The translations under genes were made by a program, and so were the position numbers. A DNA stretch of 64,000 nucleotides from the NCBI RefSeq assembly GCF_003316695.1, contig NZ_PDKB01000005.1, positions 62,001 through 126,000 on the forward strand, in the 5' to 3' direction. The stretch's first letter is position 1. Each line of letters begins with the position of its first letter. Below, piece by piece: positions 1-64,000 of the stretch. Source of the stretch: Aliarcobacter vitoriensis. Its GTDB lineage: Bacteria > Campylobacterota > Campylobacteria > Campylobacterales > Arcobacteraceae. Under the pieces are notes generated by a model that ran no database searches, was not told the origin of the DNA, and saw only the letters and a program-made list of their open reading frames with translations.

Positions 1-1
1 T

Positions 2-673
2 CCTCATCATACAGCGACAAAATCTTCAATTTTAGGTGGAACAAATTCAAAAATGGGCGAAGTTGCACTAAGCAACAATGGAATTTTATTTTTTGATGAA
101 TTACCACACTTTCCAAGTAATATTATAGAAGCTTTAAGAGAACCACTTGAAGATAATAAAATTTTAATCTCAAGAGTAAATAGTAAAGTGCTTTATGAAA
201 CAAAATTTATCTTTGTTTCAGCACTCAATCCTTGTCCTTGTGGAAATAGGCTCTCTAGTGTGAAAGAGTGTAGGTGCAATGAACTTGAAATTCAAAGATA
301 TAAAAATAGGCTTAGTGAACCATTTTTGGATAGGATTGATTTGTATTTGGTGATGAATGATAGTTTTAATGACAATAAAAATATCGTAAGTTCAGCCGAA
401 CTTCACGAAAGTGTTATAAAAGCTTTTATCAAACAAAAAAGTAGGGGACAAAAAGAGTTAAATGGAAAACTAAGTGATGAAGATATAAAAAAGTATTGTA
501 TTTTAGATGATGAAAGTAAAGAAATACTTGAAAAAGCAAGGATAAACTACTCACTATCTTTTAGAAGTATAAATAAAGTTTTAAAAGTAGCAAGAACTAT
601 TGCAGACTTGAATAACAATGATATTATCACTAAAAGTGATTTATTAAAAAGCTTAAATTTTAGAAGAAGGTAA
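2..673 (+). CDS. ComM/YifB-family Mg-chelatase-like AAA+ ATPase, 3' part only
   Basis: The reading frame is open to the left edge, so the gene begins outside the window and only about 223 C-terminal codons are present. The visible part holds a PHHT segment, a Walker B-like stretch (GILFFDELPHF), the family hallmark NPCPCG followed by a C.C pair, and the sensor region around DRIDLYLVM. The C-terminal helical Mg-chelatase domain follows (FRSINKVLKVARTIADL). This layout is typical of ComM/YifB, which acts as a branch-migration helicase in natural transformation in other bacteria. An internal ATG at 53 is not a start, because conserved family sequence lies before it. The next gene starts 2 nt after the stop, so they are probably co-transcribed. 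Confidence 0.88.
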   Translation, partial: PHHTATKSSILGGTNSKMGEVALSNNGILFFDELPHFPSNIIEALREPLEDNKILISRVNSKVLYETKFIFVSALNPCPCGNRLSSVKECRCNELEIQRYKNRLSEPFLDRIDLYLVMNDSFNDNKNIVSSAELHESVIKAFIKQKSRGQKELNGKLSDEDIKKYCILDDESKEILEKARINYSLSFRSINKVLKVARTIADLNNNDIITKSDLLKSLNFRRR

Positions 674-675
674 TA

Positions 676-1389
676 ATGATTGAAGATGAGAAAATAGATT
701 ATGATAAAAATCCAATTGAAATTAAAGATTATAATACTTTGTTTATGTTCTTAGTTAATATAAGTTTAATTCCGGTTTTAATATTTGTTTATATAAATCA
801 TAAATATAATCCAGGAGAAATTAGTGAAGCTTCATTGTATAGAAATTTATTTATTATTATTCCGTTTGCTATGAGTTTTTATATGGTACCTTATATAAAA
901 TCAAGAGGAAAGCGAAAAATAGTTTTAACTAATACTGATATTAAATTTATGCACGAAAACAAGATCATAGAAGAGATTAAAATTTCTGAAATAACAAATA
1001 TTAAGAAAACATATATTGATATGTATCATAAAAGCCAAAACTTAAAATCTTATCAAAGATTTGGGTTACTTATAGTTTTTCCTTTAATAGCAATACTCTC
1101 AGATTCTTATTATATATTATTGATTATTCCATTCATGCATATTTTTTTAGTAATTACAAAATATTTATTTCATAAATTAAAAGATGAAAATTATAAATAT
1201 AAATTTTTTGATGCAATATTAGTTTATTCTGGTGATAAATTTATAAATATTTTACCTACTACAAATAATGAATATGAAAAAGTTAGAAAATATTTTTTGG
1301 ATAAAAATTTAGGTGATATTCAGAATAAAAATATTTATTTTAAATTATTTGAACATTCATTTGAAAGAATAAAGTTTGATAGACACTAA
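676..1389 (+). CDS. Hypothetical integral membrane protein (237 aa)
   Basis: No family was recognised with certainty. Hydrophobic segments lie near residues 23-43, 55-75 and 130-165, the last long enough for a hairpin of two helices. Between the second and third is a polar stretch of about 50 residues (around KIVLTNTDIKF and ISEITNIKK) that looks like the strand pattern of bacterial PH-like domains in small membrane proteins; this is a guess from pattern only. The start is ATG, 2 nt after the ComM stop. The base composition is as AT-rich as its neighbours. No charged active-site cluster or metal motif is seen. Confidence 0.6.
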   Translation: MIEDEKIDYDKNPIEIKDYNTLFMFLVNISLIPVLIFVYINHKYNPGEISEASLYRNLFIIIPFAMSFYMVPYIKSRGKRKIVLTNTDIKFMHENKIIEEIKISEITNIKKTYIDMYHKSQNLKSYQRFGLLIVFPLIAILSDSYYILLIIPFMHIFLVITKYLFHKLKDENYKYKFFDAILVYSGDKFINILPTTNNEYEKVRKYFLDKNLGDIQNKNIYFKLFEHSFERIKFDRH

Positions 1390-1447
1390 TATAAAGCCTT
1401 ATAGAAATTATGTTACTATTACAACTATTTATTAAAAAAGGCAAATA

Positions 1448-2332
1448 ATGACAAAATGCGGATATGTTTCAGTTGTAGGACGACCAAATGCAGGTAAAAG
1501 TTCTCTTCTAAATTGGCTTGTTGGTGAAAAAATAGCGATGGTTTCACACAAAGCAAATGCTACAAGAAAAAGGTCAAATATCATAGTTATGCACGAAGAT
1601 GACCAAATTATATTTGTAGATACTCCAGGAATTCACGAAACAGAAAAACTTTTAAATCAGTTTATGTTAGATGAAGCATTAAAAGCTATGGGTGATTGTG
1701 ATTTGATACTATTTTTAGCTCCAGTTACTGATAGTTTAAAATATTATGAAGATTTTTTACAAAAAAATAAAAAAAATACAAAACACATATTACTTTTAAC
1801 AAAAATAGATTTTATAAACAATGATGAATTGATGGTAAAACTAAAAGAGTATGAAAAATATCAAGATAGATATGAGGCGATGATACCAATATCTATAAAA
1901 CGAGCTACAAAAAAATCTGATATTTTAGATGAGGTTGTGAAATATTTGCCAGAACATCCATATTTATTTGACCCAGAGATTATGACAACTGAACATTTAA
2001 GAGATATTTATAAAGAGTTTATAAGAGAATCAATTTTTGAAAATATTAGTGATGAAATACCTTATGAAGCTGATGTTGTTGTAAATAAAATAGAAGAAAA
2101 ATCAAATGTAGATGTGATAAAAGCTACAATTGTAGTGCAAAAAGATACCCAAAAAGGTATGATAATAGGAAAAGGTGCAACTGCCATAAAAAGAATAGGA
2201 AAAGATGCAAGAATAAAAATAGAAAAGCTTAGTGGTAAAAAGTGCTTTTTAGAACTTTTTGTAAGTGTTAAGAAAAACTGGACAAAAAATAAAGAAGCTT
2301 TAAAATCTATGGGTTACGAAATAGAGAATTAA
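1448..2332 (+). CDS. era: GTPase Era
   Basis: Era is a Ras-like GTPase that binds the 3' end of 16S rRNA and helps 30S subunit maturation. Seen here are the G1 P-loop GRPNAGKSS at residues 11-19, G3 DTPGIH, G4 TKID near residue 120, and a C-terminal KH RNA-binding domain with the GxxG loop (IIGKGATAIKRIG) after residue 200. The length of 294 aa is normal for Era. The start ATG at 1448 follows a purine-rich AAAAAAGGCAA site. The gene appears complete. Confidence 0.95.
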   Translation: MTKCGYVSVVGRPNAGKSSLLNWLVGEKIAMVSHKANATRKRSNIIVMHEDDQIIFVDTPGIHETEKLLNQFMLDEALKAMGDCDLILFLAPVTDSLKYYEDFLQKNKKNTKHILLLTKIDFINNDELMVKLKEYEKYQDRYEAMIPISIKRATKKSDILDEVVKYLPEHPYLFDPEIMTTEHLRDIYKEFIRESIFENISDEIPYEADVVVNKIEEKSNVDVIKATIVVQKDTQKGMIIGKGATAIKRIGKDARIKIEKLSGKKCFLELFVSVKKNWTKNKEALKSMGYEIEN

Positions 2333-2355
2333 TCTTAATTTCAAGATAGCTTAAA

Positions 2356-2361
2356 TATAAT
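2356..2361 (+). promoter_or_regulatory. Putative -10 element upstream of the GspL-like gene
   Basis: A perfect TATAAT lies about 36 nt before the ATG at 2397, in the only gap between era and the secretion operon. No convincing -35 is seen, which is common in Campylobacterota sigma-70 promoters. Confidence 0.4.
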
Positions 2362-2396
2362 TCAAATGTTTGCTCTATATTTTCTAGGGGATAAAT

Positions 2397-3281
2397 ATGA
2401 CTACATTTGCTTTATCAAAAGATATTTTTGTTTTTGAGGTCGAAACTAGCGAAAAAATAGATGAAAGATATTTAAAAAATTTTGTCTTATCTAATCTAAA
2501 ATTAAAAAATATCAATTTAAATCCAAACAATACTATATATATAAATTTTATTGAAAATATAAAAGAGTATCAGTTTTTTATAATAGATAATAGTTTTAAA
2601 TATTTTGAATTTGAAGCTTTTTACTCTATTTATAAAAATAAAAAAGTTAATGGATTTGAACTTTTTATTTGTGATGATTTCTTTGTTATTTTTAAAGACT
2701 CATCATTTTATTACTACCAAAAAATAAGCCAGAATATAAATCAAGATGATTTTTTACAATTTTTAGATAAAAAATTTAAAATAAAAATAGAAAAAATCCA
2801 TCAGATAAATAGTGATATTTTAAAAGATTTTAAAAATGAATTTCTAAAAACAGTTCCTAAAAAATACTCAAAAGAACCATTAAAAAAGATTGAACTAAAA
2901 AGAGATTGGAGTTTTTATATATATATTTTCTATATTTTTATAGTTATTTTTTGTTCATATTATTACTATGAAAATAGTCTAAAAGTAGAAGAGAAAATAG
3001 AAAATATAGTCAATATTGAAGATATAAAAGAACAATATGCTTTTAGAAGTTTTGAAGATAGTTTTTATGAAATTCTAAAAAATATTGATAAAAATGGAAT
3101 TGTTTTGATATCTTTTGAATTTAGGCAAAATATGGCAAAAATTGTTCTAAATTCACAAAAAAAAGAGAATATAAATCTTTTTTTAGAAAATTGCAAAAAT
3201 GTATTTTCATCTTCTATAAATTTTATTGAAGATAGTAAAACTTTTGAGGCTACAATAGATGTTGAATTCAGTCAAAAATAG
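2397..3281 (+). CDS. GspL/PilM-PilN-like bitopic membrane protein of a type II secretion/competence system
   Basis: The protein (294 aa) has about 165 cytoplasmic residues, one strongly hydrophobic segment near residues 171-192, then about 100 periplasmic residues. The periplasmic part has an alternating strand-helix pattern compatible with a ferredoxin-like fold. Sequence identity to a named family is not evident; the assignment rests on topology and on its place directly before a GspM-like gene, a GspE ATPase and a GspF platform protein. In Campylobacter jejuni the comparable positions hold the competence genes ctsP/ctsX. A GGGG Shine-Dalgarno precedes the ATG. It overlaps the next gene by 23 nt, which suggests translational coupling. 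Confidence 0.55.
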   Translation: MTTFALSKDIFVFEVETSEKIDERYLKNFVLSNLKLKNINLNPNNTIYINFIENIKEYQFFIIDNSFKYFEFEAFYSIYKNKKVNGFELFICDDFFVIFKDSSFYYYQKISQNINQDDFLQFLDKKFKIKIEKIHQINSDILKDFKNEFLKTVPKKYSKEPLKKIELKRDWSFYIYIFYIFIVIFCSYYYYENSLKVEEKIENIVNIEDIKEQYAFRSFEDSFYEILKNIDKNGIVLISFEFRQNMAKIVLNSQKKENINLFLENCKNVFSSSINFIEDSKTFEATIDVEFSQK

Positions 3282-3978
3282 CTTTGAAACAAGTAGTTTA
3301 AAAATCAAAATAGAGCTTTATATACTACCTATATTGGTTTTGTTATTAATATATATTTTATTTTATCAACAAAATAGTGAAGATTTTGCCCAAGCTCAAA
3401 ATATAGAATTAATAAATCTTGAAAATAAAAAATATGATAAATCAACATTAGAACTTTTAAATGATATTGAAGAAATAGCAAAACAGAACAATGTTTTTAT
3501 CCAAAAAAGTGAAAATAGCAAAGATGATATTTTTTTACAAGCAAAATCAAAAAAGAGTGATTTATTAAATTTTTTACATAAGATAGAAATTCTAAATAAT
3601 TTTACAAATATTTATAGTTTGAGTTTAAAAAAAGTTGGATTTGATGATTATTTATTTGATTTAAGAATAGATATATCAAAGTTTTATATCAAAAAAATAG
3701 AACAAAAATATTTGCTCAAAAATGATGAAATAACAGAAACTATTGAAGATATAAAAGAAGAAAAAATAGATTTAGGAAATAGTCAAAAAATTGATTTTGA
3801 AATTGGTGCAATAGTTGGAAAATATGCTTTTATAAATAATACTTGGGTGGAATTGAACGACTATATATCTAATTACAAACTTGATTTTATAAGTAGAGAT
3901 TTTGTTTTATTAAAAAAAGATGAAAATATTATAAAATTGGAGGTAAATAGTATTGAGTATTTTAAAAATTCTAATTGA
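3259..3978 (+). CDS. GspM/PilO-like bitopic membrane protein (239 aa)
   Basis: A short cytoplasmic N-terminus of about 18 residues is followed by one transmembrane helix (around IELYILPILVLLLIYILF) and a periplasmic part with helix then strand-rich character. That is the topology of GspM/PilO, which pairs with GspL/PilN in the inner-membrane platform. No unique motif proves the family. The gene lies inside a tight operon, overlapping both the gene before it and the GspE start after it. A GAGG lies upstream of the ATG at 3259; an in-frame TTG at 3262 is an alternative. CtsX of C. jejuni, a bitopic membrane protein needed for transformation, would be the nearest positional analogue. Confidence 0.5.
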   Translation: MLNSVKNSFETSSLKIKIELYILPILVLLLIYILFYQQNSEDFAQAQNIELINLENKKYDKSTLELLNDIEEIAKQNNVFIQKSENSKDDIFLQAKSKKSDLLNFLHKIEILNNFTNIYSLSLKKVGFDDYLFDLRIDISKFYIKKIEQKYLLKNDEITETIEDIKEEKIDLGNSQKIDFEIGAIVGKYAFINNTWVELNDYISNYKLDFISRDFVLLKKDENIIKLEVNSIEYFKNSN

Positions 3979-5311
3979 TTACTCTTTATTTGAAAAATAT
4001 GATCAAGAGTATTTTATAAAAAATTTGATTATTCCGATTTGTGAAGATAGTATTAGTTTGAAATTTGCAGTTTGTAAAAACTCAAATTTAACAACTATAA
4101 AAGATGATTTTGTAAAACTTTTGACTTATGTTGAAGTTGATGAATTTGAGATTTTATTTATATTATCAAATTTAGAAAGTAGAAAAAATCTATACAAAAT
4201 TGCACAAAAATCAACAATTCAAAATAGTTCTGAAAAATATACTGTACAGTTTTTAGATGAACTTATTTTATATTCAATAGAACAAAGAGCAAGTGATATT
4301 CATATTGAAAAATTTAAAGATTTAGTATTGTTTAAATTTAGGGTTGATGGGAGATTGAAAATATTTTTTAGTTTTGAAGCTGAATTTCTTAAAATATTTT
4401 CATCTTTTGTCAAACTTATATCGAATTTGGATATGACACAAACACGCCTTGCTCTTGATGGTAGATTTACACGATATATTGATGATAAAAAATATGATTT
4501 TAGGCTTTCAACCATGCCAACAATAGACGCTGAATCAATAGTTTTAAGAATTTTAGACAATAAAAACATAGATAAAAATCTTCAAACTTTAGGTTTGAGT
4601 GAAGATATATACTCTACACTTTTTGATGTTTTAAAACTAACTCAAGGTTTGATTTTGATATCTGGTCCAACAGGAAGTGGTAAGACTACAACTTTATACT
4701 CTATTTTAAAAGAGTTAAATAGTGATGAAAAAAAGATAATAACAGTTGAAGACCCCATTGAATATAAAATAGATAGTATAAATCAAGTACCTATAAACAA
4801 TAAAGTAGGGCTTAGTTTTGAAGTTGTTTTAAAAAATATTTTAAGGCAAGATCCCGATATCATTTTTATTGGAGAAATAAGAGATAAATTTTCTCTTGAT
4901 ATTGCACTCCAATCTTCACTTACAGGGCATTTGGTACTAGCTAGTATTCACTCTTCAAACTGTTTGGAAACAATCACAAGATTGATTGATTTAAAAGCAG
5001 ATCCTTTTTTAATATCTACAACTTTAAAAGCTATTATGGCTCAAAGATTGGTTTTGACTTATTGCAAAAGTTGTATGGCAAGTGGTTGTAAAAAGTGTAA
5101 TTTTACAAAATTTTATGATAGAAGTTCCATAGCTGAAATTTTAAAAGTTGATGAAAAAATATCATCTTTGATTTTTCAAAAAGCAAGTTTAAATGAGTTT
5201 AAAGAGTATTTAAAAACTATCAATTTTAAAACAATGCTTGATGATGGAAAAGAAAAAGTTGATAAAAAGATTACAAATATTGATGAAGTTTACAAAGTGG
5301 TAAACTTTTGA
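3953..5311 (+). CDS. GspE/PilB-family secretion ATPase (CtsE-like)
   Basis: This is a type II secretion/type IV pilus assembly ATPase, the motor that drives pseudopilus assembly at the inner membrane. It shows an N-terminal adaptor of about 90 residues, the RASDIHIE motif opening the N2E domain, Walker A GPTGSGKTTT near residue 237, an Asp box (TVEDPIE), Walker B RQDPDIIFIGEIRD and a His box around LVLASIHSS. A four-cysteine zinc motif follows (CKSC...GCKKC). The length of 452 aa is at the short end for the family. The start is probably TTG at 3953, with GGAGG nine bases upstream and a 26-nt overlap with the preceding gene. The following GspF gene overlaps its stop by 4 nt. Confidence 0.92.
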   Translation: MSILKILIDYSLFEKYDQEYFIKNLIIPICEDSISLKFAVCKNSNLTTIKDDFVKLLTYVEVDEFEILFILSNLESRKNLYKIAQKSTIQNSSEKYTVQFLDELILYSIEQRASDIHIEKFKDLVLFKFRVDGRLKIFFSFEAEFLKIFSSFVKLISNLDMTQTRLALDGRFTRYIDDKKYDFRLSTMPTIDAESIVLRILDNKNIDKNLQTLGLSEDIYSTLFDVLKLTQGLILISGPTGSGKTTTLYSILKELNSDEKKIITVEDPIEYKIDSINQVPINNKVGLSFEVVLKNILRQDPDIIFIGEIRDKFSLDIALQSSLTGHLVLASIHSSNCLETITRLIDLKADPFLISTTLKAIMAQRLVLTYCKSCMASGCKKCNFTKFYDRSSIAEILKVDEKISSLIFQKASLNEFKEYLKTINFKTMLDDGKEKVDKKITNIDEVYKVVNF

Positions 5312-6489
5312 TGAAAAAATATAAAATCAAATATCAAGAAAATGGACAAATAAAAACTAAAATTGTAACAAATACAGAACTAGAAGAACAAAAAATATCT
5401 AAAAATATTTTGGATATTAAAGAGCAAAAAAGTTTTAATTTAAACAAAAAAATCACAATTGATGAAAAAAATTTGAAAGATATATTTTATGAATTGAATT
5501 TGATGCTAAAAGCAAATATAAATATAAGTGATGCCTTGGAAATTTTGATAAAAAATAGAAAAGATAAAAATATTATAGATTTTTTGCAAACTATAAATTA
5601 CTCTTTATCAAATTCAAAGCCTATAAAAAATGAGTTAGATAGATTTAAAATAGATACAAACATAAAATCTTTTTTAGAAATTTCTCAAAATAGTTCAAAT
5701 TTAAGTTTGAGTATTGAAGCAATTTATATTTTTTTAAATGAGTCAATATTGATGAAAAAGAGTTTTTATAAAGCTATTTCATACCCTATATTTTTAAGTT
5801 TTAGTTTTATTGCTTCAATTATTGCTATATTTTTGATAGTTGTACCAAATTTTAAATCTATTTTTGCACAAGCTGGAAATCATTTACCACTTGCTACAAA
5901 AATCTTACTTTATATGGAATATTTTTTTAGAGAGTATTTTATTTTTTTAATATTAACTCCAATTTTACTCATACTTTTTTATATCTTTCTTTCTAAATAT
6001 AGCACAAGATTCAATTTTCTTGTAACCAAAATGTTATTGAAGAATATTCCATTAATAAGAAAAATATACCTAAATTTCGAGTTATATAAACTATTTTTGG
6101 TTATAGACATAATGCAAAAATCAAAATATGAGTTTCATAAAGCTTTTCAAACTGCACATCTTTTATTAAAAAACAAATATTTGTTGGATAAAATATATAG
6201 TATTAATAATTTGTTAGAAAATGGAAAAACCATTAGCTATTCATTTAGTAAATCAGAAATTTTTGATGATATTGTTTTAAATCTTTTAAATACAGGAGAA
6301 GTTTCAAACTCTTTGGAACTTACTATTTGTGAGATTAAAAAGATTTATAAGAATAGATTTGATGATAGCGTAAATTTTTTAATTTTATTGATACAACCAA
6401 TATTTCTAATATTTATGGCGTGTTTAATTCTTTTCATTGTAATTGCAATATTTACGCCAATTTGGGATATGGGAAGTATGATTCAATAA
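5308..6489 (+). CDS. GspF/PilC-family inner-membrane platform protein (CtsF-like)
   Basis: The protein (393 aa) is a polytopic platform subunit of a type II secretion/competence machine. Two repeated GspF domains are visible, each a helical cytoplasmic bundle followed by hydrophobic helices: one near residues 158-190, a pair near 210-235, and one near 360-385. Segments such as LNLMLKANINISDALEIL, and the late LNTGEVSNSLE before the final helix, are family-typical. The ATG overlaps the GspE stop by 4 nt (ATGA). No secretin or pseudopilin gene is seen in the window, so the rest of the machine must lie elsewhere. Confidence 0.88.
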   Translation: MMKKYKIKYQENGQIKTKIVTNTELEEQKISKNILDIKEQKSFNLNKKITIDEKNLKDIFYELNLMLKANINISDALEILIKNRKDKNIIDFLQTINYSLSNSKPIKNELDRFKIDTNIKSFLEISQNSSNLSLSIEAIYIFLNESILMKKSFYKAISYPIFLSFSFIASIIAIFLIVVPNFKSIFAQAGNHLPLATKILLYMEYFFREYFIFLILTPILLILFYIFLSKYSTRFNFLVTKMLLKNIPLIRKIYLNFELYKLFLVIDIMQKSKYEFHKAFQTAHLLLKNKYLLDKIYSINNLLENGKTISYSFSKSEIFDDIVLNLLNTGEVSNSLELTICEIKKIYKNRFDDSVNFLILLIQPIFLIFMACLILFIVIAIFTPIWDMGSMIQ

Positions 6490-6500
6490 AGGAGCGTATA

Positions 6501-7451
6501 TTGATAAATTGTTATTTAAAAAAAGACAATAGGCTCACAGTAGTTGAAGGGATTGATTTTATCAGTAATGATGAAGATAAAAGTAGTGTTATTTGGATAG
6601 ATATGCTTTTCCCAACAACAAGTGAAGTAAGAGCTGTTGAGGAACTTTTTGATATGAAGTTTCCTACAAAACAAGAAACAGAAGAGATAGAACTAAGTTC
6701 TAGGTATTGGGAAGAAGATAATAGAATTGAGATAAATAGTTATTTCTTGATCAATGATAAAAATGAACCTATCAATGAAACGGTATCTTTTATTCTTCAA
6801 GAAAAACTTTTAATATCTGTTAGATATAAGAATTTGGCAAGTTTTAGTACTTTTACGAAAAGATTATTAGCTAGTCCAAGAGAGTATAAAAATGGTTATT
6901 CAATTTTTTGTCAAATCATCGATATTAGAATCGATGCTGATGCTGATATTATTGAAAACTTAAGTAAAGATATAACGGTTTTGAGAAAAAAAGTATTTCA
7001 TGATGATTCAGATACTGAAGATATTTTGGAAAAAATATCTACTTTTGAAGATTTGAATATGAAAATAAGAGAAAATCTTACAGATAAGCAAAGAATTCTA
7101 AATTCTTTGATAAAATCTCAAAAATTTGTAGATGAGAAAAAAGAGATACCAATAATGTTAAAAGATATTAAATCTTTGATTGAACATACAAATTTTAATT
7201 TTGAAAGATTAGATTATTTACAAAATATCTTTGTTGGACTTTTGAGTGTACAACAAAATAAAGTTATTAAAATATTTACAATTGTAAATGTTATTTTCTT
7301 ACCACCAACGCTAATAGCGAGTATTTATGGAATGAACTTTGTAAATATGCCAGAATTAAATTGGGAATATGGTTATCTTTTCTCAATAGGAATTATGGTT
7401 TTAGCAGCAGTTAGTCCATTGATAATATTTAAGAAAAAAGGATGGATCTAA
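6501..7451 (+). CDS. corA: CorA-family magnesium/cobalt transporter
   Basis: CorA forms a pentameric Mg2+ channel. The C-terminus carries the diagnostic YGMNF signature after a first transmembrane helix, then NMPELNWEYGY and a second helix ending in KKKGW; the remainder is the large cytoplasmic funnel. I place the start at TTG 6501, preceded by AAAGGAG at 6488-6494. This gives 316 aa, the size of E. coli CorA. A longer open frame back to 6420 would overlap gspF by 70 nt and adds residues without family character. It may be transcribed with the gspEF operon, as only 11 nt separate them. Confidence 0.92.
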   Translation: MINCYLKKDNRLTVVEGIDFISNDEDKSSVIWIDMLFPTTSEVRAVEELFDMKFPTKQETEEIELSSRYWEEDNRIEINSYFLINDKNEPINETVSFILQEKLLISVRYKNLASFSTFTKRLLASPREYKNGYSIFCQIIDIRIDADADIIENLSKDITVLRKKVFHDDSDTEDILEKISTFEDLNMKIRENLTDKQRILNSLIKSQKFVDEKKEIPIMLKDIKSLIEHTNFNFERLDYLQNIFVGLLSVQQNKVIKIFTIVNVIFLPPTLIASIYGMNFVNMPELNWEYGYLFSIGIMVLAAVSPLIIFKKKGWI

Positions 7452-7478
7452 TTTTAAATATGAAAGGAATAAATTTTT

Positions 7479-8054
7479 ATGAATAATGAGATAAATTTCG
7501 AAAATGCAGTAAAAAATATTTTAGAGTATGTTGGAGAAGATATAAATAGAGAAGGTTTACTTGATACTCCAAAGCGTGTTAGAAAAGCTTATGAGTTTAT
7601 GTTTAGTGGATATCAATTGAATCCAAAAGAAATCATACAAAAAGCACTCTTTACATCAACAAATGATGAGATGGTTGTTGTAAAAGATATAGAGTTTTAC
7701 TCTTTTTGTGAGCATCATATGTTGCCTATTATTGGTAAAGCACATGTTGCATATATTCCAAATGGAAAAGTTGTAGGGCTTTCTAAAATCCCAAGAGTTG
7801 TAGATGTTTTTGCAAGACGACTTCAAATTCAAGAGCAGATGACAGAACAAATCTGTGAAGCTTTAAATGAACACTTAAAACCAAAAGGTGTTGCAGTTAT
7901 GATAGATGCAAGACATATGTGTATGGAAATGAGAGGAGTTGAAAAAATCTGTTCTACAACAGTAACTTCATCTTTAAGAGGACTTTTTAAAAGTGATAAA
8001 AAAACAAAAGATGAGTTTTTATCAATCGTAGCTTCTTCATCTTTTCGTAAATAA
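7479..8054 (+). CDS. folE: GTP cyclohydrolase I
   Basis: FolE converts GTP to 7,8-dihydroneopterin triphosphate, the first step of folate (and often queuosine) biosynthesis. The zinc and catalytic motifs are present: [19 protein letters not shown], then [17 protein letters not shown], and the late HMCMEMRGV that supplies the second zinc cysteine. The length of 191 aa is normal for bacterial FolE. An AAAGGAA site precedes the ATG. folK lies far away at about 51.5 kb, so folate genes are not clustered here. A strong hairpin follows the stop. Confidence 0.95.
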
Positions 8055-8062
8055 AACTATTC

Positions 8063-8092
8063 AAACTTTTTTCTATTTTTAGAAAAAAGTTT
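8063..8092 (+). terminator. Rho-independent terminator after folE
   Basis: A perfect 12-bp inverted repeat (AAACTTTTTTCT / AGAAAAAAGTTT) with a 6-nt loop begins 9 nt after the folE stop and runs into a T-rich tail. Confidence 0.75.
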
Positions 8093-8156
8093 TTAGTTTT
8101 ACTTTTTTATAATCCAAGTAATCTAAAAATAAAAATAACTAATTTCATCTATTTTT

Positions 8157-8171
8157 GTTACCAAAGGTAAC
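8157..8171. promoter_or_regulatory. 15-bp perfect dyad upstream of the TonB receptor (candidate operator)
   Basis: GTTACC-AAA-GGTAAC is a perfect inverted repeat 111 nt before the receptor ATG, in a 226-nt gap that also holds the folE terminator. It does not resemble a Fur box. A second weaker dyad (GAGAA/TTCTC, 8244-8258) lies nearer the start, next to an ACTATATAG that could serve as a -10. The binding protein, if any, is unknown. Confidence 0.4.
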
Positions 8172-8281
8172 TCTGGCTAACAAATTTCAAAATTCTTTTG
8201 CAAAAATTGTCCATTTTTTTCAAGTTAATCGTCTTACTATATAGAGAAACAAATTCTCAAAATTAATACAAAGGATTTAGG

Positions 8282-10640
8282 ATGAAAAGAAAGATTTTCA
8301 TTTCAGTTTTAGCATCAATGATGTTAAGTGGAACAATGTTAAATGCAAAAGAGATAAGTTTGCAAGAAGCAGTAGAGAATATAGTAAAGAAATATAATGT
8401 AACATATATTTCAAAATCAAAAGATTTGAAGAATAAAATAGTAGATTCAGAAAAGTTGAGTTTCGGGGGGGGGTACGGTATTAAGTAATCTAAATAGTGT
8501 ACTAGAAGAACATAATCTCAAAGCTATCGAAGAAGATAGTATAATTTACATAATAGAAAAACCAAAATATCAAAACTTTGGTAATACTACTGTTTTAGAT
8601 GAAATATCTGTTTCTAGTTCTAATTATAAAAATGGAAGTGCAGAATCAGGCTACCTTGTAGATGAAACTTCAGAGATAGGACCTTGGAAAGGTAAATCAC
8701 TTCAAGATACACCAGTATCAATAAATGTAATCACAGAAGATTTAATACAAAATATTCAAGCAACTTCAGTTGATTCAATCTATAAAATAAATCCTGTTGT
8801 TCATTCTGTTACAAATCAAGGAAGAGAATGGTGGAATCCTATAAATCTTAGAGGATTTAGTATTAACACAGCTGCTTTTGATGGTATGAAAAGAGAAAAA
8901 TGGCAATATTTTGAAAATGCTAACTCTGAAGAGTTTGAACGAATAGAAACTATTACTGGTTTAACTGGGTTTTTATATGGGGGAGATAGTGTAGGTGGAA
9001 TTATGAATTATATTCCAAAACGACCAACCTCAAAAGCACAGCATAGTGTAACACTTGGTAATGCAGGGGGTAAAAGTGGATACTACACTCATATAGATTT
9101 AGGTGGCCCATTAACTGAAGATGGAAAACTAGGATATAGGCTAAATGTAGTTAGTCAAGATAATGACACTCATATAGAACACCAAAGTATAGAAAGACAA
9201 ATGATAAATCTAGCACTTGATTATAAACCAACGGATAATCTACTTCTTCAAGCAACAGTTTCAGATAGTAAATATAGAATGGATGGAATGCCTATGTCAT
9301 GGAACTTGAGTAGTGGAGTAAAAAGACCAAGTGCAAAAACAATAGATGCAAATAAACTTTGGGGAGAAAAGTGGACATTTAATGATAGAGAAACAAGAAG
9401 ATATAGTACAAATCTTTTATGGAATATCAATGACAATATAAATTTTAGAGCGGCTTATATGAACGAAACTTTGACACGCAAAGGTGTACAGTCTTCTGGA
9501 CGTATATCATCAGATGGAACTTATAGCAAATATACAGATAATTCTGAATGGTTACAAGATAGAGATGGTTATGGTGTAAATGCTTTCTTTGATTTTGACT
9601 TTGATACAGTTGGAGTAGAACATCAATTGACTCTTGGAATGCAAAAAGGTGAATCAAAAACAAGTGGGAATAGATATGGCTATTCTTCTGCTGCAAATGT
9701 AACTGTGACTGGATTATCTTTTAATAATCCAACATATCATAGTGAACCTATGAAAGATTCTATTACTTCAACTTTTAAAAATGAACAATATTTAAAAAGT
9801 ACAAACTATATTATTGGAGATAGTATAAGTTTTAGTCCAGAATGGGATTTACTTGTAGGAGCAAATTATGTTGAATTTGAATATAAAGATGATAACTATA
9901 AAAAAAGTAAATTGACTCCATCAGCTTCACTTGTATATAAACCAATAGAAAATTTAACTTTATATACAACATATATGGAAGCTTTAGAAATGGGTGGAAT
10001 AGCTGGTGATACTTATGGTGGATACGCAGTTATAAATGCAAATGAGATGATGGAACCAGTTAAAAGTGACCAAATAGAAGTTGGAGCAAAACTTACTTTA
10101 GGTAATACACTCCTAACAGCTACTTATTTCGAAATAGATAAAGCTTTTGAATTTTATGATAATGATGATATTACAAAACCAAAATATGTTCAAGATGGAA
10201 GACAAGTTCATAAAGGATTTGAGGTTACAGCAACTGGTAAAATCACAGATAATCTAACAGCTCTTGGAGGCTTTACTATACTTGATGCAAAAGTAAAGGA
10301 AAATAAAAACAATCCTGCTTTGGAAGGTAAAAGACCTAGTAATGTTGCAGATAATTTCGTAAAACTATATTTAGAATATACTCCATTTGATACTATTGAT
10401 TTTGCAGTAAATGGTGGAGCAAACTATACTGGAAGTTTCTATGGAAATAATCTAAATACTGATAAAATAGATAGTTATACATTGGTAAATCTTGGTGCTA
10501 GATATACTACAAATGCGACAACTTATCCTTTGACTTTTAGATTAAATGTAAATAATGCTTTTGATAAAGAATATTGGGTTAGTAGTAATTATTTAGGTGA
10601 TAGAAGAACGATTCATGCTTCTGTTCAAATGAAGTTTTAA
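8282..10640 (+). pseudogene. TonB-dependent siderophore receptor with STN domain, frame broken at a G9 tract (phase-OFF as read)
   Basis: The first frame (8282-8488) encodes a signal peptide (MKRKIFISVLASMMLSGTMLNA) and the first half of an STN domain, then reaches a stop just after nine consecutive G. From 8472 onward another frame is open without a stop to 10640. With eight G the whole reads as one 785-aa protein. Its parts would be signal peptide, STN domain (as in FecA/FpvA-type receptors), a possible TonB box (LDEISVSS), a plug (QDTPVSINVI; RGFSINTAAFDG; GFLYGGDSVGGIMNYIPKRP) and a 22-strand-type barrel ending in the usual terminal Phe (HASVQMKF). The ligand is unknown, probably a ferric siderophore. 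STN domains usually signal to an anti-sigma/sigma pair, but none lies nearby. A sequencing error in the homopolymer is the alternative explanation. Confidence 0.85.
8465..8473 (+). repeat. Homopolymeric G9 tract inside the receptor gene
   Basis: Nine G in a row occur within the STN-coding region of an otherwise very AT-rich gene; no other G or C run in the window exceeds five or six. The tract sits exactly at the frame break. Poly-G tracts of 8-10 are the classic slipped-strand phase-variation switches of Campylobacterota. Confidence 0.9.
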
Positions 10641-10662
10641 TTTGTGAAATAAAGTAATTTTT

Positions 10663-11262
10663 TTATAAATTTAATTCTAGTTTTTCTAAACTTTCAAGTG
10701 AAAGCTTATGGAAGTTTAGATAACTAGAGTTTTCATCTCCCATATATTTATAAAAATTTTCATTTCTTATTGTACAAACAAGTTGAAAATCTTTTCTTTT
10801 AAGATTTTCAAATTCAAAGTGAGTTTGGATATATTTTTCGCAATAATTTTCAAATATCTCATCTTTAAAATTTAGTTTATTTGTCCCTTTATTTAGTTCA
10901 GGACAAGAAATATCTATATAGATTTGATTATCCAAATGTGGACTCAAAGGATAAGTTTTACAAACTTTTGGGCGATTTTCATAAATTGTACATCTAAAAT
11001 TTTTTAAATGTGGACAAAAATCAAAGCCATTTGATAGCAAAATTACAGGTTTTATAAAATCTAAAGAACCAAAGATAAATAAAATAGGAAAATTTTTGTA
11101 AACAGTTTCAAACTCTTCTTTTAATATTTGAGAATATATACTTCCATATAAGCCACTACAACATTGTGCTTGGCAATTTTTACAATCCCCAAAAGTAAAA
11201 GTTTGATTTGAAATAGGTATAAAATCTTTCATAAACGAGATTTTACATATATTTTGTTTCAA
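10663..11262 (-). CDS. YkgJ-family cysteine-cluster (putative metal-binding) protein
   Basis: The protein (199 aa) shows the YkgJ/UPF0153 zinc- or iron-binding cysteine pattern: CKNCQAQCC near the N-terminus, then FCPHL....CTIYENRPKVCKTYPLSP. Members are small cytosolic proteins of unproven function, sometimes proposed to bind Fe-S or zinc. The C-terminal 90 residues show no recognised domain. Its start faces the inositol-phosphatase gene, so the two are divergent and share the region near 11262-11296. It converges on the TonB receptor gene with only 22 nt between. Confidence 0.8.
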   Translation of the reverse strand: MKQNICKISFMKDFIPISNQTFTFGDCKNCQAQCCSGLYGSIYSQILKEEFETVYKNFPILFIFGSLDFIKPVILLSNGFDFCPHLKNFRCTIYENRPKVCKTYPLSPHLDNQIYIDISCPELNKGTNKLNFKDEIFENYCEKYIQTHFEFENLKRKDFQLVCTIRNENFYKYMGDENSSYLNFHKLSLESLEKLELNL

Positions 11263-11273
11263 TTAGATAAAAT
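11262..11273 (+). promoter_or_regulatory. Putative -10 region (ATTAGATAAAAT) for the inositol-phosphatase gene
   Basis: The box matches TTTAGATAAAAT elements seen before metK (13954) and prmA (19285). It lies 23 nt before the GTG chosen as the start, and inside any longer version of the reading frame. That supports the shorter start. Confidence 0.45.
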
Positions 11274-11295
11274 ACAAAAAAATTTAGGAAAAATA

Positions 11296-12069
11296 GTGAA
11301 AAAGAAACTAATAAAAATTATAAAAAAAGCTGGAAAAATCTTAAAAAAAGGTTTTTATTCAAATAAAGATGTAACTTTTAAAGCAAAAAAAGATTTAGTT
11401 ACAAAATATGATGTTGCTGTTGAAAACTATTTAAAAAAACACTTTAGCAAACATTTTAAAGAGTTTAATATAATCGCTGAAGAGTCAGATAACTCAAAAG
11501 TAGAATTTAATAATTCAATTATAATAGACCCGATAGACGGAACTACAAACTTTGTAAATGGAGTTCCTCATACTGCTATATCTGTTGGAGTTTACAAAAA
11601 TAAAAAGCCATATTTAGCTGTTGTTTATAATCCAATTTTAGATGAACTTTATGTTGCAAAAGTTGGAAAAGGTGCATTTTTAAATGGTAAGGAATTAAAA
11701 GTAAGTACAGAAGAAGATTTACAAAAATCACTTCTAGCCACAGGATTTCCATATACAAGTGGTTCAAATGAAGATGATTTAAATGATGTTTTGAAAAAAA
11801 TCAAAGATGTTTTACCACATTGTCAAGATTTAAGAAGACTAGGAAGTGCTTCTATTGATTTGTGTATGGTTGCAAAGGGAACTTTTGAAGGTTATTATGA
11901 GATGAATTTAAAACCTTGGGATGTTAGTGCAGGAGTTTTGATATTAAGTGAAGCTGGTGGAAAAATCACAAATATAAGTGGTGGAGAATATAATCTATTT
12001 GAAGATAAATATATTGTTGCGACGAACGGCAAAATACACAATCAACTTTTATCAAAACTTGATATTTAG
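11296..12069 (+). CDS. Inositol monophosphatase family protein (SuhB-like)
   Basis: This is a Mg2+-dependent phosphatase of the IMPase/FIG superfamily. Visible metal-site motifs are EES (in IIAEESDNS), DPIDGTTNF and the late WDVSAGVLILSEAGG. The preferred start is GTG at 11296, with AGGA six bases upstream, giving 257 aa beginning KKKLIKIIKKAGKIL. An ATG at 11254 in the same frame would overlap the divergent YkgJ gene and a likely promoter. The substrate may be inositol-1-phosphate, a nucleotide such as pAp, or a sugar bisphosphate; sequence alone does not decide. It could also act in rRNA processing like E. coli SuhB. Confidence 0.88.
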   Translation: MKKKLIKIIKKAGKILKKGFYSNKDVTFKAKKDLVTKYDVAVENYLKKHFSKHFKEFNIIAEESDNSKVEFNNSIIIDPIDGTTNFVNGVPHTAISVGVYKNKKPYLAVVYNPILDELYVAKVGKGAFLNGKELKVSTEEDLQKSLLATGFPYTSGSNEDDLNDVLKKIKDVLPHCQDLRRLGSASIDLCMVAKGTFEGYYEMNLKPWDVSAGVLILSEAGGKITNISGGEYNLFEDKYIVATNGKIHNQLLSKLDI

Positions 12070-12080
12070 TAAGATTTATA

Positions 12081-12086
12081 TATAAT
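12081..12086 (+). promoter_or_regulatory. Putative -10 element for glmS
   Basis: TATAAT lies 45 nt before the glmS ATG in the 61-nt gap after the inositol-phosphatase gene. No clear -35 is seen. Confidence 0.4.
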
Positions 12087-12130
12087 CTTAGATTTTAAAA
12101 TGAAATAATATATAAAATTAAGGGAAATTT

Positions 12131-13933
12131 ATGTGTGGAATAGTTGGATATATTGGGAAACAAGATACTACAAAGATTTTATTGGATGGTTTAAAAGAGC
12201 TTGAATATAGAGGATATGATAGTGCTGGTATTGCTCTATTACAAAATGATAATATTGATGTTTTTAAAGCAGTTGGAAAGCTTGTAAATCTTGAAGAAAA
12301 AGTAAACTCTGTACCAAAACAAGATTATTATTTAGGTATCGGACACACAAGATGGGCAACTCATGGAAAACCAACAGAACTAAATGCACATCCACACTTA
12401 GGTGAATACTCTTATGTTGTTCATAATGGAATTATTGAAAACTATAAAGAGTTAAAAGATGAACTTATACAAAAAGGTCATCATTTTGTATCTCAAACAG
12501 ATACAGAAGTTATAGTACATCTTTTTGAAAGTTTTTATAATCAACTAAATGATGCAACAAAGGCTTTCCAAAATACAATAGAGCGACTTGAAGGTGCTTA
12601 TGCAATTTTGCTTATTACAAAAGTTGAACCAGAAAAAGTATTTTTCTATAAACTTGGAAGTCCTATGATAGTTGCTCGTGGAAATGAAAAAGATGAGATT
12701 TTATTTGCTTCATCTGATTCAGCTTTGATAGGACTAGCAAAAGATGTAGTTTATCTTGAAGATAGAATGGGTGGAGTTGCAACGGCTTCAAACATAGAGT
12801 TTTTTAATAAAAATGTATTATGGTCAAAGCTTCCAACTTCTAAACAATTTGCTCAAAAAAATGGTTTTAGATTCTTTATGGAAAAAGAGATTTATGAGCA
12901 AAGTGATGTTGTGAGTGATTGTATGCTTGGAAGAATAAAAGATAGTGAGATAAATTTTGATGAGATAAATCCTTCAATATTGGATGGGATAAATGAGATA
13001 AAAATTTGTGCTTGTGGAACTTCATACCATGCTGGAATTACATCTTCTTATTTGTTTGAAAGATTGTCAAAAATAAAATGTTCTGTTGAAGTTGCAAGTG
13101 AGTTTAGATATAAAGAGCCACTTTTAACAACTGATACTCTTTTTATTGTGATTTCTCAAAGTGGTGAAACAGCGGATACTTTAGAAGCTTTAAAAATGGC
13201 AAAAAATGCAGGACTTAGAACTTTAGTTGTTTGTAATGTTGATAACTCTTCTATGACAAGAGTTTCTGATGCGACTATTTTAACAAGAGCTGGAATAGAA
13301 AAAGGTGTTGCTTCTACGAAAGCATTTTCTACTCAAACAGTTGTTTTATGGATGTTAAGCTTGTATTTTGGAAAAATAAGAAATAGTATTTCAAAAGAGA
13401 AACTTCAAAGTGAGGTTTCAACTTTAAGAGAAGTTCCAAAATCTTTAAAAATAGAAGATAGTATACATGAAAAAGCAAAAAGACTATCAAAAAGATATTT
13501 ACATGGGCATGGATTTTTCTTTATAGGAAGAGATGTTTTCTATCCACTTGCTTTAGAAGGTGCTTTAAAATTAAAAGAGATTTCATATTTACATGCGGAA
13601 GGTTATCCAGCTGGAGAGATGAAGCATGGACCAATCGCTCTTGCAGATCCAGAACTATTTACAATTGCACTTATGCCACAAAATATGCTGTATGATAAAA
13701 TAAAATCAAATGTTGAAGAGTTAAGTGCAAGAGATAGTACAATTTGTGCTATATCGCCACTGGATTTTGATTTAGCTGATGATTTTATCAAAATAAATAA
13801 AAGTGAACATTATATGCTTGAATTTTTTGAAATGTTAGTGGTTTTACAGCTCTTATCTATGGAGATTTCTATAAGACTTGGAAATGATGTAGATATGCCA
13901 AGAAACTTAGCAAAATCTGTAACTGTTGAATAA
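12131..13933 (+). CDS. glmS: Glutamine--fructose-6-phosphate aminotransferase (isomerizing)
   Basis: GlmS makes glucosamine-6-phosphate from fructose-6-phosphate and glutamine, feeding peptidoglycan and LPS synthesis. The N-terminal nucleophile cysteine is Cys2 (MCGIVGYIG). The glutaminase domain shows YRGYDSAGIA, GHTRWATHGKP and HNGIIEN. Two SIS sugar-isomerase domains follow (CGTSYHAG, SQSGETADTLEA), and the end is LAKSVTVE, as in the family. The length of 600 aa is standard. AAGGGAAATTT precedes the ATG. No glmS ribozyme-like leader is possible in the short upstream gap. Confidence 0.96.
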   Translation: MCGIVGYIGKQDTTKILLDGLKELEYRGYDSAGIALLQNDNIDVFKAVGKLVNLEEKVNSVPKQDYYLGIGHTRWATHGKPTELNAHPHLGEYSYVVHNGIIENYKELKDELIQKGHHFVSQTDTEVIVHLFESFYNQLNDATKAFQNTIERLEGAYAILLITKVEPEKVFFYKLGSPMIVARGNEKDEILFASSDSALIGLAKDVVYLEDRMGGVATASNIEFFNKNVLWSKLPTSKQFAQKNGFRFFMEKEIYEQSDVVSDCMLGRIKDSEINFDEINPSILDGINEIKICACGTSYHAGITSSYLFERLSKIKCSVEVASEFRYKEPLLTTDTLFIVISQSGETADTLEALKMAKNAGLRTLVVCNVDNSSMTRVSDATILTRAGIEKGVASTKAFSTQTVVLWMLSLYFGKIRNSISKEKLQSEVSTLREVPKSLKIEDSIHEKAKRLSKRYLHGHGFFFIGRDVFYPLALEGALKLKEISYLHAEGYPAGEMKHGPIALADPELFTIALMPQNMLYDKIKSNVEELSARDSTICAISPLDFDLADDFIKINKSEHYMLEFFEMLVVLQLLSMEISIRLGNDVDMPRNLAKSVTVE

Positions 13934-13953
13934 TTTTAAAAATATAAGTTATA

Positions 13954-13965
13954 TTTAGATAAAAT
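13954..13965 (+). promoter_or_regulatory. Putative -10 region (TTTAGATAAAAT) for metK
   Basis: This extended -10-like box is 150 nt before the chosen metK ATG, so the transcript would carry a leader of roughly 140 nt. The same 12-mer occurs before prmA. Confidence 0.45.
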
Positions 13966-13974
13966 TAAGAACTT

Positions 13975-14114
13975 TTTTCTCAAAATGAGAAAACTGATTC
14001 TTTAAATTTTTATTTTAATTTTCTTAAATATTTTATAAGATATACAAAATGGAAAACAAAAGATGGAAAACAAATCAAGCTAAAGCTTGTGGAAAACAAA
14101 GGATGGAAAACAAA
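13975..14114 (+). promoter_or_regulatory. Structured, repeat-bearing metK leader
   Basis: The leader opens with a hairpin (TTTTCTCA/TGAGAAAA, 13975-13993). It then carries four copies of the 12-mer RTGGAAAACAAA at 14049, 14063, 14089 and 14103, followed by the metK start ATGGAAAAA at 14115 as a degenerate fifth copy. The copy at 14063 opens a six-codon frame (MENKSS, stop). No known SAM riboswitch fold was recognised. It may be a regulatory leader or simply slippage-derived sequence. Confidence 0.45.
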
Positions 14115-15326
14115 ATGGAAAAAAAATCTCAATATCTGTTTACAAGTGAAGTTGTAAGCCCTGGACACCCTGATAAATGTGCTGATATCATAGCAGACTC
14201 TATAGTTGATAGATTAATAATTGAAGATAGTAATAGTAGAGTTGCAAGTGAAGTATTTGTAGCTGGAAAACATATAGTTATCGGTGGTGAAGTAAAATCT
14301 AATGCAAAATTATCACAAAATGATTATGAAAAAATAGTAAAAGATACATTAGCAAAAATTGGATATGATGGGAAAAGTGCATTCACAAAAGAACAAGCAT
14401 TGCACCCTGATGAAGTAAAAGTTCAAGTTTTATTAAATCAACAAAGCCCAGATATAAGTCAAGGAGTTGATCAAACAACTGGAGAAATAGGAGCTGGAGA
14501 TCAAGGAATTATGTTTGGATTTGCTTCAAATGAAGCAGATGAATATATGCCAGCAGCAATAGTTTATGCAAGAAAACTTTGTGATACAGTTTATAATTAT
14601 GCTCTAAAAAACAATGATAAATTTGGTGTTGATATAAAAACACAAGTTACTGTTGATTATGAAACAAAAGAGAATTTTGAAAATTGTAAACCACAGAAAA
14701 TTCACACAATAGTTGTATCAGCACCTTGTGTTGAAGGTATGACTATTGAAGAAGTTAGAAAGACTATTCAAGGATTGATTGATAATTCTGGATTACCTTC
14801 AAATTTATATGATAAAAATAATACAATTATTCATATAAATCCAACAGGAAGATATGTAAATCACTCATCTTTACACGATAGTGGACTAACAGGAAGAAAA
14901 CTTATTGTTGATAGTTTTGGTGGATATGCACCTATTGGTGGTGGAGCTCAAAGTAGTAAAGATTATACAAAAGTTGATAGAAGTGGACTTTATGCGGCAC
15001 GTTGGATAGCAAAACATATAGTTGCATCAGGCTTATCTAAAAAAGCAATAGTTCAAATATCTTATGCTATTGGTGTTGCAAGACCAACATCTGTTTCAGT
15101 TGATACTATGGGAACGTATACAAAACATAATGATGACAAATTATCACAATTTGTAATGGATACATTTGCTTTAACGCCAAGATGGATAACTCAAAAGTTT
15201 AATTTGGATAAACCAAGTTCTACTACTTTCCTTTATGCAGATGTAGCTGCAAGAGGCCAAGTTGGACAAGCTGATTATCCATGGGAAAAACTTGATGAAC
15301 TTGATAAGTTTGAGAATATAAAATAA
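14115..15326 (+). CDS. metK: S-adenosylmethionine synthase
   Basis: MetK condenses methionine and ATP to S-adenosylmethionine. Motifs are [16 protein letters not shown] at the N-terminus, the [10 protein letters not shown] loop, and the phosphate loop [17 protein letters not shown]; family-typical [19 protein letters not shown] follows. I start at ATG 14115 ([12 protein letters not shown]...), giving 403 aa. In-frame ATGs at 14049 and 14103 would add 22 or 4 residues of low-complexity sequence made by the upstream DNA repeats. GGA at 14105-14107 lies 7 nt before the chosen ATG. accD follows after 10 nt and may be co-transcribed. Confidence 0.94.
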
Positions 15327-15336
15327 GGAGAAAATT

Positions 15337-16203
15337 TTGGATTTAAGAAATCTATTTAGCAAAATTTCATTTGATAATAAAGATAAAGAACAAGCAACAA
15401 AAAAAGATGCACCAAGCCACTGGGTGAAGTGTCCTTCTTGTAGTGCTTTGATGTTTTTTAAAGAAGTAGAGAATCAAGATAATGTTTGTCCAAAATGTTC
15501 ATTTCATATGAGAATTGGTGCAAAAAGAAGAATAGAAATATTAGCAGATGAGAATAGTTTTGTTGAATTTGATGCTTCTTTAAAGCCAAATGATCCTTTA
15601 AAATTCGTTGATAAACTATCTTATAAAAAAAGAGTAGAAGAGGGACTTGAGAAAACAGGAAGAACATCTTCAGTTATAAGTGGAGAGTGTAAAATTAATC
15701 AAATTCCAGTTCAACTTGTTGTTTTTGATTTTGCTTTTATGGGAGGAAGTTTAGGTAGTGTTGAAGGTGAAAAGATTGTAAGAGCAGTAAATCGAGCAAT
15801 AGAAAAAAGAGAAGCAGTTATCATAGTATCAGCTTCGGGTGGTGCAAGAATGCAAGAATCAACTTTTGCTTTAATGCAAATGGCAAAAACTTCAGCAGCA
15901 CTTAAAAAACTTGATAGTGAAAAATTACCATATATTTCTATTTTAACAGATCCAACAATGGGTGGAGTTTCGGCATCTTTTGCATTTTTGGGTGATATTA
16001 TCATGGCTGAACCTGGAGCTTTGATCGGATTTGCTGGACAAAGGGTTATTAAACAAACTATCGGAGCAGATTTACCAGAAGGCTTCCAAAGAGCAGAGTT
16101 TTTACTAGAAAAAGGTTCTATTGATATGGTTGTTAATAGACAAAAAATGAAACAAACTATTACTGATTTATTAACAATTTTTAATCAAGAGAAAATTAGT
16201 TAG
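15337..16203 (+). CDS. accD: Acetyl-CoA carboxylase carboxyltransferase subunit beta
   Basis: AccD forms the carboxyltransferase with AccA and makes malonyl-CoA for fatty-acid synthesis. It has the N-terminal four-cysteine zinc finger ([13 protein letters not shown]...[12 protein letters not shown]) and the crotonase-fold core with [11 protein letters not shown] and [17 protein letters not shown]. The ending [12 protein letters not shown]...[14 protein letters not shown] is diagnostic. The start is TTG at 15337 behind AAGGAG. The length of 288 aa is normal. It is followed by thiE-like and rlmH genes in a tight operon; accD next to rlmH is also the order in Campylobacter. Confidence 0.95.
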
Positions 16204-16206
16204 AAC

Positions 16207-16818
16207 ATGACTTCAAATTTAGAAAAAGCTTTAGGTTTTAAACTTGAAGCTTTTAACTACTTATATGTTTTATGCGATTATGAAACACTTTTAAAAAGGA
16301 ATATGTCTTTAGAAAAATTTGTAGATTTATGTAAAAAAAAAGATGTAAAATTAGTACAATATAGAGATAAAATATCATCTTTAGAAATTCAACAAAACAA
16401 TCTTTTATATTTAAAATCTAGTCTAAATATTCCTATTATTATAAATGATAAAATTGAACTTATAGATTTTGCAGATGGGGTTCATTTAGGACAAGAAGAT
16501 TTTTTTAAAATTCATAAAGATAAAAAAATAGCAATAAAGCTTTTAAGGGCAAAAATAAAAAATAAACTATTAGGGCTTTCAACTCATAATGAAATTGAAA
16601 TTCTTGAATCAAACTCTTTGGATATTGATATGATAGGATTAGGTGCTTATAAAAATACATCAACAAAAGATGTTGATACAATTTTAGGAGATAAAATTTC
16701 ATATTTGGCAAAAATATCAAAACATCCAGTTTGTGCAATAGGTGGAGTAAAAGTTGATGATATAATAGAAAATATAAGATTCAATGTTGTAGGAAGTGCA
16801 TTTTTAGATGAAAATTAA
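16207..16818 (+). CDS. Thiamine-phosphate synthase family protein (ThiE/TenI-like)
   Basis: The TIM-barrel ThiE pattern is visible in order: VKLVQYRDK (substrate phosphate loop), IIINDKIELIDFADGVHLGQEDF (Mg2+ and diphosphate region), IGLGAYKNTSTK and PVCAIGGV, closing with NVVGSAF. ThiE joins HMP-diphosphate and THZ-phosphate to thiamine phosphate. At 203 aa it is normal-sized, but it has about 20 extra N-terminal residues and some loop residues differ from classic ThiE (TSTK instead of TPTK). It could therefore be a paralogue. It overlaps rlmH by 11 nt. Confidence 0.78.
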   Translation: MTSNLEKALGFKLEAFNYLYVLCDYETLLKRNMSLEKFVDLCKKKDVKLVQYRDKISSLEIQQNNLLYLKSSLNIPIIINDKIELIDFADGVHLGQEDFFKIHKDKKIAIKLLRAKIKNKLLGLSTHNEIEILESNSLDIDMIGLGAYKNTSTKDVDTILGDKISYLAKISKHPVCAIGGVKVDDIIENIRFNVVGSAFLDEN

Positions 16819-17263
16819 TATTTATGCAATATTGAAACCAACAACTGATGATTTTGATAAAATTATAAAAGAATTTATAAAAATGTCATCAAAATATGCA
16901 AAAGTTGAAGTTCATTATATCTTTAATAAAGATATAGCAAAAGCACAAAGTATAGGGGATAAAGAAGCTAAAGAAGTATATACAAAAACTTATTTGCCAC
17001 TTTTAAAAGGCTTTAATGTAGCTTTAGATGTTTTAGGTAAAAAAGTTGATACTTATGCTTTTTCAAAATTAATAGAAGATAAGAATGAAATAAATTTTTT
17101 TATAGGTGGAGCTTTTGGCTTTGAAAGGGATTTTTTAGCTAAATGTGATAGTGTTATATCTCTTAGTGAATTAACTTTTGCACATAAAATAGCAAATATT
17201 GTTTTAACAGAGCAGATATTTAGAGCCTTATGTATCCAAAACAACCATCCATATCATAAATAA
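16808..17263 (+). CDS. rlmH: 23S rRNA (pseudouridine1915-N3)-methyltransferase RlmH
   Basis: RlmH is a small SPOUT-class methyltransferase that modifies pseudouridine 1915 in helix 69 of 23S rRNA on assembled 70S ribosomes. The protein (151 aa) carries the knotted SAM site INFFIGGAFGF and the C-terminal signature LTFAHKIANIVLTEQIFRA, ending NNHPYHK. Its length matches the family. It is translationally coupled to the ThiE-like gene by an 11-nt overlap. Confidence 0.94.
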   Translation: MKINIYAILKPTTDDFDKIIKEFIKMSSKYAKVEVHYIFNKDIAKAQSIGDKEAKEVYTKTYLPLLKGFNVALDVLGKKVDTYAFSKLIEDKNEINFFIGGAFGFERDFLAKCDSVISLSELTFAHKIANIVLTEQIFRALCIQNNHPYHK

Positions 17264-17279
17264 TTTATATATTTTCTTG

Positions 17280-17285
17280 TATAAT
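17280..17285 (+). promoter_or_regulatory. Putative -10 element before the 17317 gene
   Basis: TATAAT preceded by CTTG lies 32 nt before the ATG at 17317, between rlmH and the membrane protein gene. Confidence 0.45.
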
Positions 17286-17316
17286 AGAAACTCGTAAAAT
17301 ACAAAAAGGACAGAAT

Positions 17317-18330
17317 ATGGGTCTTAAACTTTATATCTTAGCTACAATACTATTTCTTATTCTATTATTTGGATATACATATAGTTTAGAGTTAGGAGAG
17401 TATACACTTACATTTTTTGGAAATAGTTTTACATTTCCTGTTGCAGTATGGATAGTATTACCAGTATTATTTTTAATGGTTGCTACATACTTACACATAA
17501 TTTTTTATGGTTTTATAAAATATATAAAACAAAAATTTGTTGATTCTGATTTGGATACAACGGTTGATATTTTGAAATCAAAACTATTAGGAAAAGATAC
17601 AAAAGCTGTATATAGAACACAAAAATTTAAGAATATAGCAGAACTTTTTGGTGCTTTTGATTTAAGTGTTACAAAAAATAGCTTTGACTCTACAAATCCT
17701 GATTTTAATAGAATTGTTACTGCTATTCAAGATATTAATAATGGAAAATATGTTAGTGAAAAAGTTGTAAAACTTGAGACAAATTCTGAAATTGCAAAGA
17801 AAAACTTGATAAATAAAATAAATGAACAAGTTGATTTTGCTGTTGATGTTGTTAAAAAAGCGGATAATTATGATTTTGATATTGTAAAAATAGCTTTAAA
17901 AAATATTATCAAAGAAAAAAGTATGACAACTGTTAAAAAGCTTTATAAAAATATCAAACTTGATAAAGAATTGGCTTTTGAATTGTTAAAAAAAGATATT
18001 GATAATAAAGAGTTTGGTTTTACTGATGAAGAAATTATAGAAATTGTAAAAAATGTTGAATTTACAAATAATGATTATTTAGAACTAGCAAAACTTTATC
18101 AAAAAGAGTTAAACCCAGATAGATTGATAAATATTTTTGAAAAATTATCAAATGAATTTGACGAAGCAACAACTGCAAATTTATATGTTTTAAGTGAATT
18201 AGAGATGATTGATAAATTAAGAGAAACTTTAGCAAATTCACCTGAAGAAGACTTCTTAGCATTTAAAGCTCTTTTAGATTTAAAAGATGCTGGAAAACAC
18301 TACAATTTAGAAACTCTATCATATAAATAA
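17317..18330 (+). CDS. Hypothetical membrane-anchored helical protein (337 aa)
   Basis: No family was recognised. Two transmembrane helices lie near residues 4-24 and 40-65, followed by about 270 residues that look almost wholly alpha-helical and are rich in Lys, Asp and Glu. The soluble part resembles short helical repeats (for example LAFELLKKDIDNKEFGFTDEEI and DEATTANLYVLSELEMIDKL), so a TPR-like or HEAT-like scaffold is possible. AAAAGGACAG precedes the ATG. Its last base is the first base of the dusB ATG (TAATG), so the two are coupled. Confidence 0.6.
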   Translation: MGLKLYILATILFLILLFGYTYSLELGEYTLTFFGNSFTFPVAVWIVLPVLFLMVATYLHIIFYGFIKYIKQKFVDSDLDTTVDILKSKLLGKDTKAVYRTQKFKNIAELFGAFDLSVTKNSFDSTNPDFNRIVTAIQDINNGKYVSEKVVKLETNSEIAKKNLINKINEQVDFAVDVVKKADNYDFDIVKIALKNIIKEKSMTTVKKLYKNIKLDKELAFELLKKDIDNKEFGFTDEEIIEIVKNVEFTNNDYLELAKLYQKELNPDRLINIFEKLSNEFDEATTANLYVLSELEMIDKLRETLANSPEEDFLAFKALLDLKDAGKHYNLETLSYK

Positions 18331-19262
18331 TGGAAAAAAAACTTGATTTTACAAGACCTTTAGTGGTGTTAGCACCACTTGCAGGTTATACAGATTTACC
18401 TTTTAGAAGTGTTGTTAAAAAATTTGGTGCAGATTTAACTATTTCAGAAATGATTAGTTCAAATGCTTTAGTATATAAAAGTGCAAGAACTCTAAAAATG
18501 GTAGAAAAATCTCCAAGTGAAGATCCATATTTTGTTCAAATTGCAGGAAATAGTGTAGATTTAGTAAAAGCAGCTGTTGAAATACTAAATGATGTTGAAG
18601 GCATTGATGGAATTGACTTAAACTGTGGTTGTCCAGCTCCAAAAGTATTTAATCATGGAAGTGGTTCAAACCTACTTGGTGATTTAAATAAGCTTGAAGA
18701 AATTTTAAGTACAGTAAAAAAATACTCAAAAAAACAGTATACGAGTGCAAAAGTAAGACTTGGAGTAAATGAAAAAATCCCAGTTGAAATAGGAAAAGTA
18801 GTAGAAGCTTGTGGAGTTGATTTTGTATCTGTTCATGGAAGAACAAGAGCTGGAAAATATAAAGCACCAGTTGATTATGATGCAATAAAACAGATGAAAG
18901 AAGCTATCTCAATTCCTGTTATTGCAAATGGTGATATAAAAGATTATGCTAAGGCTAAAGAAGTCTTAGAATATACTAAAGCTGATGGAGTGATGATAGG
19001 ACGAGGTGCTATTGGAAAACCTTGGGTATTTTATCAATTAAAACATGGTCTTGAGGATATTGATAATAGTATAAAAAAAGAGATAATCTTAGAACATTAT
19101 GACAAGATGCTTGAGTTTCATGGCAATTATGGAGCTATAATATTTAGAAAACTTTTGCATGCTTACTCAAAAGGTTACACTGGAGCAAATGAGTTTAGAG
19201 ATATTGTAAATAAAGTTTCAGATGTAGATGTTATGAGAGATTTAATTGATAGCTTTTTTTAA
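18330..19262 (+). CDS. dusB: tRNA-dihydrouridine synthase (DusB-type)
   Basis: Dus enzymes are FMN flavoproteins that reduce uridines in the tRNA D-loop. The N-terminal APLAGYTDLPFR and SEMISSNALVY match the FMN-binding barrel. The catalytic cysteine lies in LNCGCPAPKV, and the usual SVHGRTRAGKY and GVMIGRGAIGKPW motifs follow. The length of 310 aa fits DusB. The start ATG overlaps the preceding stop by one base. The subfamily call (DusB rather than DusA or DusC) is from overall similarity and less certain than the family. Confidence 0.88.
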   Translation: MEKKLDFTRPLVVLAPLAGYTDLPFRSVVKKFGADLTISEMISSNALVYKSARTLKMVEKSPSEDPYFVQIAGNSVDLVKAAVEILNDVEGIDGIDLNCGCPAPKVFNHGSGSNLLGDLNKLEEILSTVKKYSKKQYTSAKVRLGVNEKIPVEIGKVVEACGVDFVSVHGRTRAGKYKAPVDYDAIKQMKEAISIPVIANGDIKDYAKAKEVLEYTKADGVMIGRGAIGKPWVFYQLKHGLEDIDNSIKKEIILEHYDKMLEFHGNYGAIIFRKLLHAYSKGYTGANEFRDIVNKVSDVDVMRDLIDSFF

Positions 19263-19284
19263 ATTTAATATATATAAAAAGTTA

Positions 19285-19296
19285 TTTAGATAAAAT
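19285..19296 (+). promoter_or_regulatory. Putative -10 region (TTTAGATAAAAT) for prmA-ftsH
   Basis: The box is identical to the one before metK at 13954. It lies 37 nt before the prmA start, in the 70-nt gap after dusB. Confidence 0.45.
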
Positions 19297-19332
19297 ATTA
19301 CACTTTTTAAAAAAATTAGAAAAGGAAAATTT

Positions 19333-20151
19333 TTGTCTAAACAATATTTTGAATTGGCGATAAAACCACAAAGCCATTATGAACTTTTTTTGGATTTAGT
19401 TGAGTCTATCACAACTGATGCAATTGAAGAGAATGATGGATTTATAATAATAAGAAGTGAAGATAATCTTGATGATTTTGCAGAGGCTGTAAAAAAGTTT
19501 GGTGAAGTTTTGCAAACTGAATGTGAGATATCTTGTGAAAAGAAAGATAATATAGATTGGATTAAAAAATATCAAGACTCTATAAAATCAGTTGAAGTTG
19601 GAAGTTTTTATATTCGTCCATCTTGGGAAGAAAAAAAGGACAATAAAATAGATATTATCATCGATCCTGCATTAGCTTTTGGTTCAGGACATCATGAAAC
19701 AACTTCATCTTGCATAGAAGCAATCGATGAGTTTGTTCAAAAAAATGATACTTTACTCGATGTTGGAACAGGAAGTGGAATTTTAGCAATAGCTAGTGCT
19801 AAAAAAGGTGCAATTGTTGATATTTGTGATACAGATGAGATTTGTATAGATAGTACAAAATCTAATTTTGAATTAAATAAGGAGAAATTTAATCAATTTT
19901 GGATTGGTTCAGCTTCAAAATCAACAAAAAAATATGATGTAGTTGTAGCAAATATAATAGCAGATGTACTTGTTATGATAGCAGGTGATTTGAAAAAATG
20001 TTTAAATGATGATGGTGTATTGATACTTTCAGGAATTTTAGATAAACATGAAAAAAGAGTTTTAAATAAATTTCAAGATTTAAAAGAACTAAAAACTATT
20101 CATAAAAATGAATGGGTAACAATAGTTTTCAAAAATAGTAAGGAGTCTTAA
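19333..20151 (+). CDS. prmA: Ribosomal protein L11 methyltransferase
   Basis: PrmA trimethylates L11 using SAM. Seen are the family loop IDPALAFGSGHHETT, the SAM-binding motif LLDVGTGSGILAIASAKKGA and the NIIADVL substrate-site segment. The N-terminal domain (about 70 residues) recognises L11 in homologues. The start is TTG at 19333 after AAAGGAAAA. The length of 272 aa is slightly shorter than in E. coli, as expected for this phylum. ftsH starts 3 nt after the stop, so they form one operon. Confidence 0.92.
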   Translation: MSKQYFELAIKPQSHYELFLDLVESITTDAIEENDGFIIIRSEDNLDDFAEAVKKFGEVLQTECEISCEKKDNIDWIKKYQDSIKSVEVGSFYIRPSWEEKKDNKIDIIIDPALAFGSGHHETTSSCIEAIDEFVQKNDTLLDVGTGSGILAIASAKKGAIVDICDTDEICIDSTKSNFELNKEKFNQFWIGSASKSTKKYDVVVANIIADVLVMIAGDLKKCLNDDGVLILSGILDKHEKRVLNKFQDLKELKTIHKNEWVTIVFKNSKES

Positions 20152-20154
20152 AAG

Positions 20155-22263
20155 ATGAATAACAAACGACAAAATGGCAGACCTCAAAATAATAGACAGC
20201 CAAATAATAATCATAATAACAACGATAACAACAACTTTTTTAATAATAATCCAATTTTAATATTTGTAATTTTTGCAATAGTTACTATATTTGCTTTTAA
20301 AGTAATTATGCCAGAAGAAGTAGTAAATGCTACACCAAACCAAAATATACAAGCCTTTGGTAGTAATAGTGGTTCAAATAAAACTATTGCTTATTCAGAG
20401 TTAAAGAAATTGATAAGTTCTGGTAAAATTGAGTATGTTGGTATTGGAAATACTCAAATTAGAGCGATAAGCAAAAATGATGGAATACAAAGAGTTACTT
20501 ATACAGCAAGAAGAGTAGTTCCTGATGAAACTTTAATTCCTGAATTAGAAAAATATAATATTGGATATGGTGGAATAAATGAAGAAAATGTTTTATCAGA
20601 TATTCTTTTTGGTTGGGTAATTCCTATTTTCTTATTCTTTGCTATTTGGATGTTCTTAGTTAAAAGAATGCAAAAATCTATGGGTGGTGGAAGTGGAGGA
20701 ATACTTGGAATAGGTTCTTCTAAAAAAATGATAAATTCTGAAAAGCCTAAAGTAAAATTTGATGATATGGCTGGAAATAAAGAGGCAAAAGAGGAAGTTC
20801 AAGAAGTTGTAGATTTCTTAAAAGCTCCTGATAGATATGTAAGACTTGGCGCTCAAATTCCAAAAGGTGTTTTACTTGTAGGACCTCCAGGTACTGGAAA
20901 AACTCTTTTAGCAAAAGCAGTAGCTGGTGAAGCTGATGTACAGTTTTTATCTGTTTCTGGTTCAGCATTTATTGAGATGTTTGTTGGAGTTGGTGCAAGT
21001 AGAGTTCGAGATTTATTTGAACAGGCAAAAAAAGTAGCACCTGCTATTATATTTATTGATGAGATAGATGCCATTGGAAAAAGTAGAGCTAGTGGTGGAC
21101 CAATGGGTGGAAATGATGAAAGAGAACAAACATTAAATCAGCTTTTAGCTGAAATGGATGGTTTTTCTACTGAATCAGCACCAGTAATTGTACTTGCTGC
21201 AACTAATAGACCAGAAGTTTTAGACCCAGCACTTTTACGACCAGGAAGATTTGATAGACAAGTTTTAGTTGATAAGCCTGATTATGAAGGAAGAATAGAG
21301 ATCTTAAATGTACATATTAAAGATGTAAAATTGGCTAAAAATGTTGATTTAAAAGAAGTTGCTAAAATGACAGCTGGTCTTGCAGGAGCTGATTTAGCAA
21401 ATATTATAAATGAAGCTGCACTTTTAGCAGGACGTGCTTCTAAAAATGAAGTTGAAGCAACTGATTTTAAAGAAGCAGTTGAAAGACAAATTGCTGGATT
21501 AGAAAAAAAGAGTAGAAGAATATCTCCAAAAGAGAGAAAAATTGTAGCTTACCATGAAAGTGGACATGCTTTAATTGCTGAAATTACAAAAGGTGCAAAA
21601 AAAGTAAATAAAGTATCAATAGTACCAAGAGGTTTAGCAGCTTTAGGATACACACTTAATACTCCTGAAGAGAACAAGTATCTTATGCAAAAACATGAAC
21701 TTATAGCTGAAGTTGATGTTCTTTTAGGTGGAAGAGCTGCAGAAGAAGTATTTATTGGTGAAATTTCAACTGGTGCTGGAAATGATTTAGAAAGAGCAAC
21801 AAATATTATAAAATCTATGGCTACTATTTATGGAATGAGTGATATTGCTGGATTAATGGTATTGGAAAGAAGAACAAACCAATTTTTAGGTGGACAAACT
21901 CAAAAAGATTTTTCAGATGCTATGGCAAAAGAACTTGATAACCATGTAAAAGATACTCTAAATGAAAGATACAAAGTTGTACTTCAAGCTTTAAGAGATA
22001 ATAGTCAATCAATAGAGGAAATGACTGCAGAACTTCTTGATATAGAAGTAATTTCAGGTGAAAGAGTAAGGGAAATCATAAAAGGAAATGGTGGAACTGT
22101 TTTTGAAGATGAAGATTTACATACAGAAGCCTTAAATAAAGAAGAAGAAAAAGAAGATGAAACTTCAAAAAGTGAAGTAAAAGAAGAGCAAAAAGATAAT
22201 ATTGAAGATAAATCTTCTGAAAATTCTCAAATAGAAGAAACTAAACCTACTGAAAACTCATAA
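20155..22263 (+). CDS. ftsH: ATP-dependent zinc metalloprotease FtsH
   Basis: FtsH is the membrane-anchored AAA+ protease for membrane and regulatory proteins. Domains in order are an Asn-rich cytoplasmic N-terminus (residues 1-36), TM1, a small periplasmic domain, TM2 near residue 155-170, the AAA module and the peptidase. The AAA module has Walker A GPPGTGKT, Walker B IIFIDEIDAIGK and the SRH ATNRPEVLDPALLRPGRFDR. The peptidase zinc site is HESGH. The C-terminal 50 residues are an acidic Glu/Lys/Ser tail. At 702 aa it is longer than E. coli FtsH, mostly through the Asn-rich head and this tail. A strong terminator follows. Confidence 0.96.
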   Translation: MNNKRQNGRPQNNRQPNNNHNNNDNNNFFNNNPILIFVIFAIVTIFAFKVIMPEEVVNATPNQNIQAFGSNSGSNKTIAYSELKKLISSGKIEYVGIGNTQIRAISKNDGIQRVTYTARRVVPDETLIPELEKYNIGYGGINEENVLSDILFGWVIPIFLFFAIWMFLVKRMQKSMGGGSGGILGIGSSKKMINSEKPKVKFDDMAGNKEAKEEVQEVVDFLKAPDRYVRLGAQIPKGVLLVGPPGTGKTLLAKAVAGEADVQFLSVSGSAFIEMFVGVGASRVRDLFEQAKKVAPAIIFIDEIDAIGKSRASGGPMGGNDEREQTLNQLLAEMDGFSTESAPVIVLAATNRPEVLDPALLRPGRFDRQVLVDKPDYEGRIEILNVHIKDVKLAKNVDLKEVAKMTAGLAGADLANIINEAALLAGRASKNEVEATDFKEAVERQIAGLEKKSRRISPKERKIVAYHESGHALIAEITKGAKKVNKVSIVPRGLAALGYTLNTPEENKYLMQKHELIAEVDVLLGGRAAEEVFIGEISTGAGNDLERATNIIKSMATIYGMSDIAGLMVLERRTNQFLGGQTQKDFSDAMAKELDNHVKDTLNERYKVVLQALRDNSQSIEEMTAELLDIEVISGERVREIIKGNGGTVFEDEDLHTEALNKEEEKEDETSKSEVKEEQKDNIEDKSSENSQIEETKPTENS

Positions 22264-22266
22264 ACT

Positions 22267-22299
22267 AATTTATTTCAAAGTTATACTTTGAAATAAATT
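22267..22299 (+). terminator. Terminator after ftsH
   Basis: A perfect 14-bp inverted repeat (AATTTATTTCAAAG / CTTTGAAATAAATT, loop TTATA) starts 4 nt after the ftsH stop. The tail is only moderately T-rich. Confidence 0.65.
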
Positions 22300-22331
22300 T
22301 ATATATATTTTACAAACGATAAAATTTTTCC

Positions 22332-22360
22332 TTGACAATTATAAAAAAATAAAATATACT
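22332..22360 (+). promoter_or_regulatory. Near-consensus sigma-70 promoter of the leu leader/leuA
   Basis: TTGACA (22332-22337), a 17-bp spacer and TATACT (22355-22360) match consensus in sequence and spacing. A full -35 is unusual in this window. Transcription would start near 22367, just upstream of the leader-peptide Shine-Dalgarno. A second TATAAT at 22530-22535, without a -35, lies 28 nt before leuA and could be a minor promoter. Confidence 0.75.
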
Positions 22361-22391
22361 TTCAGAACTATTTATAAAAAAGGAGAGTAAT

Positions 22392-22469
22392 ATGAAAATA
22401 TTTGATATTTTTAAAAGCAATTTCATTAAAAGTGTAAACTCTCTACTCCTCTTAAAACAATCACTCTAA
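22392..22469 (+). CDS. leuL: Leucine-rich leader peptide (leuA attenuation candidate)
   Basis: This 25-codon frame starts at an ATG behind AAAAGGAG and encodes MKIFDIFKSNFIKSVNSLLLL followed by KQSL. Codons 18-21 are four consecutive leucines, CTA-CTC-CTC-TTA, and the last codon is CTC. CTC is rare in neighbouring genes, which use TTA and CTT. Placement between a consensus promoter and leuA makes it a classic amino-acid-sensing leader. The Leu-codon CTCCT (22446-22450) is complementary to the leader's own AGGAG (22381-22385). No GC-rich terminator is seen before leuA, so the regulatory mechanism is uncertain. The 94 nt after the stop hold an AT-only 20-bp palindrome (22467-22486) and an A/T hairpin (22508-22529). 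Confidence 0.75.
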   Translation: MKIFDIFKSNFIKSVNSLLLLKQSL

Positions 22470-22562
22470 TTATAAATTTATAATTAAATATTCCAAAAAT
22501 CTGTTTTTCTTTTTTTATTTAAAAAAAGATATAATCAAATGTTAAATTAAAAGGTAAATATT

Positions 22563-24113
22563 ATGGATAAAAATAAAATTATTGTATTTGATACTACTTT
22601 AAGAGATGGAGAACAAAGCCCTGGTTGCTCTATGAATACTGATGAAAAGATAAAAGTTGCTTTACAATTAGAGAAATTAGGAGTTGATGTAATAGAGGCT
22701 GGTTTTGCAGCAGCTAGTCCAGGTGATTTTGATGCAGTTAGTCAAATCGCACAAATTGTTAAAAATTCAACTATCTGTTCTTTAAGTAGAGCAATAGAAA
22801 ATGATATAAAACAAGCAGGTTTAGCAGTACAAAAAGCAAATAAACATAGAATTCATACATTTATTGCAACAAGTCCTATTCATATGCAATATAAATTAAA
22901 AATGACACCAGATGAAGTTATAAAAAGAGCTGTAAGAGCTGTTGAATATGCTAAAACTTTTGTTGAAGATGTAGAGTTTTCTTGTGAAGATGCTGGAAGA
23001 AGTGAAATATCATTTTTAAAAGAAGTTATGGATGCAGTTATAAATGCAGGAGCAAAGACAATAAATTTACCAGATACTGTTGGATATAGATTACCAACAG
23101 AGTTAGCTTCTATGATAAAAGAGTTGAGTGAATATGCAAAAGATAGAGCAATAATTTCAGTTCATAATCACAATGATTTAGGATTGGCAACAGCTAATAC
23201 TTTAGCATCAGTTTTAAATGGTGCTAGACAAATAGAAGTTACTATAAATGGTTTGGGTGAACGAGCAGGAAATTCTGCTTTAGAAGAAGCTGTTATGGCT
23301 ATAAAGGTACGAAAAGATATATTTGGAGATTTATATACAAATATTAATACACCTGAACTTTATGCAACTTCAAGATTAATTGCAACAATAACTGGAGTTG
23401 AACCACAACAAAATAAGGCAATTGTTGGTAAAAATGCTTTTGCACACGAAAGTGGTATCCATCAAGATGGTGTTTTAAAACATCAAGAAACTTATGAAAT
23501 TATGAGACCTGAAGATGTAGGAGTTATCAAAGATAGCACATTGATTTTAGGAAAACATAGTGGAAGAGCAGCATTTAGAGATAAAATAGTTCAATTAGGA
23601 TTTGATAAAGTTAGTGATGATGAATTAAATGCAGCTTTTGAAAGATTTAAAGTTTTAGCAGATAAGAAAAAAGATATAACAGATGATGATGTAAGAATGT
23701 TGATAACTGATGAAGCTTTAAATCATGATAAAATTTATGAATTAGTAGGTTTACAAATAAGCGACTGTTCAAGTGGTATGCCAATGGCAGCTGTATCTAT
23801 AAAATATGAAGATAAAATCATAAAAGATGCTGGTTTAGGTGATGGAACAATGGATGCTATTTTTAAAACTATAGATAGAATCACTGGATATTCTGGAGAA
23901 TTAAAAGATTATAAGGTTATATCTGTAAGTGAAGGTAAAGACTCTTTAGCAAAAGTTACAACAAGAGTTAGCTTTGAAAATAGTCAAGCTTTTGTAGGGC
24001 ATGGATTGAGTATAGATACTATGCAAGCAACTGCAAATGCTTATATTGGAGCTTTAAATTCATACCTTTCTCAAAAAAATAGACTTACAAAAAACTGTGG
24101 ACATCAGGTATAA
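22563..24113 (+). CDS. leuA: 2-isopropylmalate synthase
   Basis: LeuA condenses acetyl-CoA and 2-oxoisovalerate in the first committed step of leucine synthesis. The N-terminal barrel shows [15 protein letters not shown] and the metal-binding [14 protein letters not shown], and [13 protein letters not shown] follows. The C-terminal LeuA regulatory domain (from about residue 390) normally mediates leucine feedback. The length of 516 aa is standard. It stands alone: leuB, leuC and leuD are not adjacent, and a terminator overlaps its stop codon. The leader peptide upstream suggests control by leucine supply. Confidence 0.95.
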
Positions 24114-24138
24114 AAAGATAGGTTAAATCCTATCTTTT
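24113..24138 (+). terminator. Terminator after leuA
   Basis: A perfect 10-bp stem (AAAAGATAGG / CCTATCTTTT) with loop TTAAAT begins at the last base of the leuA stop codon and ends in TTTT. Confidence 0.7.
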
Positions 24139-24140
24139 AA

Positions 24141-24464
24141 ATGATAATGCAAAAATATATTTTAAAAGATATAAAAAATATTTTAGAAGAGAATAAAGCG
24201 GTTTTACTATATTTTAGTGCAAATGATTGTTCTGTTTGTAAAGTTTTGAAACCGAAAATAGAGCATAGTTTACAAAATAATTTTCCTTTAATGAAGTCAA
24301 TTTTTATTGAAGATAATATGGAAATAAGTACAAATTTTACTATTTTCTCAAATCCAATGATAGTAGTTTTTTTTGAAGGAAAAGAGTTTAAAAGATATGG
24401 TAGAAATATTAGTTTATCTTTGTTTGAAGAAGATATAGAAAGATTATATAAGATGGTATTTTAA
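24141..24464 (+). CDS. Thioredoxin-fold protein with CxxC
   Basis: This small protein (107 aa) has a thioredoxin-like pattern: a strand (AVLLYFSAN), then the redox motif CSVCK, a helix, and the later cis-proline region (IFSNPMIVVFFEGKE). No signal peptide is present, so it is probably cytosolic, acting as a thiol-disulphide reductant or thiol carrier. It starts 3 nt after the leuA terminator without an obvious Shine-Dalgarno; an ATG two codons downstream (24147) is also possible. The haem-binding gene follows after 1 nt. Confidence 0.75.
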   Translation: MIMQKYILKDIKNILEENKAVLLYFSANDCSVCKVLKPKIEHSLQNNFPLMKSIFIEDNMEISTNFTIFSNPMIVVFFEGKEFKRYGRNISLSLFEEDIERLYKMVF

Positions 24465-24465
24465 T

Positions 24466-24888
24466 ATGAAATTAGCAATAGGAATATTAGTTTTAGTGTT
24501 TGTAGCTATGCAGTTTATAAGACCAGAAAAGATTGAATATGAAAAGAATTCTATTTCTGAACTACAAGCACCAGAGAATATTAAAGAAATATTAGTAAAA
24601 GCTTGTTATGATTGTCATTCAAATCAAATAAATTATCCTTGGTACTCAAATATTGCTCCTTTTTCTTGGGTAGTTATAAATCATACAAAAGAAGGTGTTA
24701 GAGCTTTAAATTTTTCTCAATGGGAAAATTATAATTATGTTGAAAAACAAGCAAAATTAAAAGCTATTTATAGAAGCGTATATTCTGCTATGCCACTTCC
24801 TGCATATACTTTAGTACATATTGAAGCCGATATTACAAAAGAAGAAAGAGAAATGGTTAGAAAATGGACTGGAGTTCGAGTACCGTGA
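24466..24888 (+). CDS. Haem-binding domain protein (periplasmic, CxxCH)
   Basis: The protein (140 aa) has an N-terminal hydrophobic segment (residues 3-16, signal anchor) and a single c-type haem motif CYDCH in the context KACYDCHSNQINYPWYSNIAPFSW, typical of the Haem_bd family. The conserved tryptophan-rich stretch and a late SAMPLPAY (possible distal Met ligand) fit a small periplasmic cytochrome-like protein. Partners are unknown. Its stop overlaps the probable MutS start (GTGA). Confidence 0.82.
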   Translation: MKLAIGILVLVFVAMQFIRPEKIEYEKNSISELQAPENIKEILVKACYDCHSNQINYPWYSNIAPFSWVVINHTKEGVRALNFSQWENYNYVEKQAKLKAIYRSVYSAMPLPAYTLVHIEADITKEEREMVRKWTGVRVP

Positions 24889-27842
24889 GAGAAGAGGTTG
24901 CTGAACTTTTAGAAAATAGGGGTGAACTGCTTACTATTACGTATTTTAAACTTCAAAAATTATTTGAGAAAAAGTATGGTTCAAATGCTTTAGTTCTTAT
25001 GGAAATAGGGACATTTTTTGAAGTTTATGAAGTAAACAACGATAAAGAAAAAATAGGAAAAGCAAAAGAGATAGCAGAACTTCTAAATATTCAATTAACA
25101 AGAAAAAATAAATCTATTTTAGAAAACTCAAGAGAGAATCCTATAATGGCTGGAGTTCCTGCTATTTCCCTTGAAAAACATTTGGCTAGAATAATAAATG
25201 AGCAAAAATATACTATTGCTATTATACGGCAAAAGGGACTTCCCCCAAATGTAAGTAGATACTTAGATACAGTTGTAAGTCCAGGAACAAACTTTGATTT
25301 TGTGATTTCACAAGATGAAAATAACGTAACTTCGCTTTTGATTGATCAAATAAGAGGGATTTATTTAGTTGGTTATAGTGCAATTGATGTAACAACAGGA
25401 AAATGTTATTACAATGAAGTTCATGGAACTAGTGAAGATAAGTTTTTTGCACTTGATGAAGTATTTAATTATATGAATATGCACAAAACAAATGAAATAG
25501 TTGTAACTTTTGCAGATAAGAATATAAATCAAAAAGAGGTTCTTGACTATTTAGAACTTAGCCTTAAAACTTTTCATATAGGAAACTTTAGACCAAAAAT
25601 ATCTTATCAAAATGAACTTTTTAAAAATGTATTTAGTATAGAATCTCTTTTAACTTCTATTGAACATCTTGATATGGAAAGAGTTCCTTTAAGTACTGAA
25701 TCACTTGCAGTTTTAATTGATTTTGTAATAGGGCATGATTCAAATATCATTCAAAAACTTTCATATCCAGAAAAACTTGATATTAGTAAATATATATATT
25801 TAGGAAATAATGCTTTAGAGCAATTAAATATAATAGAAACTACACATAATCCAAGTCTAATAAAACTTATAAACCATACTTCAACAGCTATGGGTAAAAG
25901 ACTTCTAAAAGAGCGACTTACTCATCCAGTTAAAGATAGCAAAGAGCTTCTTAGACGATATGCCTTATCAAAAGAGTTGTATGATTACCACTCACCAATA
26001 GAAAATGAGTTAGCAAATATTTATGATATTGAAAGATTAACAAGAAGAATAAAGCTAAATAGACTTCATCCTTTTGAGCTAAACTATTTGTATGATTCTT
26101 TGATAAGTATAAAAGAAGTTGTAACTTTTATGGAAAATTATAAGTTTATAACTCCACCTTGTAGTAGTGCTGATTTGGCTTTATTTATTCAATCTATTGA
26201 TTCTACATTTGATTTGAATGTTAGTGGTAAATATATGCTAAAAGATGTTGATACAAATATGGTTAGTTTTGGAATCAACAGTCAAATTGATGAATTAAAT
26301 AGTCAAAATGAGATTTTATATTCAAAACTTGAACTTTTAAGAAACCATATTTTAGCATCTATGAAAGTTGATGATTCAAACTTTGTGAGTATAAATCGAC
26401 TTGATAAAGAAGGATTCTTTATATCTTTAACAAAAAGTAGGTTTAATCTAATAAAAAAAGAGTTACTAAATTCTCATTTGATTATTGATGATGAATTGCA
26501 TCTATTTAAGGATTTCAATATCAAAGTTCAGACAAATTCTGTAAAAATATTTTGTAAATTAACTGAAGATGTTTCGGATAAATATGTACATAATTTACGA
26601 AAAATTGTAGAGTTAAATAAACTTGTATTTAGAGAAAAAATTCACGAATTTGAGAAAAAGTTTGCTGTTTTACTTCAAGAATTAGTTCAATTCATTGCTG
26701 AGGTTGATTTAACAGTTTCAAATATAAAAACAGCAAAAAAATATAATTATACTTGTCCAAAAATAGTAAAAACAAAAGATGATGAAAACTTTTTAGAACT
26801 TATTGATTTACGACATCCAATAATTGAAGCAAATGAGGAACAAGGAATTTATGTCCCAAATGATATTATTTTAGGCGAACTTAGTCTTGCATCAAAAGAG
26901 TATGAAGACAATATCATCATAAAAAATTCAAATCCAGTAAATATGTATAACAATAAAATGCACGGAGTATTACTCTATGGGATAAATTCTTCTGGAAAAT
27001 CTTCACTTATGAAAGCCATAGGAATTTGTGTAATACTTGCACAAGCAGGATTTTATGTACCTTGTAAAAGTATGAGATTTTCTATTTTTGATGCAGTTTA
27101 TACAAGAATTAGTGGAGCTGATAATATCGCAAAAGGTTTATCTTCTTTTGCAGTTGAGATGCTAGAACTTAAAAATATTTTCAATCGTGCTTCTAAAAAC
27201 TCTCTTATTTTAGGAGATGAAATTTCTCATAGTACAGAAACTATGAGTGGATTGAGTATCGTTGCTAGTGCTATTTTAAAATTAGCAAAACTTGAAGCTT
27301 TGTTTGTTTTTGCTACACATTTACATCAATTACCTGAAATTGAAGAGATACAAAAATTAAAAAATATCATCTCTTTGCATTTATCTGTTTTTTATAAAGA
27401 TGATGAAGATAAACTGATATTTGATAGAAAACTATCTTTTGGAAGTGGTTCTTCTATGTATGGTTTAGAATATGCTAAATCACTTCATATGGATAAAGAG
27501 TTTTTAAGTGTTGCAAATGAAATAAGAAAAAAATTAACTGATGATTATAATCCACTAGAAAGATTATCTCAAAAGAAAACTTCAAAATACAATAACAACG
27601 TTTTTGCTTCAAATTGTGTGATTTGTGGAAAAGCTTGTGATGATGTTCATCATATAAAAGAACAAGCACGAGCAAACAAAGATGGATTTATAGGACATAT
27701 AAATGCAAACCATAAATACAATCTTATTCCACTTTGTAAAGAACATCATAAAATGGTACACGATGGAACTATCAATGTAAACGGTTTTGTAGCAACCTCT
27801 AAAGGTTTAGAGTTGCACTATACAAGTTTGGAAGAAAAATAG
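24885..27842 (+). CDS. MutS-family protein with C-terminal HNH nuclease domain (MutS7 type)
   Basis: The N-terminus resembles the MutS mismatch-recognition domain, with LVLMEIGTFFEVYE in the place of the GDFYELF loop (Phe-x-Glu retained) and PIMAGVPAISLEKHL. Connector and lever regions follow. The ATPase has Walker A LLYGINSSGKSS, a Walker B-type SLILGDEISHSTE and FATHLHQLPE. After about residue 905 comes an HNH nuclease: CVICGK, DVHHIKEQA, NLIPLCKEHHKMVHDG. MutS with an HNH tail is the MutS7 subfamily known from Campylobacterota, octocoral mitochondria and giant viruses. I prefer GTG at 24885 (985 aa, 4-nt overlap with the haem gene); ATG 24864 is the alternative (992 aa). It abuts the convergent HTH gene with no gap. 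Confidence 0.9.
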   Translation: MREEVAELLENRGELLTITYFKLQKLFEKKYGSNALVLMEIGTFFEVYEVNNDKEKIGKAKEIAELLNIQLTRKNKSILENSRENPIMAGVPAISLEKHLARIINEQKYTIAIIRQKGLPPNVSRYLDTVVSPGTNFDFVISQDENNVTSLLIDQIRGIYLVGYSAIDVTTGKCYYNEVHGTSEDKFFALDEVFNYMNMHKTNEIVVTFADKNINQKEVLDYLELSLKTFHIGNFRPKISYQNELFKNVFSIESLLTSIEHLDMERVPLSTESLAVLIDFVIGHDSNIIQKLSYPEKLDISKYIYLGNNALEQLNIIETTHNPSLIKLINHTSTAMGKRLLKERLTHPVKDSKELLRRYALSKELYDYHSPIENELANIYDIERLTRRIKLNRLHPFELNYLYDSLISIKEVVTFMENYKFITPPCSSADLALFIQSIDSTFDLNVSGKYMLKDVDTNMVSFGINSQIDELNSQNEILYSKLELLRNHILASMKVDDSNFVSINRLDKEGFFISLTKSRFNLIKKELLNSHLIIDDELHLFKDFNIKVQTNSVKIFCKLTEDVSDKYVHNLRKIVELNKLVFREKIHEFEKKFAVLLQELVQFIAEVDLTVSNIKTAKKYNYTCPKIVKTKDDENFLELIDLRHPIIEANEEQGIYVPNDIILGELSLASKEYEDNIIIKNSNPVNMYNNKMHGVLLYGINSSGKSSLMKAIGICVILAQAGFYVPCKSMRFSIFDAVYTRISGADNIAKGLSSFAVEMLELKNIFNRASKNSLILGDEISHSTETMSGLSIVASAILKLAKLEALFVFATHLHQLPEIEEIQKLKNIISLHLSVFYKDDEDKLIFDRKLSFGSGSSMYGLEYAKSLHMDKEFLSVANEIRKKLTDDYNPLERLSQKKTSKYNNNVFASNCVICGKACDDVHHIKEQARANKDGFIGHINANHKYNLIPLCKEHHKMVHDGTINVNGFVATSKGLELHYTSLEEK

Positions 27843-28304
27843 CTATTTTGTAAACTTCAAAGTCAAATCTTTGTAGTTTTTTAAAGTATTTTCTAACTCT
27901 TTTAAAAATATTTCAGGTGCATAAACTAATAGTTCATTTATCTTATCTATATTGTTTCTATTTATTTTATTATTAATATTTGTATGACTACATAAATGAG
28001 ATTTTAAATACTCTTTTTCTTCACTTGAAGCGGTAGCCAAAATATGTTTTAAGTACATTTTTCTATTAGCGGAACTATCATCAAACAATAATTGTTCAGG
28101 TACTTCTAATACTTCAGCTATATATGGAATCAACTCTATTTTTATACCAATTCTTCCATTTAAATATGCATAGATAGTATTTTCAGATGGTATTTCTCCT
28201 GTGTTCTTTAATTTTGGTTCAAGAGTTAAAAGCTTTTTAGAAAACTCTTTTTTTGATAACTTATTGATTTTTAGAAGCTGATTTATTCTTTCAAAAGTCT
28301 CCAT
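27843..28304 (-). CDS. HTH (XRE-like) transcriptional regulator
   Basis: The protein (153 aa) begins with a Cro/CI-like helix-turn-helix of unusual spacing: INQLLKINKLSKKEFSKKLL, then an insert with IPSENTIYAYLNGRIGIKIELIPYIAEVLEVP. The C-terminal half (KEYLKSHL...IDKINELLVYAPEIFLKELENTLKNY) is helical and may mediate dimerisation. It is transcribed away from the small peptide and the Wzz-like gene. Two near-identical 19-bp dyads lie between, so it probably controls itself and that unit. No other phage-like gene is nearby. Confidence 0.75.
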   Translation of the reverse strand: METFERINQLLKINKLSKKEFSKKLLTLEPKLKNTGEIPSENTIYAYLNGRIGIKIELIPYIAEVLEVPEQLLFDDSSANRKMYLKHILATASSEEKEYLKSHLCSHTNINNKINRNNIDKINELLVYAPEIFLKELENTLKNYKDLTLKFTK

Positions 28305-28324
28305 AAATGTACTTATCCTATTTT

Positions 28325-28343
28325 TTTGTATCTATAGTACAAA
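28325..28343. promoter_or_regulatory. Candidate operator O1 of the HTH regulator
   Basis: TTTGTATCTATAGTACAAA is an imperfect dyad (TTTGTA/TACAAA arms) 21 nt upstream of the regulator's start. It matches the reverse complement of the second site at 28380 at 18 of 19 positions. Confidence 0.65.
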
Positions 28344-28379
28344 AGTAAAGAATATATATGATACAATTTTTTATTATTA

Positions 28380-28398
28380 TTTGTATTATAGATACAAA
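28380..28398. promoter_or_regulatory. Candidate operator O2 of the HTH regulator
   Basis: TTTGTATTATAGATACAAA has arms TTTGTAT/ATACAAA and lies 23 nt upstream of the 33-residue peptide ATG. Its centre is 55 bp from that of O1. A half-site GATACAA lies between them at 28360-28366. Confidence 0.65.
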
Positions 28399-28421
28399 TT
28401 TAGGAAAATAGGGAAAATAAA

Positions 28422-28523
28422 ATGGAAAAAAAACAAAAATTATATTTGTACGGAATGATATTTACAGCAAGTTTATTGATTGGAATACTATATTTTATAT
28501 TCTCTACAAATTTATTAGGATAA
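28422..28523 (+). CDS. Small single-pass membrane peptide (33 aa)
   Basis: This short frame starts at an ATG after a purine-rich AGGAAAATAGGGAAAATAAA and encodes a basic head (MEKKQKLYLY) followed by one hydrophobic helix (GMIFTASLLIGILYFIFS) and a short tail. It ends 3 nt before the start of the Wzz-like gene and begins 23 nt after operator O2. It has the look of a true small gene at the head of that unit. Homology was not assessed. Confidence 0.55.
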   Translation: MEKKQKLYLYGMIFTASLLIGILYFIFSTNLLG

Positions 28524-28526
28524 AAA

Positions 28527-29804
28527 ATGCAAAATAGATATTTACAAGAGGATGAAATAGATTTAAAAGAGTTATTTAAAATAATATGGAATAAAAAGCT
28601 TTTCATATCTATTTTTACTATATTTACAACTATTCTAGCAGGATTTTATATTTATAATAAAACACCAATATATGAAGTGAAATCTTATATTGAGATTGGG
28701 TATATAAACAATGAAATACTTGAAGATATAAATATTTTAGAGCAAAAATTAAAAGTTATATATTCAGTTGATGAAGCAAAAGTTGGTGAAAATAGCTTTG
28801 AAAAAGGGATAGTAAGTGCTATAAAACAGATAAAAGGTGTAAAAAATCTTTTAGAAATAAAAACAGAAAGTTACTTAAATGAAAATGCTTTAGAAAGAAA
28901 TAAAGAAATTTTAATATTTATTCAAAATTTATTTATTGAGAAAATAAAACAATATGAAATAGTTTTAAATAATAGTATTTTGGATACAAAAAGAGAGATA
29001 GATTTTATAAATAATATTGAGATAAAAAATATAAAATCACAAATAGAAATTTTAAAAGGGCAAGAGTTAAAAAATATTGATAGGCAAATTGAGATTTTGA
29101 AAACACAAGATATTGAAAATATAAATAAAGAGATAAATTTATTGAAATCTCAAGAAATACCAAGCTTAAAAAAACAAATAGAGTTTTTTTCTAATTCAAA
29201 AATAAAATCGTTACAAGATAAAATTGATTACTACTCAAATAGCTTAAAAACTTATATTTTAGAACTAGATAAATTAAATAAAAATATAGATAAATCAGAT
29301 AGTTCAATTTCTATGATAGCATCTGTTCAAATGTTAAATTATCAAAATTTAATAACAAATGCACAAAATCAAATCAAAGATTTAGAACTACAAATTGAAC
29401 TTATTCAAACTGAAACTATCCCAAAATTAAAATATAAATTGGAAAATATTACAACAATTCAAATCAAAGATTTAGAAAATAAAAAGAAAAATATTTCAAA
29501 TGTAAATATAAAAGATTTACAAAATAAAAAATTAAATGTTTCAAATGAAACTATTAGAAAGCTTGAAGATAGAATAAATATTGAATTTCAAACTAAAATA
29601 ACTCAATTAAACGAAAAAATAGATACTTTGAATTTTAAAAAATCTGAACAAAATCTTAGCAATTCAAAACTAGTAGGAAATTATATAGTAAATGATTATC
29701 CTATAAAACCAAAGAAAAATTTGGTTTTAGCAGTTTCCTTTGTAACTGGATTTATATTGTCAATATTTTTAGTGTTTATTTTTAATTTTATTAGAAAAGA
29801 TTAA
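28527..29804 (+). CDS. Wzz-family (chain-length determinant-like) protein with long pentadecad coiled coil
   Basis: The N-terminal EIDLKELFKIIWNKK leads into TM1 (residues 26-44). A Wzz-like PIYEVKSYIEI segment follows, and near the C-terminus YPIKPKKNLVLAVSFVTGF leads into TM2 (398-421). Between lie two arms of regular 15-residue repeats, six units at about residues 150-239 and six at 282-371, with a 42-residue middle. Each unit follows xI..I/L...I/L..L with Lys/Glu/Asn fill. Wzz proteins set polysaccharide chain length or link to export; no glycan genes adjoin this one. It follows the 33-aa peptide after 3 nt. Confidence 0.78.
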   Translation: MQNRYLQEDEIDLKELFKIIWNKKLFISIFTIFTTILAGFYIYNKTPIYEVKSYIEIGYINNEILEDINILEQKLKVIYSVDEAKVGENSFEKGIVSAIKQIKGVKNLLEIKTESYLNENALERNKEILIFIQNLFIEKIKQYEIVLNNSILDTKREIDFINNIEIKNIKSQIEILKGQELKNIDRQIEILKTQDIENINKEINLLKSQEIPSLKKQIEFFSNSKIKSLQDKIDYYSNSLKTYILELDKLNKNIDKSDSSISMIASVQMLNYQNLITNAQNQIKDLELQIELIQTETIPKLKYKLENITTIQIKDLENKKKNISNVNIKDLQNKKLNVSNETIRKLEDRINIEFQTKITQLNEKIDTLNFKKSEQNLSNSKLVGNYIVNDYPIKPKKNLVLAVSFVTGFILSIFLVFIFNFIRKD

Positions 29805-29826
29805 ACTCTATTTTAAAATATAAAAG

Positions 29827-29857
29827 CTAGAATAAGCCCAAAATTAGTTTATTCTAG
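29827..29857 (+). terminator. Hairpin between the Wzz-like gene and marC
   Basis: CTAGAATAA / TTATTCTAG form a 9-bp stem with a 13-nt loop 22 nt after the stop at 29804. The 3' arm overlaps the first bases of the AGGA Shine-Dalgarno of marC. It could be a weak terminator or a translation-modulating hairpin. Confidence 0.4.
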
Positions 29858-29865
29858 GAAAAAAT

Positions 29866-30465
29866 ATGGACTTTTTTATATCAACGCTTTTAAAAATGTT
29901 TTTTATTATGACACCATTTTTTGTTCTTTCAGTATTTTTAACTATTACAAATGATGCAACACCAAGTGAAAAGAGAAAATTGGCAGTTAAGGTTACATTT
30001 TCAGTTATTGTTATATCTTTAGTTTTACTATTTTTTGGGCAACACATCTTCAAAGTTTTTGGAATAACTCTTGATGCTTTTAAAATAGGAGCTGGGGCAT
30101 TGTTATTTTTAACAGCAGTTGGGCTTATATATGGAAATAAAGATGGTCAAAAACCAACAGATAAAAATCTATCTGATTTAGCAGTTGTTCCTTTGGCTTT
30201 GCCTATTACTATTGGACCTGGAACTATTGGAGTTCTGCTTGTTATTGGAGCAGAGTTTCATACTATTTCAAAACTTATTATTGGAAGTTTAGCTCTTTTA
30301 TGTGCTATTTTGCTAATTGGAACGATGTTATATCTTTCAAGTATCATAGAAAAGTTTATAGGAAAAGATGGATTATTGATAATATCAAAAATAACTGGTC
30401 TTTTTTTGGCTGCATTATCAGCACAAATAATGTTTGATGGAATAAAAAGCTTTTTAGGATTGTAG
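29866..30465 (+). CDS. MarC-family integral membrane protein
   Basis: The protein (199 aa) has six hydrophobic segments and the MarC/NAAT signature features: FFVLSVFLTITNDATPSEKRKLAVK near the first loop, AFKIGAGALLFLTAVGLI, and the mid-protein LAVVPLALPITIGPGTIGVLL. MarC proteins are inner-membrane proteins of unclear role; the link to multiple antibiotic resistance has not held up, and amino-acid transport has been proposed for some. It is co-oriented with the transglutaminase-like gene 2 nt downstream. Confidence 0.88.
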   Translation: MDFFISTLLKMFFIMTPFFVLSVFLTITNDATPSEKRKLAVKVTFSVIVISLVLLFFGQHIFKVFGITLDAFKIGAGALLFLTAVGLIYGNKDGQKPTDKNLSDLAVVPLALPITIGPGTIGVLLVIGAEFHTISKLIIGSLALLCAILLIGTMLYLSSIIEKFIGKDGLLIISKITGLFLAALSAQIMFDGIKSFLGL

Positions 30466-30467
30466 TT

Positions 30468-31070
30468 TTGTTAATAAACAATAAATTTCTAAAATATTTA
30501 TCTTTTATTATTTCAACAATATTTTTATTGTATCTTTTTTATATAATTTATCAATCTTTTTTTGTAGTAAAAACAAGATTTACAGATATTGGAAAAGCAA
30601 CTTATGTAAATCAAGTAAGAGTTGATGAATATACAAAAAATCTAGCTTTATTTCTTACAAAAGATTGTAGAAATGATAAAATATGTGAAGTTCAATCAAT
30701 GCTTGATTTTGTTACAAGAATTCCATATAAAATAAATGATGGAATCGCAAAAAATCCAAGGAGAGTTGTTGAGCAAAATTTTGGCGATTGTGATGACAAA
30801 TCAAATTTGCTTATTTCACTACTTAAAACAAAAGGTTATGAAGCATATTTTGTTTTAGTTCCAGAACATATTTTTGTAATTATAAATCTTGAAGAAAATA
30901 TAGATAAAAAAGCTTTATATGTAAATCATAAAAAATTTTATATTTTAGAATCAACAGCTACAAACTCAAAGATTGGGTTTCCTTTAAAATACCAATTTGA
31001 AGAGATTGAAGCTATTGTTGATCCCTTTATAAATAAAAAGTTAGTTGTATCAAAAATAGAGTACAAATAA
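30468..31070 (+). CDS. Transglutaminase-like cysteine peptidase-fold protein, membrane-anchored
   Basis: One N-terminal hydrophobic segment (residues 8-29) is followed by a transglutaminase-like core. The catalytic Cys lies in NFGDCDDKSNLLISLL, the His in VLVPEHIFVII and the acidic residue probably in FYILESTA. Such proteins are often periplasmic peptidases or amidases. The length of 200 aa fits a minimal core. The start is TTG at 30468, 2 nt after marC. It converges on the RND operon with 7 nt between the stops. Confidence 0.8.
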   Translation: MLINNKFLKYLSFIISTIFLLYLFYIIYQSFFVVKTRFTDIGKATYVNQVRVDEYTKNLALFLTKDCRNDKICEVQSMLDFVTRIPYKINDGIAKNPRRVVEQNFGDCDDKSNLLISLLKTKGYEAYFVLVPEHIFVIINLEENIDKKALYVNHKKFYILESTATNSKIGFPLKYQFEEIEAIVDPFINKKLVVSKIEYK

Positions 31071-31086
31071 ATCTTATTTAAACTCT
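31058..31086. terminator. Possible bidirectional terminator between convergent genes
   Basis: AGAGT..AAATAA and TTATTT..ACTCT form a stem with one 2x2 internal mismatch across the two convergent stop codons. It is AT-rich and only modestly convincing. Confidence 0.35.
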
Positions 31087-34000
31087 TTTATGAGTATAAA
31101 TTTTTCTAACTTTATCATCAAGTGGAGCTAATAATCTATATAAAGCTGGAACTACAAATAAACTTAAAATTGTAGATATTATCAAGCCACTAATAACACT
31201 AATTGCCATAGGAGCTTTTATACTTGAACCTTCTCCAACAGAAATTGCAAGAGGAAGCATCCCTAAACACATAGATATAGTTGTCATCAAAATAGGTCGT
31301 AATCTTGATATTCCTGCTTCGATAATCGCTTCATCTAAAGCTATATTGTTTTGTCTATTTCTATTTGCTGCATCAACTATCAAAGTTGAGTTTTTCCCAA
31401 CTAAACCTAAAAGTAAAAATAATCCCATCATGCTAAACAAACTCATATTCATATTAGCTAAATAAAGCCCTAAAAACGCTCCTGTAAAACTAAGTGGCAT
31501 AGCACTCATAATAATTATTGGTTGAAGTGGAGATTCATATAATGAAGCAAGGATTAAATATATCATTATAATTGCAGCCATGATTGCAACACCAAAGGCA
31601 GTTGCTGTATCTTGCATATCTTTTGCATCACCTTCAAAAGTATATGTAACTCCATCTAAAAGCCATTTATCTTCATTTTCAACTACAAAACTTACTAAGG
31701 CATCTAAAGCTAAGCCATTTGTTATATCACTTCCAACTGTAACTTGTTTTTGCCTATCATATCTTTTTATAACAGAAGCTATTTCTTTACTATTTATATT
31801 TACCAAACTTGATAAAGCAATAAGTTCTTCTTTATCATTTTTTACATTTAACTGATTTATCACATCTTTATTTGTTCTTAAATCATCAGATAATCTCATC
31901 ACAATATCATACTCTTTACCATTTTTATTAAAATTACTTATTGCAATTTCCCCTGAATATGCCATGGCAATAACTCTTGCAATATCACTACTTTTTACTC
32001 CAAATTTTGAAGAATTTTGTTTTAGTATTTCTATAGAAACTTCAGCTTTTTTAGGTTGAATATTATTTTGGATATTTGTTGTTCCTTCAATTGTTTTTAA
32101 ATAATTTATTAGTTTTTTTGCTGATTGTTCAGCAAGTTTTGAATCACTTGCTTTTAGTATAAGTTGAAAAGGAGTCATAATCTCAGCGCCTGAATTCATA
32201 TCGTCAGTTTCATTTACATTTATTTCTATATTTTCAAATATTTTTGATTTTTTTCTAATTTCTTCCATTATTTGATGTTGGTTTTTAGTTCTTTTTTCAA
32301 TTGGAATCAACCTTACATAAATAGAACTCTCATAAATATTTCCATTTAGTCCAATAGTCAAAGAAGAGTAATCAACTTCATTTATTGAAAGCAATTCTTC
32401 TTGGATATTGATTGCAGTTTTCTTCATCTCATCCATAGAAATATCTGCATTTGCTTTGATAGAGATTTGAAATTGACTTCTATCTTCTTTTGGCATAAAA
32501 ACCATTCCCAAGTTTGAAGATAAAATTATAGAAATTACAAATATTACAAATGCACCAAGTAAAGTTGTAAGTTTGAAATTTATAGCTTTTGTTAAAAGAT
32601 TTTTATAAATTCTATCCATTGATAAGAAAATTGATTCTGTCATCAAATAAAATTTTGAGTGTTTAGGATTTACCAAAAGTGAACTAATCATAGGAATAAC
32701 AGTAATTGCAATAATATATGAGATTATTACCGAAGCTACAATTGTTATACCAAAACTTTTGAAAAATTTACCTACAATTCCACTCATATTTGCAATAGGA
32801 ATAAAAATGGCTAAAAGCATAGCTGAAATAGCTAAAATAGAAAAAGAGATTTCTTTTACTCCTTCAAGTGCTGCTTCATATCGACTTTTACCTAATTCTA
32901 ATTTTTTATAGATATTTTCTATTACAACTATTGCATCATCTATTATAATTCCTATTGATAAAGTTAAGGCTGTAAGAGTCAAAATATTTAAAGTTTGGTC
33001 GCTCCAACCCATAACTGCTAAAACACCTAAGATTGAAACAGGAAGAGAAATAGCTGCAATGATTGTAAAAGTGAAATTTCTTAAAAATACAAATACTATT
33101 AAAGAAGCTAAAAAACAACCTAAAATTAAGTCAAATTGAACACTTTTATAAGTTGATTCTATAAATGTTGTAGTATCAAATAATAAATTTATGTCAAAAT
33201 CACTTGATAACTCTTTTATATAAGGGATTTTTTCTTTTACTACTTTTGCAATATTTACTTCATTTGCTCCAGAGATTTTTTTTACTTGTAGTAAAACACC
33301 TTTTTGAGTATTGTAGTTTGCAAAAGTTCTTTCATCTTTTATTGTTTCTTCAACTATTGCAACATCTTTGAGTCTTATTCCATCTTTTATTTTTATATTT
33401 TCAAGCTCTTCAACATTTATAGCATCTGAATCAATAGAAATATTCCACTCTTTTTCATTTTGGATTACTCTTCCACCATCCTTTTTGATATTTTCTTCAT
33501 CTATTTTTGAAGCTAGATTATTTAAATCAAGATTATATTTACTCAAAAGAGTTGTATCTGGATAGATTTTGATTACTTTATCTCTAAAACCTGCAATATC
33601 AACCTCTCCAACTCCTTCGATACTTTGTAAAATTGGTTTTACTACTTCATTTGCATGAAGCATTAAAGAATCAAGATTATCAAGTTTTGTTGATAAGAAA
33701 AGTGTGATGATTGGAGCAGAACTACTTGAAAATTTTTCGATTATAGGTTTATCAGCTTCAATTGGTAAAACAACAGTTGATACTTTATCTCTTACATCAT
33801 TTGCTGCTTCTTCCACTGGTTTACTTAATTCAAATTGTGCGATTACGATTGATTGGTTTTTTGAAGTATCTGACCTTATAATATCAATTCCTGAAATACC
33901 ACTTATTGCTTCTTCTATTTTATCAGTTATTTTACTTTCGATAATTTCAGTTGAACCTTGATCGTAAGTTGTAACTATACTAACAACAGGATAATCAACA

Positions 34001-34110
34001 TTTGGTAAAAAGGCAATTGGCATTTTTTGCATTTGAGTATATCCAAAGAAAACTAGAGCAAATACAAACATTAAAGTTGTAATTGGTCTTGAAATGGCAA
34101 GTTTGTACAT
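31078..34110 (-). CDS. RND-family efflux transporter, inner-membrane pump
   Basis: The protein (1010 aa) has the AcrB/MMPL layout: TM1 then a large periplasmic loop, a helix bundle, a second loop and the final helices. Typical text includes MPIAFLPNVDYPVVSI after TM1, SLPVSILGVLAVMG, the proton-relay helix TLSIGIIIDDAIVVIENIYK with the Asp pair, and a final GLIISTILSLFVVPALYRLL. It is the last gene of a TetR-TolC-adaptor-pump operon and starts 1 nt after the adaptor stop. The substrate is unknown. A TetR-controlled RND pump has been associated with macrolide resistance in Aliarcobacter butzleri; whether this is the same locus cannot be told from sequence alone. Confidence 0.93.
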   Translation of the reverse strand: MYKLAISRPITTLMFVFALVFFGYTQMQKMPIAFLPNVDYPVVSIVTTYDQGSTEIIESKITDKIEEAISGISGIDIIRSDTSKNQSIVIAQFELSKPVEEAANDVRDKVSTVVLPIEADKPIIEKFSSSSAPIITLFLSTKLDNLDSLMLHANEVVKPILQSIEGVGEVDIAGFRDKVIKIYPDTTLLSKYNLDLNNLASKIDEENIKKDGGRVIQNEKEWNISIDSDAINVEELENIKIKDGIRLKDVAIVEETIKDERTFANYNTQKGVLLQVKKISGANEVNIAKVVKEKIPYIKELSSDFDINLLFDTTTFIESTYKSVQFDLILGCFLASLIVFVFLRNFTFTIIAAISLPVSILGVLAVMGWSDQTLNILTLTALTLSIGIIIDDAIVVIENIYKKLELGKSRYEAALEGVKEISFSILAISAMLLAIFIPIANMSGIVGKFFKSFGITIVASVIISYIIAITVIPMISSLLVNPKHSKFYLMTESIFLSMDRIYKNLLTKAINFKLTTLLGAFVIFVISIILSSNLGMVFMPKEDRSQFQISIKANADISMDEMKKTAINIQEELLSINEVDYSSLTIGLNGNIYESSIYVRLIPIEKRTKNQHQIMEEIRKKSKIFENIEINVNETDDMNSGAEIMTPFQLILKASDSKLAEQSAKKLINYLKTIEGTTNIQNNIQPKKAEVSIEILKQNSSKFGVKSSDIARVIAMAYSGEIAISNFNKNGKEYDIVMRLSDDLRTNKDVINQLNVKNDKEELIALSSLVNINSKEIASVIKRYDRQKQVTVGSDITNGLALDALVSFVVENEDKWLLDGVTYTFEGDAKDMQDTATAFGVAIMAAIIMIYLILASLYESPLQPIIIMSAMPLSFTGAFLGLYLANMNMSLFSMMGLFLLLGLVGKNSTLIVDAANRNRQNNIALDEAIIEAGISRLRPILMTTISMCLGMLPLAISVGEGSSIKAPMAISVISGLIISTILSLFVVPALYRLLAPLDDKVRKIYTHKRV

Positions 34111-34111
34111 C

Positions 34112-34801
34112 TTAGTTTCCTTTTATTATTGAACCATCGCCAAAATTACCAACTTTTAAATCAACTCCAAAAGCTTCTGCATTTAGCTTTTTTTCACTAT
34201 TTAAAGTAGGGTAAACTTTGTAAATTTCAACACAAGTTTTGTTTTCTTCTTTATTTGAATTTATACAAAACTTATCACCCACTTTTACATCTTGTGCAAA
34301 TTTTGAATCAAAGGCTAAAAGAAGTTTTTTTTCATTTGAAACAAGTTTTAATAAAGCTTTTTCACTATTATTTGACATATCTCCAATTTCGATATTTTTT
34401 TCAGAAATTACACCAGAAAATGGAGCAATGATTTTCATCTTTGAGAGTTTTGCTTCATTTAGATTTATCAAATCTTTTGCACTTTTTAGTTCGGCTTCTA
34501 ATTTATCTAAGCTATTTTTATCAAAAACTTCAGCACTTTTTTTATATCTTTCATATTGAGTTAATAAAAATTTGTAGTCATTTTTTGATATTTCAAGGTT
34601 CGCTTTTTCTTCTAAATCATTTAATACAAGTAAAATATCACCTTTATTTACTTGATTTGCAATATCTGTATTTATTTTAGAAACAACTCCAACTGTTGAA
34701 ACATTTAAAGAGGCTTCTTTTAGAGCTTTTACTTCATAAGTTGCATAAATATTAGCAAATAAAAAATTTGCTAAAAAAAGTATTAAAAATTGTATTTTCA
34801 T
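34112..34801 (-). CDS. RND periplasmic adaptor (membrane-fusion) subunit, short form
   Basis: The protein (229 aa) has a signal peptide (MKIQFLILFLANFLFANIYA), a biotinyl-lipoyl half motif (VSTVGVVSKINTDIANQVNKGDILLVLND), a helical hairpin of about 70 residues and the second half motif (KMKIIAPFSGVISEKNIEIGD). A short beta-barrel follows. Usual adaptors are 350-400 aa; the membrane-proximal domain looks reduced. There is no frameshift, and the stop leads directly to the pump gene, so this is a naturally short adaptor rather than a truncation. Confidence 0.85.
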   Translation of the reverse strand: MKIQFLILFLANFLFANIYATYEVKALKEASLNVSTVGVVSKINTDIANQVNKGDILLVLNDLEEKANLEISKNDYKFLLTQYERYKKSAEVFDKNSLDKLEAELKSAKDLINLNEAKLSKMKIIAPFSGVISEKNIEIGDMSNNSEKALLKLVSNEKKLLLAFDSKFAQDVKVGDKFCINSNKEENKTCVEIYKVYPTLNSEKKLNAEAFGVDLKVGNFGDGSIIKGN

Positions 34802-34802
34802 T

Positions 34803-36023
34803 TTATTCCTTTATAAGTGTTAATAAATCAATTCCAAGAGCAAAAGCAAGATTAGCTTTTTTTAGTTCAATATCATTTTGGGCTAAAATTACTCTATAAT
34901 TTGCATCTTGTTTTTTTGTAAGTTCAGTTAAATATTCAGTATAACTTATCAAATTTGCATCAAATCTTTTTTTACTAAAATCATAAGTTGTATTAGTAGC
35001 TTCAAGTGCTGCTATTGCACTATCTAATTTGATTTTTGAAGACTCTAGTGATTTTAAAGCTAGTTTTCTTTCAATTTGTATAGATTTTTCTTTATATTCA
35101 ATCTCTTTATTTAAGGCTAAAGTCTCTAATTGGCTAGCTTCTTTATCTTTTGATATTTTTCCAAAATCAAAGATAGGAATATTGATTTGTAAAGATATTT
35201 GATTATTTAATTTATCATTATATATTTCATCATAATCTAAATATTTTTGTTTTTTCAAAGAGTTATTTATTGAAATTGTTGGTAAATAATTATGCATTTT
35301 TTCATTGTATTTCAAACTTTGTGCTTCAAGCTTTTTTGCTTCAATATCATATCTTTGTTCTTCTTTATAGATTGGCTCCAATAATTTGTCATCATCTTTT
35401 GGCAAGATATCAAGACCTGTTAAAAGAGATAGTTGCAAAATAGAATTTTCTAAATCAATTTTTAGCGTTTCAATATCATATAAAGACTCTTTTTTAGAAG
35501 CAATTAAAGCTTGAAGTTTATCTTTTGTTGCAAGGTCATTTTTTACTAATATTTCAGATTTTCTTATTTGTTCGTCTATTTCATTTATTTTATAATTTAA
35601 AACTTCAATGGCAGACTTGCTATTTTGAAAAGAAAAATACTCTTTTATAACATCTAACATAATCTCTTGTTTTAAGTATTGAGTATTGAATTTTTGTGAT
35701 TCGTGTAAACTTTTTTTAGCTAATTTATTGTTTGTTATTCTTCCACCATCATATAAAGTATATGATGCTTTTAACTCTCCATATAAAATATCTTCTGGCT
35801 CATGTTCTAAAACTTTTGAATTATTTTCATAAGCACCAATTAGATTTAAGGTTGGGAAATTATCTTTAGATGCAGATTCGTACTGCTTTTTAGCCATTTG
35901 TTGTAAAGCTTGTTGGGCTTGATAGTTTTCATTTGTTACTTCTATACTATTTAGAAGTTCTTTTAGTGAAACAGCGTATAAAGAAGTCGATATTAGAAAA
36001 AATATCAATATATTTTTTAACAT
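34803..36023 (-). CDS. TolC-family outer-membrane efflux protein
   Basis: A signal peptide (MLKNILIFFLISTSLYAVS) precedes about 390 residues of long amphipathic helices with two internal repeats, as in TolC/OEP channels (LLNSIEVTNENYQAQQALQQ in the first half; EYLTELTKKQDANYRVILAQNDIELKKANLAFALG in the second). The length of 406 aa fits. It would form the outer-membrane exit duct with the adaptor and RND pump encoded immediately downstream (1-nt spacing). It starts 10 nt after the TetR gene. Confidence 0.9.
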   Translation of the reverse strand: MLKNILIFFLISTSLYAVSLKELLNSIEVTNENYQAQQALQQMAKKQYESASKDNFPTLNLIGAYENNSKVLEHEPEDILYGELKASYTLYDGGRITNNKLAKKSLHESQKFNTQYLKQEIMLDVIKEYFSFQNSKSAIEVLNYKINEIDEQIRKSEILVKNDLATKDKLQALIASKKESLYDIETLKIDLENSILQLSLLTGLDILPKDDDKLLEPIYKEEQRYDIEAKKLEAQSLKYNEKMHNYLPTISINNSLKKQKYLDYDEIYNDKLNNQISLQINIPIFDFGKISKDKEASQLETLALNKEIEYKEKSIQIERKLALKSLESSKIKLDSAIAALEATNTTYDFSKKRFDANLISYTEYLTELTKKQDANYRVILAQNDIELKKANLAFALGIDLLTLIKE

Positions 36024-36033
36024 AAAAATCCTT

Positions 36034-36630
36034 TTATTTTTTTAATTGATTTGTAGTTTGGATTAAATACTCTGTAATAGTTTTTTTCAAATTGTAATTA
36101 CTCAATATCAAAGAGTGATAGTACATACCATCAACTGTTGCAAGAATGATTTTTATAGATTCTTTTGAATCCTCTTTTAAAAAACCTTTTTTTATTTCAG
36201 CATCAAAAATATCTTCTATTATTTGGTACATATCAGAAAATGTACTTTCATAGCTTTTCATCTCCTCTTTATATTTTGGATGAAGATATAAGTGTATTGA
36301 TTCAAACATAATTTTTCTTGCATCAATAAATATTTTTTCTTTATCATTCAAAATAAAAGCAAAATATTCAAATAATTTCTCTAAAAAGTCATTTTTCTTT
36401 AAAATATTTTCTTTGATTATTTTTGTAAATTCAAGCTCTTTTATTTTTAAAGTTTCAAATATAAGTTTCTCTTTTGATTTAAAATAGTAGTAAAATTGTC
36501 CCTTTGACATATTTAAAGATTCTATGAATTTATTTAAAGAAAATTCAGCAACTCCTTCTTCAATGAATCTTTCATAAGCTAAAGTACATATCTCTAATCT
36601 TTTTTCATCAGAATTGATAATTTTTGGCAT
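36034..36630 (-). CDS. TetR-family transcriptional repressor of the RND operon
   Basis: The protein (198 aa) has the TetR N-terminal DNA-binding domain: ERFIEEGVAEFSLNKFIESLNMSKGQFYYYFKSKEKLIFETL, with the family-typical YYYFKSKE. The C-terminal ligand-binding domain is all helical and diverse. It is the first gene of the operon and lies 19 nt downstream of a 29-bp dyad. Autorepression and pump repression, relieved by a pump substrate, is the usual arrangement. The reading frame is intact. Confidence 0.92.
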   Translation of the reverse strand: MPKIINSDEKRLEICTLAYERFIEEGVAEFSLNKFIESLNMSKGQFYYYFKSKEKLIFETLKIKELEFTKIIKENILKKNDFLEKLFEYFAFILNDKEKIFIDARKIMFESIHLYLHPKYKEEMKSYESTFSDMYQIIEDIFDAEIKKGFLKEDSKESIKIILATVDGMYYHSLILSNYNLKKTITEYLIQTTNQLKK

Positions 36631-36648
36631 TTTATAACCTCTTTGTAT

Positions 36649-36677
36649 AGACTGATAGTTTTTTAAACTAGTGGTCT
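36649..36677. promoter_or_regulatory. Candidate TetR operator upstream of the RND operon
   Basis: AGACTGATAGTTT and AAACTAGTGGTCT flank TTT; the arms match at 10 of 13 positions (AGAC-NNN-TAGTTT symmetric core). The site is 19-47 nt upstream of the tetR ATG, and a TATACA (-10-like on the minus strand) borders it. Confidence 0.6.
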
Positions 36678-36748
36678 AATAGTAAATTAAAAAAGCTTAA
36701 TAAAGAATTAATTAACAATATCATTTTTATTTTTGATTTTAACATATA

Positions 36749-36778
36749 AAGATTTGTAGATTTTTATCTACAAATCTT
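36749..36778 (-). terminator. Terminator of the diguanylate cyclase gene
   Basis: A perfect 13-bp stem (AAGATTTGTAGAT / ATCTACAAATCTT) with a 4-nt loop overlaps the last bases of the minus-strand gene ending at 36777. Confidence 0.6.
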
Positions 36779-38633
36779 AGTAGTCTATTTTTTCACCATT
36801 TTTAAGAATATCTTTAGAAAATCTTACAACTTTATTTCTTCCTGTATCTTTTGCTTCATACAAAGATATATCAGCATATTTTATACATTTCCAAAATTGT
36901 TCTGTATCTGCTGGGAAGAATGAGTAACCTATACTTACAGTTTTATTGAAAGTATCATTTCCATAATTAAATACTATTTTTGAGAACTCTTTATTTATTC
37001 TTAGTGCTAACTCTTTTGCACTATCTTCTGTTGGATTTCTCATCAAAATTAAGAATTCCTCTCCACCATATCTTATTATGCATTCATCTTTACTTATTAA
37101 TTTTTTCATAGTAACGGCAAGTTTTCTTAAAATATCATCACCTACATCGTGACCATAAGTATCATTTACCATTTTGAAATAGTCAATATCTAAAAACATA
37201 ATAGCAAATGTTACTCCATCTTTTACATCAATAGGAAGTTGTCTATCTATAAATTCATCTAAATATTTTCTATTGTAAAGCCCTGTTAAAGCATCTGTTA
37301 GATTTTTATGTCTTAAAACATCCATTAAAATTTTACTTTCTAAAATAGGTTTTGTTTCTTCAAGATATTTTTTGATAATTCCTATTTTATATTTCAAATC
37401 TTGCATTTCTTCACTATTTTTGACAACTATATGAATTACTAAATTTACTTGTTCATTTATAGGAAATGGAATACAAATATGTTGTTCTTTATCTTTACAA
37501 TTTGCAATTCTACAAATTTTAGGAAAATTATTTGAAGTTACAATACTATTTAATCGTTCTGCCCTACAAGCTTCTTTTATATTTTTATCCAAGCTGCAAC
37601 AAGGTTTTGTATCTTTTGAAGAGTATATAGTTCTTCTTTCATCTTTTATTAAATTTGTTTCAAATATAAAGAAATTCTTAATAAAAAGTTTATCTTTTAA
37701 GACCAAAATTAATCTGTGATATATATCATCAATAGTTAAGTCATTTTCAATAGTTTTTTTATAGTGATAAATTTCACTAATATCTTCTATTATTTCTTTT
37801 GCTGTTATTAATTTATCATGGTTTATATTTGAAGCACGATTATGAACAAATGATGTAAGATTCTTTTCAATTCCTGTTAATACAGTTTCTAATTTATCTA
37901 TAAGCTCGTTTAACCAATTTGAAGCTTCTTTATCCTCTTTTAGAACACCATCTTTTGCACGAACCGAATAATCACCTTCATGGACTTTTTTTAGAACTTC
38001 TGTAATTTGATCAAAAGAACTAGTATATGGAGTTATTTTTTTTCTTAGGAATATTAAAATTATTACAAAAAATACTGTTATTGTAGCAATTACATATAGA
38101 AGGACTACTATATTTGAGCTTCTATCTTCATTTATATCAAATACTAAAGATATAGCACCTAAAACTTCCCCTTCTTGTGCATTATGACATGATAAACAGT
38201 TTGGTTTATCAAGTGATGAAGCTGTATATGGAATAGTAATTCTTAAATTTGCATTGAATAAAGATTCATCTATTACAATTTTTTCTTTACCACTATTTAA
38301 GACTTCCATATCTATATTGTCTTTAGGATTTTCATTAGCTAAATGAGATTCTCCAAATTGTTCTCTTATGCTTTTAGACCTAACCAACCACAAAGATTTT
38401 ACATCATCTAGTTGGCTTATACTATTTAGGAAAACATCCCTTTGGTGCATATTTCCATTTATCATGTGTGAAGTAAGAGATTTTTTAACAATATCTGCTG
38501 TTAAGTGAGCTTTTTTCTTAACATTTTCATATCCAGTTTCTCGCGAACCAATAGCAACTAATACAACAATTATAGTTGTTAAAAGTGCTATTAAAGAGAA
38601 TATTATTAGAGTTATTTTTTGATTAGAACTCAT
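36777..38633 (-). CDS. Membrane diguanylate cyclase with periplasmic CxxCH haem motif and Cys-rich cytoplasmic sensor
   Basis: TM1 (residues 8-28) precedes a periplasmic domain carrying CLSCH (Cys146, Cys149, His150), a single c-type haem site. TM2 (about 175-195), a HAMP-like segment and a cytoplasmic GAF-like region follow. The GAF-like part has clustered cysteines (CC, C, C, C, C within about residues 345-395). The GGDEF domain has the active motif RYGGEEF at about 523-527 and DIDYFKMVNDTYGHDVGD. No RxxD inhibitory site is seen at the usual distance. It should make cyclic di-GMP in response to a redox, gas or ligand signal. The cognate target is unknown. Confidence 0.88.
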   Translation of the reverse strand: MSSNQKITLIIFSLIALLTTIIVVLVAIGSRETGYENVKKKAHLTADIVKKSLTSHMINGNMHQRDVFLNSISQLDDVKSLWLVRSKSIREQFGESHLANENPKDNIDMEVLNSGKEKIVIDESLFNANLRITIPYTASSLDKPNCLSCHNAQEGEVLGAISLVFDINEDRSSNIVVLLYVIATITVFFVIILIFLRKKITPYTSSFDQITEVLKKVHEGDYSVRAKDGVLKEDKEASNWLNELIDKLETVLTGIEKNLTSFVHNRASNINHDKLITAKEIIEDISEIYHYKKTIENDLTIDDIYHRLILVLKDKLFIKNFFIFETNLIKDERRTIYSSKDTKPCCSLDKNIKEACRAERLNSIVTSNNFPKICRIANCKDKEQHICIPFPINEQVNLVIHIVVKNSEEMQDLKYKIGIIKKYLEETKPILESKILMDVLRHKNLTDALTGLYNRKYLDEFIDRQLPIDVKDGVTFAIMFLDIDYFKMVNDTYGHDVGDDILRKLAVTMKKLISKDECIIRYGGEEFLILMRNPTEDSAKELALRINKEFSKIVFNYGNDTFNKTVSIGYSFFPADTEQFWKCIKYADISLYEAKDTGRNKVVRFSKDILKNGEKIDY

Positions 38634-38698
38634 ATTAAGCCTTGTGCAAAGTTTATGACTATCATTTTACCAAAAAATTATTTATTTTTTATGTAAAT

Positions 38699-39406
38699 TT
38701 ACAAAATTTTAAAAGCCTCTTCAAGGTTTATTGTTCCTTCGTAAAATGCTTTTCCTACAATTACTCCAGCAATATTTCCATTTTCTTTACAATTTTTTAT
38801 ATCTTCAATATCTTTTACTCCACCACTTGCGATTGTTTCAATACCTGAAGCAAGTGCGATACTTTGTGTAAACTCAACATTTACTCCACAAAGCATTCCA
38901 TCTTTACTTATATCTGTACAAATAATTGCTTGAACTCCAGCATTTGCAAACTCTTTTGCTAAAGTAGTTGCTTTCATTTTGGATACTTCCGCCCAACCTT
39001 CAACTGCAACCATTCCATCAATAGCATCTATTCCAACAGCTATTGGATACTTTTTTGCCATATCCTTTACAAATTGTGGATTTTTAACGGCAATTGAACC
39101 AAGAATTAATCTATCAACTCCAAGTTCTAAATACATTTGAATAGTTTTTTCATCTCTTATTCCACCACCAAGTTCTATTTTTAAGTTACAATTTTCTCTT
39201 ATTTTTCTTATTTGTTCTAAATTTGCTGGTTTTCCTTCAAAAGCTCCATTTAAATCAACTATATGAACCCATTTTGAACCTAACTCTTCAAATCTTTTAG
39301 CAACCATCCAAGGTTCATCAGAATAAATTTTTGCACTATCCATAAGCCCTTTGCTAAGCCTTACAGCCTTTCCATCTTTTAAATCAATCGCTGGTAATAT
39401 ATCCAT
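38699..39406 (-). CDS. hisA: 1-(5-phosphoribosyl)-5-[(5-phosphoribosylamino)methylideneamino]imidazole-4-carboxamide isomerase
   Basis: HisA catalyses the Amadori rearrangement in histidine synthesis. The barrel starts [17 protein letters not shown] (catalytic Asp8), with [24 protein letters not shown], and the second half [13 protein letters not shown] and [12 protein letters not shown]. The length of 235 aa is normal. A Shine-Dalgarno (AAAAAGGAG) precedes the ATG. hisH lies upstream on the same strand, separated by a 131-nt structured gap; the other his genes are not in the window. Confidence 0.95.
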
Positions 39407-39425
39407 TTTTTCTCCTTTTTAAATA

Positions 39426-39530
39426 GTTCCTAATTAAAAAGGAACCGTTTTTTTAATTACTACTTTTTATAGCTGGGATTAAAAATCCCCTAAAAAGTAG
39501 CAAAAACCTAAAGGGCTTTGAGAACAAAGC
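39426..39530. other. Three-hairpin intergenic element between hisH and hisA
   Basis: In order on the plus strand: GTTCC/GGAAC (39426-39445) followed by a T7 run; a 10-bp stem CTACTTTTTA/TAAAAAGTAG (39460-39500) enclosing an inner GGGAT/ATCCC; and GCTTTG-AGAA-CAAAGC (39515-39530) followed by T6. The T-runs sit on the plus-strand side, although both flanking genes are on the minus strand. Function is unknown; possibilities are RNA processing, antisense termination or a repeat element. Confidence 0.5.
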
Positions 39531-39537
39531 TTTTTTA

Positions 39538-40143
39538 TTATAAGTTTATAAAATTTTCTAAAATTTTAAGCCCGTTGTTGTGAGATTTTTCAGGGTGTGG
39601 TTGAAATCCAAAAATATTGTCTTTATTTACTGCACTTGTAAACTCATAACCATAATTTGTAGTTCCTATTATATTTTTTTCACTTGTAACTGCGTGATAA
39701 GAGTGTACAAAGTATAAATAAGGGTCTTTTAAACCTTCAAAAAGTTTGTTTTCTTTATTTAATATTTTATTCCAACCCATATGAGGTATTTTTAAATCTT
39801 TGTTCATTTGTGATTTATCAAATTTTACAACTTTTCCATCAATAAGACCTAAACCTTCAGTAAATCCAAATTCTTCACTACTTTCAAAAAGAAGTTGCAT
39901 TCCAAGGCAAATTCCAATCATCGGTTTTCCACTTTTTGCAAAATCTAAAATAGCACTTTTTAAATCATTGCTATTTAGGTGTTCCATCGCATCTTTATAT
40001 GCTCCAACACCTGGTAAAATAAGTCTTGATAGATTTTTTATATCACTAGCATCTTTTACTATTTTTACATTGTTTGTAAATTTTGAACAGGCATTGTAAA
40101 CACTTGCCAAATTTCCCATATTATAATCAATAATTCCTAGCAT
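39538..40143 (-). CDS. hisH: Imidazole glycerol phosphate synthase subunit HisH
   Basis: HisH is the class I glutaminase that feeds ammonia to HisF. The catalytic triad is visible: Cys in GICLGMQLLFESSEEF, and His and Glu in FGFQPHPEKS. The N-terminal GIIDYNMGNLASV and LILPGVGAYKDAM are typical. The length of 201 aa is normal. hisF is not adjacent in this window. Some Campylobacterota encode a second HisH copy in surface-sugar pathways; proximity to hisA argues for the histidine role here. Confidence 0.93.
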   Translation of the reverse strand: MLGIIDYNMGNLASVYNACSKFTNNVKIVKDASDIKNLSRLILPGVGAYKDAMEHLNSNDLKSAILDFAKSGKPMIGICLGMQLLFESSEEFGFTEGLGLIDGKVVKFDKSQMNKDLKIPHMGWNKILNKENKLFEGLKDPYLYFVHSYHAVTSEKNIIGTTNYGYEFTSAVNKDNIFGFQPHPEKSHNNGLKILENFINL

Positions 40144-40190
40144 AAATAAGTCCTTAATAAAGCGAAAATTATATCTTTTTTAATTTTATA

Positions 40191-40763
40191 TTAGTTTAAA
40201 AATGAGCATAAAGTAAGTGCAAATAAGACATTTACGTTATCCTTTTTCAGAGTTTTTCTAGCTTCTAATATTGTTATTCCAGTTGTGAGTACATCATCGA
40301 CTAAAATGACATCACAATTTTTTGCTCCATTATATTTAAATTTTCTTGGATTTTTTTGTCTAAATTCTAAGTTCTTACCAGCATATTTCACGATATTTGA
40401 AGCTTTTAAACTATTAAAAACAGGCTTTAAAAAAGGAGATTTTAGATATTTTGCTAAAATTGCAGTTTGTGAAAAATCGTGTCTTGTGTGGTCATCTATT
40501 GGTAATGCTAAAATAGGGTGAGTAAAAGTAAAATTTAAAGCGAATTTTTTAAAACTAAGCTTTGCTAAAGTATTAAAAACTCTATCTCCATAAAAATAAT
40601 ACTTACTTTGGATTAAATCTTCTAAGTCTTTGTAGTCATAAAAAGAGTAAACAAAAAAATCTTTGTCTAACTCTTTTTTATAAAAATTTGGTTCAAGAAG
40701 TGTACTTTGACAAGTTTTACAAATGATAGAAAAAGATAACTTATCACAACTTGTACACTTCAT
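40191..40763 (-). CDS. comF: ComF-family phosphoribosyltransferase-like protein
   Basis: The protein (190 aa) starts with a zinc-ribbon-like pair (CTSCDKLSF...CKTCQ) and ends with a PRTase domain holding the PRPP-loop-type motif VILVDDVLTTGITI. That arrangement defines the ComF family, needed for DNA uptake during transformation in several bacteria. KYAGKNLEFRQKNPRKF precedes the PRPP loop, as in homologues. It fits with the competence-type genes at the left end of the window. It starts 3 nt after the peptidase E-like gene stop. Confidence 0.86.
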   Translation of the reverse strand: MKCTSCDKLSFSIICKTCQSTLLEPNFYKKELDKDFFVYSFYDYKDLEDLIQSKYYFYGDRVFNTLAKLSFKKFALNFTFTHPILALPIDDHTRHDFSQTAILAKYLKSPFLKPVFNSLKASNIVKYAGKNLEFRQKNPRKFKYNGAKNCDVILVDDVLTTGITILEARKTLKKDNVNVLFALTLCSFLN

Positions 40764-40766
40764 ATT

Positions 40767-41381
40767 TTATACTTTATTTAAACTTATTTTATCACTATCT
40801 ACTAATATTACTTCATTATTACTAATTGGTTTTAAAAAGAGTTTTGAAGAATAAATTTCGATAATCTTTTCTACACTTTCTTCAAAAGGAAAATTTTTAT
40901 AGTGAGGAACTAAATAAAAATCTACTAAATTCAAAGCATCAAAATTTTTTAGATTAATATTTTCTTCTATACTATCCATCTCTTTCGCATACTCTATATT
41001 TTTAGATGTAATTATAGCACCAGCTGACTCGCCTATATAAAGTTTTCCTTTTTTTACCTCTTCAACAATTATTTTATCTGCACCAGTTCTTTTTAATTCT
41101 TGTAGTAAAAAGAAAGTATTTCCACCAGATACATAGATAAAATCATTTTTTCTTAATTTGTTTTCTATTTCTTCACTTGTATCAGTTGAAATCTCTAACT
41201 CATCTACAATTAATCCTAAGCTTTGAAAATCTTTTTTTGCTAAATCTACATAAAAATTAACTTCTTCAACTATTGAGGCTGTTGGTATAAAAGTTACACT
41301 TTTACCTTTTAAATTTTTTTGAAAATCTACAAAAATATCTATAACATCACTAAAAGATGAAGCTAAAAAGAGTTTTTTCAT
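40767..41381 (-). CDS. Peptidase E-like (S51 family) protein
   Basis: The protein (204 aa) has a class I glutaminase-like fold with nucleophile elbow YIGESAGAII (Ser in GESAG), preceded by DFIYVSGGNTFFLLQEL, the S51 hallmark, and followed by FYLVPHYKNFPFEES with a histidine. Peptidase E cleaves N-terminal aspartyl peptides in Salmonella; members of this group may differ in substrate. It lies between lepA and comF in a minus-strand run and is probably cytoplasmic. Confidence 0.82.
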   Translation of the reverse strand: MKKLFLASSFSDVIDIFVDFQKNLKGKSVTFIPTASIVEEVNFYVDLAKKDFQSLGLIVDELEISTDTSEEIENKLRKNDFIYVSGGNTFFLLQELKRTGADKIIVEEVKKGKLYIGESAGAIITSKNIEYAKEMDSIEENINLKNFDALNLVDFYLVPHYKNFPFEESVEKIIEIYSSKLFLKPISNNEVILVDSDKISLNKV

Positions 41382-41394
41382 ACTTATTTTTCCT

Positions 41395-43182
41395 TTATAT
41401 TTTCAATACAGCCATAAAAGCTTCTTGTGGAACATTTACTTTTCCAATAGCTTTCATTCTTTTTTTACCAGCTTTTTGTTTTTCAAGTAGTTTTCTTTTT
41501 CTTGTAATATCTCCACCATAACATTTTGCAGTTACATTTTTTCCCATAGATTTTACAGTTTCTCTAGCAATAATTGTACTTCCAATACTAGCTTGTACTG
41601 CTACTTCAAAAAGTTGTCTTGGAATAAGCTCTTTTAGTGCTTTTACAAACTCTCTTCCTCTTGAAACTGATTTATCTTCAGGAACTATTATTGATAAAGC
41701 ATCAACAATATCTCCTGCAACTCTAACATCGAGTTTTTTCAAGTTTCCAGGTCTAAAACCTATTGGTTCATAATCAAAAGAGGCATAACCTTTAGTAGTT
41801 GATTTTAATTTATCATAAAAATCCATAACTATTTCATTCATAGGAATATCGTACTCTAGAAGAACTCTTTTCCCTATATAATCCATTTTTAGCTGTATTC
41901 CTCTTTTATCATTCAAAAGTTTTATAACATTTCCTAAAAATTCATCAGGTACTAAAATAGTTGCTTTAACATAAGGTTCAAAAATAGTTTCAATATAGTT
42001 TGGTTCTGGAAGTTCACTAGGATTTTGAATTACAACTTTTTCTCCATCCTTTTTTAAAACTTCATAAACAACCGTTGGAGCAGTCGCTATTAAATCTAAA
42101 TCAAATTCTCTTTCTAATCTTTCTTTGATAACTTCCATATGAAGCATACCTAAAAATCCAGTTCTAAAACCACTTCCTAAAGCGATAGAACTTTCAGGTT
42201 CAAAAGATATTGATGAATCGTTTAGTTTTAATTTATTTAGTGCTTCTCTTAAATCTTCGAATTTATCTGTTTCTATTGGATAAAGACCTGCAAAAACAAA
42301 TGGTTTAGCTGGTTCAAACCCATCAATTACTTCAAGTGTCGGATTTTTTGCATCAGTCATGGTATCACCAACTGCAATTCCATCAAGTGTTTTTAAACCT
42401 AAAACAACTATTCCAATTTCTCCTGTTTTTATCTCTGTTGTATCTTGTTTTTTTAAGGGATGTGGATACATCAAGCTTATTACTTGGTGTTCAACTTTTG
42501 TATTCATCATACGAAGAATTTGTCCTTTTTTTATACTTCCATCATAAACCCTCACAAGTGCTAAAGCTCCCAAATAGTTATCAAACCAACTATCGTAAAT
42601 AAGTGCTTTTGTAGGAGCGTTTTCATCTCCAGTTGGGGAAGGAACTCTATCAACTATTGAATCTATTAAATCTTTTACCCCAAGTCCAGTTTTTGCACTT
42701 ATTAGATTGTGAAAAGTACAATCAAGCCCAATAGCTTCTTCAACTTCTCCTAAAACTCTCATAGGGTCTGCACTTGGTAAATCTATTTTGTTTACAACAG
42801 GAAGTAATTCCAAATCATTATCCATAGCTATATAAACATTTGCAATAGTTTGTGCTTCAACTCCTTGAGTTGAATCAACTATTAGTAAAGCACCCTCAGA
42901 TGAAGCTAAAGAACGGCTAACTTCATAAGAGAAATCAACGTGACCAGGAGTGTCTATGAGATTTAGAACATATTTTTGTCCATCTTTTTCATAATTTAAT
43001 CTAACACTTTGAGCTTTTATAGTAATTCCACGCTCTTTTTCAATATCCATATTGTCCATAACTTGTGAAGTCATCTCTCTATCACTAATTCCACCACACT
43101 CTTGGATAATTCTATCTGCTAGTGTTGATTTCCCGTGATCAATATGTGCAATAATACTAAAGTTTCTGATATTTTTTTGCAA
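41395..43182 (-). CDS. lepA: Elongation factor 4 (LepA)
   Basis: EF4 is a translational GTPase acting on stalled or initiating ribosomes. The frame holds G1 [25 protein letters not shown], the G3 DTPGHVDF and G4 NKIDLP. The C-terminal LepA-specific domain includes [13 protein letters not shown]-like text and [25 protein letters not shown] place the start at TTG 43182 with AGGAAG upstream, giving 595 aa beginning with the conserved [17 protein letters not shown]. An ATG 54 nt further out (43236) would add 18 residues without family similarity. Confidence 0.94.
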
Positions 43183-43328
43183 TTTTCTTCCTATAAATTT
43201 AAAAGATTTTTTGTAAAGTGGCAAGATTATATCCAAAAAGTAGTAAGTTTTTGTTAAAGTTTTATCTCTTCATCAGTATTTAAAAATAGCTTAGCTAATA
43301 TTATTGATAGTATTTATCAAGGAATTTT

Positions 43329-45851
43329 ATGAAAACAGAAAAATATGATATAAAAGGTATGACTTGTTCTGCTTGTTCAAATGCAGTGGATAAAAGTGTT
43401 AAAAAACTAGAAGGAATAAAAGATATAAATGTAAATTTGCTAAGTAATAGTATGCTTGTAAGTTATGATGAAAATGTTTTAGATTATGAAAAAATCATAA
43501 AAACAGTTGAAGATGCTGGATATAGTGCAAGTTTAGTTTCTAAAGATAATAGTAAAAAAAATGATATAGCAAAAGAGAATATTGCACAAATTGAAATAGA
43601 TGAGTTAAAACAAAGATTAATCATCTCTTTGATTTTTGCAATTCCACTTTTTTATGTTTCAATGGGACATATGTTAAATTGGTATTTACCATCATTTTTT
43701 CATGGAGTTGAAAATGCTATAACTTTTGCATTTACGCAGTTTTTGTTATCTTTACCAATAGTTGTAATAAATAAGAAGTTCTATAAAGTTGGTTTCAAAA
43801 CTTTATTTAAAGGTTCACCAAATATGGACTCTTTAATAGCCATTGGAACTGGTGCAGCGATGGTTTATGGAGTTTTTTCTATCTATAAAATAGCTTATGG
43901 ATTAGGGCATAATGATATAAATATTGTAATTCAATACTCTATGGATTTATATTTTGAAAGTGCAGCTATTGTATTGACTTTGATAACATTTGGAAAATTT
44001 TTAGAAGCAAGAGCAAAAGGTAAAACTAGCGAAGCTATAAATAAACTTATTGATTTATCTCCTAAAACAGCTTTAGTTTTAAAATATGATAAAGAGGTCG
44101 AAATTGCAGTTGAAGATTTGAGATTACAAGATATTATTATTGTTAAACCAGGACAAATTATCCCAACAGATGGAATTATTATAGATGGAAATACATCTAT
44201 TGATGAATCTATGATAACAGGGGAAAGTTTACCAATTTCAAAGAAAATTGGAGATAAAGTAATAGGTGCTAGTATAAATAAATATGGTGCTATAAAATTT
44301 GAAGTTACAAAAGTTGGAGTTGATACTGTTTTATCACAGATTATAAAACTTGTTGAAGAAGCAAGTTCTTCAAAAGCTCCTATTTCAAAACTAGCCGATA
44401 AAATAAGTAGTATTTTTGTGCCAACAGTTATAGCTATTTCTATAATTGCTACTATTACTTGGCTATTTTTAGGTTACTCATTTGAATTTTCTTTATCAAT
44501 TGGAATAGCTATTTTGGTTATTTCTTGCCCTTGTGCATTGGGACTTGCTACTCCAACAGCAATTATGGTAGCAACAGGAAAAGGTGCTCAAAATGGTATT
44601 TTGATAAAAAATGCGGAAGCTTTAGAAGTAGTACATAAAATAGATACTGTTGTGTTAGATAAAACAGGAACTATAACACAAGGAAAACCGAAAGTTACAG
44701 ATATTTTTACAAATGAAAATATAAGTGAAAATGATTTACTTCAAATTGCTTTTTCTTTGGAAAAGAATTCTGAACATCCTTTGGCTCTTGCAATAGTTGA
44801 AAAGGCAAATGAAAAGAAATTAGAATCTTTAAATATTTATGATTTTAAAGCCATAAATGGTTTAGGAATTGAAGCAAAAATTGAAGGTAAAACAATATTT
44901 ATAGGAAATAAAAAGTTTATTGATAGTAAAAATATATATTTAGATGAGTTCTTTACTAAAAGTGAAGAGTTGTCAAATAGTGGTAAAACTCCTATTTTTA
45001 TTGCTAATCAAAAAGAAATTTTAGGACTTATTTCAATAGCAGATACTATAAAATCTACAAGCAAACAAGCTATTTTAGAGTTTAAAAAAATGGGACTTGA
45101 TGTGATAATGCTAACTGGTGATAATAAAAATACAGCACTTTCAATAGCAAAAGATTTGAGTATTTCAACTGTTATATCAGAAGTTTTACCACAAGATAAA
45201 GAAAAAGCCGTAAGAAAGCTTCAAGAAGATGGTAAAAAAGTAGCTATGATTGGTGATGGAATAAATGATGCTCCAGCACTTGTTCGTTCTGATGTAGGAA
45301 TAGCAATAGGAGCTGGAACTGATGTAGCAATAGAATCAGCAAATATTGTTTTAGTTAAAAATGATTTACTTGATGCTGTAAAAGCTATCCAATTAAGCAA
45401 AGCAACTATTAAAAATATAAAACAGAATCTATTTTGGGCATTTATATATAATATTATTGGTATTCCATTAGCTGCAGGAGTATTTTATACAATTCTAGGA
45501 TGGAAACTAAATCCAATGTTTGCTGGTGCTGCTATGAGTTTGAGTAGTGTTTCAGTCGTTTTAAATGCTTTAAGATTGAAGTTATTTAAGCCAATAATAG
45601 ATGAAGAATTTAATATAATAAGCAATACAAATCAAAAAGGAGTTAATATGACAAAAGTTTTAAAAGTAGATGGTATGAGTTGTGGGCATTGTAGTGGAAG
45701 AGTTGAAAAAGCTTTGAATGCTATTGATGGAGTTGATAGTGTGAAAGTTGAATTATCAACAAAAGATGTAACTATAAATATGTCAAAAGAGTTAGATGAA
45801 CAAACTTTAGTAAGTGCTATAAGTGATGCTGGGTATGAAGTTATAAAATAA
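43329..45851 (+). CDS. copA: Copper-translocating P1B-type ATPase with N- and C-terminal metal-binding domains
   Basis: CopA exports Cu(I). Domains in order are an N-terminal HMA domain (GMTCSACSNA, residues 10-19), eight predicted helices, TGES, and the metal-transport motif SCPCALGLATPTA. The DKTGT phosphorylation site, SEHPLA and GDGINDAPAL follow. Residues 774-840 form a second HMA domain (VDGMSCGHCSGRVEKAL) that looks like a complete CopZ chaperone. An internal Shine-Dalgarno and ATG lie exactly at this junction. At 840 aa it is about 70 residues longer than a one-HMA CopA. A strong terminator follows. Confidence 0.94.
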   Translation: MKTEKYDIKGMTCSACSNAVDKSVKKLEGIKDINVNLLSNSMLVSYDENVLDYEKIIKTVEDAGYSASLVSKDNSKKNDIAKENIAQIEIDELKQRLIISLIFAIPLFYVSMGHMLNWYLPSFFHGVENAITFAFTQFLLSLPIVVINKKFYKVGFKTLFKGSPNMDSLIAIGTGAAMVYGVFSIYKIAYGLGHNDINIVIQYSMDLYFESAAIVLTLITFGKFLEARAKGKTSEAINKLIDLSPKTALVLKYDKEVEIAVEDLRLQDIIIVKPGQIIPTDGIIIDGNTSIDESMITGESLPISKKIGDKVIGASINKYGAIKFEVTKVGVDTVLSQIIKLVEEASSSKAPISKLADKISSIFVPTVIAISIIATITWLFLGYSFEFSLSIGIAILVISCPCALGLATPTAIMVATGKGAQNGILIKNAEALEVVHKIDTVVLDKTGTITQGKPKVTDIFTNENISENDLLQIAFSLEKNSEHPLALAIVEKANEKKLESLNIYDFKAINGLGIEAKIEGKTIFIGNKKFIDSKNIYLDEFFTKSEELSNSGKTPIFIANQKEILGLISIADTIKSTSKQAILEFKKMGLDVIMLTGDNKNTALSIAKDLSISTVISEVLPQDKEKAVRKLQEDGKKVAMIGDGINDAPALVRSDVGIAIGAGTDVAIESANIVLVKNDLLDAVKAIQLSKATIKNIKQNLFWAFIYNIIGIPLAAGVFYTILGWKLNPMFAGAAMSLSSVSVVLNALRLKLFKPIIDEEFNIISNTNQKGVNMTKVLKVDGMSCGHCSGRVEKALNAIDGVDSVKVELSTKDVTINMSKELDEQTLVSAISDAGYEVIK
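45648..45851 (+). CDS. CopZ-like copper chaperone from an internal start within copA
   Basis: Inside copA and in the same frame, AAAAAGGAG (45634-45642) lies 5 nt before an ATG that opens MTKVLKVDGMSCGHC and runs 67 codons to the copA stop. The product would be a free HMA-fold Cu(I) chaperone with the CxxC site, the same size as CopZ/CopP. The Shine-Dalgarno is among the best in the window and has no reason to be in a coding region otherwise. Helicobacter has copA followed by a separate copP, so this may be a copA-copP fusion keeping the old start. Confidence 0.55.
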   Translation: MTKVLKVDGMSCGHCSGRVEKALNAIDGVDSVKVELSTKDVTINMSKELDEQTLVSAISDAGYEVIK

Positions 45852-45871
45852 AGTTAAACTTTAAACAATAA

Positions 45872-45905
45872 AAAAAGGGTTGGAAACTTATTTCCAACCC
45901 TTTTT
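45872..45905. terminator. Bidirectional terminator between copA and the OmpA gene
   Basis: A perfect 15-bp stem (AAAAAGGGTTGGAAA / TTTCCAACCCTTTTT) with loop CTTA carries T-runs on both strands and serves the two convergent genes. Confidence 0.88.
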
Positions 45906-45926
45906 AAATAGAAAAACTATTTAGAA

Positions 45927-46943
45927 TTATTTTACCATTACAGCATCAACTCTTCTATTTTCAGCTCTTCCTTCTACAGTATCATTAGAAGCAACTGGTC
46001 TTGTTTCACCATAACCAACAGCTTTAATTCTATCTTTTTCAACACCAGCCTCAACTAATGCTTTAACAACAGAAGCAGCTCTTCTTTCTGATAATTTTTG
46101 ATTATAAGCATCTTTTCCAACAGAATCTGTATGTCCTTCGATATCAGCTTTTAATCTTTTGTCTTTTTTCATAACTTCTGCAAATTCGTGAATTCTTGTA
46201 TTGTAAACATTTTTGATGTCAGATTTGTCTGTATCAAAATTAACATTTAAGTTAATTAATGTAATACAACCAACAGTATCAACTTTTGCACCTTTTGGAG
46301 TATTTGGACATTGATCTAATTCATCAATTACACCATCACCATCACTGTCTAATGGAGCAGCAACTGGAGTTGGAACTGGAGTTGTAGCAACAACTGGAGC
46401 AACTTTAGCAGCTTTTTCTCCAAATGGAACAGCAAGACCTAAAGTATATAATAATGTATTATCTCCTCTATTTGTTTCAATTAAATGTCTAACATCAAAT
46501 TTAACTGCTAATCTTTCAGCAACTTGATATTTAGCACCAATACCATAGTTTCCAAATACACCATTTTCATGTCTTCCAAATTCGTTATCAAAGAATTCAA
46601 CACCAACTCCGATTAATCCATATAAAGATAAATCATCAGTTAAAGAATAATCTTTTACTAAGTTAGTAAATACTCTAGTGATTCCAGTATCTCTACCTTG
46701 GAAACCATTTTTACCATTTAAATCTTCTAATGTTCTTAAAAAACCAATTTCAACTTGGTCAATAAAAGAATCAGTTTGGTTAAAACCAAAAGCTAAACCA
46801 CCATTAATATAGTTTTTCTCATGATTTGCATTACCTTCTGTAAGTCCTCCAGAGATTAATGGAGTTATTTCATATTTGTAATCACTATTTGCAGCTAGTA
46901 CTAAAGAAGCACAAGCTAAAGATGATAATAAAATTTTTTTCAT
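45927..46943 (-). CDS. OmpA-family outer-membrane protein
   Basis: A signal peptide (MKKILLSSLACASLVLAA) is followed by an eight-stranded-type beta-barrel (about residues 20-175) and a Pro/Ala/Val linker. A thrombospondin type 3-like calcium repeat (DSDGDGVIDELDQCPNTPKG) and a C-terminal OmpA peptidoglycan-binding domain follow. The OmpA core has NFDTDKSDI, IEGHTDSVGKDAYNQKLSERRA and the late GYGETRPVASN. The length is 338 aa. It probably links the outer membrane to the wall and may be an abundant surface antigen. A clear Shine-Dalgarno (AAAAAAGGAT) precedes the ATG. Confidence 0.92.
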   Translation of the reverse strand: MKKILLSSLACASLVLAANSDYKYEITPLISGGLTEGNANHEKNYINGGLAFGFNQTDSFIDQVEIGFLRTLEDLNGKNGFQGRDTGITRVFTNLVKDYSLTDDLSLYGLIGVGVEFFDNEFGRHENGVFGNYGIGAKYQVAERLAVKFDVRHLIETNRGDNTLLYTLGLAVPFGEKAAKVAPVVATTPVPTPVAAPLDSDGDGVIDELDQCPNTPKGAKVDTVGCITLINLNVNFDTDKSDIKNVYNTRIHEFAEVMKKDKRLKADIEGHTDSVGKDAYNQKLSERRAASVVKALVEAGVEKDRIKAVGYGETRPVASNDTVEGRAENRRVDAVMVK

Positions 46944-47004
46944 TTTGTATCCTTTTTTAAAATATAATCGTACAAATTATATTAAATCTTTTTTTAAACC
47001 TAAA

Positions 47005-47937
47005 TTAATTATTAAAAATAGAGTTAACAGATTCGTTATTATGTATTCTTCTAATAGCTTCTCCTATCATAGATGAAGCTGTTAAAACTGTAATTTTTTT
47101 TGCATTCTCTTTTGTTGGAATAGTATCAGAAATTACAAGTTCATCTAAAACACCATTTGCAACTCTTTCATATGCTGGACCACTTAAAACTCCATGAGTA
47201 CAACAAGCCATAACACTTGTAGCTCCTCTTTGTTTTAAAACTTCTGCCGCTTTTACTAAAGTTCCAGCTGTATCAACCATATCATCTACTAAGATTACAT
47301 CTTTACCTTTTACATCACCAATGATGTTCATAACCTCTGCAACATTTGCTTTTTCTCTTTTTTTATCAACAATTACTAAATCATAACCTAATTTATCAGC
47401 ATACTGTCTAGCACGTGCTACTCCACCAATATCTGGACTTGCAATAATAGGATTTTTAAGATTTTTACTTTTTATATAGTTAATAAATAAAATTGAACCA
47501 AATAAATTATCTGCAGGAAGATTGAAAAATCCTTGAATCTGGGCTGCATGTAAATCTATAGTTACAATTCTATCAATTCCTGCAGCTTCAAGTAAATCTG
47601 CAACTAATCTTGCACTAATTGGAACTCTTGGAGCTGCTTTTCTGTCTTGTCTTGCATACCCATAATATGGAACAACGGCATTTATGCTTTTTGCACTAGA
47701 TCTTTTAAGTGCATCTATCATGATTAATAATTCCATTAAATTATCATTTGTCGGAGCACAAGTTGGCTGAATTATATAAACATCTTGTCCTCTTACGCTT
47801 TGAGTTATTTGAACAGATATTTCACCATCACTAAATTTATTTAAAGTTGCATCAGATACTTTCATACCCAAATATTCACCAACTTTTTTTGCAAATTTTG
47901 GGTTTGCACTCCCACTGAATAGTTTAAATGTTGACAT
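47005..47937 (-). CDS. prs: Ribose-phosphate pyrophosphokinase
   Basis: Prs makes PRPP from ribose-5-phosphate and ATP. Typical segments are FKLFSGSANPKFAKKVGEYLG at the start, NDNLMELLIMIDALKRSSAK, the flexible-loop YYGYARQDRKAAPRVPISA, TIDLHAAQIQGFF and the PRPP loop ILVDDMVDTAGTL. The length of 310 aa is standard. It is monocistronic, flanked by the OmpA gene and a divergent porin gene. Confidence 0.96.
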   Translation of the reverse strand: MSTFKLFSGSANPKFAKKVGEYLGMKVSDATLNKFSDGEISVQITQSVRGQDVYIIQPTCAPTNDNLMELLIMIDALKRSSAKSINAVVPYYGYARQDRKAAPRVPISARLVADLLEAAGIDRIVTIDLHAAQIQGFFNLPADNLFGSILFINYIKSKNLKNPIIASPDIGGVARARQYADKLGYDLVIVDKKREKANVAEVMNIIGDVKGKDVILVDDMVDTAGTLVKAAEVLKQRGATSVMACCTHGVLSGPAYERVANGVLDELVISDTIPTKENAKKITVLTASSMIGEAIRRIHNNESVNSIFNN

Positions 47938-48049
47938 AAAATTCCTTGAATTTTTATATTTTAATTATAAAATTCTATCAAAAAAGGGCTTAATAAAGAT
48001 GTTCTAATTTGTTAATAGTAGATTAATGAAACATTAATAAAAAAAAGAA

Positions 48050-48055
48050 TATAAT
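48050..48055 (+). promoter_or_regulatory. Putative -10 element of the porin gene
   Basis: TATAAT lies 51 nt upstream of the chosen porin ATG (48107). The region between prs and this site is AT-rich without other recognisable structure. Confidence 0.4.
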
Positions 48056-48106
48056 TTTATGCCTAAAATATTGATAATAGGTATCATCAAGTCAAAAGGA
48101 GACAAA

Positions 48107-49246
48107 ATGAAAAAAATTAGTTTAGCTGTGGCAAGTTTGGTGTTATCAACATCTGTTTTCGCTGATTCTTCAACTATTGATGAAGCGTTTAAAAATAGTG
48201 AAATTGAAGGTGCAATATCTCTATATGGACAAAAAGTAGAAAATAAAAAAGCACAAGACTTAGCTTATGGAAATGGAAATTTAAGATTAGGCTTTACTAC
48301 TGACTCTTTTTATGGTTTTAATGCAAAAGTTGAAGCTAAGGGGAATTTAAAATTAGGGCAACAACACGGAAAAGACTACAAAGATGGTGCTCCTTTTGAA
48401 AATAGTGCTTTATTTACACAAGCATATTTACAATATGAGTTAGACAATATTTTATCTATTAAAGCTGGAAGATATGAAGGGGAATATGAATGGCTTACTG
48501 ATTATCAACAAGGAGCAGTTGCAGAAATTTTAGCAATACCAAATACGGTTTTAGCTTTGGGATATTCAAATAAAAAATCTGAATCAGGAATAGATTTAAG
48601 TGAAGATTTTCATAGACCAGAATTAACTGATAAAGGTGTTTATTTTGTAGATATTCAAAATAATAGTTTAGATTTTGTTACATTTAATCCATACTATTAT
48701 GAAATGCCAGATTTTGGAAGATTTTATGGTTTAAAAACAGTTTTTGATACAGATTATTTTGGAATTACTGCACAATATGCGAAAAGCAATGCAGATAATA
48801 CTTGGTACTATGATGAAGAAGAAAATGAAAATTTTCAATTAGAAGATGGAAGTATAGCACATATTGAGGGTATTGTTAAAATAGAAGATTTTGAAGCATT
48901 TGCTGGGTATGCAAAAACAGATAAAGACGGTGGTGCAAATATGATAGCTTCTTTTGGAGATACTATTTCACCATTTGAAGATGGAGATTATGTTTATGAT
49001 CCTAATTCAAAAACTTGGTATATTGGAGCAAACTACTCTATTGCTGGGGTTGATTTAGGTGCTTTATATGGTGCTACAAAACATGGAATTGAAGGTGATT
49101 TAAAAACAAAAGAGCTTAACTTAAGTATTGGATATAGTATTACTGATAGTTTAGGTGTGAGTTTTATGTATGTAAATGTTGATAACAAAAACTTTGATGA
49201 AACAAATTATAACAAATATTTAGCAGCTGTTGAATATAGCTTTTAG
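48107..49246 (+). CDS. Outer-membrane porin, Opr/OprD-like
   Basis: The signal peptide MKKISLAVASLVLSTSVFA is followed by about 360 residues of alternating strand pattern ending in AVEYSF, with the C-terminal aromatic typical of outer-membrane barrels. Text such as FENSALFTQAYLQYELDNILSIKAGRYE resembles the Campylobacterota Opr/OprD-type porins. I use ATG 48107, with AAAAGGAGAC upstream (379 aa); the frame extends to 48059, but those extra residues precede the signal peptide. The substrate is unknown; the acidic loops (DEEENENFQLEDGS) suggest cation or peptide preference. Confidence 0.8.
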   Translation: MKKISLAVASLVLSTSVFADSSTIDEAFKNSEIEGAISLYGQKVENKKAQDLAYGNGNLRLGFTTDSFYGFNAKVEAKGNLKLGQQHGKDYKDGAPFENSALFTQAYLQYELDNILSIKAGRYEGEYEWLTDYQQGAVAEILAIPNTVLALGYSNKKSESGIDLSEDFHRPELTDKGVYFVDIQNNSLDFVTFNPYYYEMPDFGRFYGLKTVFDTDYFGITAQYAKSNADNTWYYDEEENENFQLEDGSIAHIEGIVKIEDFEAFAGYAKTDKDGGANMIASFGDTISPFEDGDYVYDPNSKTWYIGANYSIAGVDLGALYGATKHGIEGDLKTKELNLSIGYSITDSLGVSFMYVNVDNKNFDETNYNKYLAAVEYSF

Positions 49247-49248
49247 TT

Positions 49249-49276
49249 TTAAGAAAGAGATTTTTCTCTTTCTTAA
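49249..49276. terminator. Hairpin between the porin and mnmA genes
   Basis: A perfect 12-bp stem (TTAAGAAAGAGA / TCTCTTTCTTAA) with a TTTT loop lies between the two convergent stop codons. Confidence 0.6.
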
Positions 49277-50314
49277 TTATTTTGCACTTTCTATAAATGC
49301 ACTTCCTATGACTCTATCTTTATCATAAAAAACTGCAAGTTGTCCACTAGCAACTCCGAAAGCTGGTTCTTCTAAAGATATATAAACTTTATCATTTTCT
49401 ATTTTGACTTTACATAGTATTGTATTCGAACGATATCTTAGTTTTACTCCACAATGAAATTCTTTATCATCAATATACATATTTAGACTATTACCAATAA
49501 CTTCATTTACTTCTAAAGATGGTTTTTTACCAACAATAATAGTATTGTCTTTTGGATTTAGTTTTGTAACAAAGTGAGGTTCTTGTGCACCTTTAACTGT
49601 AAAACCTCTTCTTTTCCCAATTGTATAATGCGCATAACCTTTATGTTTTCCTACAACATTTCCATTTTCATCTAAAACATCACCTTCAACATCAATATTT
49701 GAATGTTTTTTTACAACATCAGTATAAACTGTTTCAACAAAACAAATCTCTTGTGATTCATTTTTTTCTGTGATTTTTTTATATGCAACATCAAGTTTTG
49801 CACCAAATTTTACAATATCTTCTTTTTTGTAAGTACTAAGAGGAAACATCATATAAGGAAGTGTATTTTTTGGAACTTGAGATAAAAAATAGCTTTGATC
49901 TTTTGATAAATCATCTGCCATATAAAAAAACTTTCCATCAGTTTTTGCATAGTGTCCAGTTGCTAAATATGAAGCACCATGTTTTTTTGCAAAATCAAGC
50001 ATAGCACCAAATTTTATCTGTTTATTACATTTGACACATGGATTTGGAGTAGTACCTTCTAAATATGAGTTTACAAAATAGTCATAAATCTCTTTGGAAA
50101 ATTTATCTGTCAAATCTAAAATATGATATTTAATACCTAAAAATTTGGTAACATCGTCAATATAACCTAAATTTGATTCGTGATAACCATCGGTTCTATT
50201 ATGAAGTTTTAGATAAATTCCTTCAACTTCATATCCTTCATTTTGTAGCATATAAGCAGTAACGGAAGAGTCAATTCCTCCACTCATTCCAACCATTACT
50301 TTTTTTTTACTCAA
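49277..50314 (-). CDS. mnmA: tRNA-specific 2-thiouridylase MnmA, Campylobacterota-type copy
   Basis: MnmA adds sulphur to U34 of tRNA Lys, Glu and Gln. The PP-loop GMSGGIDSS (residues 9-17), the catalytic Cys93 in NPCVKCN and the second catalytic Cys191 in SQEICF are present. HYTIGKRRGFTVKG and a late SLEEPAFGVASGQLAVFY belong to the beta-barrel end. The length of 345 aa is normal. It lies 12 nt downstream of a second MnmA-like gene that differs strongly in sequence; both look catalytically complete. Confidence 0.88.
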   Translation of the reverse strand: MSKKKVMVGMSGGIDSSVTAYMLQNEGYEVEGIYLKLHNRTDGYHESNLGYIDDVTKFLGIKYHILDLTDKFSKEIYDYFVNSYLEGTTPNPCVKCNKQIKFGAMLDFAKKHGASYLATGHYAKTDGKFFYMADDLSKDQSYFLSQVPKNTLPYMMFPLSTYKKEDIVKFGAKLDVAYKKITEKNESQEICFVETVYTDVVKKHSNIDVEGDVLDENGNVVGKHKGYAHYTIGKRRGFTVKGAQEPHFVTKLNPKDNTIIVGKKPSLEVNEVIGNSLNMYIDDKEFHCGVKLRYRSNTILCKVKIENDKVYISLEEPAFGVASGQLAVFYDKDRVIGSAFIESAK

Positions 50315-50326
50315 ATTCTTACCTTT

Positions 50327-51430
50327 TTATTTGTAGTAACTTATAAAGCCACCACCAAGACAGTAATCGCCAGAATATAAAACAAGACTTTGTCCTAGTG
50401 TTACAGCTCTTTGAGGATTATCAAATTCAACTACTACTTTTTCACCACTTGCTTCAACAACTGTACAAGCTTGTTTTTGTTGTCTATATCTAACTTGTGC
50501 CATTAATTTATCACCAATTTTTGGTGCCTCTTCAAGTACCCAATGCATATGGCTTGCTTCAACAGTTTTACTCATAAGTAAAGGATGATTTGTATCTTGA
50601 ACAATAGTTAATGTGTTATTTACTACATCTTTAGAAGCTACAAACCAAGGTTTGTGTGTATTGTTTTCACTTTCATTACCTTTAATACCACCAAGACCAA
50701 TACCTTTTCGCTGACCTAATGTATAACAAACAAGACCTTTGTGTTTTCCTATAACTTTTCCATTTTCATCTAAAATATCACCTGGAATAGCCTTTAAATG
50801 TTGAGTAATAAATTCATCAAATTTTTGATTACCAATAAAACAAATTCCTGTACTATCTTTTTTATCACTAACAGGAAGATTATGCTCTCTAGCTATTTGC
50901 CTAACTTCTTTTTTTGTTAAATCTCCAAGTGGAAACATAGCGTGTGATAATTGTTCACTTGATAATGCGTGTAGAAAATAACTTTGATCTTTTGTATTAT
51001 CTTTTGGAGTATCTAGTACAAAATGATCTTTGTATTTTGCAATTTTTGCATAATGACCAGTTGCAATCATATCTGCACCCATACTTTTTGCTTCATTTAA
51101 AAATACATTAAATTTTATTTCTTTGTTACATAAAATATCTGGATTTGGTGTTAGACCTTGTTCTAAACCTTTTAAAAATACATCAAAAACTCTATCTCTG
51201 TACTCTTTAACAAAGTCTTTACCTCTTACTTCAATTCCTATTAATTCACCAACTTTTTTTGCATCTTCAAACTCTATACGATTAGGACATTGGCTACCTT
51301 TGATTCCATATTCCCAGTTACGCATAAAGAGTCCAACAACATCATATCCTTGTTGTTTTAACAATAACGCAGTAACAGAGGAATCAACTCCACCTGACAT
51401 TCCTACAACTATTTTTTTATTTTTGTTCAT
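50327..51430 (-). CDS. mnmA: tRNA-specific 2-thiouridylase MnmA, proteobacterial (E. coli-like) copy
   Basis: The protein (367 aa) has GMSGGVDSSVTALLL, FMRNWE, LTPNPDILCNKEIKF with Cys101, STGICFIG with Cys197, CYTLGQRKGIGLGG and the late CLGGGFISYY. These match E. coli MnmA almost motif for motif, including the NPDILC form rather than NPCVKC. It therefore belongs to a different branch from its neighbour. Both may work on tRNA U34 with different tRNA preferences, or one may be redundant. It starts behind a Shine-Dalgarno (AAAGGTAAA). folK lies upstream. Confidence 0.88.
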   Translation of the reverse strand: MNKNKKIVVGMSGGVDSSVTALLLKQQGYDVVGLFMRNWEYGIKGSQCPNRIEFEDAKKVGELIGIEVRGKDFVKEYRDRVFDVFLKGLEQGLTPNPDILCNKEIKFNVFLNEAKSMGADMIATGHYAKIAKYKDHFVLDTPKDNTKDQSYFLHALSSEQLSHAMFPLGDLTKKEVRQIAREHNLPVSDKKDSTGICFIGNQKFDEFITQHLKAIPGDILDENGKVIGKHKGLVCYTLGQRKGIGLGGIKGNESENNTHKPWFVASKDVVNNTLTIVQDTNHPLLMSKTVEASHMHWVLEEAPKIGDKLMAQVRYRQQKQACTVVEASGEKVVVEFDNPQRAVTLGQSLVLYSGDYCLGGGFISYYK

Positions 51431-51477
51431 TTTTTTACCTTTAAAAAGTTCTCTTTTAGAACTCTGTTTACAACAAT

Positions 51478-51963
51478 TTAGTTGTTTTTTATATATTTTA
51501 AAGGAATAATCACTGATTCTCTAATTGCCCAATTTTTGTGAGGGATAACTAAATTTTTTGTATTTATTTTTTTATTGTCAAAAAATATTATATCTATATC
51601 CAAGGTTCTAGGCGCATCTTGAAAGGATCGCTTTCTTCCGAATTTTTTTTCATATCTTTGCATGGCTTTTAAGAAGTCATTAGGACAAAGATTAGTTTTG
51701 AGTGAGATTATACCATTTAAAAAGTAGCTTTGTTCTAAAAATCCAAATGGTGGATTTTGTAAAAGTGGAGAACTCATAAGTAAAGTAAATCGTAAATCTT
51801 TTTTTAAACATAAGATTAAATTATCAAATATTTTTTTTGTATTTCCAATATTTCCCCCAATACCAATAGTTACACAATACTTTTTATTTGAAGTAGTGTT
51901 AAATATTTTTGGAAAATTTGGGTAATAAAAAAGTGTTAAATTATTATTTAAATTTTTTTTCAA
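51478..51963 (-). CDS. folK: 2-amino-4-hydroxy-6-hydroxymethyldihydropteridine diphosphokinase
   Basis: FolK transfers pyrophosphate to the pterin in folate synthesis. The protein (161 aa) shows IGIGGNIGNTKKIFDNL at the N-terminus, SSPLLQNPPFGFLEQSYFLNGI and the signature GRKRSFQDAPRTLDIDIIFFD with its catalytic Arg and Asp residues. The ending RESVIIPLKYI is family-typical. About 28 residues precede the usual start, so a shorter start is possible. folE is at the other end of the window. Confidence 0.93.
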   Translation of the reverse strand: MKKNLNNNLTLFYYPNFPKIFNTTSNKKYCVTIGIGGNIGNTKKIFDNLILCLKKDLRFTLLMSSPLLQNPPFGFLEQSYFLNGIISLKTNLCPNDFLKAMQRYEKKFGRKRSFQDAPRTLDIDIIFFDNKKINTKNLVIPHKNWAIRESVIIPLKYIKNN

Positions 51964-52033
51964 AATTCTCTCTTTTTTTATAAAAAATTAAAACTTATTA
52001 AATAAGTCAAGTTTATTTTAGCATTTTATTAAT

Positions 52034-53059
52034 TTATAAGATAATAGCTTTTCCATTCTTCATAACAACTGTATCTTCTATTCTTACACCAAATTCATTT
52101 GGTAAATAAATACCTGGTTCTACTGTAAAAACCATATTGTCTTCTATTATTAAATCATTTTTTGTATTTATATTTGGAAATTCATGAATATCAAGCCCAA
52201 CTCCATGACCTGTACTATGAACAAAAAATTCTCCATATCCAGCTTTTGTTATAATATCCCTAGCAATCTTGTCAATTTGAGAAGCTTTCATTCCACTTCT
52301 TGCTTTTTTTATAGCAGTTGTTTGTGCTTTATAAACAATATCATAAATTCTTTGGTGTTTTTTATTTTTAAATTTTTGTTCTCTTTCAAAGCTAAAATTT
52401 TCAAAATCAACTGCACTCGTACAAGTTCTGTCTGAACAATATCTTTTATATTTTACTCCAGCATCAACTAACAATAAATCATTTTGTCGTAATTTTTTTG
52501 TAGTTGGTAAAGCATGTGGTTTTGCTGCATTTTCATTTATTGCAACGATTGGTTCAAAAGAGATATTTAGTTTTCCAGTTTGGCTCATATTTTCAAAAGC
52601 TTTAAAGTATAAAAAATCTTCACTTTTTTTAAGACCTTGTTTTTTAATATATTTTGCAAAGTTTTTAAAACCATCTTTTCCTAACATACTAGCTTTTTTT
52701 AATAATTTTATCTCATCATCATTTTTTATCAATCTTTTTGTTTTTGAGAAATTTAGTTCTTGTTTAAAAATAGTTTGCATATCTTTTGCCAAGTTTGAAT
52801 ATGTTGCATAGCTAAAATCATTTGGATCAAATATTAACTCTTTTATTTGATTTTTATTTAGAATATTTTTTGCAGCTTCTACTAAATCTGAACTTTCTAT
52901 AACTTCACAATTTTTAACATTTTGTTTTGCTTCAAGAGTATATCTAGCATCTGTTATAAAAAAGTTTTCACTTCCTAAACTCAAGAATATTACATTATCA
53001 CAAGAAAAATTAGCTTCATAATATATTGCATTTTCATTTTTTAAAATAAAGTTTTTCAT
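52034..53059 (-). CDS. M24-family (Xaa-Pro) aminopeptidase
   Basis: A pita-bread metallopeptidase with a creatinase N-terminal domain. Metal ligands are seen in [19 protein letters not shown] (two Asp), [16 protein letters not shown] (His), [11 protein letters not shown] (Glu) and GVRIEDTVV (Glu). I start at ATG 53059, preceded by AAAAGGCAA, giving 341 aa ([14 protein letters not shown]); an ATG 33 nt earlier adds residues that overlap the aroQ promoter region. The role is likely proline-peptide turnover. It is divergent from aroQ. Confidence 0.88.
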
Positions 53060-53101
53060 CAAAAATTGCCTTTTTTTGGGTTGGTTTAACAAAAATTTAA
53101 T

Positions 53102-53107
53102 TATAAT
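53102..53107 (+). promoter_or_regulatory. Putative -10 element for aroQ
   Basis: TATAAT lies 37 nt before the aroQ ATG at 53139, in the gap divergent from the peptidase gene. It supports the shorter aroQ start. Confidence 0.45.
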
Positions 53108-53138
53108 CTTACCTAAATTTTATAAAAGGAAAATAATA

Positions 53139-53636
53139 ATGAAAATAGCAGTAATTCAAGGACCAAATCTAAATATGCTTGGAGTTAGAGAACAACATAT
53201 TTATGGAAATATTACATTAGAGCAAATTCATAACCAATTAGAAAGTGCAGCAAAGCAAAATGGAGTTGAAATTGAGTTTTTTCAATCAAACTTTGAAGGT
53301 GAAATAGTAGATAGAATTCAAGAGTGTTTAGGAACAGTTGATGCAATTATGATCAATCCAGCAGCATATTCTCACACTTCAATTGCAATAAGAGATGCTT
53401 TAGCAGCTGTTAATATGCCAGTTGTAGAAGTACATATTTCAAATATTTATAAAAGAGAAGAGTTCAGACAAAAATCTATAACAGCAGGTTCAAGTACAGG
53501 ACTTATCACTGGATTTGGTGGATTTGGATATCACTTAGGATTAATCTCAATAATTCAAATGTTAAATGAATTAAAAGCTTTACAAGAAGCTAGAAATGCT
53601 CAAATTCAAGCACAATCAGAAGAAGAAAATAAATAA
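53139..53636 (+). CDS. aroQ: 3-dehydroquinate dehydratase, type II
   Basis: AroQ dehydrates 3-dehydroquinate in the shikimate pathway. Seen are [17 protein letters not shown] with the catalytic tyrosine, the [12 protein letters not shown] loop, [17 protein letters not shown] and [15 protein letters not shown]. The length of 165 aa from ATG 53139 (after AAAAGGAAAAT) is standard; a longer frame to 53076 would cross the promoter. It heads an aroQ-mqnX-like-sppA operon that matches the Campylobacter order. Confidence 0.95.
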
Positions 53637-53639
53637 TTT

Positions 53640-54863
53640 ATGAAAATAGTAAGTGCTTCTTATATTTTAACTTTCGACAAAGATTTTAGCATCATCAAAG
53701 ATGGTGCTATTGTTTTTGATGAAAAAATTATTGAAGTAGCAAGTTTAAATTATATTTTAGAAAAATATCCAAATTGTGAACATACAAAATTGGATGAAAA
53801 CTCTGTTTTGATGCCAGGATTGATAAACTCACATATTCATTTGGAGTTTAGTGCAAATAAAACTACTTTACAATATGCAAATTTCTACTCATGGTTAAAC
53901 TCTGTTATAAAGCATAGAGAAAAGCTCATAGAAAAGGCTAAGACATCTTTAATATCTCAAGAATTAAAAAAACTCTTAAAAACTGGAACTACAACTATTG
54001 GAGCTATTTCTTCATATTCATTTGATTTGGAAGCTTGTTTAAAATCTCCAATAAATAAGGTGTTTTTTTGTGAAGTTATTGGTTCAAAAGCAGATATGAT
54101 AGATACTTTATTTGCTGATTTTAAAGCCAGATTAAAAGATGCACAAAAATATAATAGTAAGAATTTTAAAGCAGGAATTGCAATACACTCTCCTTATTCT
54201 GTTCATCCATTTTTAGTAAGAGAAGTTTTAAATATTGCAAAAGAACAAAATTTGGCTGTAACTTCGCATTTCATGGAATCAAAAGAGGAAAAAGAGTGGC
54301 TAAATAAAGATGAAGGAAGTTTTTTGGAGTTTTTCAAGAACTTTTTAAATCAAGAAAAAGCTACTGGAAAACCACTGGAGTTTTTAAATCTATTTAAAGG
54401 TGTTGAAAATCTATCTTTTACTCATTGTGTAGAAGCAGATTTTGAAGAGTTAGAAAAGATAAAATCACTAAATGTAACAATAAATCATTGTGTTACTTCA
54501 AATAGATTTTTAAATAATAGTAGATTAAATCTTGAAAATTTAGATGAAATACCTTTTAGTATTGGTACAGATGGACTTAGTTCAAATAACTCTTTGAGTA
54601 TGTTTGATGAACTACGAGCTTGTTTGAATATACACTATGAAAAAGATATTGTGAAATTTTCTAAAACTTTGTTAAAAAGTGCAACTGTAAATGGTGCAAA
54701 AGCTTTAGGATTAAATAAAGGACAATTGGAAAGTGGTTTTGATGCTGATATTATAGGTATTTATTTACCTGATGATATAGAAAATATAGAAGATATTTAT
54801 ATGCACATAATTTTACATACAAAATATGTAAATAGTGTGATAATAGGAGGCGAATATGTTTGA
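53640..54863 (+). CDS. mqnX: Amidohydrolase, probable 6-aminodeoxyfutalosine deaminase
   Basis: A metal-dependent amidohydrolase barrel: VLMPGLINSHIHLEFSAN carries the HxH pair, GIAIHSPYSVHP and TSHFMESKEE the later histidines, and FSIGTDGLSSN the catalytic Asp. The protein is 407 aa. Gene order (aroQ, this, sppA) equals that in Campylobacter jejuni, where the equivalent gene (Cj0067) deaminates aminodeoxyfutalosine in the menaquinone pathway. A general guanine/cytosine-type deaminase is the alternative. It overlaps sppA by 8 nt. Confidence 0.75.
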   Translation: MKIVSASYILTFDKDFSIIKDGAIVFDEKIIEVASLNYILEKYPNCEHTKLDENSVLMPGLINSHIHLEFSANKTTLQYANFYSWLNSVIKHREKLIEKAKTSLISQELKKLLKTGTTTIGAISSYSFDLEACLKSPINKVFFCEVIGSKADMIDTLFADFKARLKDAQKYNSKNFKAGIAIHSPYSVHPFLVREVLNIAKEQNLAVTSHFMESKEEKEWLNKDEGSFLEFFKNFLNQEKATGKPLEFLNLFKGVENLSFTHCVEADFEELEKIKSLNVTINHCVTSNRFLNNSRLNLENLDEIPFSIGTDGLSSNNSLSMFDELRACLNIHYEKDIVKFSKTLLKSATVNGAKALGLNKGQLESGFDADIIGIYLPDDIENIEDIYMHIILHTKYVNSVIIGGEYV

Positions 54864-55743
54864 ATTTTTTAAAAAGTTGTTTTCTCCAATAATAGCAGTT
54901 TTGGATTTTATTACAAAATATTTTAAAACAATAGTTTTTTTAACTATTATTTATGTTCTGTTTTTCAATAATACTGATGAAACATCATCTTCAAATAAAA
55001 GTTTTGCTAACTTACAAAAAATAGAGCTAAGTGGCGAAATATTGGATGTTTCAAAAGTTATGGAAAATATAGAAAAAGCAAAAAATGATACAAATATAAA
55101 AGGTGTTTTATTAGTAGTTGATAGCCCTGGAGGTGCTGTTGCTCCTTCTGTTGAGATAGCTTATGCTATAAAAGAATTAAAAGAGTTAAAACCAGTAGTT
55201 GTATATGCAAGTGGAGTAATAGCTAGTGGAAGTTACTATGCTTCTATTTGGTCAGATAAAATCATAGCAAATCCTGGGAGTATGGTTGGTTCTATTGGAG
55301 TTATTATGCAAGGATTTGAGGTGAGTGAGCTTATGGAAAAAATAGGTATTTCAACACAAACTATCAAAGCTGGAAAATATAAAGAGAGTGGAACACCTAC
55401 AAGAAAGTGGTTTGACTATGAAGAAGAGCAACTAAAAAGTGTGATAAATGCTACATATAATATGTTTATAACTGATGTTGCAAATGCTAGAAATCTTGAT
55501 ATAAAAAACCATACAAGCTTTGCTGATGCTAGAGTTTTTACATCATTTCAAGCAAAAGAAGTAGGGCTTATTGATGAGGTTGCAACTATTAGCTATGCAC
55601 AAAGTGTTTTAATAGAACTAGCAAAAGTTGAAAAACCTGTTTGGAAAAAAGAGGATAAGTTTGAAAAGTTTATGGATAAACTTATGAGTCAAGTTATATC
55701 AAAAGTTCTTATGAGTTTTTCTAGCTCTTTGAAAGCTTATTAA
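54856..55743 (+). CDS. sppA: Signal peptide peptidase SppA, S49 family
   Basis: The protein (295 aa) has one N-terminal transmembrane segment (residues 24-39) and a single crotonase-like S49 domain. LLVVDSPGGAV and the nucleophile region YASGVIASGSYYASIWSDKI, then GSIGVIMQGFE and the likely catalytic lysine in TIKAGKYKESG, are typical. It would cleave signal peptide remnants in the membrane. It is the short (half-length) form common in Campylobacterota and overlaps the mqnX-like gene. Confidence 0.92.
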   Translation: MFEFFKKLFSPIIAVLDFITKYFKTIVFLTIIYVLFFNNTDETSSSNKSFANLQKIELSGEILDVSKVMENIEKAKNDTNIKGVLLVVDSPGGAVAPSVEIAYAIKELKELKPVVVYASGVIASGSYYASIWSDKIIANPGSMVGSIGVIMQGFEVSELMEKIGISTQTIKAGKYKESGTPTRKWFDYEEEQLKSVINATYNMFITDVANARNLDIKNHTSFADARVFTSFQAKEVGLIDEVATISYAQSVLIELAKVEKPVWKKEDKFEKFMDKLMSQVISKVLMSFSSSLKAY

Positions 55744-55774
55744 TATATAATAATTTTTTTATTAAAGGAAAAAG

Positions 55775-56032
55775 ATGAAAGATTTAATTCTTGGAATGGG
55801 TGAGAAATTGCTAAATATTTCTGTGTTTATTGGTATTATAATTGTAGTTTTTACTGGTTTAGGAACAATGTTTAATCAAAGTTTTTTTTATGGATTTTTG
55901 ATAATGCTTATTGGAAGTATTGCAATTGTAATATCAACTTATTTTATATATTTACTAATAGATATTAGAGATAAAAGTACAAAAACAAATGAATTGTTGA
56001 GTAAAATAGTAGAAAAAGATAAAAGTTTATAA
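55775..56032 (+). CDS. Small two-helix membrane protein (85 aa)
   Basis: No family was recognised. Two hydrophobic helices (near residues 14-34 and 42-64) are followed by a short charged tail (DIRDKSTKTNELLSKIVEKDKS). AAAGGAAAA precedes the ATG, and the gene lies 31 nt after sppA, so it may share its transcript. A terminator follows. Confidence 0.6.
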   Translation: MKDLILGMGEKLLNISVFIGIIIVVFTGLGTMFNQSFFYGFLIMLIGSIAIVISTYFIYLLIDIRDKSTKTNELLSKIVEKDKSL

Positions 56033-56054
56033 AAAAGGCGAAGTTTCGCCTTTT
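56033..56054. terminator. Bidirectional terminator before ackA
   Basis: AAAAGGCGA / TCGCCTTTT (9-10 bp) with a short loop lies between the convergent 85-aa gene and ackA. Confidence 0.75.
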
Positions 56055-56063
56055 AACTTACAT

Positions 56064-57263
56064 CTATCTATTTGTAGATACGATATTGTATGTATCATTT
56101 GCTATAACATACTCTTCTTGAGTTGGAATAACAAATATTCTAGCAGTTGAAGCATTTGTAGAGATATCTCTAGCTGAACTTGATCTTCTATTGTTTTTAA
56201 CTGGATCTATTACAAGTCCCATAGAGTCCAATCCTGCACAAACTTTTTCTCTGATTAATGAAGCATTTTCTCCTATTCCACCAGTAAAACAAAGTGCATC
56301 AATACCATCAAGAGCAGCAACATAAGAACCCACATATTTTTTGATAATATAAGCAACCATATCAACAGCTAATCTACATCTATCATCTCCATTTTGCATA
56401 CCTTCTAAAACTTCTCTTAAATCAGAAGATTTACCAGATATTCCTAATATTCCAGATTTTTTATTCATAACATCTAAAGTTTGATCTATTGTCATATTTT
56501 CTTGAGCCATCATATATTGAATAGCACCAGCTCCAACATCTCCTGACCTTGTTCCCATCATTAAACCTTGAATAGGTGTAAGCCCCATAGATGTATCAAT
56601 ACATTTTCCATTTAAAACAGCACTAACAGAAGAACCATTTCCTAAGTGACAAACAATGATTCTACTATTTTGTTTTTTCTCTAACATTCCTCTAGCTTCG
56701 TTTGAAACAAAATAGTGGCTAGTTCCATGGAAACCATATTTTCTAATTCCGTGTTTTGTATACATTTCATACGGAAGTGCATACATATAAGCATAATCAG
56801 GCATTGTTTGATGGAATGCTGTATCAAATACTCCAACATTTGGTTTTCCAGGCATTAACTCTTGACAAATCTCAATACCTAAAATATTTGCTGGATTGTG
56901 TAATGGTGCTAGAGGTGATAATCTTTTCATAGTATCAATTACTTCTGGAGTAATTAAAACTGAACTTGCAAACTCTTCTCCACCATGAACTGTTCTGTGT
57001 CCTATTGCTTCAATATCGTTGATTGAATCAATAACTTTCCCTTCCCCCGTAGTTAATGTTGATAATACAGCACTAATAGCCTCTTTATGAGTAGGCATTG
57101 GAACATTGATTACAAGTTTTTTACCATCACCATATTCATGTTTTAAAACACCATCAATCCCGATTCTTTCACAAATTCCAGCTGCAAAAACTTTTTTTAT
57201 AACTGGGTTCATCAATTGATATTTTAACGATGAACTCCCTGCATTTAATACAAAAACTAACAT
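56064..57263 (-). CDS. ackA: Acetate kinase, copy 1 (pta partner)
   Basis: AckA interconverts acetyl-phosphate and acetate with ATP formation. The protein (399 aa) begins MLVFVLNAGSSSLKYQLM (Asn7), with RTVHGGEEF, KYGFHGTSHYFVS, GTRSGDVGAGA and the late PTQEEYVIANDTY (catalytic Glu). All expected active-site positions appear intact. It starts 22 nt after the stop of pta, when the latter's ATG at 58285 is used, so pta-ackA form the classic operon. It differs more from the other two copies in the window than they do from each other. Confidence 0.95.
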   Translation of the reverse strand: MLVFVLNAGSSSLKYQLMNPVIKKVFAAGICERIGIDGVLKHEYGDGKKLVINVPMPTHKEAISAVLSTLTTGEGKVIDSINDIEAIGHRTVHGGEEFASSVLITPEVIDTMKRLSPLAPLHNPANILGIEICQELMPGKPNVGVFDTAFHQTMPDYAYMYALPYEMYTKHGIRKYGFHGTSHYFVSNEARGMLEKKQNSRIIVCHLGNGSSVSAVLNGKCIDTSMGLTPIQGLMMGTRSGDVGAGAIQYMMAQENMTIDQTLDVMNKKSGILGISGKSSDLREVLEGMQNGDDRCRLAVDMVAYIIKKYVGSYVAALDGIDALCFTGGIGENASLIREKVCAGLDSMGLVIDPVKNNRRSSSARDISTNASTARIFVIPTQEEYVIANDTYNIVSTNR

Positions 57264-57289
57264 TTTTCTCTCCTTAATTTATAGTTTAA

Positions 57290-58285
57290 TTATTTGATTT
57301 GTGTTGCTGTAATAGCTACTAAGTTTGAAATATCTTCAACTGAACAACCTCTTGAAAGGTCATTTACAGGTTTATTTAAACCTTGAATAATAGGTCCATG
57401 AGCTTCAGCCCCAGCAAATCTTTGTACAAGTTTATATCCTATATTTCCAGATTGTAAATCAGGGAATACTAAGATATTTGCATATCCTGCTACTTTAGAA
57501 TTTGGTGCTTTTTTTACACCAACAGATTCAACAATAGCTGCATCAGCTTGTAACTCTCCATCAAATGCAAAATTTACTTTTCTATCTTCTAATATTTTAC
57601 AAGCATTTGTAACTTTATCAACAAGAGGGTGCGATGCACTACCTTTTGTAGAAAATGATAACATAGCAACTTTTGGCTCTAAACCAACAACACTAGAAGC
57701 TGTTGCAGCAGTAGCACTTGCAATATCAGCTAATTGTTCAGCCGTTGGATCTGGAATAACAGCACAATCTGCAAATAGTATTAACCCATTATCTCCAAAT
57801 TTTCCATCTTTTGTTTCCATAACAAATGTTGAAGATACAGTGTTAATCCCTGGAGCTGTTTTAATAACTTGAATAGCAGCTCTTAAAACATCAGAAGTTG
57901 GTGAGTTTGACCCAGCTACCAATCCATCAGCATCTCCTAGTCTTACCATCATACAACCAAAAAATCTTGGTTCATTTAAAATAAGCTCTTTTGCATCTTC
58001 TCTTGAAAGATTTTTACTTTTTCTAAGTTCAACTAACTCATCGATATATTTTTCAATATTGTCAAATTTTTTAGGATCAACTATTGTTGCTCCTTCTATA
58101 TTTGCACCACATTTTGAAGCATCAGCTTTTATAGTTTCAGAATTTCCAATTAGAACTACTTTTGCAGTTTTATCTTGTAAAACTATTTGTGTTGCTTTTA
58201 AAACTCTTTCGTCTTCTGATTCTGGAAGAACGATAGTTCTAAGTTGCTTTTTAGCTTTCTCTTTGATTTTATCAATTAAACCCAT
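57290..58285 (-). CDS. pta: Phosphate acetyltransferase
   Basis: Pta converts acetyl-CoA and phosphate to acetyl-phosphate. I start at ATG 58285 (MGLIDKIKEKAKKQLRTIVLPESEDERVLKA), behind AAAGGA; the frame reaches 58345 with residues of no family character. The protein (331 aa) is the short class with only the PTA domain. Motifs include FGCMMVRLGDADGLVAGS, SFSTKGSASHP and ELQADAAIVESVG. It is directly upstream of ackA copy 1. A terminator-like hairpin separates it from the second ackA. Confidence 0.95.
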   Translation of the reverse strand: MGLIDKIKEKAKKQLRTIVLPESEDERVLKATQIVLQDKTAKVVLIGNSETIKADASKCGANIEGATIVDPKKFDNIEKYIDELVELRKSKNLSREDAKELILNEPRFFGCMMVRLGDADGLVAGSNSPTSDVLRAAIQVIKTAPGINTVSSTFVMETKDGKFGDNGLILFADCAVIPDPTAEQLADIASATAATASSVVGLEPKVAMLSFSTKGSASHPLVDKVTNACKILEDRKVNFAFDGELQADAAIVESVGVKKAPNSKVAGYANILVFPDLQSGNIGYKLVQRFAGAEAHGPIIQGLNKPVNDLSRGCSVEDISNLVAITATQIK

Positions 58286-58418
58286 TTCGTAATTAATCCT
58301 TTCTGTTTGAAATTTAGAAAAAATTATAATGAAAAAATATAGCATTAAAGTAGCAATAAAAAGCGAATTTTTAGGGATTTTTTTTAGGTAAAAATTTAGA
58401 AAATATAAAATCTAAATC

Positions 58419-58461
58419 AAAAAGAGCTTATTGAGTAGTTTTTACAACCCAAGCCCTTTTT
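58419..58461 (-). terminator. Terminator after ackA copy 2
   Basis: An 11-bp stem (minus strand AAAAAGGGCTT / AAGCTCTTTTT, one G-U pair) with a 21-nt loop ends in a T-run between ackA copy 2 and pta. Confidence 0.55.
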
Positions 58462-58475
58462 ATTTTATTTAAATT

Positions 58476-59666
58476 TTACTTTTTAATAAGATTGTAAGTA
58501 TCTGTTGCTATTACTAGCTCTTCATTTGTTGGAATTACATAGATTTTTGTTTTTGAATTTTTTGTATTTATTTCTCTGTTTCCTTTAGCTCTTGTAGAGT
58601 TTTTAGTTTTATCAAGTTCAATTCCCATAAATTCTAAACCTTCACAAACTTTTTCTCTGATTAGGTCAGAGTTTTCTCCAATTCCAGCTGTAAAACAAAT
58701 AGCATCAACTCCATGCATTAGCCCAGCATAAGAGCATAAATATTTTTTAATTCTTTCACATAGCATTGTAATTGCTACTTGAGATCTTTTATCTCCATCA
58801 TTTGAAGCTTTTATAACTTCTCTTAGATCCGAACTAACTCCAGAAACTCCTAAAATACCAGACTTTTTATTTAAATAATCAAGAATTTGAGTATGGCTTA
58901 ATCCTTTTTTCTCCATTAAATATGGAATAACACCAGCATCTATATCTCCACTTCTTGTACCCATTATTAAACCTTCTAATGGAGTCAATCCCATAGAAGT
59001 GCTTATAGATTTCCCATTTTCAACAGCACAAACAGATGAACCATTTCCAAGATGGCAAACTATAACTTTGCTATCTTTTTTATTTAAAATTTTTATTGCT
59101 TCATTTGAAACATAATAGTGGCTTGTTCCATGGAAACCATATTTTCTTAAATGGTGTTCTGTATAATCTGCATAAGGAACAGCATATAAAAAGTTTTCTA
59201 TTGGCATTGTTTGGTGAAATGCCGTATCAAATGTTACAACATTTGGAACTTTTGGCATCAATTCTTTACAAATTTTAACACCCATAATATTTGCTGGATT
59301 ATGAAGTGGCGCTAAAGGTATAAGTTCTTCAATTTTTTGAATAACATCTTCATCAACAATAGCTGAACCTTTAAAATACTCTCCACCATGAACCACTCTA
59401 TGCCCAATAGCTTGAATTTCTTCAATAGAGTTTATAACTTTTGTTTCATCATTTGTTAATATTCTTAAAACTAACTCGATTGCTTCTTTGTGAGTTGGAA
59501 TAGGAAGTTCAAAAGTTATCTTTTTATTCTCTCCAATTTCATGTTTTAAAATACCATCAATTCCAATTCTCTCCACTAAACCACTAGCTTTTAACTCATG
59601 TGTTTTAGCATTGATTAATTGATATTTTAAAGATGAACTACCTGCATTTAGCACAAATACTAACAT
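58476..59666 (-). CDS. ackA: Acetate kinase, copy 2
   Basis: The protein (396 aa) begins MLVFVLNAGSSSLKYQLI and carries RVVHGGEYF, KYGFHGTSHYYVS, GTRSGDIDAGVIP, TAGIGENSDLIREKV and PTNEELVIATDTYN. All catalytic positions of the family look present, so it should be active as an acetate or propionate kinase. It is closer to copy 3 (for example LEFMGIELDK and PTNEEL) than to copy 1. It follows the CDF transporter with a 100-nt gap and has its own terminator. Confidence 0.93.
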   Translation of the reverse strand: MLVFVLNAGSSSLKYQLINAKTHELKASGLVERIGIDGILKHEIGENKKITFELPIPTHKEAIELVLRILTNDETKVINSIEEIQAIGHRVVHGGEYFKGSAIVDEDVIQKIEELIPLAPLHNPANIMGVKICKELMPKVPNVVTFDTAFHQTMPIENFLYAVPYADYTEHHLRKYGFHGTSHYYVSNEAIKILNKKDSKVIVCHLGNGSSVCAVENGKSISTSMGLTPLEGLIMGTRSGDIDAGVIPYLMEKKGLSHTQILDYLNKKSGILGVSGVSSDLREVIKASNDGDKRSQVAITMLCERIKKYLCSYAGLMHGVDAICFTAGIGENSDLIREKVCEGLEFMGIELDKTKNSTRAKGNREINTKNSKTKIYVIPTNEELVIATDTYNLIKK

Positions 59667-59766
59667 ATAAAATCCTTTTGTATTAATTTAAACTTAGAAT
59701 AGACTTAATAAATAATATTAGTCTTTTCAAATGGTATCTTATTAAAACTTAAATGAAATTTTATAT

Positions 59767-60714
59767 TTATTCTGCCCATTCAAAATCAGTTGTAAATACA
59801 ATTGTAAGCCAAAGATGTGGGTCATCTTTACCCAAATTTTTTTCTATTTCATCTCTTAATAAATCCCATTCTTCTAGCTTTTTGGGAGCCCAACTTTTTG
59901 GAACTATAAAATATAATTCTATTTGTCTTCCTCTGCCAACTCTTGCAACATAAGCTCTAAAAGAATCAAAACCATACTTTTCTACGATATTTTTTGCAAC
60001 TTTATCGACATGAATTTTTAATTCACTAGGAGTTACAAGCAAAATATCTGAAAGCGCTTGTTTTACAGTTTTTAAAGGCATTGGAATTACAAAAATTGAT
60101 ACTACTATAAGTATTAATGGGTCTATAAAAGGTGTAATCCATGAAATTTTAGTATCTTCTATCATATATCCAAAGATAAAAGCAACAAGATAACCAAAAG
60201 ACATAGATGCGGAGATTAACCAACTTATTGAGTCTAAATTTAAAAATTCAGATTTAATCTCTTTATTTGCTTTTTTTATAAAAAGCCCTAAATTTAATTC
60301 AACTACAATAGATATTAAAGTAATAATTATTGCATATTCAAATAGTATTTCTCTACCACCAAGTAAAAGGCTATCTATGGAATTTATAAAAGCATAAGTT
60401 GCTGCACCAATAAGAAGCATTCCATTTAAACCTAAAACAATAGGTTCAAGGTGCCAAAATCCCATAGTAAAATGTTTTTCTAATTTATTGTTAATAAAAT
60501 CTTTAGATGTAGATTTTGTAATCAATCTAGCAACAATTAGTGCTAAAGTAGTCATTACTGCATCGATCATTCCAAAAATACTATCAAATATTATTGCTGA
60601 TGAACTAGCAATTAGACCAAATACTATGCCCAATATTGCAAGTAAGATAGTTGTAAATATTGATAATCTTAATATTCCATCTTCTGTTTGTAAATTAAGA
60701 TATTTAAATGACAT
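59767..60714 (-). CDS. Cation diffusion facilitator (CDF) family transporter
   Basis: The protein (315 aa) has six transmembrane segments and a C-terminal cytoplasmic domain (LKIHVDKVAKNIVEKYGFDSFRAYVARVGRGRQIELYFIV). TM2 carries IIFDSIFGMIDAV with the Asp pair. The usual HxxxD of TM5 is replaced by text around LDSISWLISASMS, so the metal site may differ from ZitB/FieF. It lies 4 nt after ackA copy 3 and is probably co-translated with it. The substrate is unknown; Zn, Fe and Mn are possible. Confidence 0.82.
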   Translation of the reverse strand: MSFKYLNLQTEDGILRLSIFTTILLAILGIVFGLIASSSAIIFDSIFGMIDAVMTTLALIVARLITKSTSKDFINNKLEKHFTMGFWHLEPIVLGLNGMLLIGAATYAFINSIDSLLLGGREILFEYAIIITLISIVVELNLGLFIKKANKEIKSEFLNLDSISWLISASMSFGYLVAFIFGYMIEDTKISWITPFIDPLILIVVSIFVIPMPLKTVKQALSDILLVTPSELKIHVDKVAKNIVEKYGFDSFRAYVARVGRGRQIELYFIVPKSWAPKKLEEWDLLRDEIEKNLGKDDPHLWLTIVFTTDFEWAE

Positions 60715-60718
60715 AGTG

Positions 60719-61909
60719 TTATTTTACAATATTATATGTATCTTGAGCAATAACTAATTCTTCATTTGTAGGGATAACGAAAATCTTTGTTTTTGAGCCA
60801 TCTTTACTGATTTCTCTAATTTGATGATTTCTAATTTGATTTTTTTGATTATCTAGTTCTATTCCCATAAATTCTAAATTATGACAAACTTTTTCTCTTA
60901 CAATATCAGAATTTTCTCCAATTCCAGCAGTAAAACACAAGGCATCAACTCCACCAAGTAAACCAGCATAAGAACACACATATTTTTTTACACGATTACA
61001 CATCATATCTATTGTAACTTGTGCTCTTTCGTCACCTTCACTTGCGGCACTTATAATTTCTCTTAAATCAGAACTAATCCCAGAAATTCCTAATATGCCT
61101 GATTTTTTATTTAAATAATCAATGATTTGGTGAGTGTTCATATTTTTTTTATCCATTAAATATGGAATTATTCCTGGATCAATATCTCCACTTCTTGTTC
61201 CCATCATAAGTCCACCAAGAGGAGTTAATCCCATTGTTGTATTGATAGATTTCCCATCTTTTATAGCACAAATTGATGAACCATTTCCCAAATGACAAAC
61301 TATAATTTTTGAATCTTTTTTATTGTCCAAAAGTTTTATAGCTTGTTGAGAAACAAAATAGTGACTTGTTCCATGGAATCCATATTTTCTTAAATGATGC
61401 TCTGAATAATCTTCATGTGGTACTGGAAATAAAAAGTGAACTTCTGGCATTGTTTGATGAAAGGCTGTATCAAACACAGCAACATTTGGAACATTAGGTA
61501 ACAACTGCATACAAATTTTTATTCCTAAAATATTGGCAGGATTATGCAAAGGAGCAAGAGGAATAGCTTCTTCTATTTTTTTTATAACTTTATGTGTTAC
61601 AAGAGTAGATTGTTTGAAATATTCTCCACCATGAGCTACTCTATGTCCAATAGCTTCTATTTCATCAATAGAATTTATTATTTTTGTATCACTATGAATT
61701 AAAGTTTCTAATATAAGTTCAATAGCTTCTTTATGTGTTGGAATAGAAGCTTCCATTGTTAATTTTCTATTTTCATCAATAACTTGTTTTAATATACCAT
61801 CAATTCCTATTCTTTCTACTATACCACTCGCTTTTAGTTCACTTGTTTTTGCATCAATTAATTGATACTTTAAAGAAGATGAACCAGCATTTAATACAAA
61901 TACTAACAT
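60719..61909 (-). CDS. ackA: Acetate kinase, copy 3
   Basis: The protein (396 aa) begins MLVFVLNAGSSSLKYQLI and carries RVAHGGEYF, KYGFHGTSHYFVS, GTRSGDIDPGIIP, TAGIGENSDIVREKV and PTNEELVIAQDTYN. The active-site positions are intact. It is 16 nt downstream of the exonuclease gene and 4 nt upstream of the CDF transporter. It therefore sits in a different operon context from the pta-linked copy. Confidence 0.93.
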   Translation of the reverse strand: MLVFVLNAGSSSLKYQLIDAKTSELKASGIVERIGIDGILKQVIDENRKLTMEASIPTHKEAIELILETLIHSDTKIINSIDEIEAIGHRVAHGGEYFKQSTLVTHKVIKKIEEAIPLAPLHNPANILGIKICMQLLPNVPNVAVFDTAFHQTMPEVHFLFPVPHEDYSEHHLRKYGFHGTSHYFVSQQAIKLLDNKKDSKIIVCHLGNGSSICAIKDGKSINTTMGLTPLGGLMMGTRSGDIDPGIIPYLMDKKNMNTHQIIDYLNKKSGILGISGISSDLREIISAASEGDERAQVTIDMMCNRVKKYVCSYAGLLGGVDALCFTAGIGENSDIVREKVCHNLEFMGIELDNQKNQIRNHQIREISKDGSKTKIFVIPTNEELVIAQDTYNIVK

Positions 61910-61925
61910 TCCTAATAATCCTTTT

Positions 61926-62537
61926 TTATTTAATGCTATTTTTCAATTTTAAAAATATCATTGCTGTCATCAAAGCATCATTTAATGCATCATGTGTATT
62001 AAATGATGGAATTTCAAGTTCCTTTAAAATTGTACTAAACTTCAAATCAATGAAGCCTTGAGGAATTAGTTCAATTTTATAATCATGATACATTTCAGAT
62101 ACTTCATAAGTTTTGTTTGGCAAATTTATACCTAGTTGAGGTTTTAAATATTTGTTTATCATAGAAATATCAAAATTTAGAAAATATCCAACTAAAACTC
62201 TATTTTCAATAAATTTTAAAAAATCTAAAATAACATCTTCAATATCACAAGCATGCTCTAAATCACACTCTCTTATATGATGTACCTTTATAGATTCAAC
62301 ACTTAAAGCACAACTTTTTGGTTTTACATATCTTACAAATTTTTTGCTAGATAGTATGGTATTGTCTTTTATAATAACTGCACCAATAGATACTATATCA
62401 TCAATATTTGGGTTAAGTCCTGTTGTCTCACAATCAAAACATACAAATTCATTTGTATTTGGCTTATCAAATAAAAATGAATAGTTGTTATCTTTTAAGT
62501 TTTTTTTATTAAAACTGTTTTTTATTGTTCTAAACAT
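61926..62537 (-). CDS. DEDDh 3'-5' exonuclease (DnaQ/PolC epsilon-like)
   Basis: The protein (203 aa) shows the exonuclease motifs: ExoI FVCFDCETTGLNPNIDDIVSIGAVI (Asp, Glu), ExoII VGYFLNFDISMI (Asp) and ExoIII NTHDALNDALMTAMIFL (His, Asp). A stand-alone epsilon-like exonuclease paired with a CBS/DUF294 nucleotidyltransferase is a recurrent neighbour set of acetate/solute symporters in proteobacteria. It overlaps that gene by 8 nt and is upstream of ackA copy 3. A replicative proofreading role is less likely in this context. Confidence 0.88.
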   Translation of the reverse strand: MFRTIKNSFNKKNLKDNNYSFLFDKPNTNEFVCFDCETTGLNPNIDDIVSIGAVIIKDNTILSSKKFVRYVKPKSCALSVESIKVHHIRECDLEHACDIEDVILDFLKFIENRVLVGYFLNFDISMINKYLKPQLGINLPNKTYEVSEMYHDYKIELIPQGFIDLKFSTILKELEIPSFNTHDALNDALMTAMIFLKLKNSIK

Positions 62538-63948
62538 AGTTCAACTTAAAATGAGATTCTAATTTTTTCTTTAATCTATTTACAATTTTAAAAGAGTCTT
62601 TTAGCAAGTCTTTTTCCATAATTGAAAGATTGTTTGGATTGATATAGTTATCTATTTTTTCTTTTTTATCTAACTTTTCAAGATTTGACTTTAGTTTTAA
62701 ATTTGTTAAAAAATTAAATGCCATAATTAACTCTTTTGCACTTTCTTCATCTAAAACTTTTATCTCTTTTAGAGCATTTATTCTTTTGATTGTATTTGTA
62801 TTTAGTATTTTATTTTCTAAACTTAAAGATCGAATTCCTTGTACAAGTATAAAAATACCACCTCTTTTTATATCTATCTCATTTTTATGTTTTTCATCTT
62901 TGCTATTAAATACAAATCCATCAAAAAATCCTAAAGGAACATCAAAACTATTTATAATTTTTGCAAAATTTGAATAAAAACTTTGAGAATTTGAAGAGAT
63001 TTTAAACATATACTCTTTTAACTCTTTTATCATATATATATTTCCTGAAACACAAAGTGCGTCATAAAATATTGCAATATTCATAAAATTATCACCGCTT
63101 GGTTCATTTATCCATTTATAAATTAATTCTTTAAAATCACTCATTCTTCTACACCAATAATTATTTGAAACCATTATATTGCCATCACATCTAGGAAATC
63201 CAAATTCTACAAGTGTTTCTGTAAAATGATGTGTAAATTTTTTTAAATTATCTTCAGAAATATCGCAATTATCATCTACTATCAAAGCATTATCTTGGTC
63301 AGTTCTAAGTATTTGTTCTGCTCTTCCTTCGCTTCCCATCACGATTAGGCAAGATTTTCCCAATAACTCTTTTGGTGCTAGAAGTTTGTATAGTTTATCA
63401 AGTAATTTTTTATTTAGTTGATTTATAAGTTTTGATATAAAATCTATTCTTACACCTTTTGCATTTAATGATTTAATGATTTTTATAAATGAGTGAGAAG
63501 CTTCTTTTAACTCTTCTAGTGTTTCGGCATTTATTATTTGATTTGAAACAGCAAAAGTATTTGTTGCAAAAAATGATGATAGAGAGATTTGGTCTAAAAT
63601 ACCAACAATTTTTTCATCATCATTTTTTACAACCACTCTTTTTAAGCCATGTTTAGCCATTTGAAGTTGGGCATTAAATAAAAAATCATCTTCATATATA
63701 TAAATTAAACCTTTTGATGCAATTTTTACAACATCTTCATCAAAGTTCATACGATTTAAAATGACTTTTTGCCTAAAGTCAGAGTCTGTTACGATATACA
63801 TTTCTCCATAAGAGTCTTTTAATAAAAGTGTAGGGATTTTCTCTTGTTTTATCACTTTTGCAGCTTCAAAAATCGATGTTTTAGTATCTACAATTACAGC
63901 TTTATGAACTTTTGCATCTTTAACTTTTGCAATCATAATATTTGCCAT
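62530..63948 (-). CDS. CBS-domain and DUF294 putative nucleotidyltransferase
   Basis: The protein (472 aa) has an N-terminal CBS pair (about residues 10-130), then a nucleotidyltransferase-like domain with MGSEGRAEQILRTDQDNALIVDD (GS...D.D pattern), and a C-terminal DUF294 helical domain (RGGIFILVQGIRSLSLENKI). Similar proteins regulate or accompany acetate/solute transport genes and are thought to uridylylate or adenylylate targets; the target is not known. The ATG at 63948 has only a weak AAAG upstream; a later Met5 is possible. The sequence continues past the window edge with about 50 nt of intergenic DNA. Confidence 0.85.
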   Translation of the reverse strand: MANIMIAKVKDAKVHKAVIVDTKTSIFEAAKVIKQEKIPTLLLKDSYGEMYIVTDSDFRQKVILNRMNFDEDVVKIASKGLIYIYEDDFLFNAQLQMAKHGLKRVVVKNDDEKIVGILDQISLSSFFATNTFAVSNQIINAETLEELKEASHSFIKIIKSLNAKGVRIDFISKLINQLNKKLLDKLYKLLAPKELLGKSCLIVMGSEGRAEQILRTDQDNALIVDDNCDISEDNLKKFTHHFTETLVEFGFPRCDGNIMVSNNYWCRRMSDFKELIYKWINEPSGDNFMNIAIFYDALCVSGNIYMIKELKEYMFKISSNSQSFYSNFAKIINSFDVPLGFFDGFVFNSKDEKHKNEIDIKRGGIFILVQGIRSLSLENKILNTNTIKRINALKEIKVLDEESAKELIMAFNFLTNLKLKSNLEKLDKKEKIDNYINPNNLSIMEKDLLKDSFKIVNRLKKKLESHFKLNYV

Positions 63949-64000
63949 ATCTTTATTTTTCTCATGTAAAATATTATTATTTAGTTTATCTGATATTGAT

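Follow-up and report, generated by a model that had tools for sequence, protein, structure and literature searches.

The gap between ftsH (20155–22263, named by NCBIfam) and leuA (2-isopropylmalate synthase; 22563–24113, plus strand) holds a complete small unit of promoter, Shine-Dalgarno sequence and leader open reading frame (ORF), which raises the question of whether, and by which steps, this unit adjusts leuA to the supply of leucine. Here the window refers to the whole analysed stretch of 64,000 nt, which belongs to the 2.43 Mb genome of Aliarcobacter vitoriensis. LeuA was identified with NCBIfam NF002086 (750 bits, cut-off 532) and TIGR00973 (663 bits, cut-off 598.7), and its nearest named homologs by identity, among the best 80 of 418 relatives, were from an Aliarcobacter MAG and Arcobacter cryaerophilus. 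The leader promoter, P1 (22332–22360, plus strand), matches 11 of 12 consensus positions and is composed of TTGACA (22332–22337), a 17 nt spacer and TATACT (22355–22360). It is followed, on the same strand, by the Shine-Dalgarno sequence AGGAGAGT (22381–22388), which includes AGGAG (22381–22385), and by leuL (22392–22469), which encodes the 25-aa leader peptide MKIFDIFKSNFIKSVNSLLLLKQSL. Within leuL, the peptide block F-I-K-S-V-N (22422–22439, plus strand) stands directly before the Leu run CTA-CTC-CTC-TTA (22443–22454, plus strand), whose codons start at 22443, 22446, 22449 and 22452 and include CTCCT at 22446–22450; a fifth Leu codon, CTC, starts at 22464 and is followed by TAA. The Shine-Dalgarno sequence of leuA itself, AAAGG, lies at 22550–22554 on the plus strand. 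On re-reading the sequence, the coordinates that the first-pass annotation had given for the promoter, the ORF, the Leu codons, CTCCT and AGGAG all held. The leader matched no NCBIfam family, and Rfam gave no match at the gathering score; a sub-threshold Rfam match was on the minus strand at 22493–22530 (22.5 bits versus a gathering score of 55).

A leucine leader named LeuL was predicted in 2013 in C. jejuni and in most of those Epsilonproteobacteria that have leucine genes; according to the sections of that paper that deal with LeuL, the genome comparison included three Arcobacter species (PMC3847290). According to the corresponding sections of a later paper, Ribo-seq gave a signal of translation initiation at LeuL in C. 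jejuni, and detection of leuL by tBLASTn was as a rule limited to C. jejuni or related Campylobacter (PMC11955535); the C. jejuni LeuL RNA is reported to end shortly behind the stop codon (PMC3847290; PMC11955535). The leader described here resembles the LeuL of C. jejuni and other Epsilonproteobacteria in these passages, a short ORF upstream of leuA (20–35 aa) whose rare Leu codons lie close to the C-terminus and which is proposed to act in leucine attenuation (PMC3847290; PMC11955535). Among the open-licence papers listed, we found no publication on the mechanism of LeuL, and no experimental work on amino-acid attenuation in this group beyond the prediction and the Ribo-seq signal. The kind is already predicted for the phylum, that is, an ordinary leucine leader, and, as far as sequence goes, its conserved features set the Arcobacteraceae mechanism apart from a textbook attenuator. 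Selection on the peptide, an invariant last CTC, a covarying stop hairpin, a candidate second promoter (P2) and the lack of a G+C terminator across 67 leaders are added here; in the LeuL passages of the two papers, we found no mention of peptide conservation, of a terminal CUC that never varies, of a hairpin at the stop codon, of a further promoter for leuA or of Rho (PMC3847290; PMC11955535).

The 54 ORFs of the window contain 1,907 Leu codons (TTA 1014, CTT 418, TTG 248, CTA 196, CTC 22 and CTG 9), at which CTC represents 1.15%, TTA 53% and CTA 10.3%. Nearby genes had been said to use TTA and CTT almost exclusively, which goes too far, since the two together reach 75%, with TTG at 13% and CTA at 10%; CTC is indeed rare, but CTA is not. 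The rare codon typical of LeuL leaders is thus provided in leuL by CTC, with CTA and TTA also used, once each. Four consecutive leucines do not occur in the 19,619 residues of the 54 window ORFs. When both strands were examined for ATG ORFs of 12–45 codons with a Shine-Dalgarno-like sequence, six were detected, and LLLL was found solely in leuL, with LLL in one other, at 48996. Under the codon usage of the window, the probability of five Leu codons with at least three CTC and at most one TTA or CTT is about 6e-6. From these codon statistics, we consider the observation of a leader right and the frame no chance ORF. A cluster of control codons for the amino acid of the pathway, as in the leader ORFs of classical attenuators, is present in the sequence.

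We searched 104 genomes of the family with a profile built from 12 leaders (E <= 0.0032) and obtained matches in 76 of the 104 Arcobacteraceae genomes, 75 of which lie on the leuA strand, 90–139 nt upstream of leuA; conservation among relatives thus supports the leucine leader peptide proposed in the first-pass annotation. The remaining match was in G097, where no leuA match turned up. Among the 78 leuA places compared, a leader match was absent from three: in G018 the contig begins 69 nt before leuA, G005 has a diverged leader (L095), and G041 (L156) has a leuA upstream region with a TATAAT P2 motif and without a recognisable leader. Other Arcobacteraceae genera had different Leu-rich leaders, or none recognised. 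Outside the family, in Campylobacter concisus, Sulfurospirillum, Nitratiruptor and others, L-P-K-I-E-I-K/R-N precedes the Leu codons (PKIEI-type leaders), and some leuA genes outside Arcobacteraceae have no leader. The relatives used were the best 80 of 418, and 30 loci were hand-chosen among the matches listed. Identical leaders were collapsed, which left 67 distinct leaders from the Arcobacteraceae pattern, and 69 after the missed members L030 and L153 were added.

The last Leu codon of the leader (22464–22466, plus strand) is CTC in all 69 distinct Arcobacteraceae leaders, and the other Leu positions of the same leaders (n = 265) are occupied by CTT in 141, CTC in 36, CTA in 34, CTG in 32, and TTA and TTG in 11 cases each. 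CTC was absent from the 1,043 Leu codons of the 27 leuA genes counted. Since CTC is the last codon in only 6 of the 27 PKIEI-type leaders, the terminal-CTC rule is family-wide and not phylum-wide. One tRNA-Leu each with the anticodons UAG, UAA, CAA and GAG was found among the 13 of 30 tRNA loci that were typed and two additional stretches. The GAG tRNA is expected to serve both CTC and CTT, so isoacceptor identity alone fails to explain the preference for CTC at the terminal position.

Directly at the stop codon, an A/U hairpin begins (22467–22486, plus strand) with arms at 22467–22474 and 22479–22486. In sliding 45-nt windows across the leaders, the two windows with the leader stop at their centre had mean z values of −2.9 and −2.7 (51–55% of values below −2), compared with +0.5 to −0.8 in the others, save the A/T tract of P2 with −1.4 and −1.1; z was computed with a standard deviation floor of 0.5, and a lower floor gave −5.5. 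The start of the arms coincides with the stop codon or falls close to it, and their sequences vary from lineage to lineage yet remain complementary, as in TAATTATAA/TTATAATTA, TAAATTATAA/TTATAGTTTA (with one U-G pair), TAATAATAA/TTATTATTA, ATATTTAA/TTAAATAT, TCTAATT/AATTAGA and TAATAT/ATATTA. The native stem score was 6.58, versus 5.14 ± 0.14 when 3′ halves were swapped among the 61 distinct regions, and none of 2,000 swaps reached the native value; the same swap test at six other offsets gave no excess. A stem score of at least 6 was found in 45 of the 61 regions and of at least 5 in 53. The hairpin is weak (−3.3 kcal/mol in the fold of the window sequence, and 0.0 kcal/mol at the stop codon in 12 of 67 leaders), and over its full 195 nt the leader of the window is no more stable than shuffled sequence (z −0.94). 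The stem is still close to CTC in L006 and L093, where the stop codon comes two codons after CTC, which is only a hint, and L095 is a counter-example, as its best stem starts 8 nt behind.

In PKIEI-type leaders, the fold signal was weaker and lay over the Leu codons (mean z −1.2, with 41% of values below −2). In C. concisus and two relatives (L076, L079, L194 and L199; 4 of 27), the stem TGCTGCTAC/GTAGCA, which contains G and C, spans the last Leu codons and the stop codon and is followed by a T-rich tail, which makes it a candidate one-hairpin attenuator. The C. concisus stem and the PKIEI fold signal suggest that different lineages place different hairpins at one and the same site of the leader.

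That a GC-rich terminator is missing, as had been noted earlier, stood: no terminator-like site with at least 3 G-C pairs was detected in 22200–24200, and no stem of at least 3 G-C pairs with a T-rich tail in any of the 67 Arcobacteraceae leaders; yet the conserved hairpin sits at the stop codon. As an intrinsic terminator of G+C stem and U tract was looked for and not found, we withhold the label of a classical attenuator and use the family label LeuL, and as there is no terminator with G-C pairs, we favour Rho as the terminator. The rho gene is present in the genome. The tail of the leaders, taken from the N codon up to 22 nt beyond the stop, contains a mean of 11.7 C and 0–3 G in about 55 nt, but comparable C-rich, G-free stretches occur at 3 other loci of the window, and the tail thus stays a putative Rho site.

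A -35/-10 pattern was found upstream of the leader in 67 of the 69 distinct leaders. P1 is the best of 8 promoter-like sites in 22200–24200, a number not above that of shuffles (mean 12.8). The leuA-proximal promoter candidate, P2 (22503–22535, plus strand), consists of a T tract and GATATAAT (22528–22535). Its hexamer, TA[TC]AAT, starts 28–40 nt before leuA in 68 of 69 cases, against 9.4% of base-shuffled spacers, and together with the preceding T-rich stretch it fits the C. jejuni gnTAnaAT motif. According to the promoter section of PMC3847290, this motif, with no -35 box, precedes 948 of 992 C. jejuni start sites. Such a hexamer was found at −45 to −20 of leuA in 3 of the 27 PKIEI-type loci. 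Perhaps read-through from P1 counts for little if P2 is strong.

We consider that the leader very probably serves the sensing of leucine shortage, most likely as ribosome-mediated leucine attenuation with an output step that we infer. From the ORF, its codons, their conservation, the hairpin, the lack of a G+C terminator and the rho gene, we infer stalling, masking of the hairpin, termination by Rho and activity of P2. It appears fairly probable that the Arcobacteraceae LeuL is leucine-responsive and controls leuA in cis through stalling, the stop hairpin, Rho and a bypass from P2. Transcription from P1 would yield the leader RNA, of which the 25-codon ORF would be translated during transcription. 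When leucyl-tRNA is short, especially the CUC-reading tRNA, the ribosome would stall within the run of Leu codons, and most of all at the terminal CUC. With this CUC in the A site, the ribosome would extend over the stop codon and several nt downstream of it; given the sizes of ribosome footprints, the invariant CUC is well placed for covering the 5′ arm of the hairpin. The stalled ribosome would block the A/U hairpin, and transcripts from P1 would run on into leuA. In ample leucine, the ribosome would finish at UAA and depart, the hairpin would form, the C-rich, G-poor tail would be exposed and the P1 transcript would be shortened, most likely by Rho, whereas P2 would supply basal leuA expression independent of the leader. 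The effect of the hairpin on leuA output is the weak step of the proposed mechanism.

In the leu, his and trp attenuators of enterobacteria, stalling at control codons couples charged tRNA to the expression of the operon. The proposed stalling at leader control codons would likewise link charged tRNA to expression; unlike those attenuators, there is no G+C terminator here, the hairpin at the stop is a weak A/U one and the peptide is conserved outside the control codons. Regulation by an upstream ORF linked to Rho is reportedly found in the speF leader. In toiL/topAI, as given in the relevant part of PMC12121999, stalling on a leader ORF alters RNA structure and leads to premature Rho-dependent termination; toiL senses antibiotics, whereas the link to Rho here consists of the rho gene and the C-rich tail (PMC12121999).

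The first-pass annotation had expected the sequence to drift around conserved Leu codons, and we observed the opposite, with a conserved peptide and Leu codons that drift across species except for the last CTC. Before the Leu run, pN/pS was 0.22 in the 67 Arcobacteraceae leaders and 0.15 in the 27 PKIEI-type leaders, compared with 1.05–1.07 and 1.28–1.82, respectively, in shifted frames of the same DNA. The leaders had been selected partly by K-S-V-N-like or K-I-E-I residues; without the residues of the selection patterns, the values were 0.26 (69 leaders) and 0.28 (27 PKIEI-type), the frame control applying only to the full-codon figures. For L, P, K/R and N alone of the PKIEI-type leaders, pN/pS was 0.14. 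Among the 67 leaders, the block residues were present as F in 67, I in 59, K in 65, S in 67, V in 63 and N in 66, and in the Ile, Pro, Glu, Val and Phe codons the third bases vary with the residues kept. In both leader types, the block holds its position, with N one or two residues ahead of the Leu run, and PKIEIRN is kept in L043, L046 and L051 with only two Leu codons behind it. By these figures, the leader peptide before the Leu run is under purifying selection at the amino-acid level. This is unexpected where the control codons alone should matter, as simple codon sensing does not need it.

Conserved residues in the part of the nascent chain that lies in the exit tunnel are known from the arrest peptides TnaC, SpeFL and SecM, and the leaders described here are similar to them in this respect. 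It is possible, although we hold it tentatively, that LeuL is a sequence-specific arrest peptide, in which the F-I-K-S-V-N or L-P-K-I-E-I-K/R-N nascent chain would work from within the exit tunnel. Stalling would then require the peptide in addition to starved Leu codons, and would be set by leucine or leucyl-tRNA. The low pN/pS of the leader codons, which persists without the selection-pattern residues, the position of the block in both leader types and the retention of PKIEIRN despite two Leu codons only all agree with such an arrest. All of these are observations of conservation, a free functional peptide would give the same pattern, and the leader sequences of other families are unrelated. 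Moreover, most leaders keep several Leu control codons, which suggests tRNA sensing, unlike TnaC, SpeFL and SecM. Rather doubtful is a combination of both, in which LeuL would form a family of sequence-specific arrest peptides for leucine status whose tunnel block holds the ribosome at the terminal CUC and masks the A/U hairpin, with Rho reading the outcome and the second promoter acting as a bypass. Evolution preserves the peptide, one codon adjacent to the stop codon and a very small hairpin there, whereas in the textbook view control codons alone matter. If true, this would be a natural system that separates tRNA sensing from peptide-dependent arrest, and an attenuator without a G+C terminator that can be tested by small, clear mutations.

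The conservation of the P2 motif, which equals that of P1 (68 and 67 of 69), its retention in G041 without a leader and the conserved peptide would also fit a trans-acting small RNA or small protein, namely the leader RNA or a free LeuL peptide, in which case P2 would drive leuA. We find this unlikely, as no leader match was found away from leuA in the 104 genomes at E <= 0.0032, save the one in G097 without a found leuA. Leader matches confined to leuA point to action in cis.

The Leu codons had further been proposed to switch the translation of the leader by pairing with its own Shine-Dalgarno sequence, through AGGAG and CTCCT. The two are indeed complementary; the fold of the window sequence predicts pairing of GGAGAGU with ACUCUC(C), the predicted duplex is strong (mean −10.4 kcal/mol) and GGAGAG is found in 64 of 67 leaders. 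A selected switch is, on the other hand, quite improbable: synonymous codon redraws gave duplexes of equal strength (−10.1 ± 0.3 kcal/mol), though this null drew on the codon pool of the leaders themselves, which pairing could have shaped, and CTCCT occurs in only 14 of 67 leaders. The base after GAGAG and the base before the last CTC showed no consistent covariation, being T-A in 27 of the 67 leaders, A-T in 11, T-T in 10, T-C in 9, G-A in 3, A-C in 2, and A-A and C-C in one each, with 3 leaders without GAGAG. From the earlier interpretation as a whole, we retain the leucine leader peptide and the lack of a G+C terminator, and abandon the sequence drift and the Shine-Dalgarno switch.

The rare Leu cluster before leuA would suit an attenuator with an intrinsic terminator as well, either with the classical G+C stem or, here, with a weak A/U stem and a T-rich tail. 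A/U stems of at least 6 pairs, with no demand for G-C pairs, that are followed by 5 T in 8 nt were found in 23 of 67 leaders (6 of the 12 listed are the stop-codon hairpin and the other 6 are at the T tract of P2), which keeps a weak A/U terminator conceivable in place of Rho, and a segment of 8 nt with 5 or 6 T, between +15 and +38 of the stop codon, likewise in 23 of 67; the TGCTGCTAC/GTAGCA stem of 4 of the 27 PKIEI-type leaders points in the same direction. With no G-C-paired site at the locus or in the 67 leaders, and with 44 of 67 lacking even the A/U stem with a T-rich tail, we regard this as very unlikely.

In the window, the stop codon of the leader lies in the perfect palindrome TAATTATAAATTTATAATTA, but we give hardly any credit to its being a DNA operator for a dimeric repressor, which is disfavoured by lineage-specific arms that stay complementary through compensatory changes and by U-G pairs (L085, L086 and L006) that a DNA palindrome does not need.

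On the minus strand, a sigma-70-like site (TTGGAA-16-TATAAT; 22469–22496 of the window) overlaps this palindrome, and such sites are no commoner in the region than in shuffles. Other leuA genes were preceded by other sequences. Upstream of leuA in L188, L190, L195 and L196, whose genomes appear to belong to another, Helicobacter-like family, the leader is of another kind, which contains K-N-L-L-T and ends in P-L-G ahead of the stop. A third leader type, with a common KKIYIFIYKLSLLNLL or a near variant, was observed in L183, L187, L192 and L186 from another family. In L059, L060, L061, L066 and L067, none of the Leu-rich leader kinds described above was found before leuA; they share a common block, AATTAACCCCTTTTTAAT...ATAATC, within about 70 nt before leuA, which is perhaps another regulatory site.
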